Shown piece by piece: positions 1-32,352 of a stretch of DNA of 32,352 bases (positions within the stretch are counted from its first letter, which is position 1; the number at the start of each line of letters is the position of its first letter). The stretch is taken from NCBI GenBank assembly GCA_003215355.1, contig QCKL01000010.1, positions 1 through 32,352 of the forward strand, read 5' to 3'. Made by a program: the position numbers and the translations under genes. Source of the DNA: Prochlorococcus sp. AG-409-O23 (GTDB taxonomy: Bacteria; Cyanobacteriota; Cyanobacteriia; PCC-6307; Cyanobiaceae). The notes beneath the pieces were generated by a model. It ran no database searches. It had not been told where the DNA came from and saw only the letters and a program-made list of their open reading frames with translations.

Positions 1-310
<310 letters not shown>

Positions 311-595
311 GTCACTTCTCTTACGCAGAGTTTAAGTTCAGATAATAATCAGCCTACAGCTCATTTCTTGATTCTTTCTGGTTTCCGTAGGTATAGCAAT
401 AGGGGCTATTAGAATTCATACGCTTCTTTTAGAAAGATTGCTTGGCAGTATGCATAGTTGGTATCAAAGCACTTCGCGAATTCGCATATTATTCTCTTCT
501 ACAAAGTATTTAAGAAAGCTTATTATCCAATACTAGATTAGATCCTTCCCCTTTTTTGTCGCATCGAAGGGCGGAACTTCTAATTCATTTGGTTG

Positions 596-1072
596 TTAAA
601 TCTTCGACCAGCTACCAAAAGTAGCAGCTTGACCGAATGCGTTACCTCTTTCATCCCAAAGAGTCCAGATACGGGCATTGTTAATGAGAAACTTTCTTCC
701 TTTTTTGTCGACTCGTATCCCGTGATATCCCTCAATGGCATCCTTTTCCTTTGCTAAATGTAGAGCGGCTGATCGCTTTTGACGTTCTATGCTAGGTGCG
801 GTGAGCCTTGAGGGCATGCCCACCATCTCCTCCCAACGTCTACACCATAGTTGGAGTGCGGCAGCATTTGCATAAATCAGACAGGGATCTTTGCTATTTT
901 TGTGGGCCATTACGGGCCGTTCAAGCACAAATAGTTCTTGACTTTCAAGTCTATTGGCGTCATCTAATGCTTGACATTTCATGAGAGGCCGCCCAAAGGC
1001 TTTGGTATGAGATATCAAAAGGAGATGCACAATTCTTCGCGTCTCTTGTATCAGCCAAGGGGGATCAGTCAC
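596..1072 (-). CDS. MEKHLA domain-containing protein
   Basis: The protein of about 158 residues contains the conserved run of the MEKHLA domain: HTKAFGRPL near the start, DPCLIYANAAALQLW in the middle, MPSRLTAPS, then GYHGIRVDKKGRKFLI and a C-terminal GQAATFGSW. MEKHLA is a PAS-like fold known from plant class III HD-Zip proteins and from stand-alone cyanobacterial proteins, and it is thought to sense a small molecule or redox state. Its role here is unknown. I favour the GTG at 1070-1072, just before DPPWL, where the family begins. A longer version would need a TTG at 1108 and overlap its neighbour by 44 bp. With the GTG start it overlaps the SWIM gene by 8 bp (GTGACTGA), which suggests translational coupling. 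Confidence 0.85.
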   Translation of the reverse strand: MTDPPWLIQETRRIVHLLLISHTKAFGRPLMKCQALDDANRLESQELFVLERPVMAHKNSKDPCLIYANAAALQLWCRRWEEMVGMPSRLTAPSIERQKRSAALHLAKEKDAIEGYHGIRVDKKGRKFLINNARIWTLWDERGNAFGQAATFGSWSKI

Positions 1073-1958
1073 CGGCAGCCATTGCCTGAATAATTGCTTG
1101 CTGGGCAAGTGCTTGCCCTTGTTTTTGTAAGTGATTTAGAAAAAGTTGACGAGCTTCTGGAAAACGCGGCTCTTCTGCAAGTGGCAGATCTCCTGCAGCA
1201 TGTAACCCGGTATCACCTTCCATTGCAGGTGTAATGACCACCAGGTCAGAATTTAGGCTTGCGTCGTATTTCCACCACAAGCTTGGTTCTATGACTGCAG
1301 GATGTGGTGGGATAGGTAATTCTTCAATGATCGGGGACTCTTCATTCTTAGAATTGCTTTCTGCTTCTGCTATTGCAGTGAGGACTGCTCGGCGTTGCTC
1401 AGCAAGATCTGCGAGTAATTTGACTCTTGTGCGACCTCTCAGTTGGAAAAGTACAAAGGGATCTTCACTGAATCGGTCACCCATCAGAAAATAAATAGCG
1501 CTGATATGTTTGCAGGGATTTGCTTTATCAGGGCAGCTGCATTCGCTTCTTACTTCTTGAAGCTTGAAGGGAAATAATCGACGGCCACTGGCAGCAAAAG
1601 CTCTTTCGATATCCGAGGGCATTATCCCTGCAAGCAATTGGGCTGACCAACGTGCTTTCTGGGTCAATGCTTCAAGAACGTAGCCCCAGTCTTCGTCATT
1701 TAGAACATCTAGCCAAAGCTTGACCTTGTAAGGGTCTTCATCTGTGCCTTGCACTCGGGCATGCACTCTGCGACCTTCAAAGCGAATTGAGGTTACATTT
1801 CCTTCTCTTGCATACGTCCATGCGCGCTCCAGCCGTTTTTTGAAACGATAGGAATTTATTAACTCCATCCATTGCTCGACCCACCAAGGCTGTTGACCTA
1901 ACCCCTCTTCACTTAAGGCTGTCGTAATAGCACTGCTGTTAGTAGGTGTTTGAGTCAT
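1065..1958 (-). CDS. SWIM zinc-finger protein
   Basis: The protein has about 297 residues. Near residue 140 (148-159 if counted from the ATG at 1982) it carries CSCPDKANPCKH, the CxC-x6-CxH zinc ligand pattern of SWIM domains, which bind DNA or protein. The N-terminal half (QPWWVEQWMELINSYRFKKR, EDPYKVKLWLDVL) is typical of cyanobacterial proteins encoded beside SNF2 helicases. The C-terminal part is a variable Ala/Glu-rich stretch. Two ATG starts are possible. The one at 1958 lies 4 bp after the helicase stop and fits the family. The one at 1982 would overlap the helicase by 20 bp. The tight linkage suggests that it works with the helicase, perhaps in targeting DNA or RNA polymerase, but that role is inferred. 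Confidence 0.9.
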   Translation of the reverse strand: MTQTPTNSSAITTALSEEGLGQQPWWVEQWMELINSYRFKKRLERAWTYAREGNVTSIRFEGRRVHARVQGTDEDPYKVKLWLDVLNDEDWGYVLEALTQKARWSAQLLAGIMPSDIERAFAASGRRLFPFKLQEVRSECSCPDKANPCKHISAIYFLMGDRFSEDPFVLFQLRGRTRVKLLADLAEQRRAVLTAIAEAESNSKNEESPIIEELPIPPHPAVIEPSLWWKYDASLNSDLVVITPAMEGDTGLHAAGDLPLAEEPRFPEARQLFLNHLQKQGQALAQQAIIQAMAAGD

Positions 1959-1962
1959 GAGA

Positions 1963-4900
1963 TCATTCTTGTCCACTTTCATCTAATGCCACGAGTTCAC
2001 GTAATTGATTAACACCAAGTCCTCCTAACCAGTCTTCCCCTGATCCAATAATGTCTTCAGCAAGTCGAGATTTTTCAATAATCATACGATCAATTTTTTC
2101 TTCTACAGAACCGCTAGTTATAAATTTGTGCACCATCACTCGTTTGGATTGACCAATTCTGTAAGCACGATCAGTAGCTTGATTCTCTACGGCTGGATTC
2201 CACCATCTGTCTATATGAAATACGTGACTAGCTCTGGTTAGATTAAGGCCAACGCCACCAGCTTTTAATGATAATAAAAATAATTGGGGGCCTCGCGGAT
2301 CTTCTTGAAAGCGATCGACCATTGCTTGACGTTCTGTTTTGCTAGTGCTGCCATGCAGGAAGGGTACATCAAAGTGCCATCTTTGTTGGAGATATGCTTG
2401 GAGTAGGTGGCCCCATTCTGCAAATTGTGTAAAAAGTAGTGCACGATCTCCTGCTTCGATGACTTCTTCGAGAATCTCTTCCAAGCGTTGTAATTTTTCG
2501 GAACGCACTATAAAACCCTGATCAACTTCTTTTTCCTTTAAGGCAAGAGCCGGATGATTGCAAACTTGTTTTAGGCGTGTAAGAAGCCCAAGCACTTTTC
2601 CATGACGTTGACCTCTTGGCGATCTTGCAATTGCATCCAATGTTTCTTCAACAGTTTTGCGGTAAAGCACCTGCTGCTCTTTGCTAAGCCCTACCCACTC
2701 ACTAAGTTCAACTTTTTCAGGCAAATCAGAAATGATTGCTTTATCTGTTTTCAGTCTTCGGAGAATAAAAGGACTTACTCTTGCTTTCAAATCTTTGAGA
2801 GAAGAGATATCTCCATATCTCTCTATAGGTAGTCGATATCGTTGACGAAAGAAGTCTTCCTCTCCCAGCACTCTTGGATTGAGAAAATTCATCAGTGCCC
2901 AAAGTTCACTGACTCTGTTCTCTACAGGCGTTCCAGTTAACGCAATTCTAAAACGGTTGCTTTTACTTGGTCTCGCGATGTCACGTGTTGCTTGGCTTTG
3001 CTTTGCACTTGGGTTTTTTATTGCCTGAGCTTCATCGATCACAACCCCTTGCCAGTCGATAGTTTCAAGTAGATCTATGTCTCTTTGTATCAGCCCATAA
3101 CTTGTTAGTACTAGATCTATTTCTTTAAGAGATTCTTGTAGAGTTATGGAAGTTGAAGGACGCTTAGGTCCATAGTGTTCTTGTACTTTTAACTCTGGGG
3201 TGAAGGAAAGAGCTTCTCGTTTCCAATTTGTTAGTACTGAAGTTGGTGCTATCAGAAGCACCGGTCGCTTTAGCTCGTGCTCAGCTTTGAGGTTTTGAAG
3301 GAATGCAAGGAGTTGTATTGTTTTTCCTAAACCCATATCGTCTGCTAAGCAGGCTCCTTGATCGAAACGGTGGAGGAAGGCTAACCAGCCAAGCCCTCTT
3401 TCTTGATAAGGCCTTAATTGACCTCTAAAGCCTTCAGGTGCAGGTAATGGGTCTGGGGCTTTTTGCTGATGATATTGCTCTAAAACACCTTGTAACCTGG
3501 GTCCTGATTCAAATTGATGTACTGGTAGACGCATTAAGGTGTCGCCTTCTGTTGCAGTTAATCTCAGAGCATCATCAAGACTGATGTCGGGATTGGCACT
3601 GCAAAAGCGCTCTGCATTTTTTAAATCATTTGGGCGCAATTCGATCCAGGCGCCTTTATGTCGTATAAGAGGGCTGCGTTTACTCGCAAGTCTTTCAAGT
3701 TCCCGAAGTGTCAATGTGACACCTCCAATCATTAACTCCCATTGCCAATCCAGACTTTCCCCTAGCGTAAAACCCCTTGAAGTTTCAGAAAGCTCGGCTT
3801 TTATAGCTAGACCTAGTCGACTTGCTAAGCCACCTGAGAGGCTTGGAGGTAGCTCTACGCCTACTCCAACATCACGTAGTTGTGTTGCTGCCGTTCTAAC
3901 TAGAACAAAGGCTTCAGCGGGAGTGAGTTGCATTGACTCAGGCGTGGCGCTATCTAGGCCTCTTTCAATTGGTTGAAAAACAGTTAGAGCACGTCCCATT
4001 CCTTCTAAGAGAACTTCACTGGGATTTTCAACTCTGATTTCACCAAGCTGTAGGACTTGTGATCCTGCCGCCCAAGCTGTTGATGCAGCCACCTTTAGGC
4101 TTGGATCCGCTTCAGCTTGTAGGGCAAAGCGTAGTTCCCATAAATCTTCTCCGTCTGCTGGTGTGAATAATTCCAGACAAGTGCGTGCAGGTGCAACATT
4201 CCCTGCCACTCCTTCACGCCAGTGATTACTCGCTGTAGTTAGTCGTTCTGCTTCTTCATCTGAAATTGTAAGGATGCCAGTCTCAGACCCAAGTGCTTCT
4301 TGCCAAGCTGTAAGTAGAGGATCTAACCCTTCAGTATTTGGCTTAAATCCTTTGCGTAACTGAGCATCAACGAGATCTTCAAGTAAATTTGCTACTCGCA
4401 GACGCCCACTTCTAGGTCGGCAAGAGGCAACAGGATTTGCGGCTCGCATTGCTTCAGGCCTTAATCGAGTCATCCTGTTGCTTCTTCTCCCTGTTGGCTC
4501 GCGCCATGGCAGCGCGCAAGTTGCAGCTAATGGGAGTTTGGCTGCAAGTTCTTCTAGGCGACGCCGGTCATCTTCACGATTAAGTAGTGGTACCCAACGT
4601 GCTCTATGGGGATAGCCTTCGCCTTTGCTGAGCTCAACTTGAGGTAGCCATCGTTCGCGAGCAATCAAACTCAGAGCCCAACGTTGTAAATGACTCCACC
4701 AGCGAAGTTCCTCTCCAAGATCAGGGTGATGTCCTGATAGGGGTAATTTCGACAGCCATGTTGTTGCAGCACCAGGCTCAATAGCTAGTCCCTGCACTTG
4801 CCAAGGCCACCATTCACATGTTTTGGGAATGGGTTCTCCTGCTTGTAAAGGGAGTCCGCTCCAGCTTGATGAGGATCTATCTTCATCTAAAGGTGCTGAA

Positions 4901-5175
4901 TTAGAAGATTTTGCTTTAATTCTTGGCTTTACGGCTCTACTTGGAAGTGTTAGGCAAGCTGTTGCATCGATAATTCCATCAGGCAGTAGGTCTTTATCAC
5001 TTAGCCATGTGCGCAGATCTTCTGGTTTAAGGGTAAAGGGATGTATAGCTGGGGTGTCTCCTGGGCCAGCTGGGGTTGCGACTCGCCATGTGTCTGCCCA
5101 TACTAAAAGTGCTGGTCGACCGGAACTGGTCGGTGTTCGAATGGCTGGTAGCCAGGTGGCGTGCAGCAGACTCAT
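1963..5175 (-). CDS. SNF2-family helicase/ATPase (HepA-like, with SNF2-associated N-terminal domain)
   Basis: This 1070-residue protein has a large N-terminal region of the bacterial SNF2-associated type and a C-terminal SNF2 motor from about residue 570. Visible motor motifs are DDMGLGKTIQ (Walker A, about residue 610), VIDEAQAIKN (Walker B, DEAQ, about 713), ALTGTPVENR (motif III), LSLKAGGVGLNLT (motif V) and QATDRAYRIGQ (motif VI, about 1000). It is a double-stranded-nucleic-acid translocase using ATP. Relatives remodel protein-DNA complexes, and RapA/HepA recycles RNA polymerase. The exact job of this cyanobacterial subfamily is not established. It starts with ATG at 5175 and is first in a helicase-SWIM-MEKHLA cluster with gaps or overlaps of only a few bases. 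It looks intact. Confidence 0.95.
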   Translation of the reverse strand: MSLLHATWLPAIRTPTSSGRPALLVWADTWRVATPAGPGDTPAIHPFTLKPEDLRTWLSDKDLLPDGIIDATACLTLPSRAVKPRIKAKSSNSAPLDEDRSSSSWSGLPLQAGEPIPKTCEWWPWQVQGLAIEPGAATTWLSKLPLSGHHPDLGEELRWWSHLQRWALSLIARERWLPQVELSKGEGYPHRARWVPLLNREDDRRRLEELAAKLPLAATCALPWREPTGRRSNRMTRLRPEAMRAANPVASCRPRSGRLRVANLLEDLVDAQLRKGFKPNTEGLDPLLTAWQEALGSETGILTISDEEAERLTTASNHWREGVAGNVAPARTCLELFTPADGEDLWELRFALQAEADPSLKVAASTAWAAGSQVLQLGEIRVENPSEVLLEGMGRALTVFQPIERGLDSATPESMQLTPAEAFVLVRTAATQLRDVGVGVELPPSLSGGLASRLGLAIKAELSETSRGFTLGESLDWQWELMIGGVTLTLRELERLASKRSPLIRHKGAWIELRPNDLKNAERFCSANPDISLDDALRLTATEGDTLMRLPVHQFESGPRLQGVLEQYHQQKAPDPLPAPEGFRGQLRPYQERGLGWLAFLHRFDQGACLADDMGLGKTIQLLAFLQNLKAEHELKRPVLLIAPTSVLTNWKREALSFTPELKVQEHYGPKRPSTSITLQESLKEIDLVLTSYGLIQRDIDLLETIDWQGVVIDEAQAIKNPSAKQSQATRDIARPSKSNRFRIALTGTPVENRVSELWALMNFLNPRVLGEEDFFRQRYRLPIERYGDISSLKDLKARVSPFILRRLKTDKAIISDLPEKVELSEWVGLSKEQQVLYRKTVEETLDAIARSPRGQRHGKVLGLLTRLKQVCNHPALALKEKEVDQGFIVRSEKLQRLEEILEEVIEAGDRALLFTQFAEWGHLLQAYLQQRWHFDVPFLHGSTSKTERQAMVDRFQEDPRGPQLFLLSLKAGGVGLNLTRASHVFHIDRWWNPAVENQATDRAYRIGQSKRVMVHKFITSGSVEEKIDRMIIEKSRLAEDIIGSGEDWLGGLGVNQLRELVALDESGQE

Positions 5176-5564
5176 ACCCGCGACGCGGTCAACATGTCTT
5201 GGGTCCCTAGAAGTTTGAGTGTGTTGCCTATCAATGGCAACAACGTCTTGAGGAGTTCCATTACCAATGATGACAGGATATGGGTTTCCTCGTTTTCTCG
5301 CTCGAGGATTATTCGGTGACTACATAGTCCGAAATCCACATCTTCCAGGCTATACAGCCGACTGGAACACTCTAAGTAAATGTTATCTCTACTGCCAAGC
5401 AAATTCTGATCAGAATTATGTTAATTCCTTAGTGTGGACGATATCCTAGTCATAGCAAGTGTTGTTTACTTTGTTCAGAACGCTTTTGAGGCAGGTGATT
5501 AAGGTCACGGGAGGCTCGAAGGTCATCATGGCTGATTCCTCTCTTTCCTATATCTAAATTCCCC
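5176..5564. other. Intergenic region between divergent helicase and alaS
   Basis: This 389-bp gap should hold the promoters of the leftward helicase cluster and of rightward alaS. I see no tRNA, no convincing hairpin and no recognisable protein. Open frames exist on both strands, but they look like chance. One minus-strand frame (5172-5402) ends in an ATGA overlap with the helicase start, yet its sequence resembles no family I know. Confidence 0.5.
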
Positions 5565-8243
5565 ATGGCCGTTCAAGGATCGTCGCGTGTTGGGGGATTA
5601 AGACCTCTTACGGGAGAACAGATAAGGTCTGCTTTCCTTAGGTTTTTTGCTGAGCGGGGCCATGAGGTCATCCCAAGTGCATCTTTGGTTCCTGAAGATC
5701 CAACGGTGTTGCTCACAATTGCTGGGATGCTTCCATTCAAGCCTGTTTTCCTTGGCCAAGCTAAACCTCCTGCTCCTAGAGCTACAAGTAGCCAAAAATG
5801 TATTCGCACTAATGATATTGAGAATGTTGGCTATACCGCAAGGCATCACACTTTCTTTGAGATGCTTGGTAATTTCTCTTTTGGCGATTACTTTAAACAG
5901 GAGGCAATTCAGTGGGCTTGGGAATTAATTACTGAGGTATATGGCTTAGACCAGGAACATTTAGTCATTAGTATTTTTCGAGATGATGATGAAGCCGAGG
6001 TGATATGGCGAGATTTAGTGGGTGTTAACTCTCAGCGCATTATTCGAATGGATGAGGCTGATAATTTTTGGACCTCAGGGCCCACAGGCCCTTGTGGCCC
6101 TTGTTCAGAAATCTATTACGATTTCAAGCCTGAGTTGGGTAATGAAGGGATTGATCTTGATGATGACACAAGATTTATCGAGTTTTATAACTTGGTCTTT
6201 ATGCAATACAATCGTGATTCCAAGGGAACACTTACACCGCTAGAAAATTTCAATATTGATACAGGTATGGGCTTGGAAAGAATGGCTCAGATTTTGCAAG
6301 GAGTACCAAATAATTATGAGACTGACTTGATTTTGCCTTTACTTCAAAAAGCTGCATTCATGGCGGACATTGATTACAATAAACTTGATAATAAGGGCAA
6401 GATATCTCTGAAAGTTATAGGTGACCATAGTCGAGCTATTACGCAACTAATTTGTGATGGAGTCACCGCCAGTAACTTAGGCCGTGGGTACATCCTGCGA
6501 AGATTGATACGACGAGTAATTCGTCACGGAAGATTAATTGGTATATCCAAGCCGTTTTTGGTTGATATAGGCCAGGCCGCTATTGATCTCATGCACTCTG
6601 CTTTCCCACAGTTGCTAGTAAGGAAGGAAGTGATTCTGAATGAACTTAAAAGGGAAGAGGCGCGCTTTTTGGAAACCCTTGAAAGAGGTGAGAAGTTGTT
6701 GTCGGATATTTTAGAAACTCACCCTTCTGAAATCACTGGATTGCAAGCTTTTGAGCTTTATGACACATATGGCTTTCCACTGGAGCTGACTCAGGAAATC
6801 GCGCAAGAGCATGATTTAACTGTTGACTCATCTGGATTTGATGTTGCTATGGAGAAGCAACGTCAACGAGCAAAGGCAGCAAGCGTAAGCATTGACCTTA
6901 CTCTTCAGGATGCGATTGATGAAGTAGCTATTAATCTTCAACCAACCAATTTTCAGGGCTATGAAGCTTTAGAGCAAATATGTCGTGTGCAAGCTTTAGT
7001 AGTTAATGGTGAGCCAGCATCATATGGAAAGGCAGGAGATAGTGTAGAAGTGATCCTAGATATGACTCCATTCTATGGCGAAGGTGGTGGCCAAATTGGA
7101 GACAATGGGTTACTGCTCAGAGACATATCTGACTTAGAGAGCTTGTCTGTAGTTATCAAAGATGTAAAGCGCATTAGCAATATTTTCATTCATAGGGGCC
7201 TTATTCAACAAGGGACTCTGCAGGTAGGTGATATCGTTCATGCACGAGTAGATGCTTCACTACGACGCAGAGCTCAGGCAAATCATACGGCTACTCACCT
7301 TTTACAGGCATCACTAAAAAAGGTATTGGATCCAAGTATTTCTCAGGCAGGATCATTAGTAAGCTTTCATCGTCTCCGCTTTGATTTTCATTCTCCTCGT
7401 GCGAGTACTTCAAATGAATTGGAGCAAATTGAAAGGTTAATCAACGACTGGATAGCTGAGTCTCACTCTCTTCAAACACAGGTCATGAAGATTGAAGAAG
7501 CCAAAGAGGCTGGCGCTGTTGCCATGTTTGGGGAGAAATATGGTGAGACCGTTCGAGTAGTGGATGTACCTGGTGTATCAATGGAGCTGTGTGGTGGGAC
7601 TCATGTTGCAAATACAGCGGAAATAGGTGTTTTCAAGATTGTTGGAGAAACTGGGATTTCTGCAGGTATAAGGCGTATTGAAGCGGTCTCAGGTCCGGCT
7701 GTTCTGGATTATTTGAATGAGAGAGATGTCGTAGTCAAGGCGTTGGGTGAAAGATTTAAGGCACAACCGAATGAAATTGTGGAACGAATCATTGCCTTGC
7801 AGGATGAACTTAAAGTCACAGCTAAGAGCCTTTCTGCTGCTCGGGAGGAATTGGCCTTTGCAAAGGCTGCGGCACTTGGGAACAAAGCTAAACAAGTTGG
7901 GAGCAGTCTGTTTCTTGTGGAACGCTTGGATTGCGTAGAGGGCGGAGCACTGCAGAGTGCGGCTCAAGACTTGGTCGATCAACTTGGCTCAAATGCAGTT
8001 GTGGTGCTTGGAGGGATGCCCAACCTTTCTGATCAAAATAAGGTGATTTTTGTAGCTGCTTTTGGTTCTAAGATTGTTGCTGGTGGTTTGCAAGCAGGTA
8101 AATTTGTTGGTGAGATAGCCAAAATATGTGGTGGTGGAGGCGGTGGTCGGCCAAACCTTGCTCAAGCAGGAGGCCGCAATGCAAAGGCACTCAATGCAGC
8201 GCTTGATAATGCTCGCGAGAAGCTTGTTTCAGCTTTGTCTTGA
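5565..8243 (+). CDS. alaS: Alanine--tRNA ligase
   Basis: The 892-residue protein has the usual bacterial AlaRS length and domain order. The class II catalytic core (RSAFLRFFAERGH, then HTFFEMLGNFSFGDYF and GPTGPCGPCSEI) is followed by the helical tRNA-recognition part. The editing domain comes next, with NHTATHLL (about residue 571) and CGGTH (about residue 676) supplying the zinc and editing residues. The C-Ala oligomerisation domain ends with a Gly-rich GGGGGGRPNLAQAGG. It charges tRNA-Ala and removes mischarged Ser or Gly. The ATG at 5565 is the first plausible start. It is convergent with speA and separated from it by only 4 bp, with no clear terminator between them. Confidence 0.98.
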   Translation: MAVQGSSRVGGLRPLTGEQIRSAFLRFFAERGHEVIPSASLVPEDPTVLLTIAGMLPFKPVFLGQAKPPAPRATSSQKCIRTNDIENVGYTARHHTFFEMLGNFSFGDYFKQEAIQWAWELITEVYGLDQEHLVISIFRDDDEAEVIWRDLVGVNSQRIIRMDEADNFWTSGPTGPCGPCSEIYYDFKPELGNEGIDLDDDTRFIEFYNLVFMQYNRDSKGTLTPLENFNIDTGMGLERMAQILQGVPNNYETDLILPLLQKAAFMADIDYNKLDNKGKISLKVIGDHSRAITQLICDGVTASNLGRGYILRRLIRRVIRHGRLIGISKPFLVDIGQAAIDLMHSAFPQLLVRKEVILNELKREEARFLETLERGEKLLSDILETHPSEITGLQAFELYDTYGFPLELTQEIAQEHDLTVDSSGFDVAMEKQRQRAKAASVSIDLTLQDAIDEVAINLQPTNFQGYEALEQICRVQALVVNGEPASYGKAGDSVEVILDMTPFYGEGGGQIGDNGLLLRDISDLESLSVVIKDVKRISNIFIHRGLIQQGTLQVGDIVHARVDASLRRRAQANHTATHLLQASLKKVLDPSISQAGSLVSFHRLRFDFHSPRASTSNELEQIERLINDWIAESHSLQTQVMKIEEAKEAGAVAMFGEKYGETVRVVDVPGVSMELCGGTHVANTAEIGVFKIVGETGISAGIRRIEAVSGPAVLDYLNERDVVVKALGERFKAQPNEIVERIIALQDELKVTAKSLSAAREELAFAKAAALGNKAKQVGSSLFLVERLDCVEGGALQSAAQDLVDQLGSNAVVVLGGMPNLSDQNKVIFVAAFGSKIVAGGLQAGKFVGEIAKICGGGGGGRPNLAQAGGRNAKALNAALDNAREKLVSALS

Positions 8244-8247
8244 ATGG

Positions 8248-10194
8248 TTACCTATGAAGATAAGTGCTTTGATGAAGGCTGCCTTCTAAATGTTCCATTA
8301 AACGTTGGGCTGCACTGATTTTTAGAGTTCCATTTTGAATCGCCGACTCACTGGCTATTCGCAATCTTTCTAGTAGCTGTTCGGGGTCATGTTCCATAGC
8401 TTCAAGCACGTCCGACTTCGTGTTGCCACGTACTACGTGATCCAATTGATAGGAACCATTAGCGTTTAAACGAACATGCACTGCATTAGTGCTACCAAAT
8501 AAATTATGGAGATTGCCCATAACTTCTTGATAGGCACCAACTAGAAACATTCCGATCACATATTCCTTGTCATTGCTCATTTCGTGTAGTTCAAGTAAAG
8601 GTTTTGTGCTGCCATTGTTTATGAAGCTTGAAAGTTTTCCATCAGAATCGCAAGTTAGGTCAGCGAAATGTCCTAGTTGAGTTGGCTCTTCATTGAGCCT
8701 ATGGATTGGCATTATTGGGAATAGTTGTTGTATGGCCCATGCATCAGGGGCAGAACGGAACACAGAGATATTGGCGTAATAGGTCCCTGCTAGGGCTGAT
8801 CGCAGGGTCTTTAATTCTGCGGGGATTTTTGCATCAGATGGAAGGTGTTCAAGAAGTGCTTTGGCGCATGCCCAGGTGAGTTGTTCTGCTGTGGCTCTCT
8901 CCACTAGCCCAACATAGCCCAAACGGAAAGCACTTAGTACATCATCTTTAAACTTGATGGCGTCATTCCATGCTTCTTGGAGCTGAGAAATATCTATTTC
9001 TGAATCTTTTGAAATCGTCCTTATCTCACTTAATGTCTCTCGAAGATTGTGTACCGGTAGGCACTCATCTACTAGTTGAGTAGGAGTATGAGAGGAAACA
9101 GCACTAGTTCCTAGGACGTTAAAGACTAGTACTGAGAAATGGCTAGCAATCGACCGCCCACTTTCGCTGACAAGGGTTGGCATTTTTACGCCATTGGCTT
9201 GACAGCACTCTTTAATAGTAGCCACTACATCGTTGGCGTAATTTTGCAACGAATAATTAGTAGATGCGGCTGAGGCAGTGCGACTTCCGTCGTAGTCGAT
9301 ACCAAGGCCGCCTCCTACGTCTAGGTAACCCATTGGAGCTTTTAGGCGACTCAGCTCCACATAAATTTGCCCAGCTTCTTGTAATGCATCTTTCAGAATG
9401 CCGATGTCATTGATTTGACTTCCCACATGAAAATGCAACAGCTTCATGTCATCAAGTAATTGGGCAGCACGTAATTTTTCGATGGTTTTTAATATGTCTG
9501 GGACTGAGAGTCCGAATTTGGCTGTCGCACCTATTGAGGTACCCCAACGTCCAATACTTCTGCTAGAGAGCTTCGCTCTGAGGCCAATTAGAGGAGCAGC
9601 TCCAATTTCACGGCTAGCTAAGATTATCCTTTCAACTTCGTCTGCTTGCTCGATAACGACTACAGGTTGACGACCAAGTTGTCTAGCCAAGATTGCTGTC
9701 TCTATGTAGCGCTGGTCCTTGTAGCCATTGCAAATAATTAGTGCCTGTGGATCATCAATTAGTGATAGAGCTATTAGTAATTCTGCTTTGCTGCCAGCTT
9801 CTAGGCCGAAATGCCATTGGCGCCCACAGCTAACTAATTCTTCAACTACATAACGTTTTTGGTTGCATTTCACTGGGAATACGCCTTGGTAGTTCCCTTG
9901 ATAGTTGTATTGATGAAGTGCATTATCAAATGCTGCATGCAGACGTTTGAGCCTGTCTTCAAGGATGTCGTCAAAACGAATTAGCAAGGGCAGCTTGAGA
10001 TTTCGTCCCTCTAGCTCATTCACGAGTTCCATTAGGTCAAGGCTTTCTGTCTTCAAGCCTTTTGGATGAACATTTATATGACCTTGCTGATTTATGGAGA
10101 AATACCCGTCTCCCCACCGATCGAGACCATATAGGGCTGAACTGTCAGAAATAGACCAGCCTTGTGTTTTGGGAGAGAGGTTATTTGCCGTCAA
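8248..10194 (-). CDS. speA: Biosynthetic arginine decarboxylase
   Basis: This is a PLP-dependent fold III decarboxylase that makes agmatine from arginine, the first step of polyamine synthesis. Visible features are the PLP-lysine motif GVFPVKCNQ, the substrate-barrel segments LHFHVGSQIND and YLDVGGGLGIDYDG, and the C-terminal catalytic CDSDGK. A frame open further upstream allows a TTG start at 10296 (682 aa), but the first 34 residues have no family counterpart. A TTG at 10194 would give 648 aa, close to the usual length in related cyanobacteria, and I prefer it. No ATG is available at the 5' end, so the start is uncertain. It is divergent from ndk and convergent with alaS. Confidence 0.95.
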   Translation of the reverse strand: MTANNLSPKTQGWSISDSSALYGLDRWGDGYFSINQQGHINVHPKGLKTESLDLMELVNELEGRNLKLPLLIRFDDILEDRLKRLHAAFDNALHQYNYQGNYQGVFPVKCNQKRYVVEELVSCGRQWHFGLEAGSKAELLIALSLIDDPQALIICNGYKDQRYIETAILARQLGRQPVVVIEQADEVERIILASREIGAAPLIGLRAKLSSRSIGRWGTSIGATAKFGLSVPDILKTIEKLRAAQLLDDMKLLHFHVGSQINDIGILKDALQEAGQIYVELSRLKAPMGYLDVGGGLGIDYDGSRTASAASTNYSLQNYANDVVATIKECCQANGVKMPTLVSESGRSIASHFSVLVFNVLGTSAVSSHTPTQLVDECLPVHNLRETLSEIRTISKDSEIDISQLQEAWNDAIKFKDDVLSAFRLGYVGLVERATAEQLTWACAKALLEHLPSDAKIPAELKTLRSALAGTYYANISVFRSAPDAWAIQQLFPIMPIHRLNEEPTQLGHFADLTCDSDGKLSSFINNGSTKPLLELHEMSNDKEYVIGMFLVGAYQEVMGNLHNLFGSTNAVHVRLNANGSYQLDHVVRGNTKSDVLEAMEHDPEQLLERLRIASESAIQNGTLKISAAQRLMEHLEGSLHQSTYLHR

Positions 10195-10342
10195 GACCGT
10201 TAGGGAGGTTGAAGGATGGATTGTTCTGCATATTGCAGAAGTTATTTCATGAAATCTAAGGTTTGATAAGTGGGCTGTTGATGGTGCGCTTGCCAATAAG
10301 GCAGTTTGCCTATGACGATGGCTATATATGACTCTTTTTCAC

Positions 10343-10801
10343 ATGGCTTTAGAACAGACTTTTCTTGCAATTAAGCCTGATGGGGTGCAAAGGGGTTTGG
10401 TGGGAGAAATTTTGGGTCGTTTTGAGCGTAAGGGCTTCAAATTAATTGCTCTAAAACAATTGACACCTAGTCGTGATTTGGCTGAAAAGCATTATGGGGT
10501 ACATCGCGAACGTCCTTTTTTTGGCGGCTTGGTTGATTTCATAACCAGTGGTCCTGTTGTGGCAATGGTTTGGGAAGGTGACGGAGTTATTGCTAGTGCA
10601 AGGAAAATGATTGGTGCGACTAAACCTCTCGAGGCAGAGCCTGGGACAATTCGCGGGGATCTAGCTGTCAATATTGGTAGAAATGTGATTCATGGTTCAG
10701 ATGGACCTGAAACTGCCAAATTTGAGATATCTCTATGGTTTCAATCGTCTGAATTAAATGATTGGATACCTGCTGAGCAAGTTTGGCGTGTTGAAGAATA
10801 A
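10343..10801 (+). CDS. ndk: Nucleoside diphosphate kinase
   Basis: From the second ATG, at 10343 ([18 protein letters not shown]), the protein has 152 residues, the standard NDK length. An ATG 15 bp upstream would add only five atypical residues. The catalytic histidine lies in [14 protein letters not shown], and the nucleotide-site residues are in the N-terminal AIKPDG and the central AMVWEG segments. The enzyme transfers the gamma-phosphate of ATP to other nucleoside diphosphates through a phosphohistidine, balancing NTP and dNTP pools in the cytosol. It is divergent from speA and convergent with the ThiO-like gene. Confidence 0.98.
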
Positions 10802-10817
10802 GGTTGGGCTGCTTTCG

Positions 10818-10849
10818 CAATATTTACCTAAGAAATAAGGGAAATATTG
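10818..10849. terminator. Hairpin between convergent ndk and thiO-like genes
   Basis: CAATATTT at 10818-10825 pairs perfectly with AAATATTG at 10842-10849, and CCT/AGG extend the stem inward after one mismatch. It lies 17 bp after the ndk stop and 33 bp before the opposing stop, where a bidirectional terminator is expected. The stem is AT-rich and has no strong T tract, so termination is an inference. Confidence 0.4.
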
Positions 10850-10881
10850 GTGGAATGATCTCCACTAGGCTTCGACAATTT

Positions 10882-11985
10882 TTATTGTTGAAAGCGCCTG
10901 GCGCTGAAAGTAATTAGGAGCTCATTTTCTTCATGAGTGAGTGGTAACTCACAAATACATTTATGTAGTAGATCTGCGGTAATTGCAGCTAATAGCACAC
11001 CATTTCGATAATGACCTGTTGCAAGCCATAGCCCCCTTAAAGAAGAGTTACCCAAGAGGGGGTTTTCATCTGGCGTGCTGGGTCTATAGCCCCACCACCT
11101 CTCCATATGTGGCCAATTAGTTGCAGCAGGAAGAAGATCATTAATTCCTTTTTTGAGTTGGCGCTGCCCAAAAGGTGTTAAGCCTTCACTAAAACCAGCA
11201 TCTGGTTCACTTGTTGCACCAACCACTATTAGACCATCTTCTCTAGGTACCAAATAGGTACCTGGCCCGAAAATTACTCTTTTCAGCGCCTCTTTAGGGC
11301 CTTGAAGGGACAACATCTGCCCTTTGACAGGGAAAATGGGTAGCTCTTGGAATAATTGCTTGCTCCAGGCTCCACTGCAGAGCACAGCCTCTTTACCTGG
11401 AATTTTTTGTTCCTCACCTTCTGCTGTTCGGATTCTTATGCCTTGGAAGGTTGTGTTGTCATGTATTAGTTCTAGAACCTCTACTCCTTCTTGAAAATGC
11501 ACTCCTAGGCCTACACAGGCTTTCTCAAGGGCGCGCATTAGACGACGACGATTATCTATTTGTCCGTCTTGAGTGAATAGCAATGCGGTTTCCCATCGGG
11601 AGGCTATTCCAGGGACTTCTCGCTCGAGTTCTATGCGGTTCAGGGTTGTACCAAACTGCACTGTTGGATACGCATCTCTTGCGCAATCAGTGAGAAATGG
11701 CACCACAACTCCACAGTTTCTTAGTCCACAGTCAATTCCACTTTCCTCTTCGATTGTGTGAACCCAAGTTGGAATGCGCTGGAGGCTCAATTGGCTAAGC
11801 CTGAGCAAATTATTGCTAAGCCCTTCAGCGTGGGGGGCAAGCATGCCAGCTGCTACGAAGCCTGCGGCTTCACTTCTACGGCGGCTGAAAACTTCAACGT
11901 TGCGTCCGTTTCGAGCTAATTCATGGGCTATTGCAAGACCTATAAGACCTCCACCAAGAATTTGCAAATTTTCTGTGGCTGACAC
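10882..11985 (-). CDS. thiO: FAD-dependent amine oxidase, ThiO-like glycine oxidase
   Basis: The protein has 367 residues and opens with the dinucleotide-binding motif LGGGLIGLAIAHEL (residues 10-23). It then has GFVAAGMLAPHAE, a hallmark of the DAO family (D-amino acid/glycine oxidases). Further DAO segments are AVLCSGAWS, PVKGQML, TYLVPREDGLIVVGATSE and the C-terminal GYRPSTPDENPLLG and ATGHYRNGVLLA. In cyanobacteria this type usually makes iminoglycine for the thiazole of thiamine. A general D-amino-acid dehydrogenase cannot be excluded from sequence alone. The start is GTG at 11985. No thi gene lies beside it, so the assignment rests on family resemblance. Confidence 0.8.
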   Translation of the reverse strand: MSATENLQILGGGLIGLAIAHELARNGRNVEVFSRRRSEAAGFVAAGMLAPHAEGLSNNLLRLSQLSLQRIPTWVHTIEEESGIDCGLRNCGVVVPFLTDCARDAYPTVQFGTTLNRIELEREVPGIASRWETALLFTQDGQIDNRRRLMRALEKACVGLGVHFQEGVEVLELIHDNTTFQGIRIRTAEGEEQKIPGKEAVLCSGAWSKQLFQELPIFPVKGQMLSLQGPKEALKRVIFGPGTYLVPREDGLIVVGATSEPDAGFSEGLTPFGQRQLKKGINDLLPAATNWPHMERWWGYRPSTPDENPLLGNSSLRGLWLATGHYRNGVLLAAITADLLHKCICELPLTHEENELLITFSARRFQQ

Positions 11986-12090
11986 AGCTAATGTCTCGAC
12001 ATTGGTACTAATGATGCTTTGTTTTTTAGTTCAGCATTGCCTTAGTGGCTTAGGGTCAGTTCTTAGGTTTCCTGAATTAATTGGAGAGTG

Positions 12091-13566
12091 ATGGCAGGAT
12101 CTAAGCCTAATTGGGAAGCTGTTATTGGGTTGGAAACCCATGTACAGCTAGGTACTGACAGCAAAATTTTCACTTCGGCTTCAACCACTTTTGGTGATGA
12201 TCCCAATACACATATTGACCCAGTGGTGTGTGGCCTTCCAGGAACTTTGCCAGTTCTAAATCGGAAGGTTCTTGAGTATGCGGTTAAGGCTGCAATGGCC
12301 TTGAATTTAAAGATCGCTGAGCACAGTAAATTTGATAGAAAGCAGTACTTTTATCCTGATCTTCCAAAGAATTATCAGATATCGCAATTTGATGAGCCAA
12401 TCGCACAAGATGGTTGGATTGAGGTTGAGGTTGCGGAGAAGGGAAAGGAGACTTATTTAAAGAAGATTGGTATAGAGCGTTTGCATATGGAGGAAGATGC
12501 TGGGAAGTTGGTTCATGCTGGTAGTGACCGACTTGCAGGCTCCACTCATTCTTTAGTTGATTACAACCGAGCAGGTGTTGCTTTGGCTGAGATTGTTAGT
12601 AAGCCAGATCTTCGAACCGGAAGGGAAGCAGCTGAATATGCTTCTGAAATTCGCAGAATAATGCGTTACCTAGGAGTATCTGATGGAAACATGCAAGAAG
12701 GATCTTTGCGGTGTGATGTCAATATTTCTGTGAGAAGGGGTTCTCAAGCTCCATTTGGTACGAAAGTTGAGATTAAAAATATGAATTCTTTTTCAGCGAT
12801 TCAGAAGGCATGTGAGTATGAAATACAACGCCAAATTAAAGCTTACGAGTCAGGAGAGTCAGTTTTTCAAGAAACTCGTCTTTGGGATGAAGGGAAGCAG
12901 CTCACTAAGAGCATGAGATCCAAGGAAGGTAGTAGTGACTATCGCTATTTCCCTGATCCTGATTTAGGCCCTGTAGAGGTCAGTAAAAAGCTTAGAGAAA
13001 CTTGGCGCTCTGAATTACCTGAGTTGCCAGCTACGAAACGCCATCGTTATGCAGATGAACTAGGGCTTTCTCCTTATGACGCGCGTGTGCTTACAGATGA
13101 GTGTTCAATGGCCTATTACTTTGAGGCTGTAGTCGCAGCAGGGGCTGATGCCAAGGCTTCATCTAATTGGATTACTGGTGATATTGCAGCCTATGTGAAT
13201 GCTAATCGTTTGTATTTCTCTGAGCTGCCATTTAAAGCGGATCAATTGGCTGAAATGCTTCATATGATTGATGTTGGCGAGATTAGTGGCAAGATCGCAA
13301 AGGAGATTTTGCCTGAGTTACTTAAAAATGGTGGCTCTCCTAAAGCTTTAGTTGAGCAAAGAGGTCTTGGAATGATTAGTGATACTGAGGTATTAACAGG
13401 TATTGTCGAAGAGTTGTTGAATGCCCATCCAAAAGAAGTTGAAGCGTTTCGCGGAGGGAAGACAAAACTGCAAGGTTTTTTTGTGGGTCAATTGATGAAA
13501 AAGACCGGTGGTAAGGCTGACCCAAGGCTAGCCAACAAGATTTTGAGCAATAAATTAATGAGTTAA
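12091..13566 (+). CDS. gatB: Aspartyl/glutamyl-tRNA(Asn/Gln) amidotransferase subunit B
   Basis: The 491-residue protein contains the GatB core: WEAVIGLETHVQL at the N terminus, VVCGLPGTLPVLN, KNYQISQFDEPI, and the signature VDYNRAGVALAEIVSKP. A C-terminal YqeY-like helical domain ends in GQLMKKTGGKADPRLAN. With GatA and GatC it transamidates Glu-tRNA-Gln (and often Asp-tRNA-Asn). GatB recognises the misacylated tRNA. GGAG at 12083-12086 is spaced 4 bp from the ATG at 12091, which favours that start over the adjoining GTG at 12088. It is convergent with coaE, 4 bp away, so transcripts must overlap. Confidence 0.98.
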   Translation: MAGSKPNWEAVIGLETHVQLGTDSKIFTSASTTFGDDPNTHIDPVVCGLPGTLPVLNRKVLEYAVKAAMALNLKIAEHSKFDRKQYFYPDLPKNYQISQFDEPIAQDGWIEVEVAEKGKETYLKKIGIERLHMEEDAGKLVHAGSDRLAGSTHSLVDYNRAGVALAEIVSKPDLRTGREAAEYASEIRRIMRYLGVSDGNMQEGSLRCDVNISVRRGSQAPFGTKVEIKNMNSFSAIQKACEYEIQRQIKAYESGESVFQETRLWDEGKQLTKSMRSKEGSSDYRYFPDPDLGPVEVSKKLRETWRSELPELPATKRHRYADELGLSPYDARVLTDECSMAYYFEAVVAAGADAKASSNWITGDIAAYVNANRLYFSELPFKADQLAEMLHMIDVGEISGKIAKEILPELLKNGGSPKALVEQRGLGMISDTEVLTGIVEELLNAHPKEVEAFRGGKTKLQGFFVGQLMKKTGGKADPRLANKILSNKLMS

Positions 13567-13570
13567 TGCC

Positions 13571-14203
13571 TTATATTAAGGCATTTATCTTATCAACCCA
13601 AGCTTTGGGTTCTCCACTATTGTCAATAACTATGTCTGCAGCTTTTTCTTTCTCTGATAGTGACCACTGAGCATTAATTCTCATGGCTGCATCTTCTAAG
13701 CTCAGATCATCCCTTTTCATTAGTCGCTTCATTTGTTGTTCTTGCTTGCAAGTTACAACCCAGAATTCGCTACAAATCTCTGTTAGTTTTGCCTCAAACA
13801 AAAGTGGGATAATTAACACAATGGTTGGTAAATCTTGCTTCAGTACTAGCTCCTCAATGATCCTTTGCTTAATGATGGGATGTACAAGATCTTCTAACCA
13901 TTGCTTTTCATCTTGATTTGCAAAGATAATTTTACTTAATGACTGCCTATTGATTTCTGCTGGGTATGCCTTGGGTTCTGTTACTACTGAAGATCCATAA
14001 CGTTCTATGACTTGCATTGTTGCTTTTTCACCTGGCCTCAGGGCTTGACGTGCGAAATCGTCAGCGTCAAGAATCTCCAACCCTTTTATTTGTTGCAAGA
14101 ACCTCCCAATACTGCTTTTTCCACTTGCTATCCCACCAGTTAGCCCTATGCGACGTTGTACCCCTTCCCATCTAGGTAATGGTTGCGGGCTTTGAAACTT
14201 CAT
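13571..14203 (-). CDS. coaE: Dephospho-CoA kinase
   Basis: The 210-residue protein has an N-terminal P-loop, RIGLTGGIASGKSSI, followed by EILDADDFARQAL, the substrate-site aspartates of CoaE. VIPLLFEAKL and the lid-region pattern QMKRLMKRDDLSLEDAAMRI complete the family signature. It phosphorylates the 3'-OH of dephospho-CoA in the last step of CoA synthesis. The ATG at 14203 gives a roughly 15-residue lead before the P-loop. The gene is divergent from argJ, with a gap of only 45 bp that must contain both sets of expression signals. Confidence 0.97.
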   Translation of the reverse strand: MKFQSPQPLPRWEGVQRRIGLTGGIASGKSSIGRFLQQIKGLEILDADDFARQALRPGEKATMQVIERYGSSVVTEPKAYPAEINRQSLSKIIFANQDEKQWLEDLVHPIIKQRIIEELVLKQDLPTIVLIIPLLFEAKLTEICSEFWVVTCKQEQQMKRLMKRDDLSLEDAAMRINAQWSLSEKEKAADIVIDNSGEPKAWVDKINALI

Positions 14204-14248
14204 GCTGATAGCGCAGGATGAGGATAAGTTCAGTTTCTTGGAAAGCTC

Positions 14249-15490
14249 TTGAGTCGGCTGGTGTCTTCTAAATGGTCTCCTATCCCAGGTGGCATCACAG
14301 TAGCTAGGGGCTTTAAGGCCTCTGGGATATCAGCAGGCTTGAAATCTTCAGGGAAACCAGACCTGGCTTTGCTTGTAGCTCCAAAAGGCGCAGTTTGTGC
14401 TGGAACTTTCACACAATCCTTGGCGAGAGCTGCCTGCGTTGATTTATGCATTGAACGTCTGAAGGTCACTGCTGGCAGAACTAGAGCGGTGCTAATTAAC
14501 TCAGGGCAAGCAAATGCTTGTACTGGCGATCGCGGCTTGATTGATAGCTTGCGCGCAACACAGGCATTAGCAGATCAACTTGGATTAATGCCAGATGAGA
14601 TGTTGATTTGTTCTACAGGTGTAATTGGAGTTCCAATACCTATTCATAATTTGCTTGCATCTCTTGAACATCTCATCGATTCTTTAAATGAAGGAGGTGG
14701 ATCAGATGCAGCAAAGGCCATTTTGACGACAGACTTAGTTGATAAACAATTCGCATTTGAAGCCAACTTGGGCGGTAGGTGTGTACATATAGGTGGGATG
14801 GCTAAAGGTTCTGGGATGATTCATCCCAATATGTCGACGATGTTGGGATATTTAACTTGTGATGTTGGATTGCCTGTAGACGCTTGGCAATCAATGGTTA
14901 CAAGAGTGGTAGAAAATTCTTTTAATGCTGTTTCTGTTGATGGAGATAGCAGTACTAATGATTCATTAGTGGCATTTGCTGCTGGTGAAACATTGGCTGC
15001 TGAATATTGGGATGATTTAGAAGAGGGTCTAATGGCTTTAGCTCAGCATCTTGCGAAAGCTATCGCTAGGGATGGAGAGGGAGCAAATTGTCTACTTGAG
15101 GTTGTTGTTAAAGGCACTGCAAGTGCTGCTGAGGCTCAAAGAATTGCCAGAACTATTGTTAGCTCAGCCTTAGTTAAGACGGCTGTACATGGATGCGATC
15201 CAAATTGGGGGCGCATATTGGCTGCAGCTGGTCGAGCAGGCGTGAAATTTATGCCAGAAGATGTTTGCCTCTGGATTGGGCCTATTCAATTAATGGAAGC
15301 AGGAAAACCGCTCCGCTTTGATGCGCACGCTGCATCGAGATATATCAAGGAAAGAATGAATGGAGCTTATTTGAATGATGATTGCGTGTCGATTTGCCTA
15401 GTTATTGGGCATGGCATTTGGGAAGGCTCTGCTTGGGGGTGCGATTTATCTGATCAATATGTTCGAATCAATGCCGACTATACTACATAG
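14249..15490 (+). CDS. argJ: Bifunctional ornithine acetyltransferase/N-acetylglutamate synthase
   Basis: The 413-residue precursor belongs to the ArgJ family of self-cleaving N-terminal nucleophile enzymes. The cleavage site is visible in KGSGMIHPNMSTML, where Ser196-Thr197 should be cut so that Thr becomes the nucleophile of the beta chain. Other family blocks are NSGQANACTG, TGVIGVPIP, VSVDGDSSTNDSL and HGCDPNWGRI. It recycles the acetyl group between acetylornithine and glutamate in arginine synthesis. No ATG or GTG start lies upstream of the TTG at 14249. The alternatives are that TTG or a GTG at 14261, just before the conserved WSPIPGG. A non-ATG start is therefore certain unless the codon was misread. 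Confidence 0.97.
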   Translation: MSRLVSSKWSPIPGGITVARGFKASGISAGLKSSGKPDLALLVAPKGAVCAGTFTQSLARAACVDLCIERLKVTAGRTRAVLINSGQANACTGDRGLIDSLRATQALADQLGLMPDEMLICSTGVIGVPIPIHNLLASLEHLIDSLNEGGGSDAAKAILTTDLVDKQFAFEANLGGRCVHIGGMAKGSGMIHPNMSTMLGYLTCDVGLPVDAWQSMVTRVVENSFNAVSVDGDSSTNDSLVAFAAGETLAAEYWDDLEEGLMALAQHLAKAIARDGEGANCLLEVVVKGTASAAEAQRIARTIVSSALVKTAVHGCDPNWGRILAAAGRAGVKFMPEDVCLWIGPIQLMEAGKPLRFDAHAASRYIKERMNGAYLNDDCVSICLVIGHGIWEGSAWGCDLSDQYVRINADYTT

Positions 15491-15643
15491 GCTAAGATCG
15501 ATTGTGCTGGAAGGGGTTTAAGAGTTTATTCTTGTCTTGTACCGAGTTTATAACGCTTGATTTGAATATATTTATTTCTCAACAAGAACAACATTACTTT
15601 ACATTTTTTTTGCTATTGCTAGAGGAGAAATACTTGCTCAGTT

Positions 15644-15871
15644 TTAGTTCAATGGTTTTGCTGTTTTCAGCTTTTCCTGGAGTTGCTTAGCCATTGTTAG
15701 ACGTCCAACTTCTAAAATATTCAAAGTATCTTTGTGCATTCGAATCTGAGTATCTGCGACTCGTAGGCCATGCACCAATTTTCTTGAGGCTTCTTCTAGT
15801 GAGTTGAAGTCGTATCGTTTGCCTTCAAAGTCGAATATAGGTCCGGGCTTTGAGCCTGTTGAGTCAGCCAT
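15644..15871 (-). CDS. Small conserved protein, DUF6447-like
   Basis: This 75-residue protein has the layout of the picocyanobacterial DUF6447 family. A short hydrophilic start leads to FDFEGKRYDFNSL. A helical part follows in which LRVADTQIRMHKDTLNILEVGRL would form a short amphipathic or coiled helix, and the end is Lys-rich. Its function is unknown. It starts with ATG at 15871 and points towards argJ. The assignment comes from remembered family pattern and is moderately sure. Confidence 0.7.
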   Translation of the reverse strand: MADSTGSKPGPIFDFEGKRYDFNSLEEASRKLVHGLRVADTQIRMHKDTLNILEVGRLTMAKQLQEKLKTAKPLN

Positions 15872-15894
15872 GGTGTTTTCAAAGAGTTGATAAG

Positions 15895-16218
15895 TCAGTA
15901 GAGACCGTAATCGCTTGCTCTAAAACTGAGCTCATAGCAATGAGATCCGAGAATTGATGGTTTTGACTGAGGGCAAGAGGATCCTCTTGAATTTCTTGAG
16001 ACGGCATCAAACCCTTCGGAATGATTAGAGCTGGTTTGGGTCAGACTTGATTCGATTGAGTTGAACTCACGCAAATCAACGTTTCTTTGTTTTCTAGGGT
16101 CTTTCCCTCTGCTGGGGTTTTGCTCCTCTTCTGATTTACGGCTACTAGCAATCGAACTCACACTTGTGAGTGGTGTCAGGGCAAAAATTGAGGCCAGAAG
16201 AGCAAATAATGGCAGCAA
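15895..16218 (-). CDS. Possible exported hypothetical protein with TTG start
   Basis: The frame encodes 107 residues beginning with a hydrophobic stretch (LLPLFALLASIFALTPLTSV) that resembles a signal peptide, followed by a charged Ser/Arg/Glu-rich body. There is no ATG. The first usable codon is TTG at 16216-16218, preceded immediately by an in-frame TAA, with an AAGGAG motif (16231-16236) 11 bp upstream. A GTG four codons upstream is cut off by that TAA, so a nonsense mutation in a formerly longer gene is also possible. No family is recognised. Confidence 0.35.
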   Translation of the reverse strand: MLPLFALLASIFALTPLTSVSSIASSRKSEEEQNPSRGKDPRKQRNVDLREFNSIESSLTQTSSNHSEGFDAVSRNSRGSSCPQSKPSILGSHCYELSFRASDYGLY

Positions 16219-16611
16219 TTATGGCGTCACTCCTTCATCTATTTGACTTATAGATCCTGAGTACTCTTTTAGCAGTAGTTGGTTAGTGAAAGAAATTTGT
16301 TGGTTTTGCAGGTCGATTTCGGGCTCAGAGGCATGAGTTGGAAATGGTTATGAAACAGTGTTTTCAATAAGATAAACTCAGTTATTGGTTAAAAAATAGT
16401 CCTACTTTCAAATAAATGCCGACTACACTTTATTAAGTTGAAATTTTGGCTTTGGAACGGTTTGGATAGATATGCATTCATAGTTCAGGCTTGAAGAGCC
16501 TTGTTAATGGGAAGACCCTTTGATATCAATTGGTTTTATCTCTGATGTCCTAATCAATGTTAACTGGACAAGTAAGGCTTATCCTTCTATATCATTAGCT
16601 TACACAAACGC
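16219..16611. other. Intergenic region at the left edge of the AT-rich segment
   Basis: This 393-bp stretch has no recognisable gene. At 16412-16429 it contains ATAAATGCCGACTACACT, which matches 16 of 18 bases at the 3' end of argJ (15467-15484). Base composition becomes AT-rich from here to about 22.9 kb. No clear terminator or promoter consensus was identified. Confidence 0.5.
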
Positions 16612-17670
16612 TTGAGTCTGAATTTAGAGGAGTTAGAAAATCAGATCCATAAGGCATTTGCCTCTGCTTTAGCTTCGGCAGCAAAAGCCCAAGCTGATGC
16701 AGAGGCAAGAGCTAAAGCAGAGGCAAAGGCCAGAGCAGATGCCTTGTCAAAAGATCAGATCCATAAGGCATTTTTGTTGTGGCGACATTTTCAGGAAGAA
16801 AATATTTCTCTTAAACAACCTGGACTTATTTATGTAGAAGGCCTACAAAAGGCTCTATCACATATTGCCCTCTATGAACCACTTCAAAAGATCTTTGAAA
16901 TAGGAAGTGAATATGGCTTCTCAAAATCTGAGGTGGGAAATATTTTGCTTATACATGGAGCCTACTTTAGGCTAATTAAGGAAGGACTACTTTCAAGAGC
17001 CCAGTCTAGATTTATTGATTCTTTATACCAACCTGGATTTCCGAGTCTTGAATATAATACACAGAATCAAGATATATTGGCGCCTTGGATTACACTCCCT
17101 GCTCAAGAGGCTCTGTTAGATTTAGAATTAGATAGATTTACTGTTATTGAATATGGAAGCGGGATTTCCACATTCTTTTTTGCATTCGAATCTAAAAAGT
17201 GTTTTTCATTTGAAGATGATAATGATCCACATGGAGGCATTAGCTGGATCGCGAGGATGCAAAAACAAGCAAACAACATTAATCAGCCTATTAATTTAAT
17301 ATCACCAGACAAGATAAATGTTAAACCTAGCTATATTATCCAAAATTATTGTTACGATGAAGGCCCTATCTTGGTTAGTATTGATGGATTAGATCGTGAG
17401 AATCATTTCTCAGAATGGTCTCAATATATTAGTCAAAATAAGGATAAGTTGATACTATTACTAATAGATAATACTGATATTGGCTTTGAGTCTCAGTTCT
17501 TATTACTGGCTGATCATGGGGCATCAATAGTTCATCATTATGGATTTACTTATGGACAATTTGAACCAAATAAAGGGTGCACTTCTTTTTGCACTTTACA
17601 TCCTCAATTATTGATAGGTAAAAACCCTTCTCCAAAATTCCATGATAGGAGATGGGGAGGAATGAGATAG
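16612..17670 (+). CDS. Coiled-coil protein with methyltransferase-like C-terminal domain
   Basis: The 352-residue protein has an N-terminal Ala/Lys/Glu-rich helical segment (about residues 15-48) with heptad-like character, ending in a second copy of QIHKAF. The middle region is all-alpha. From about residue 170, VIEYGSGISTFF resembles motif I of class I SAM-dependent methyltransferases, followed by an acidic FEDD and later VSIDGLDREN and LLLIDNTD. The rest of the methyltransferase signature is weak, so substrate and activity are unknown. It starts with TTG at 16612, as no ATG is available. It is upstream of a glycosyltransferase and probably acts in surface glycan synthesis, which is inferred from context. 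The AT-rich composition suggests acquired DNA. Confidence 0.75.
   Translation: MSLNLEELENQIHKAFASALASAAKAQADAEARAKAEAKARADALSKDQIHKAFLLWRHFQEENISLKQPGLIYVEGLQKALSHIALYEPLQKIFEIGSEYGFSKSEVGNILLIHGAYFRLIKEGLLSRAQSRFIDSLYQPGFPSLEYNTQNQDILAPWITLPAQEALLDLELDRFTVIEYGSGISTFFFAFESKKCFSFEDDNDPHGGISWIARMQKQANNINQPINLISPDKINVKPSYIIQNYCYDEGPILVSIDGLDRENHFSEWSQYISQNKDKLILLLIDNTDIGFESQFLLLADHGASIVHHYGFTYGQFEPNKGCTSFCTLHPQLLIGKNPSPKFHDRRWGGMR
16640..16773 (+). repeat. In-frame 20-bp direct repeat flanking the coiled-coil segment
   Basis: ATCAGATCCATAAGGCATTT occurs exactly at 16640-16659 and 16754-16773. The two copies are 114 bp apart, which is 38 codons and keeps the reading frame. Both encode the residues QIHKAF. 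Recombination between the copies would remove or add the Ala/Lys/Glu-rich helix without a frameshift. Confidence 0.85.
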
Positions 17671-17753
17671 ATGATAAGATTATCTCAACTTTAATTTGAT
17701 TAGCAACTCAACTATAGTCTTAAAAAAATTATTTTCACTCCTCTCCAACTTCA

Positions 17754-18800
17754 ATGACAGCAGAAAGTTTAATTACGATTTTGATACCAGCTTATAACAA
17801 CACAGAAACGCTGATTCATGCCTTAGATTCCATTGCGAAACAGACTATTGCAAGTAATATTTCAGTGATTGTTTCAGATGATTGTTCACCAAAGCAGATA
17901 GATCCTTTATTGGCTTTGCAATATGAAGACACATTCCATGGAATAAGGTTTTTTAGACAGAAGGTTAACCTAGGAGTGGTATCAAATAAAACTTGGCTAT
18001 TTAACCAAGTTGCGACTAAATATTTTTCATTTATGGAGCATGATGACTGGCATTTGAAAAACGATATGTATTCAACAGCAATTTCTTATTTAGAGGAAAA
18101 TATAGACGTTGGATGTTTTTTTGGAAATACATTTGTCGAGCCTTGGTGGATGTCTACCAAATATAATCACTTGTGTGAGATTATCCCAACACCTCTAGAT
18201 AGCCATTATATGTACAATTTGAATAAATTATACTCAGGAGACGTGAAGAGAACGATTATTGACGGAGTAGATTGGACAAATAAGCTCACAAATTCTTATA
18301 GCAATGAGTCTTCTCCCTTTAATACTTCATGGTCTGCGTTGGTAATCAATACTGGACATATGAGGGCTTTAGGTGGTTTTGGAGCTGCATATAGAATCTC
18401 TAAATCTGAAGCTTACTCTTTAAATATATATTGGCAAGAAGAACATTTCTGCTGTCTTTATTTATTAGCCTCGCGATTTAAATTTCAACTTGAGATGGAG
18501 CCTTCAATAGTGCGAGGGTATCAGCCAACAGCATATAGCAAGTCATTATCTCACCCGGCTAGAAAAATGGATCAGGATGGGGCTTTTTATGCGTTTTATA
18601 AACTAGCTTGGATATTATCTAAGCAGTATCATAACGAAGAGGTGGGATACATCATTCGTGAATTATATAGACGCTGTCATTTAATAGGGCTAACTCATGA
18701 AACAGAAGCCACTAATAATTTTTTAGAAGTATATTTGCCATCTGTAAAAGAGCATAGGGAAATGGCCGTATATATGCTCGAACGCTCCAGGAAAATTTAG
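17754..18800 (+). CDS. Family 2 glycosyltransferase
   Basis: The 348-residue protein has a GT2/GT-A fold N terminus: LITILIPAYNNTETLIHALDSI, then VIVSDDCSP (the nucleotide-sugar binding aspartates, about residues 40-46), NLGVVSNKTWLF, and FMEHDDWH at about residue 95, where HDD is the DxD-like metal site. The C-terminal half is variable, and so is the sugar specificity. It probably adds a sugar to a surface polysaccharide or lipid-linked precursor in the cytosol. It follows the methyltransferase-like gene by 83 bp, is convergent with another methyltransferase 10 bp away, and shares their AT-rich composition. Confidence 0.85.
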   Translation: MTAESLITILIPAYNNTETLIHALDSIAKQTIASNISVIVSDDCSPKQIDPLLALQYEDTFHGIRFFRQKVNLGVVSNKTWLFNQVATKYFSFMEHDDWHLKNDMYSTAISYLEENIDVGCFFGNTFVEPWWMSTKYNHLCEIIPTPLDSHYMYNLNKLYSGDVKRTIIDGVDWTNKLTNSYSNESSPFNTSWSALVINTGHMRALGGFGAAYRISKSEAYSLNIYWQEEHFCCLYLLASRFKFQLEMEPSIVRGYQPTAYSKSLSHPARKMDQDGAFYAFYKLAWILSKQYHNEEVGYIIRELYRRCHLIGLTHETEATNNFLEVYLPSVKEHREMAVYMLERSRKI

Positions 18801-18810
18801 CAGCCTAAAT

Positions 18811-19839
18811 TTATCCCTTAATAAGCACTGATCTAAAACCGCTTGTCATTAAATTGCCAATAGATGAATTTGAAGCTCTTATTTCTTTGATTATTTCGGG
18901 ATACTTTTTAGCTAGGTTGAATGAATCAATCCGGTCTAACTCAAGAACAGTATAGGGAGATTCTGTCAATATCCTTTCATAGTCCTCATACATCAGCCTA
19001 TTTGGGATGCGATTAAAATTAATACTTCCTAAAAATTCTTGAATTACATTTGGATCTTTGATGCCATAGCTGATTAATTTCTGTCTTTGACTTGTGTGAG
19101 AGAGTAAATGAATCCCTATTGGTTTTTCTTTTATGTATGGACTGGTTGGTATGACACCATGATCTCCTTCTTCTAAAAAAGAATATATAGGTGAGAAATA
19201 AGTGAATAACACCCCACCCTTTCTAGTACATTTAAAACACTCGGATAATGCTTTTGGTAGATTTAGGATATGTTCAAAGCAAGCAACAGAAAAAACATAG
19301 TCTATTGATTGTTCTGCAATCTTTTCACTAATGCTTTCAGCATTGCAGATTATTGTTCTTTTTCTATTATCTGGACTATATTTTTGTGAATATTCTTGAC
19401 CTTTATCAGCATCTATATAATCTGGTGATTCAATATTTATATACTCTTTAATCTCCAGCTCATCGAATAATAATTGATTGGGCAGTGCTCCTCCTATCTC
19501 TAGCAGCGTTGCTCCTCTTAAATTAACTCTGGTATGAAATAATATCAGCTCACGATATTGGTAATCTAAGTCATATAAGGTTCTCCCCACTAGAGTAATT
19601 AAGTTTACTTGTTTTACAAATCGCTCATCATAGATATCTACCCCAGCGCGTCTAATTCCAGCTCGTCCTACATTCATTAATATATTCCAATGCCAATCAA
19701 AAAGAAGCCTAAATTCTAGGTCAGTTTTATAAATAATTGGTAGACGATGGATATATTGCTTCCACTGTTCTTTCTCAACAGATGAGTTAGAGAAATTTTG
19801 CTCAAAGAAATCTAGAAATTCTTTTGCTTCTTTCTTCAT
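18811..19839 (-). CDS. SAM-dependent methyltransferase (Methyltransf_11-like)
   Basis: This 342-residue protein has a class I methyltransferase core: LLEIGGALPNQLLFD (motif I), YINIESPDYID (acidic end of strand 2), ICNAESISE, and SIDYVFSVACFEHILNLPKALSE with the FEH(I/V) pattern, followed by RKGGVLFTYFSPIYSF. The N-terminal 110 residues and the C-terminal part after GDHGVIPTSPY are family-specific and of unknown role. The acceptor is unknown. The neighbourhood suggests methylation of a sugar or surface molecule. It starts with ATG at 19839 and is convergent with the glycosyltransferase. Confidence 0.8.
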   Translation of the reverse strand: MKKEAKEFLDFFEQNFSNSSVEKEQWKQYIHRLPIIYKTDLEFRLLFDWHWNILMNVGRAGIRRAGVDIYDERFVKQVNLITLVGRTLYDLDYQYRELILFHTRVNLRGATLLEIGGALPNQLLFDELEIKEYINIESPDYIDADKGQEYSQKYSPDNRKRTIICNAESISEKIAEQSIDYVFSVACFEHILNLPKALSECFKCTRKGGVLFTYFSPIYSFLEEGDHGVIPTSPYIKEKPIGIHLLSHTSQRQKLISYGIKDPNVIQEFLGSINFNRIPNRLMYEDYERILTESPYTVLELDRIDSFNLAKKYPEIIKEIRASNSSIGNLMTSGFRSVLIKG

Positions 19840-20213
19840 TGACTAGAAATTATCCATACTTCAATACCTTACTTCCTTTATTTATATTTCGCATTCCATG
19901 TAGCGTTAGTTAGTAGCATTAAAGACTCTTCAACAGTTTTGCGCATTGCTTTCATCATAACAATTAATTTTGGCTCAATTATTTTGGTATTTTCCGATGC
20001 TGATTTTCTTGTCAGCGTAACTGTTGAGTCCTTCGAGAAGAAATTGTTCTGGCTTTTTTATCCTGCAGCTATCCAGCAACCTATATCGTCTACAAAGGCA
20101 ATTATCTGCTAAACAATATCTTCGATTATAGATATTTCTCTGCTGCAAAGAGTTCCGTAATGGCTTTTTTGGTTGACAATGATAAGATTTAAAAAGGATT
20201 TATAGTTATTAGT
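19840..20213. other. Intergenic region, possible gene remnant
   Basis: No confident gene is seen in these 374 bp. On the minus strand a frame open from about 20056 to 19878 reads like protein (…KIIEPKLIVMMKAMRKTVEES…), but its only ATG codons would leave about 26 residues. It may be a decayed small gene. No terminator or tRNA was found. Confidence 0.4.
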
Positions 20214-20393
20214 ATGATTAGATTGAAAGAAGTTCTTTTTTCCCCAATTTGGTTCATTCCTGTAGCACTAATGGTAATCTTAGCTTCTATAGAGGCTATG
20301 CATTTGGCTAAGCATGAAAAATATTGTAAAACTGAGGCTCAATGGATGAATGAGCGGGGAGTTACTTATGATCGAGAGTCTGCAGTGGAATAA
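20214..20393 (+). CDS. Small single-pass membrane protein
   Basis: An ATG at 20214 opens a 59-residue frame ending in TAA at 20391-20393. Residues 8-28 (LFSPIWFIPVALMVILASIEA) form one hydrophobic helix, followed by a charged tail (HLAKHEKYCKTEAQW, then MNERGVTYDRESAVE). The product looks like a conserved tiny membrane protein of picocyanobacteria. A weak AAGGA lies rather far upstream (around 20195), so initiation strength is uncertain. Its function is unknown. Confidence 0.65.
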   Translation: MIRLKEVLFSPIWFIPVALMVILASIEAMHLAKHEKYCKTEAQWMNERGVTYDRESAVE

Positions 20394-20508
20394 TTATTTT
20401 GTTAATGAGTACAGATAGCTTATTAGCTTTATCTAAATAATATTATAAAATAATGCCCTTTTAAGTCTATTAATGACAAAGTATAACTCTTACCTCTATG
20501 AATCTATT

Positions 20509-20847
20509 TTACCCAAATGTTCTGCCATTCCAGCCCCAAAGGTTTGCCGGTACATCTTCAAAGCTGATGTAAATTCTATTTGATTTAATATTAGTATTTT
20601 CACTTATCAAATCACATAATATCTGACTCATTTCCTGAGGCTTTAATGAACCAATTGACTTTATCTCTACATAACAGCATGGATCATTTGTTCCTGCAAA
20701 TGTCATTGGTTGATTTAATGCAAGTGAGGTCATCACATACTGCTCTGGCTTGCCAGTTAAAACTGCAAGCTCTTTGGATAGTGACTTGAGAAGCTCTTCA
20801 GGATCTTTGATTTTATTTGATGAGGTCCGAATGCTGATAAGGGGCAT
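20509..20847 (-). CDS. Macrophage migration inhibitory factor (MIF)-like tautomerase
   Basis: The 112-residue protein has the size and pattern of the MIF branch of the tautomerase superfamily. It begins MPLISIRTS, so removal of Met exposes the catalytic Pro1. A lysine at mature position 32 (LTGKPEQYVM) matches MIF Lys32, and the C-terminal NRIYISFEDVPANLWGWNGRTFG matches the MIF family ending. Members form trimers and show phenylpyruvate or dopachrome tautomerase activity, but the physiological role in cyanobacteria is unknown. A Prochlorococcus MIF homologue has been characterised structurally, so the family is expected here. No signal peptide is present. Confidence 0.93.
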   Translation of the reverse strand: MPLISIRTSSNKIKDPEELLKSLSKELAVLTGKPEQYVMTSLALNQPMTFAGTNDPCCYVEIKSIGSLKPQEMSQILCDLISENTNIKSNRIYISFEDVPANLWGWNGRTFG

Positions 20848-21199
20848 TAATTTTTATCGAGTAATGAATTTTTGCATTAAATAGCACCTTTTTTCAAGAA
20901 TCATCCATAACAGTACAAATATATAAGTATCCTTGGCTTGTGAAATTGTCTGTGTTGCCATCCACTCATTTTCGTAATCTCTAAAAACTTGCCTAAGAGT
21001 TCATCAAAGTGTTGTTTCAAGGAAAGGAACTTAGTAACCAATAAGTATTAGAAAGTACGAGAACTAAGTCAGAAATGAGAATTTAGGATATCCTAATATT
21101 GTGATCAAATTCAAAGTTGACTTTGATAATTTAATTCGAATGGATTCTGTAGAGATTGAGTGCGTCGCCGTAAAAAAATAGAAGGATGAACTACTTCAA
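20848..21199. other. Intergenic region with a short palindrome
   Basis: The gap contains TTAGGATATCCTAA, a perfect 14-bp palindrome near 21085-21098. Just after it is a possible 26-codon frame starting with a GTG near 21102 (VIKFKVDFDNLIRMDSVEIE…) and ending with TAG at 21178-21180. The frame is too short to assert as a gene. Nothing else is recognised. Confidence 0.35.
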
Positions 21200-21667
21200 T
21201 CAGAAATTGTTTGCTGATCTTCGATTTATTAAAAAATAAACTATTAGTATGCATCCCCAAATTGGAAGCAGGTACAAAGTTGTTATGAAGCCCATAATTA
21301 TAATTAGTAGTGCAAGAAGACTAAAAATAAAAATCGATAATATTACTAGCCATCTTCTAATTCGCTTTGGCCAGAATTCCCCAGTAAATTTATCTAGTTC
21401 TACCTGAATGAAACGCCTTTTTTTTTGTAGCATTAGTAGTTTTTCACGATGCCATGATGCTGATTCGTTAGCAGCAGATATATACCATTTTTTTCTGAGG
21501 TTATCTAACCAACTATTTTGTGTTGATAGGGCTGATTTTATGCTAACCGCTTGAGCTCTGATAAGGCCTTGCGTCAACTCAAGAATTTCTTGATCAATAG
21601 CAAATAACTTGGCCTTGAGATTATCAGCAATATCAATATTCCTTTTATACTTGACTATCTTTTGCAT
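21200..21667 (-). CDS. Hypothetical protein, coiled coil with two C-terminal membrane helices
   Basis: The 155-residue protein starts with ATG at 21667. Residues 15-100 are Lys/Glu/Leu-rich and likely helical (IDQEILELTQGLIRAQA; HREKLLMLQKKRRFIQVELD). Two hydrophobic segments follow: WLVILSIFIFSLLALLIIIM (about 105-125) and a second around TLYLLPIWGCILIVYFLI (about 130-147). A short basic tail ends the protein. No family is recognised. The pattern suggests a small inner-membrane protein with a cytoplasmic coiled coil. Confidence 0.65.
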   Translation of the reverse strand: MQKIVKYKRNIDIADNLKAKLFAIDQEILELTQGLIRAQAVSIKSALSTQNSWLDNLRKKWYISAANESASWHREKLLMLQKKRRFIQVELDKFTGEFWPKRIRRWLVILSIFIFSLLALLIIIMGFITTLYLLPIWGCILIVYFLINRRSANNF

Positions 21668-22096
21668 AGCAAAAATCGAGGGTAACTCTTAGGAATCCTT
21701 TGGAGCATAAAGGTAATTTAGAACGAATGGCCGCAAAATTAGAACCATATGGGATAAATCTGAGAAATTCATAGGAATTTTCTGTAGAAGTGGCCATGAC
21801 TTGTCAGAGCATTCATAATTGGAAAAATTAACTAGATCCATGGCATTGCTGCATACGATCAGAACTTTGCTTCTCCGTTTTGTAAAACCTTACTCGCAAT
21901 CAACAAAGCCCGAGGGCTCTACTAACTACGATAATTCCTTACAGAAAGGTACTGATATCACAATTTTCTAGTGATAATTTTTGAAAGATTTGATTGAGAC
22001 AAATTCTTGATAAGCACACTTTTAGGCTTTACGACTTTAGTCATTAGATATGCCTAAATAATACTGACTTTTAAATCGATAGGTACTTTCTGACTT
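21668..22096. other. Intergenic region without recognised gene
   Basis: These 429 AT-rich bases hold no convincing gene on either strand. A short GC-rich palindrome (AGCCCGAGGGCT, near 21907-21918) is the only conspicuous structure. There is no T run after it that would mark a terminator. Confidence 0.4.
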
Positions 22097-22231
22097 TTAT
22101 TTTTCAATCAAATCATAGGTAGGTTTCTTCTTCGGAGATTCTCCCTCTATCCAACGGATAAAAAACGTTAGTATCCTTCCAAATACTGGTACCCAGAACC
22201 TTTCATATGCCACTTTTAAAGGATTGCCCAT
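22097..22231 (-). CDS. Small basic/hydrophobic protein, 44 aa
   Basis: An ATG at 22229-22231 opens a 44-residue frame, MGNPLKVAYERFWVPVFGRI followed by LTFFIRWIEGES and a lysine-rich end, with TAA at 22097-22099. The codon pattern and the amphipathic, aromatic-rich helix look like a genuine picocyanobacterial small protein. AAGGA lies upstream of the ATG, at a somewhat long spacing. It may associate with membranes. Its function is unknown. Confidence 0.6.
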   Translation of the reverse strand: MGNPLKVAYERFWVPVFGRILTFFIRWIEGESPKKKPTYDLIEK

Positions 22232-22378
22232 TTCTGTTAAGTTCCTTTCTTTTACTCTAAATCAGTTTGTTGTGATTAGATCACCGCCAAATGAAAATTA
22301 GTAACTTAATGCTATTTATGTCAAAAACATGCTTGAGTAATAATTTGGTTAATCCTTAAATATATATTGAAGATGAGT

Positions 22379-22426
22379 ATCAAATAGATTTTCCAGGGCT
22401 ATATAACCCTGGAAAATCTATTTGAT
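22379..22426. repeat. Perfect long hairpin
   Basis: Twenty bases at 22379-22398 (ATCAAATAGATTTTCCAGGG) are exactly complementary to 22407-22426, separated by an 8-base loop CTATATAA. The arms are too long and too perfect for chance in this AT-rich spacer. There is no T run on either side, so it is not a standard intrinsic terminator. It lies between the 44-aa gene start and the TM2-like gene stop. Confidence 0.85.
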
Positions 22427-22504
22427 TGGGTTATTAGTTATTTATGTCAATAGGAAAGCCATCAGCTTCTTGTTTATTGATTGGCTTAAGCTTTGGGAAA
22501 GCCC

Positions 22505-22825
22505 TTAGTCTTCAGCAGTTTCAAATTGTCTGAGTAGACGAAAGCCTTTGCGTAAAACCAAAATCCCTCCATAAGCACCAAGCGCTAAAGGAGCAATTAT
22601 TAGCGGATTTGTGCTGAAGTCACTTATGTTCTTACTTCCTTCGACATAGTCATAACCATGGCAAGGAGAAAGGAACATTATGCTTCCGAAAATTAGACCC
22701 CATCCAATAATTGAAAGAATGCCATCACGGGTTTTGCCGTCATAAAACCTGTCTAGGCCAGCGGGCCAACCTATTGAAAGAACAGCCAGACGAGTCAGTG
22801 CTTTTTTTTCTTCTTTGCGAAACAT
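22505..22825 (-). CDS. TM2-domain-like small membrane protein
   Basis: The 106-residue protein starts at the ATG at 22825 (a TTG two codons upstream is possible). After a charged MFRKEEKKAL, residues around 12-50 read TRLAVLSIGWPAGLDRFYDGKTRDGILSI…GWGLIFGSIMF. This matches the TM2 pattern of two membrane helices, with a DRFY motif and a G-K-G-rich turn. A third hydrophobic segment (PLIIAPLALGAYGGILVL) precedes a basic tail. TM2 proteins are short membrane proteins of unclear function. It is divergent from the recombinase gene. Confidence 0.75.
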   Translation of the reverse strand: MFRKEEKKALTRLAVLSIGWPAGLDRFYDGKTRDGILSIIGWGLIFGSIMFLSPCHGYDYVEGSKNISDFSTNPLIIAPLALGAYGGILVLRKGFRLLRQFETAED

Positions 22826-22911
22826 GGTCAATGAAATATCTAAACGATCCCAGTTATAGGTAAGAAATGCTGAAAGTGTGTCCTTCTCTTTACTAGCAGT
22901 TTGAAATGTGG

Positions 22912-22933
22912 CAATTCATTCAAAGTTGAATTG
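22912..22933. promoter_or_regulatory. Inverted repeat upstream of TM2-like gene and recombinase
   Basis: CAATTCA (22912-22918) and TGAATTG (22927-22933) form a perfect 7-bp inverted repeat with an 8-bp spacer in the divergent promoter region. It could be an operator for a dimeric regulator. No family is assigned. Confidence 0.3.
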
Positions 22934-22953
22934 TCTACATAGCAATTTTTGGA

Positions 22954-22969
22954 GGGGCCTTTCAGCCCC
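22954..22969. other. GC-rich hairpin without T tract
   Basis: GGGGC (22954-22958) pairs with GCCCC (22965-22969) around a 6-base loop. No T run follows in either direction, so it does not meet the usual terminator pattern, although it may still act as a transcript end or barrier upstream of the recombinase. Confidence 0.4.
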
Positions 22970-23093
22970 CATGAGTCATTTGGGTGATACAGATGACTAT
23001 GGATTAATCGTATCCTTGGATCTTGCTTATAAGCCCGTTATAGCAAAGAGTTTCTGAAAGCATTCGGTTGCCTGTTAAAGCTTGCGAAAGTAT

Positions 23094-23117
23094 ATTTGTC
23101 CTAAAATTTGTCCTAAA
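23094..23117 (+). promoter_or_regulatory. Tandem 12-bp repeat before recombinase start
   Basis: ATTTGTCCTAAA is present twice, back to back and without mismatch, ending 2 bp before the GTG start codon of the recombinase. The position covers where a ribosome-binding site should be. It may be an operator or a recombinase binding site of the arm type. This is inferred from position only. Confidence 0.5.
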
Positions 23118-23119
23118 TT

Positions 23120-24319
23120 GTGAGTTGGGAAGAAGGCTTTAAAAATGCTGTAAGACAGGGGAGAAGAGGATGGAATGTCGCGAATAACAATGGACGCATG
23201 CAGCTCAAGCTAAGAGGCAAGTTTCTTCCTCTTGCGCCACAAACAGCGAATCTTCCCTTTCCTTGGCATCCCAATAAACAGGCAGATGCTCTGTTGTTAA
23301 TCAATAGGGTCTATGGGCCTGTTATGGATCGGAAGCAGTCTCTTAAACAAGCAATTATTGATGTATTGGGGCAAAGCGATCAAAAAGCTCATTTGGTTCT
23401 GAAGGGATGGCCACAAATCGCTGAAAGTCTCAGGGTGCTTCGAATGGAAGGTGTGAATCAGATACTGCCAACTACTTGGCGTGACAACTGGGAGCCTTAT
23501 ATCAATCACGCTTTAGAAGTTCTCGCAACTAGAAATCAGCCTTCAGATGGGCATGAGTTGCTTCAAAAGTGCTTGATGAACTGGCAAGGAAGACCCTCAA
23601 GTCGAGCTGCTTGTTGTCTGGCGCTTAAGAATTTCACCGAGCATGCGGTTGTGCGGCACAACATGCCCAGTAGTTGGCTTATTACTCAGACCAGCATCAA
23701 GGAATTAAGAGGACGGAAACCTGAGAAGCGTATTAAGGCAACTCTTACTGACTCTGAGTGCTTGGCTCTAATTGAAGGAATCAATAATCGCAATCCAGCT
23801 TGGGCAAATGTTTTGCGTTTAATGGTTCAATTTGGTTTAAGGCCTATTGAGTTGCAGTATTTGACTCTGAGAGAAGACCACAATGGTGAGTCGCGTTTGT
23901 GGTGCTCATACAGGAAAGTTTCTGGTCCTAACAAGTGTGAGCCTCGGTTTTTGATGAGTTCTCCATTGTTGGATTCACAAGGAGTGAAGGTTGAGTGGAA
24001 CTTGATCTCCTCCTACCCATTGCTCGAATTACCTCTAGGAAAAGATGGAAATCGGAGAAAATTAAATGGTCACTACGTTGAGGTCTTTCTGAAAACACAG
24101 CCTGAGTGGATCAAGCTCAAAAAAGAGTATGAGCAGCGGGGTGAGTGGTTGAGGCCTTATACCTTCAGGGATACATACAGCGTGCGTTGTCATCGGCTCC
24201 GATTTGAAACTGCTCAAATTTGCCGAGCGATGGGTCATGGTTTAGCAGCGCATAGCAGGGCTTATCGATCAGCAACTGATCAGACCATGTTCGAAGCATT
24301 CGATCAGCTTTCTGCCTGA
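23120..24319 (+). CDS. Tyrosine recombinase/phage-type integrase
   Basis: The 399-residue protein has a C-terminal tyrosine-recombinase domain. Box I arginine is in FGLRPIELQYL (Arg241), a candidate lysine is in SYRKVSG (Lys266), box II is RPYTFRD (Arg350, with Tyr347 where the usual histidine of HxxR stands), and MGHGLAAHSRAYRS supplies His373 and the nucleophile Tyr382. The first 200 residues would contain the core-binding domain. It starts at GTG 23120. Such enzymes move integrative elements. No tRNA target or cargo genes such as excisionase or capsid are seen beside it, so it may be a resident recombinase or the remainder of an element. It marks the right edge of the AT-rich segment. Confidence 0.85.
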   Translation: MSWEEGFKNAVRQGRRGWNVANNNGRMQLKLRGKFLPLAPQTANLPFPWHPNKQADALLLINRVYGPVMDRKQSLKQAIIDVLGQSDQKAHLVLKGWPQIAESLRVLRMEGVNQILPTTWRDNWEPYINHALEVLATRNQPSDGHELLQKCLMNWQGRPSSRAACCLALKNFTEHAVVRHNMPSSWLITQTSIKELRGRKPEKRIKATLTDSECLALIEGINNRNPAWANVLRLMVQFGLRPIELQYLTLREDHNGESRLWCSYRKVSGPNKCEPRFLMSSPLLDSQGVKVEWNLISSYPLLELPLGKDGNRRKLNGHYVEVFLKTQPEWIKLKKEYEQRGEWLRPYTFRDTYSVRCHRLRFETAQICRAMGHGLAAHSRAYRSATDQTMFEAFDQLSA

Positions 24320-24653
24320 AAGTGATATGACGATCAGAGTTTTAGAGCTAGCTGAGCAGCTCAAAGTTGGCATTAACCTATGAGATAAAAAACGCAAAAT
24401 CTAGATTTTTATACATATTTGCTACCCAAGAAAGCTTGGGTGAAGTTTGGGTAAATCTCCACGATTCGCTGAGAGTGGTTGCCATCACCTAAAGGTAACT
24501 TTTCATTAGTCAGTAGCTAGGTTCCTGTTGAGCCATGGGATCTCAGCGAAAATGGGTGGTTTGAATAAACCTTCGAGACCAAAGCCTTAATCATTTCTAT
24601 TCTTGCTCAGTTGACTTTTTTCTGCTTTTTGAAACCTGTAAATCTGAAATTGC
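24320..24653. other. Intergenic region downstream of recombinase
   Basis: The region holds a 14-bp palindrome AAAATCTAGATTTT (24396-24409) and a hairpin ACCCAAG-AAAG-CTTGGGT (24424-24441), after which TTTGGGTAAATC repeats part of the arm. Either could end the recombinase transcript or be a recombination site. An 18-codon frame at 24327-24383 is noted but not accepted as a gene. Confidence 0.45.
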
Positions 24654-24680
24654 AAGAAAAAGGGGCCCTCTTAGGCCCCT
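24654..24680 (-). terminator. Rho-independent terminator of the coiled-coil gene
   Basis: Read on the minus strand, AGGGGCC-TAAGAG-GGCCCCT is followed by TTTTCTT, a textbook GC stem with a T tract. It lies 45 bp after the stop codon of the leftward small gene. A second stem AGTGAT/ATCACT (24693-24708) lies between them. Confidence 0.9.
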
Positions 24681-24724
24681 CTAGACGTCTTTAGTGATCC
24701 CCATCACTCAGCTAATCGAAAGGA

Positions 24725-25018
24725 TTAAGTCTTAACAGCGCACTTTTCAGTCTCTTCAGTAGCGAGCGCAGCTTTTTTTTCTGCTGGGGCTAACGATTTG
24801 AGTTCTTCTTGAAGCTCATGCTCTCGCTCATCGATGATTTTGATACGAGACTGATAGTTCTCTTCCAGCATCTTGCGAGAAGCTTCAAGATTGTCGAGTT
24901 CCTCCTGCCGTTGCTTAAGTTTGATCTCCTCTAGTTGGCTATCAGAGACCACATAAACAGTCCTCATTGGAGAAAAGAATGAGTCAGCAAAAACTGCGTC
25001 GAATAAGGATGTGTACAT
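24725..25018 (-). CDS. Hypothetical coiled-coil protein
   Basis: From the ATG at 25018 (MYTSLFDAVFADSFFSPMRT) the protein has 97 residues. A TTG at 25054 would add 12. The N-terminal aromatic segment leads to VYVVSDSQLEE and then a long helix rich in Glu, Lys, Gln and Leu with coiled-coil character (residues 25-80). The end is Ala/Glu-rich and contains one cysteine. No family is identified. It is transcribed alone towards a strong terminator and is divergent from the 54-aa gene. Confidence 0.65.
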   Translation of the reverse strand: MYTSLFDAVFADSFFSPMRTVYVVSDSQLEEIKLKQRQEELDNLEASRKMLEENYQSRIKIIDEREHELQEELKSLAPAEKKAALATEETEKCAVKT

Positions 25019-25078
25019 GATGTTCTGTGCGGGAACACCATTATTTTGCCCCAAGTTTGAGCAAGAACTAATGATGTA

Positions 25079-25119
25079 AACCGAAAAAATCTATACGGTA
25101 AATATCACCTGATTCGGTT
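25079..25119. promoter_or_regulatory. Inverted repeat in divergent promoter region
   Basis: AACCGAA (25079-25085) and TTCGGTT (25113-25119) are perfect complements 27 bp apart, with two more CGGTAA/ACCGTAA-like words nearby (around 25096 and 25141). They lie between the coiled-coil gene and the CP12-like peptide gene and could bind a regulator. No regulator is assigned. Confidence 0.3.
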
Positions 25120-25226
25120 AATAACACTATAGATAGTAAGAACCGTAAAGCCTAAATGCTTGGGTAAAAACCCTATATACAATTTATACAAATATGTTAG
25201 AAATGAATTAGCCCAACAGGAGAATT

Positions 25227-25391
25227 ATGAAACTAAGAACTCCTTTCACTTTAATTACCAATCCACTGAGAGACATCGATCATATCCACGATTTTAATTA
25301 CAAGTTGTCCAATGAAGAGCAAGGTGACTTTTGGGAAGAGAAATGCAAACTTCATCCCACAAAATCCTCTTGTAAGCTCTACGAAGTGTAG
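25227..25391 (+). CDS. 54-aa protein with CP12-like C-terminal motif
   Basis: A good ribosome site (AGGAGA at 25218-25223) precedes the ATG at 25227. The protein starts MKLRTPFTLITNP and ends with EEKCKLHPTKSSCKLYEV. The last 15 residues follow CxxxPxxxxCxxYE, the paired-cysteine pattern of the C-terminal, GAPDH-binding end of the Calvin-cycle regulator CP12. The N-terminal CP12 cysteine pair and the AWD_VEEL core are absent, so this is at most a CP12-tail-like peptide. It ends 30 bp before the first canonical start of the OsmC-cupin gene and may be co-transcribed. The function is inferred only. The gene itself looks real. Confidence 0.75.
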   Translation: MKLRTPFTLITNPLRDIDHIHDFNYKLSNEEQGDFWEEKCKLHPTKSSCKLYEV

Positions 25392-25420
25392 ACAGGATTC
25401 TTTGCCGTTATTTAGGAGAT

Positions 25421-26323
25421 TTGCATACAGAAGCTAAGCATGTGAAGTCTGGAGAAACTCTTAGGACCGATGCACCTATTGACCATGCAGGCAAAGGAGA
25501 GAATTTTGCTCCTACTGATTTATTGGCTACAGCTGTAGGGACTTGTTTCCTTACAGTGATGGGAATCACTGCCAAAGAAAAAGGGTGGAAATTAGATGAA
25601 ATAACAGTTGCAATTGATAAGAAGATGACAACTCAGGGTCCTCGCAAGATTAGATCTTTATTACTTCAAATTGATATGCCAACTAATTTAGGAGCTGATC
25701 AATTAAAGGTCCTTCAAAAGGTAACGAAAGACTGTCCTGTTTTGAGAAACTTAAATGACTCAATAAAAATAAAAGTCAAGTGGAATCAATTAAAACAGAA
25801 AAAAAAGACTTCTCTGAATTTTGTCGCTACTAATGTCTTTCGTGAAACTCCTGATGTCACGTTCTTTGATGCAGTAGTCAACGGCTCTAATGGATCTGAT
25901 GTGGTGATTCATCACGGAGCTGCAATTTCTCCTCCTAACGACAAAGAATTTGAGCAGTATTACGTTCATCACCATCAGATTGATCACAACTTAGTTGTAG
26001 AAGGAAGCCGCACTTTTACTCTCCTCAACCCTGCATGGGATGAGCCTCATCACGTGATTTACCTCAATCCAAAAATGGGTGCTCTTCAAATACCTATTGG
26101 GACTTATCACCAATCTGTTTCAGGGACAGAGGGCAGCATCGTATTGAATCAAGCAGTACGAGATAAGTGTTTTGATTCAAAGAGGGAATTTATTCCTGTC
26201 AGTTTGCGAGATAGGGCTGATTTGCGTAATGCAAAAGCAGCTGAGCCTGTTTATTGGATTTGGGATGATGGAAGAATCAGAAGATTGAAAGTACGTCGTG
26301 CTAGCAAAGCTAATATTTTTTGA
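25421..26323 (+). CDS. OsmC-like/cupin fusion protein
   Basis: Residues 1-125 match OsmC/Ohr-type peroxide or sulfur-handling proteins: GETLRTDAPIDHAGKGENFAPTDLLATAVGTCFLTVMGI with the first reactive cysteine (Cys42), then TQGPRKIRSLLLQIDMP, and DCPVLRNL with the second (Cys105). After a lysine-rich linker (about 123-131), residues 135-285 look like a cupin: VHHHQIDHNLVVEGSRTFTL, then GALQIPIGTYHQSVSG and GSIVLNQAVRD. The first usable start is TTG 25421, but the frame upstream (from about 25397) reads ILCRYLGDL, and YLGDL belongs to the conserved OsmC N terminus. The true start is therefore unclear: ATT at 25397 or a lost ATG. A redox role is likely but not proven. Confidence 0.8.
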   Translation: MHTEAKHVKSGETLRTDAPIDHAGKGENFAPTDLLATAVGTCFLTVMGITAKEKGWKLDEITVAIDKKMTTQGPRKIRSLLLQIDMPTNLGADQLKVLQKVTKDCPVLRNLNDSIKIKVKWNQLKQKKKTSLNFVATNVFRETPDVTFFDAVVNGSNGSDVVIHHGAAISPPNDKEFEQYYVHHHQIDHNLVVEGSRTFTLLNPAWDEPHHVIYLNPKMGALQIPIGTYHQSVSGTEGSIVLNQAVRDKCFDSKREFIPVSLRDRADLRNAKAAEPVYWIWDDGRIRRLKVRRASKANIF

Positions 26324-26426
26324 GAAAGAAAAGCTGCTCCAAAAGTCGGTTAGATATTTAGTTTTCAAGATGCGTATTCAAAGAGAGAAAGTATTGCTAT
26401 CAAGCTAAGAGCAACCTGAATTGATA

Positions 26427-26744
26427 ATGCAGCACTATCTAATCGCGTGGGAATTTCCAACAGTTGAAGGTGCATGGTCTTCTTCTCCAGGCTTCGCCGA
26501 CTACATCAACTCTGGTGCTCCTGGAGACAAGTTCGATGGCTTTGAGCTGAAGTATCGAGTTTGCGAACCCATCAGCGGCAGCGGTGTTGCAATAGCAATA
26601 GCTACTGACATCGGTAAAGTCTGGGCCCATCTTGGACCTTGGATCAAGGAATACGGCATCCAGTTTGAGGTCACAGCTGTTGTATCAGATGCCGAATTTG
26701 CTGCCATGTGGCCAGGAGTTTCTGCTGCAGCATCTGTCGAATGA
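26427..26744 (+). CDS. DUF3303-like small protein
   Basis: From the ATG at 26427 (MQHYLIAWEFPTVEGAWSSS) the protein has 105 residues. The pattern of an N-terminal beta strand, F(D)GFELKYRVCEPISGSGVAIAIATD, a W-rich helix (KVWAHLGPWIKEYG) and a final VTAVVSDAEFAAMWPG fits the DUF3303 dimeric alpha/beta-barrel type proteins of picocyanobacteria. No catalytic residues are known. The frame could begin two codons earlier at a TTG, which is less likely. It is followed by a terminator. Confidence 0.75.
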   Translation: MQHYLIAWEFPTVEGAWSSSPGFADYINSGAPGDKFDGFELKYRVCEPISGSGVAIAIATDIGKVWAHLGPWIKEYGIQFEVTAVVSDAEFAAMWPGVSAAASVE

Positions 26745-26804
26745 ATAGAGATAACCAAAGCGCCCTAAGTAGCTAGTCTCCAAGAGATTGACAGTCGACT
26801 TTCA

Positions 26805-26827
26805 AGGGGCCAACTAGGTCCCTTTTT
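26805..26827 (+). terminator. Rho-independent terminator after DUF3303-like gene
   Basis: AGGGGCC (26805-26811) pairs with GGTCCCT (26817-26823) through one G-T pair around an AACTA loop and runs into TTTT. It lies 60 bp after the stop codon, on the same strand as the gene. Confidence 0.8.
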
Positions 26828-26831
26828 AATC

Positions 26832-26930
26832 ATGCCTATCAACAAACCAATTCCTGATTCTGTTATTCGCTTTTGGCAAAAGCAGTTTCAAAAGATCAGA
26901 GAAATCATCGTTAGACCTCCTAGTAAATAG
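26832..26930 (+). CDS. Possible 32-aa peptide
   Basis: An ATG at 26832 opens MPINKPIPDSVIRFWQKQF followed by a basic end, with TAG at 26928-26930. It begins immediately after a terminator and has no clear ribosome site, so expression is doubtful. It is listed because the residue pattern, an amphipathic basic helix, looks protein-like. Confidence 0.2.
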   Translation: MPINKPIPDSVIRFWQKQFQKIREIIVRPPSK

Positions 26931-27090
26931 AAAAGGACTTGTTGTTGTTTGATGGTTTTGATTAGTGCCTCTTTCCGAGCATTTAAAAACGGTGCCATCG
27001 CCACCCTCTGTAAGTCGCAATGATTAGCAATTTCATATCCCTCATTGCTACGCCTAAAAGGAGGGAAAGTTAGATTGTTCTGAGGTTAAA

Positions 27091-27113
27091 ACTAAAACGG
27101 TTATCGTTTTCAT
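27091..27113. promoter_or_regulatory. Fur/Zur-family-like operator
   Basis: AAAACG (27094-27099) and CGTTTT (27105-27110) form a perfect inverted repeat with a 5-bp centre, GTTAT. The reverse strand reads ATGAAAACGATAACCG. This resembles the AT-rich hexamer repeats bound by Fur-family metalloregulators (Fur, Zur). It lies about 41 bp before a small reading frame. The specific metal is not determinable. Confidence 0.4.
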
Positions 27114-27153
27114 TATTTGATAGATTTTCTCTTTACCTGTCATTGTTCCAAGA

Positions 27154-27258
27154 ATGAGTCAGACTTTGAATTACACCCTCTATGACGTTGGCAGTGATAA
27201 AACGCACTTCCTTACCGCCGGCAGTCAAACCAAAACTAAAGGGATGGGATTCGCCTAA
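27154..27258 (+). CDS. Possible 34-aa peptide downstream of Fur/Zur-like box
   Basis: An ATG at 27154 opens MSQTLNYTLYDVGSDKTHFL, and TAA follows at 27256-27258. The sequence has no cysteine, one histidine and no membrane helix. The placement after a metalloregulator-type inverted repeat supports expression, but the size makes it uncertain. It could also be the truncated start of a longer ancestral gene. Confidence 0.35.
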   Translation: MSQTLNYTLYDVGSDKTHFLTAGSQTKTKGMGFA

Positions 27259-27291
27259 AAACCTTCCTTATTTACCTAAGACCGACATTAC

Positions 27292-27326
27292 ATCAATAAA
27301 ACTTGATTAAATCAACAATATTTGAT
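27292..27326. promoter_or_regulatory. Two ArsR-type operators upstream of 58-aa gene
   Basis: Two exact copies of ATCAA-N6-TTGAT occur here: 27292-27307 (spacer TAAAAC) and 27311-27326 (spacer CAATAT), with a 3-bp gap. The same motif pair lies between arsR and gap in this window. It is the recognition sequence described for the cyanobacterial arsenic repressor ArsR in Synechocystis. The pair lies 81 bp before the ATG of the 58-aa gene, so arsenic-responsive repression of that gene is the natural reading. Confidence 0.75.
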
Positions 27327-27407
27327 TAGAGTAGGGAGGTCATACTTCTAGGTCAATGATCTTCGCAAAGAAGGCTTTCATTCAGTTATTAGTTTGAGTC
27401 TGTCGTA

Positions 27408-27584
27408 ATGAATAATAAATTCAAATATCTACAAGATCAAGATGTCCAAGCTCTTATACAAGCAATAGATAAAGCAGTCTTGCAATATTGTGATGAAAAG
27501 ACTATCTCTGGTGAAACAGCTTGGGCTTTAATACAAGGATTAAGTGATGTACGTCTTGAGCAATTTCGAGATTCAATTGATTGA
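27408..27584 (+). CDS. Hypothetical 58-aa protein, probable ArsR target
   Basis: The ATG at 27408 opens 58 residues beginning MNNKFKYLQDQDVQALIQAI and including VLQYCDEKTISGETAWALIQ, with TGA at 27582-27584. It is probably all-helical and acidic and has one cysteine. The family resembles small conserved picocyanobacterial proteins, but no function is known to me. No strong ribosome-binding site is present. The most informative fact is the pair of ArsR-type operators upstream, which suggests a role in the response to arsenic or related thiol-reactive metalloids. Confidence 0.65.
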   Translation: MNNKFKYLQDQDVQALIQAIDKAVLQYCDEKTISGETAWALIQGLSDVRLEQFRDSID

Positions 27585-27828
27585 TAAATATAGACAATTA
27601 GATTCTGAAAGAACAGTGCAGAAATATCTCTTTTATGTTGATGATTCAATGCTAACGGGAAATACCATTTCTGTTACTGTTCATAACACTTGTTCTATTG
27701 TTAATTCCTTGGGTGGTTGATGTAATAAGGGTACAGGTGCCCAACTTGTAAATAGGTAGGATTCGTTAACCAGCCATTGACTTATAATCCTAACTATAAC
27801 CTCTAATCAAATTTAAATGGAGTGAGCA

Positions 27829-28155
27829 ATGAACATTAAGAAAGGGTTCCATGCCTATAAAAAATACTGGGAAGATCAAGCAAGTTTCATGGATAAATCT
27901 CCATGGAATCTGAAGAAGATCTTAAAACTAACTATCTCAAATGATGTTGATGGAAATTTGGAAGAACTAGAATTTTCCAATCACTCCATTTCAAGAGAAG
28001 AGGGGCAATTAACCTTACGGGTAAATGTTCCTTACAACTACTTTGAACTTGATAGTTTTGAATTAAAAGCTATTGAACTCCTTGGTATTGATAAAAATTG
28101 GTTAATAGATATGAGCTTAGAAGACTCTAGTTGTACCCATCAATTAACAAAGTAG
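27829..28155 (+). CDS. Hypothetical protein, 108 aa
   Basis: A good ribosome site (GGAGTGA, about 27820-27826) lies before the ATG at 27829. The protein begins MNIKKGFHAYKKYWEDQA, is hydrophilic, and ends in SSCTHQLTK. It has no membrane helix and no known domain. Pairs of short beta strands (LKLTISNDVDGN, QLTLRVNVPYNYFEL) suggest a small mixed fold. It is the last plus-strand gene before arsR and may belong to the same stress neighbourhood, but no operator is seen directly in front of it. Confidence 0.7.
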   Translation: MNIKKGFHAYKKYWEDQASFMDKSPWNLKKILKLTISNDVDGNLEELEFSNHSISREEGQLTLRVNVPYNYFELDSFELKAIELLGIDKNWLIDMSLEDSSCTHQLTK

Positions 28156-28376
28156 AATGACTATTGAGTTAAATAGAAGTTCTTCTAGAATCTTGTGAAT
28201 CACTGAGACATATTGCCACTAATTAGTATATTTACTTATCAATATGAACGGTTTTACTGATTGGGGTATCGTTCATTAGCGAGGGCAACAAGAACACCAA
28301 TTAATGCCTTGAAGAAGACAATGTTGTTGATATTTTAAAGAGTTGATCAATTAAAGTCAGATCCTATAAGTACGGA

Positions 28377-28706
28377 TTAAGAACAAGGCTTTGCTGCATT
28401 CTTACAACTCTTTTTCAGATCAGCTATCCAATCTTCTAATAATTGCAACGCTTTTAGATCCAATTTGTAGTACACCCAACGCCCGCTTTGACGGTCTGTA
28501 ATTAATCCTGAATCTTTTAGAACCTTGAGATGAAATGAAAGGCGTGATTGCGCAAGACCTGTCTTTTCCATCAGATCACAAACACAACACTCTCCTTCTG
28601 ATAAAGATTGAATGACTTCCATACGAAGAGGATCGGCTAAGGCCTTGAGAAGCCCACTTGCTTGACTTGCCGCAAGCACATTTTTTTCAGCAATGACTGC
28701 TCTCAT
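28377..28706 (-). CDS. arsR: ArsR-family transcriptional repressor
   Basis: The 109-residue protein (from ATG 28706; a GTG at 28757 would give 126) is a winged-helix ArsR/SmtB dimer. GLLKALADPLRMEVIQSL is followed by ECCVCDLMEKTGLAQSRLSFHLKVLKDSGLI, with the DNA-recognition helix at AQSRLSFHLKVL, and the wing is RQSGRWVYYKL. The metalloid-binding cysteines are in CCVCDL, the alpha-3N motif type. Two more cysteines near the C terminus (CKNAAKPC) may add ligands. Arsenite or antimonite binding releases the repressor from DNA. It is divergent from gap-arsJ-chrA and has two operators just upstream, so autoregulation is likely. Confidence 0.95.
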   Translation of the reverse strand: MRAVIAEKNVLAASQASGLLKALADPLRMEVIQSLSEGECCVCDLMEKTGLAQSRLSFHLKVLKDSGLITDRQSGRWVYYKLDLKALQLLEDWIADLKKSCKNAAKPCS

Positions 28707-28769
28707 GAATCCAAATGATCTACAAAGGTTTTTGCTATCAATTTTTGAAGCAATCACACAATAGCTTGC

Positions 28770-28803
28770 ATCAAGCAGGGTTGATACATCAAAATAAATT
28801 GAT
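28770..28803. promoter_or_regulatory. Two ArsR operators between arsR and gap
   Basis: ATCAA-GCAGGG-TTGAT (28770-28785) and ATCAA-AATAAA-TTGAT (28788-28803) are two exact ATCAA-N6-TTGAT sites, 2 bp apart. The arrangement is the direct-repeat operator pair known for cyanobacterial ArsR at the arsBHC promoter. The pair is placed to control the divergent arsR and gap-arsJ-chrA promoters together. Confidence 0.85.
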
Positions 28804-28866
28804 GCGTTCTAAGGTAGCTTTTCTTTCAAGCCCAGAGCGTTCTTTTTTTTACTGCTAGTTGGTTCA

Positions 28867-29895
28867 ATGCGCATTGGTATTAATGGTTTTGGTCGGATTG
28901 GCCGCTTAGTTTTTCGTGCCTTATGGGGTCGTTCCAATATTGAACTAGTTCATATCAATGACCCAGCAGGAGATGCTCCAACAGCAGCTCATCTACTGGA
29001 ATTTGACTCCGTTCATGGTCGTTGGGACCAGCACATTGATTCCGACTTAAAAGGGATCAAGATTGATGGTCAATTTCTTAGCTACTCGCAAGAGAGTGCT
29101 CCCACTAATGTTCCATGGGAGCAAGCGGGTGTTGACTTTGTTCTGGAATGCAGTGGAAAGATAAAAACACCAGAACTATTAAACCCTTACTTTGATCAGT
29201 GTGGCATTAAAAGAGTTGTTGTTGCTTGTCCCGTGACAGGTGAAGTGGCAGGGACAGAAGCTCTAAATATCGTCTATGGAATCAACCATAATCTTTACGA
29301 CCCTAAGATTCATCGACTAGTCACAGCTGCATCGTGTACAACCAATTGCTTGGCACCAGTTGTCAAAGTTGTCAATGAAAACTTTGGAATCATGCATGGA
29401 GCCATTACCACTCTTCATGACATCACCAATACACAGGTTCCAATTGACTCTTTTAAAAGCGACTTAAGGCGAGCACGCAGCAGTATTCAAAGCCTCATCC
29501 CCACTACAACTGGTTCGGCTAAAGCTATAGGAATGATTTTCCCCGAGCTTCAAGGCAAATTAAACGGACATGCTGTACGTGTTCCACTGTTGAATGCATC
29601 CCTGACTGATGCCGTTTTCGAACTTGAGAGAAAGGTCTCAGTTCAAGATGTTAATGACGCTTTTCAACGTGCAGCGGAAGGAGACTTAAAAGGAATTCTT
29701 GGCTATGAAGAAAGGCCCTTAGTCTCCATTGACTACGTCAATGATTCACGCAGTTCAATTATTGATGCTTTGTCCACAATGGTTATAGATGGGAATCAAT
29801 TAAAAGTTTTTGCCTGGTATGACAATGAATGGGGTTACAGCTGTCGTATGGCAGACCTAACTTCTTATGTCGTGAATCTAGATAGCAAAGGTTAA
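28867..29895 (+). CDS. gap: Glyceraldehyde-3-phosphate dehydrogenase, ArsJ-associated
   Basis: The 342-residue protein has the NAD-binding start [19 protein letters not shown] and the catalytic [10 protein letters not shown] (Cys157), with His184 in [10 protein letters not shown] and the C-terminal [19 protein letters not shown] replaces the usual HSYTGDQ of housekeeping enzymes, marking this as the dedicated arsenic-linked form. With arsenate in place of phosphate it makes unstable 1-arseno-3-phosphoglycerate, which ArsJ exports, giving net arsenate removal. It is 11 bp upstream of arsJ and clearly in the same operon, under the paired ArsR operators. A Calvin-cycle or glycolytic role is less likely because of the neighbours. 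Confidence 0.93.
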
Positions 29896-29906
29896 AAGAT
29901 AACCAA

Positions 29907-31178
29907 ATGAAATTGTCGTCTCTGCAGCAATACGGGATCGTCACAGCCAACTATTGGGCGTTCACTCTTACTGATGGCGCTCTGCGTATGTTGGTGGTCT
30001 TTCATTTCCATCAGCTTGGATATACAGCTTTAGAAATTGCCTTTCTTTTTCTCTTTTATGAGTTCTTTGGCATCATTACCAATTTGTATGGCGGCTGGAT
30101 TGGTGCTCGCTATGGCTTACGACTAACCCTATGGGCAGGAACTCTTCTGCAGATAGGTGCTCTACTGATGTTGGTTCCTGTTGCTGCTAGTTGGCCAAAG
30201 TTGTTAAGCGTTAGTTATGTCATGGTTGCGCAAGCAATCAGTGGCATCGCCAAAGACCTCAACAAAATGAGTGCAAAGAGTGCAATCAAAACAGTTGTTC
30301 CTGAAACGCCGGAAGAAGAACAGAAAGGTAAAAAGCAATTATTTAAATGGGTTGCGGTTCTAACAGGTTCCAAAAATGCTCTCAAGGGTGTGGGATTTTT
30401 TCTGGGTGGAGTTTTGCTGATTAGTTTTGGTTTCAATAAGGCCGTTGAGCTAATGGCATTTGGCCTGGCTCTGTCTTTTGTTTTGACTCTGGTCTTGCCT
30501 GGTGATATGGGGCGTATGAAGGAGAAGCCGATGTTTAAAGATCTATTTTCAAAATCCAAAGGGATCAACGCACTTTCTATGGCACGTTTTTTTCTCTTTG
30601 GAGCTAGAGATGTGTGGTTTGTCGTTGCATTACCTGTTTTTCTAGAGACATCTCTTAACTGGAACTTTTCAGAGATTGGAGCTTTTCTAGGACTATGGGT
30701 GATTGGTTACGGTTTTGTGCAGGCGTTAGCGCCCACTTTAAGGAATGCCTGGGGCAAAAAATCCAGTCCAGGAGTTTCCACAGTTAAGTTTTGGAGTGCT
30801 GTTCTTACTGCAATTCCTGGACTCATCGCTATTGCGTTGTGGAGGCAGAGTGATCCAGGCATTGCTATTACCGCTGGCTTAATTGCTTTTGGAGTGGTTT
30901 TTGCAATGAACTCATCTATCCATTCCTACATGGTGTTGGCTTATACCGATGCAGACAGCGTGAGCCTGAATGTTGGTTTCTATTACATGGCGAATGCAGC
31001 CGGCAGGCTTCTAGGAACATTACTTTCAGGAGCTTTATTTATGCTTGGAGAGAATGCAACTATAGGGATGCAACTTTGTTTATGGTGCTCCAGTTTACTC
31101 GTGCTCTTCTCATGGCTAAGCAGCTTACGTCTACCAGCATTAATTAACTCTGTATCGCTTAAAGGAAGTTCGCCATAA
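29907..31178 (+). CDS. arsJ: Organoarsenical efflux MFS transporter ArsJ
   Basis: The 423-residue protein has about twelve hydrophobic segments and starts LQQYGIVTANYWAFTLTDGA, which is characteristic of ArsJ. LFLFYEFFGIITNLYGGWIGARYG gives the MFS loop 2-3 motif, and a charged central loop (KTVVPETPEEEQKGKK) follows. ArsJ exports 1-arseno-3-phosphoglycerate made by the partner GAPDH. The product breaks down outside the cell to arsenate and 3-phosphoglycerate. It starts with ATG 11 bp after gap and is followed by chrA after 57 bp, so one transcript for all three is plausible. Confidence 0.92.
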   Translation: MKLSSLQQYGIVTANYWAFTLTDGALRMLVVFHFHQLGYTALEIAFLFLFYEFFGIITNLYGGWIGARYGLRLTLWAGTLLQIGALLMLVPVAASWPKLLSVSYVMVAQAISGIAKDLNKMSAKSAIKTVVPETPEEEQKGKKQLFKWVAVLTGSKNALKGVGFFLGGVLLISFGFNKAVELMAFGLALSFVLTLVLPGDMGRMKEKPMFKDLFSKSKGINALSMARFFLFGARDVWFVVALPVFLETSLNWNFSEIGAFLGLWVIGYGFVQALAPTLRNAWGKKSSPGVSTVKFWSAVLTAIPGLIAIALWRQSDPGIAITAGLIAFGVVFAMNSSIHSYMVLAYTDADSVSLNVGFYYMANAAGRLLGTLLSGALFMLGENATIGMQLCLWCSSLLVLFSWLSSLRLPALINSVSLKGSSP

Positions 31179-31235
31179 GTCCAAAATCAAATGATTTGAA
31201 CTCTATATTCTTAGCCTCTAACTCAACTTATTTGA

Positions 31236-32352
31236 ATGCAACCTTCATTCCCTGAGTTGATTAAAACCTTTCTAAAAATAGGACTTCTCGGATTTGGTGG
31301 TCCATATGCCCATATAGCAATACTGAAAGATGAGATTGTAAAACAGAGAAATTGGGTCTCCAATCAAGATTTTGAAGAAGGATTGGGTTTATGTGAGGTA
31401 TTACCAGGTCCAGCCTCTAGTCAATTAGCGATCTATCTTGGGATGAAGATTCGTGGACAAGCAGGCGGCTTCATAAGTGGGATTTGTTTTCTGATTCCTG
31501 GCCTTCTAATTGTTCTACTATTGAGTCAACTATGGCGACAAGGACAGTCTATTGATAGCTTTGAAGACATTGTTTCCATTACTCAAGTAGTCGTTGCTTC
31601 AATTATATGGGCTTTTGCTTGGAGACTTCTTCAAAAGCGTTCTCATTTGTGGCAAATATCAATAGCAAGCTTTGTTCTCATAGGCACATTGATTGATCAA
31701 TTTACGTCTATTCATTTACCTGTTATTATGCTTTTATTATTAGCAGGTCTGTTTAATTTATTTAGATATAAATCTAAAAACTATATTGGACTTTTTATTT
31801 GGCCTTTAGGATTAGATCATATACATTTTGGTTCAAGTGTTATCTCACCCTTTAATCTTCTAACTATTTTAGTTTTAGGAGAAGAAAAAGAGGATGTTTT
31901 TATTATTCACTTGAAATTATTTTTACTTTTCCTTAAGGCAGGATTATTTGTATTTGGTGGAGGTCTGGTAATTATTCCTTTATTACAAAATCAAATTATT
32001 GAGATGGGATGGCTAAATATTCAAGGTTTCCTTGATGGATTAGCAATAGGGCAATTATCTCCTGGACCTGTTGTACTTACAAGTGCATTTGTTGGCTATC
32101 AAGCTGGATGGAATGAAGGAGGATTGCTTTTGGCACTCTCTTTAGCAGTAACAGCAACTTTTGGAATCTTCTTGCCAAGTTTCATTTTTGTTCTTATTGG
32201 TACACCTTTTCTTGAGGGTTTAAAAAGAAAAGTAAGCGTGAATATCTTTCTAAATGGTATCCTTTCTGGCTTGCCAGGTGCAATCATTGGAGCAGCAATA
32301 CCTATGACTTCGATTGCATTGGAAGTAAATAGTATGATTGAATTAATACCCA
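31236..32352 (+). CDS. chrA: Chromate transporter ChrA (3' end outside window)
   Basis: An ATG at 31236 opens a frame that remains open to the end of the window, 372 codons. The first half has GLLGFGGPYAHIAILKDE, W-x-DFEEGLGLCEVLPGPASSQLAIYLG, and the second half repeats the pattern with FVFGGGLVIIPLLQN, W, FLDGLAIGQLSPGPVVLTSAFVGY. These are the two homologous halves of a long-chain ChrA with many membrane helices. ChrA exports chromate by proton motive force. It follows arsJ by 57 bp. No stop is reached, so a short C-terminal part is missing from view. Co-regulation with arsenic genes is inferred from the position. Confidence 0.95.
   Translation, partial: MQPSFPELIKTFLKIGLLGFGGPYAHIAILKDEIVKQRNWVSNQDFEEGLGLCEVLPGPASSQLAIYLGMKIRGQAGGFISGICFLIPGLLIVLLLSQLWRQGQSIDSFEDIVSITQVVVASIIWAFAWRLLQKRSHLWQISIASFVLIGTLIDQFTSIHLPVIMLLLLAGLFNLFRYKSKNYIGLFIWPLGLDHIHFGSSVISPFNLLTILVLGEEKEDVFIIHLKLFLLFLKAGLFVFGGGLVIIPLLQNQIIEMGWLNIQGFLDGLAIGQLSPGPVVLTSAFVGYQAGWNEGGLLLALSLAVTATFGIFLPSFIFVLIGTPFLEGLKRKVSVNIFLNGILSGLPGAIIGAAIPMTSIALEVNSMIELIP

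Follow-up and report, generated by a model that had tools for sequence, protein, structure and literature searches.

The window, by which we mean the whole stretch of 32,352 nucleotides that was analysed, belongs to a picocyanobacterium, Prochlorococcus sp. AG-409-O23, whose genome sequence (1.38 Mb, 69% complete) contains a separate CP12 elsewhere. CP12 is the protein that switches off GAPDH, an enzyme of carbon fixation, by means of a redox-sensitive C-terminal tail. The gene considered here encodes a peptide of 54 amino acids and is present in a second copy in the same genome. The features at and around it are as follows.

24725–25054, minus strand: divergent small coiled-coil-like gene, a neighbour of the peptide gene in most loci of the lineage
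25066–25226, plus strand: conserved upstream region of the peptide gene, from a by-eye alignment of 160-nt regions of ~35 homologues
25218–25222, plus strand: AGGAG, the Shine-Dalgarno sequence for the peptide, located five bases ahead of its ATG
25227–25391, plus strand: gene for the 54-aa microprotein with a CP12-like tail
25329–25388, plus strand: CP12-like tail, FWEEKCKLHPTKSSCKLYEV (C40, P44, C49, Y52, E53), from PDB profile searches and Foldseek
25386–25390, plus strand: GTGTA, candidate recoding site, comprising the last sense codon GTG and the TA of the stop
25388–26323, plus strand: OsmC-cupin frame (ORF open from 25376 to 26323), −1 relative to the peptide frame and overlapping its end
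28867–29895: ArsJ-type GAPDH gene (NCBIfam: ArsJ-associated GAPDH), beside ArsJ

The open reading frame at 25227–25391 (plus strand) translates as MKLRTPFTLITNPLRDIDHIHDFNYKLSNEEQGDFWEEKCKLHPTKSSCKLYEV. Its C-terminal 15 residues, CKLHPTKSSCKLYEV, are an exact match to CxxxPxxxxCxxYE, as the first-pass annotation had read them, and its calling as a real gene is borne out by the AGGAG site, by homologues, by a dN/dS of ~0.22, and by a terminal motif that stands far above its reversed control. AGGAG or a near variant is kept 5′ of the homologues in the upstream alignment. The region 25066–25226 contains repeated AACCGWA/TWCGGT half-sites, a CTTNNGTAAAA element, and a −10-like TATAT; with its half-sites and CTTNNGTAAAA it is retained even in distant homologues, and it is possibly an operator for a regulator.

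Homologues, whose identity to the window peptide reaches down to ~40%, occur in 38 genomes of the 99 relatives searched, with up to six per genome and nearly all in the same taxonomic family. A scan of GTDB contigs found 171 encoding stretches, and the 80 that were kept are all labelled Prochlorococcus or uncultured Synechococcaceae. Residues M1, D16, C40, P44, T45, S47, C49, and Y52 are invariant among 52 homologues, so both cysteines are unchanged in the family, as the earlier reading of the tail as a disulfide loop required. The penultimate glutamate of the CP12 tail is present in the window peptide as E53; an acidic residue (D/E) follows the tyrosine in 78 of 103 distinct family-A peptides, and 21 of the 103 stop at the tyrosine, lacking the two residues after it. 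The 54-aa type also conserves an N-terminal module, MKLxTPFxxIxNxLxD.

Pfam gave zero matches to the peptide even at E ≤ 1, in agreement with the earlier statement that the CP12 core is missing, and searches of PHROGs and NCBIfam returned no convincing family. Neither the AWD_VEEL core nor PF02672 was detected in the peptide, and a PF02672 search of the genome found the separate CP12 only (C2:105248-105451). Membership of PF02672 was rejected on these grounds, no profile match and a missing core, and the peptide is therefore not a CP12. It shares with CP12 the CxxxPxxxxC loop, the aromatic and acidic residues past the second cysteine, and the extreme C-terminal position, whereas the core, the N-terminal half, and the Pfam match of CP12 are lacking. 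The N-terminal cysteine pair of CP12 is absent as well, the peptide having two cysteines in all; the picocyanobacterial CP12s examined likewise lack this pair. The microprotein tail further departs from that of CP12 in having a tryptophan at −4, a threonine after the proline, and a basic instead of an acidic loop, and, unlike CP12, the tail microproteins occur as several paralogues per genome.

The resemblance to CP12 in the tail alone, as first proposed, was found by several routes. Against 177,635 PDB sequences, a profile of 13 whole peptides gave three matches at E ≤ 10, all of them CP12 and the best being 3b1j (E = 0.025), and a profile built on 20 tails drawn from several families gave seven matches at the same threshold, again all CP12, with a best E-value of 2.5e-4. 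A PDB search with a single peptide sequence did not find CP12 and returned chance matches only. With hhalign, the 20 tails align to picocyanobacterial CP12 at a probability of 92% (E = 5e-7), and the alignment of whole peptides to CP12 is weak (probability 26%). As a control, 18,928 random tails with the same C/P/C/Y skeleton were scored and compared with four real CP12 tails; the score of the real tails was reached by 0–19 of the 18,928, depending on the tail, and the likeness therefore exceeds the bare skeleton.

An AlphaFold model of the peptide is of low confidence (pLDDT 61), with a helix at residues 32–42. When this low-confidence model was compared by Foldseek with 350,542 PDB chains at E ≤ 10, only 7q54_C, a chain of photosynthetic A4B4-GAPDH, and 3qv1_H and 3b1j_C, which are CP12 bound to GAPDH, were returned. 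The E-values of 5–9 are weak taken alone, and because Foldseek scores sequence as well as shape, this support is not independent. Judged from sequence, the peptide carries a CP12-type, putatively GAPDH-binding tail without the CP12 core.

The tail might instead bind a partner other than GAPDH, such as thioredoxin or another redox protein, its likeness to CP12 being convergence on a short disulfide hairpin. The shared stretch of only ~20 residues, the charge pattern unlike that of CP12, and the weak whole-peptide hhalign result speak for this reading. We nevertheless regard it as improbable, as the PDB profiles and Foldseek retrieve CP12-type chains only, the similarity goes beyond the C/P/C/Y skeleton, and the match lies at the extreme C-terminus as in CP12.

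The same tail, [FY]W[ED]xECxxHPTxxxCxxY[ED]x, is found by inspection of the matches at the C-terminus of at least five small proteins that are otherwise unrelated in their N-terminal parts: the 54-aa type, a ~70-aa type, a ~60-aa type beginning MLKALFxGMLEVSSAYYGDSIGLAPI..., and two Synechococcus-like types. The ~70-aa family (L034:1275 on the minus strand, L048, L050, and others) carries an extra CX11C pair in addition to the tail and so has four cysteines, as canonical CP12 does, with the CP12 core missing. Searching with a DNA pattern of the terminal motif returned ~136 matches in 60 of the 61 genomes of the family, and three matches with the reversed pattern; of the ~136, ~66 are true CP12 and about half are therefore something else. 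With a stricter, tryptophan-containing pattern, 54 genomes of other cyanobacterial families yielded one match, which has a single mismatch.

The transfer of a CP12-type tail to a different protein, where it serves as a redox module that binds GAPDH, has precedent in the C-terminal extension of GapB and in ADK3, whose CP12-like tails interact with GAPDH (PMC9406205). GapB and ADK3 are large plant and algal enzymes, whereas the carriers described here are picocyanobacterial and phage proteins of ~45–80 residues. An extra Cp12-like protein is also found in Synechococcus elongatus, where Synpcc7942_0252, comparable through its description as a Cp12-like domain protein, is of low abundance, interacts with Gap2 and Prk, and rises in the dark (CyanoTag, PMC11804935).

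Tail microproteins are also encoded by viruses. IMG/VR contains 34 viral contigs with such a gene, an Hsp20 gene lies directly 5′ of it in 28 of 31 viral loci, and a DNA polymerase gene usually lies 3′. The phage isolate P-TIM68 encodes a 51-aa member and, as a separate gene, a normal CP12; the microprotein is thus an addition, not a replacement. Cyanophage CP12 is likewise phage-encoded and aimed at the Calvin cycle of the host, but it matches the full-length protein, unlike the tail microprotein. In P-SSM2, an unannotated ORF between hsp20 and purM (L270:630-728), ending in MKLTSPFSIIKNAISDLKRVPKEKKQKEKSVV, consists of the N-terminal module and has no CP12-like tail.

These distributions bear on a second alternative, in which the tail is an address that attaches to GAPDH, or else to assemblies of GAPDH, CP12, and PRK, and the work is done by the N-terminal module or the joined OsmC, by tethering or by competing with CP12 and not by inhibition. 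The recurrence of the tail on different N-termini, the conserved N-module, its occurrence alone in the P-SSM2 ORF, and the family-A peptides that keep the loop without the two residues after the tyrosine would all be expected of an address. The N-module, however, has no known partner, and most members retain the acidic residue after the tyrosine as in CP12; we consider a mere address unlikely.

Two gene products near the peptide had been highlighted at the outset, an arsenic-type GAPDH and, as the next gene, an OsmC protein, and both are where they were placed (28867–29895 and 25.4–26.3 kb). The suggestion that this GAPDH is the target did not hold. The tails of CP12 and GapB act on photosynthetic GAPDH via Arg77 and the S-loop (PMC3728087, PMC4436894); the penultimate glutamate of algal CP12 meets GAPDH Arg82, the equivalent of Arg77 (PMC4436894), and roles in CP12 binding are described for Arg77, R183, S188, and R191 (PMC3728087). 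Chromosomal Gap2 has the sequence SDRNP with Arg77 and retains R183, S188, and R191, whereas the arsenic GAPDH of the window reads SQESAP and lacks Arg77, Arg183, Ser188, and Arg191. Only three sampled loci (the window and two others) have an arsenic GAPDH within ~4 kb of a copy of the peptide, and ArsR, arsenic GAPDH, or ArsJ is close to the peptide in only a few. With the contact residues missing and the proximity not conserved, the arsenic GAPDH was rejected as the target, and chromosomal Gap2 becomes the natural and likely candidate. Binding of the peptide to Gap2 is, on balance, probable, and the Lys, His, and Thr that stand in place of CP12 acidic residues could make it weaker at the Arg-rich S-loop.

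The link to a redox gene, first suggested by adjacency, proved stronger than anticipated. In nearly every locus of the lineage an OsmC domain follows the peptide in a constant frame, −1 with respect to that of the peptide; in 41 distinct loci this overlap is fixed and the OsmC frame has no canonical start codon. In OsmC genes without an upstream peptide (L254-L265) the first codon is ATG, in one case TTG, and the protein begins M-T-x-[IV]-x-C-x-Y. Where the peptide precedes OsmC, this start codon is replaced by GTA, the frame reading V-D-[KR]-I-x-C-R-Y-L-G-D-L, and most peptide-OsmC loci have no in-frame ATG, GTG, or TTG before that point; in four loci there are none in the first 60 nt of the OsmC frame. 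The first in-frame canonical start in the window, TTG 25421 (+194), is not conserved in relatives, being CTG or TTA in 7 of 38 loci, and the 30 nt before it have a dN/dS of 0.11. Variation there is mostly synonymous, so those codons are translated. A start at TTG 25421 was accordingly rejected as a general solution.

The peptide ends in GTG-TAG/TAA in all 41 loci with the OsmC overlap, versus 2 of 115 without OsmC. Among the four-fold-degenerate residues of the peptide, only the terminal valine is invariant in both amino acid and codon, and GTG accounts for only 29 of 129 valine codons across six sampled genes of the window. At loci with a decayed OsmC, TTG has replaced GTG in two (L009, L077), and GTG is kept in one (L010). 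Two OsmC copies have neither a peptide nor a start codon (L252, L253) and are read as pseudogenes because an internal stop was flagged by the search for each of the two genomes.

Within GTGTA, GTG in the peptide frame and GTA in the OsmC frame are overlapping valine codons two bases apart, and a tRNA-Val in the P site that slipped by +2 at the stop would therefore enter the OsmC frame. A −1 slip was rejected, since GTG cannot re-pair with AGT, which leaves +2 (GTG to GTA) as the only tandem match. Of the hallmarks of programmed recoding, a fixed frame and spacing, a downstream ORF with no start of its own, and purifying selection before any start are found here. Stop-hopping between matched codons has been reported in synthetic constructs (PMC5009743), and phr4/phr5 of marine Synechococcus have been the subject of a comparable argument from fixed spacing (PMC9426592). 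Folding of one sequence, without shuffles, revealed no conspicuous stem-loop 3′ of the peptide stop. An alternative route to OsmC is coupled initiation at a candidate AUU/AUC start, which is ATT in 36 and ATC in 2 of 38 loci; this route would, alone, leave the invariant GTG unexplained.

From the junction we infer that OsmC is expressed through recoding or an AUU start and that the peptide gene is probably read into the OsmC-type gene in this lineage, which would tie a redox tail to a peroxidase. More tentatively, and with odds that we place against it, a ribosome stalled at the stop may slip by +2 from GUG to GUA and yield both the free microprotein and a CP12-tail-OsmC-cupin fusion, whose redox-controlled tail would deliver the peroxidase to the Calvin cycle.

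The same fixed spacing, together with an OsmC that has no canonical start, is what would be seen if the peptide were mainly a leader ORF controlling translation of OsmC and its product were incidental. This we judge very improbable: OsmC is absent from 115 of the 156 distinct peptide loci, phages carry it in other contexts, the protein is under purifying selection, and copies outlast the decay of OsmC.

The best explanation of the locus, held with moderate confidence, is that of a core-less CP12-tail microprotein acting as a redox-switched Gap2 ligand coupled to OsmC. Under oxidising conditions, C40 and C49 would form a disulfide, and the resulting hairpin would put Y52-E53 into the coenzyme cleft of Gap2, the Calvin-cycle GAPDH, with E53 against Arg77. 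The bound peptide would lower NADPH-dependent GAPDH activity, and thioredoxin would reverse this. As the PRK-binding part of CP12 is missing, the peptide would act on GAPDH alone, or a second partner would be brought by the N-terminal module. Coupling to an OsmC-type peroxidase would most simply make the system part of an oxidative-stress response, in which carbon fixation is slowed and NADPH saved during peroxide removal. Knocking out CP12 causes sensitivity to paraquat and high light (PMC8309167), in keeping with an OsmC partner.

A literature search confined to open papers found no description of these peptides, and within that scope the core-less CP12-tail peptides of ocean picocyanobacteria and their viruses are a previously undescribed set. 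New here are the CP12-type tail on core-less microproteins and the fixed, startless OsmC overlap. Few photosynthetic organisms are as abundant as Prochlorococcus. If the proposal is right, its carbon fixation would be under several redox-sensitive GAPDH ligands, multi-copy and shared with phages, and not under one CP12; the CP12 tail would be a freely transplantable module in bacteria; and the junction would offer a natural example of stop-codon recoding, with the start codon lost from an antioxidant gene.

The C-terminal half of the OsmC protein (25796–26323, plus strand) matches the phage family phrog_9052, labelled hemagglutinin, with E = 1e-54, and in another locus (L044) this half forms a separate gene that has an ATG of its own. 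A diverged tyrosine recombinase, with weak matches to phrog_1 and XerA, lies 0.9 kb upstream of the peptide gene (23120–24319, plus strand). Integrase-like matches are found near two more peptide loci (L094, L099), and together these matches suggest a mobile island.

Follow-up and report, generated by a model that had tools for sequence, protein, structure and literature searches.

A tandem ArsR-type operator pair from a pstS promoter probably controls a small conserved gene in Prochlorococcus

The window analysed here, a stretch of 32,352 nucleotides from Prochlorococcus sp. AG-409-O23, raises the question of whether a small gene of no recognized family, preceded by two sites of the form ATCAA-N6-TTGAT, is controlled by the arsenic repressor ArsR, and where these sites come from. 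The core motif published for ArsR, ATCAAN6TTGAT, has this form (PMC9137774). By pattern search, we identified four exact matches in the window, starting at positions 27292, 27311, 28770 and 28788, compared to 0.15 matches expected in the shuffled window; none of 100 shuffles reached four. Two of the matches, operator 1 (27292..27307, + strand, ATCAATAAAACTTGAT) and operator 2 (27311..27326, + strand, ATCAACAATATTTGAT), form a distal pair that ends 81 bp upstream of the start codon (ATG) of an intact open reading frame (27408..27584, + strand) encoding a conserved small helical protein of 58 amino acids. The other two exact core matches form a pair (28770..28803, not assigned to a strand) between arsR and gap. 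A sequence-only reading of this DNA had pointed to the 58-aa frame, to the two exact sites at this distance from it, and to four exact copies in two pairs as far beyond chance, all of which is borne out. It had also described the two pairs as equally spaced, which is inexact: the period is 19 bp in the distal pair vs. 18 bp in the arsR-gap pair, and the inner gap between TTGAT and ATCAA is 3 bp vs. 2 bp. Across the loci compared, the period was 18 bp in all arsR-gap pairs and 19 bp in all pstS pairs.

The same reading had called for a scan of the whole genome, which in this case is an assembly of 1.38 Mb, about 69% complete, that we searched by pattern. Single exact sites numbered 13, compared to 3 for the reversed control pattern, and tandem pairs (linker of 0-8 bp) were found only at the distal position and between arsR and gap. 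The majority of the nine exact sites beyond the four in the window are located within coding genes, and only one of the nine, C13:20607, which precedes another pstS, looks promoter-like. We accordingly rejected a lone exact site as a criterion, given these nine further, mainly intragenic occurrences, and rejected sites with one mismatch (n = 200) as too common; a pair is a strong criterion and a single site a weak one.

The gene for the candidate regulator lies close by. The window arsR (28377..28706, − strand) encodes a 109-aa ArsR/SmtB repressor with a winged-helix ArsR domain (PF01022, 1.1e-17; NF033788, 3.1e-27), in which the sequence ECCVCDL at residues 39-45 occupies the position of the As(III)-binding motif and, being of the ELCVCDL type, is predicted to provide the arsenite-binding cysteines of helix alpha3. 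A search of viral contigs with this ArsR yielded no relative. On the opposite strand are gap (28867..29895, + strand; NF033735), encoding the ArsJ-associated glyceraldehyde-3-phosphate dehydrogenase, and arsJ (29907..31178, + strand; NF033734), encoding the organoarsenical efflux MFS transporter; a chromate-transporter-like gene is next after gap-arsJ on the contig. The genes denoted below as pstS, ptrA, phoB, chrA, porin and CobW-like were named from their translations and established family knowledge, without a profile search; we take ptrA to be a CRP-type regulator and pstS to be the periplasmic phosphate-binding protein.

Base-level comparison with relatives indicates where the distal pair originated. 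The segment 27286..27382 (+ strand) matches the pstS promoter and codons 1-9 of pstS (ATGATCTTCGCAAAGAAGGCTTTCATT, MIFAKKAFI) in L077-L081; to L077-L079, whose pstS promoters are intact, the homology amounts to 88-90% identity and stops at 27382, and in L078 and L079, the match begins already at 27165 and takes in the upstream neighbour. From 27383 on, the match switches, at approximately 94.5% identity, to L069-L072, covering the final bases of ptrA, the 58-aa gene and a 108-aa gene; in these loci, pstS is followed by three sites, ptrA, the 58-aa gene and the 108-aa gene. The fusion junction, evident from this comparison, is thus at 27382..27383 (no strand), with the pstS side on the left and the ptrA-tail/58-aa segment on the right. 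Across it runs a fused mini-ORF of 13 codons (27356..27397, + strand), in which the truncated pstS start, MIFAKKAFI, continues into ptrA-tail sequence read as QLLV; the stop codon of this fused leader (MIFAKKAFIQLLV) lies 10 bp upstream of the 58-aa ATG. The comparison indicates that the distal pair is part of a pstS promoter and that the body of pstS was lost by fusion to the ptrA-58aa segment. The 19-bp period of the distal pair follows from this pstS origin. The 108-aa gene (27829..28155, + strand), which in the relatives is the next gene after the 58-aa gene within the ptrA-58aa-108aa segment, shows pS greater than pN and is therefore a real gene.

The neighbour upstream of the pair bears a scar of its own. 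Comparison with L077 identifies a chimeric mini-ORF of 34 aa (27154..27258, + strand) as a deletion scar, in which codons 1-4 of a CobW-like gene (MSQT) are in frame with ~30 codons from the C-terminal end of a metallophosphatase-like gene (MSQTLNYTLYDVGSDKTHFLTAGSQTKTKGMGFA, then a stop). As in the pstS scar, the promoter and start codon are retained, together with the end of the last gene. Upstream of the CobW scar, at 27096-27125, there is a palindrome-like sequence, AAAACGGTTATCGTTTTCATTATTTGATAG, reminiscent of a Fur/Zur box, and in L077 a similar sequence, GGTTATCGTTCTCATGTTTTGATA, precedes the intact CobW-like gene. A 300-aa ORF at 25421-26323, with an N-terminal OsmC domain and about 170 further residues that had no Pfam match, is close to the rearrangement in several relatives.

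We propose an event of recombination or deletion that took out pstS beyond codon nine and fused its promoter with the final codons of ptrA, which would place the 58-aa gene, and perhaps also the 108-aa gene, directly under the pstS promoter. Judged by eye, a possible −35 element, TTGATT (27303-27308), consists of the right half of operator 1 plus one T, and operator 2 lies within the putative spacer before a possible −10 element, TAGAGT (27327-27332); a scan with the generic sigma-70 consensus called no promoter at the distal pair. Because the operators cover the putative −35 element and the −35/−10 spacer, ArsR, supplied by the neighbouring gene, would block transcription until arsenite binds its CVC motif. 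Release would then allow expression of the 58-aa gene along with gap-arsJ, which serves arsenate export, and with the other pstS copies. ArsR binding and repression, arsenite release, induction by arsenic, co-expression with gap-arsJ and co-transcription of the 108-aa gene are all parts of this model that we infer from sequence.

The 58-aa protein itself belongs to a small family, with homologues in 24 of 400 genomes. Residues C28, S34 and W39 are invariant in 12 homologues, and the family core is C-x5-SGE-x-AW-x-LIQGLSD; the alignment of these 12 sequences was dropped as a query for the locus search, being too diverse. Neither Pfam, NCBIfam and PHROGs nor the solved structures in the PDB contained a match above threshold. 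The predicted structure, at modest confidence (mean pLDDT 70.5), is a two-helix hairpin, and our guess for the role of the protein is a small helical accessory of phosphate/arsenate handling. No Shine-Dalgarno sequence is evident before the ATG, and the fusion may have changed the gene's own ribosome site. Weak homologues are present in the cyanophages S-CRM01, P-TIM68 and Sf-FS3 (HQ615693, KM359505 and PV340856; loci L126, L125 and L127), where they are annotated as hypothetical, with 31-40% identity; taken together, the cyanophage matches to the 58-aa protein (29-40% identity, E of 1e-3 or worse) are leads only.

Homologues of the 58-aa gene occur under ArsR boxes in three arrangements, as would be expected of a member of the ArsR regulon whose upstream operator is kept in relatives. 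The first is the order seen in L069-L072. In the second (L082-L084, L088, L097 and L105), pstS and the homologue are neighbours; an exact site stands 4-28 bp from the homologue, which is transcribed in the direction of pstS, and pstS has a site of its own. The third is that of the window group, with the captured pstS promoter. Near the distant homologues in other genera, no ATCAAN6TTGAT site was found.

These arrangements also bear on whether the pair and the 58-aa gene might be leftovers of a collapsed pstS-ptrA region, in which case the 58-aa product would have no arsenic role, even if the promoter may still bind ArsR. The similar CobW/metallophosphatase scar 30 bp upstream is compatible with such decay, as is the observation that at close range pN of the 58-aa gene is about equal to pS, a ratio that comes from too few changes to reveal selection. 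However, four single-cell genomes carry both operators and the 58-aa frame intact (a fifth has a mismatch in one operator, which lies about 11 bp into the contig), the family is kept down to 36-47% identity, and its members are found beside ArsR boxes also in lineages without the fusion. We therefore consider decay unlikely.

For control by ArsR, the distribution of the pairs is informative. At least one tandem pair occurs in 131 of 400 genomes of the same family, whereas the reversed control pair was found in none of the 400. The pair is present in 129 of the 281 genomes with an arsR hit, compared to 2 of the 119 without one, from tables cross-read by hand and uncorrected for kinship; within genus g17, the respective numbers, likewise uncorrected for kinship, are 37 of 50 and 1 of 18. 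In G099, one of the two arsR-less genomes with a pair, the contig ends before arsR. In relatives, pairs are located at arsR-gap and before pstS, and single or triple sites at ptrA, phoB, the porin gene and pstC (L085 and L086). The site in these last two loci, from two genus-g17 genomes, lies 59 bp before the pstC/A genes (L085:4929-4944 and L086:4544-4559, on the reverse complement of the stored locus), so that the whole pst operon may belong to the ArsR regulon there.

The association with arsR also weighs against reading the palindromes as sites of the CRP/FNR-type PtrA, or of another P-stress regulator, instead of ArsR. The half sites TTGAT/ATCAA do resemble the FNR box, the N6 palindrome has a CRP-like geometry, and sites are found before ptrA, phoB and pstS as well. 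But the pairs follow arsR, and in lineages such as L106 they occur at arsR-gap, far from pstS and ptrA. Genus g17 has pairs, yet its matches to the CRP family are weak (E about 1e-14 to 1e-16, compared to 1e-30 or better for ptrA homologues elsewhere), and PtrA is therefore not needed to explain the pairs. Furthermore, the inner gap of 2 or 3 bp differs from the 4 bp of an FNR box, TTGAT-N4-ATCAA, and the motif coincides with the published ArsR core (PMC9137774). In our judgement, this explanation is decidedly improbable. Finally, many genomes of the clade are single-cell assemblies from amplified DNA, but that the junction is a chimera of whole-genome amplification or assembly has a vanishingly small probability, because the same junction is present in independent single cells, namely Prochlorococcus AG-363-O16, AG-363-O06, AG-409-G20 and AG-409-B13 (L073-L076; 99.8-99.9% identity over the 1.6 kb around it in L073-L075, and from 27282 on in L076), which excludes an amplification chimera.

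Because three arrangements place the 58-aa family under ArsR boxes and the pairs follow arsR across the 400 genomes, we conclude that the 58-aa gene is likely an ArsR target driven by a captured pstS promoter, and we regard the promoter-capture explanation as a whole as quite probable on these comparisons. The sequence-only reading, in which the distal pair predicted an arsenic-responsive 58-aa gene, was thus probably right that this gene answers to ArsR, given the match to the core motif (PMC9137774), the co-occurrence of pairs with arsR and the three arrangements. It did not capture that the pair is a pstS promoter left by a gene fusion, nor that the gene is one member of a wider putative regulon, which includes arsR, gap-arsJ, pstS, ptrA and phoB.

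Control of pstS by ArsR is already known from Agrobacterium, and the principle is not new. In Agrobacterium tumefaciens 5A, arsenite induces the ArsR1-repressed genes pstS1 and phoB1 up to 14-fold, and, as here, arsR lies beside pst/pho genes, with two binding places between pstS and phoB; unlike here, the ArsR1 regulon of this alphaproteobacterium is not described by ATCAAN6TTGAT pairs and includes no 58-aa gene (PMC7965956). The Prochlorococcus case, in contrast, is read from DNA comparisons, and one pstS promoter is re-used for a small gene. In Synechocystis PCC 6803, which has the ArsR-arsBHC system, a cyanobacterial ArsR likewise controls a small regulon of five genes that includes an extra gene of unclear role, sll0914, and there is read-through into genes downstream; however, that regulon lacks pstS, ptrA and gap-arsJ, pst is not among the five genes, and the phosphate transport genes are repressed by arsenic (PMC4010505). 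The content of the regulon therefore varies between organisms. The window shares with the arsR-gap-arsJ arsenate export module (NF033735/NF033734), exemplified by the Vibrio cholerae var operon, the clustering of ArsR, an arsenate-dedicated GAPDH and ArsJ, but here arsR and gap-arsJ diverge, and the cluster also connects to pstS, ptrA, phoB, chrA and the 58-aa gene (PMC9601151). Cyanobacterial ars clusters with PstS, Gap3 and MFS genes, in which arsR, pstS, gap and an MFS gene are together as in the window, have been described, and the authors read this co-location as arsenic co-regulation; the parts of that account available to us contain no operator analysis of ATCAA sites and do not mention a 58-aa gene (PMC4284471). 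A literature search, with most subscription journals outside its coverage, did not find an operator-level description of the Prochlorococcus regulon, the 58-aa family or the promoter capture.

Picocyanobacteria of the open ocean face scarce phosphate, with which arsenate competes. If the proposed regulon is real, it would link arsenate export (gap-arsJ), phosphate uptake (pstS), P-regulators (ptrA and phoB) and the small 58-aa protein, and this compact ArsR regulon would amount to a direct wiring of arsenic sensing to phosphate scavenging in a very abundant phototroph. The window would also represent a clear case of promoter capture, in which a gene stays in its regulon after the operon has broken up. 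More tentatively, and as a possibility that we put at somewhat short of even, the 58-aa family may be a dedicated part of ArsR-controlled arsenate/phosphate discrimination in Prochlorococcus that has remained subject to ArsR through independent rearrangements, including the capture of the pstS promoter.
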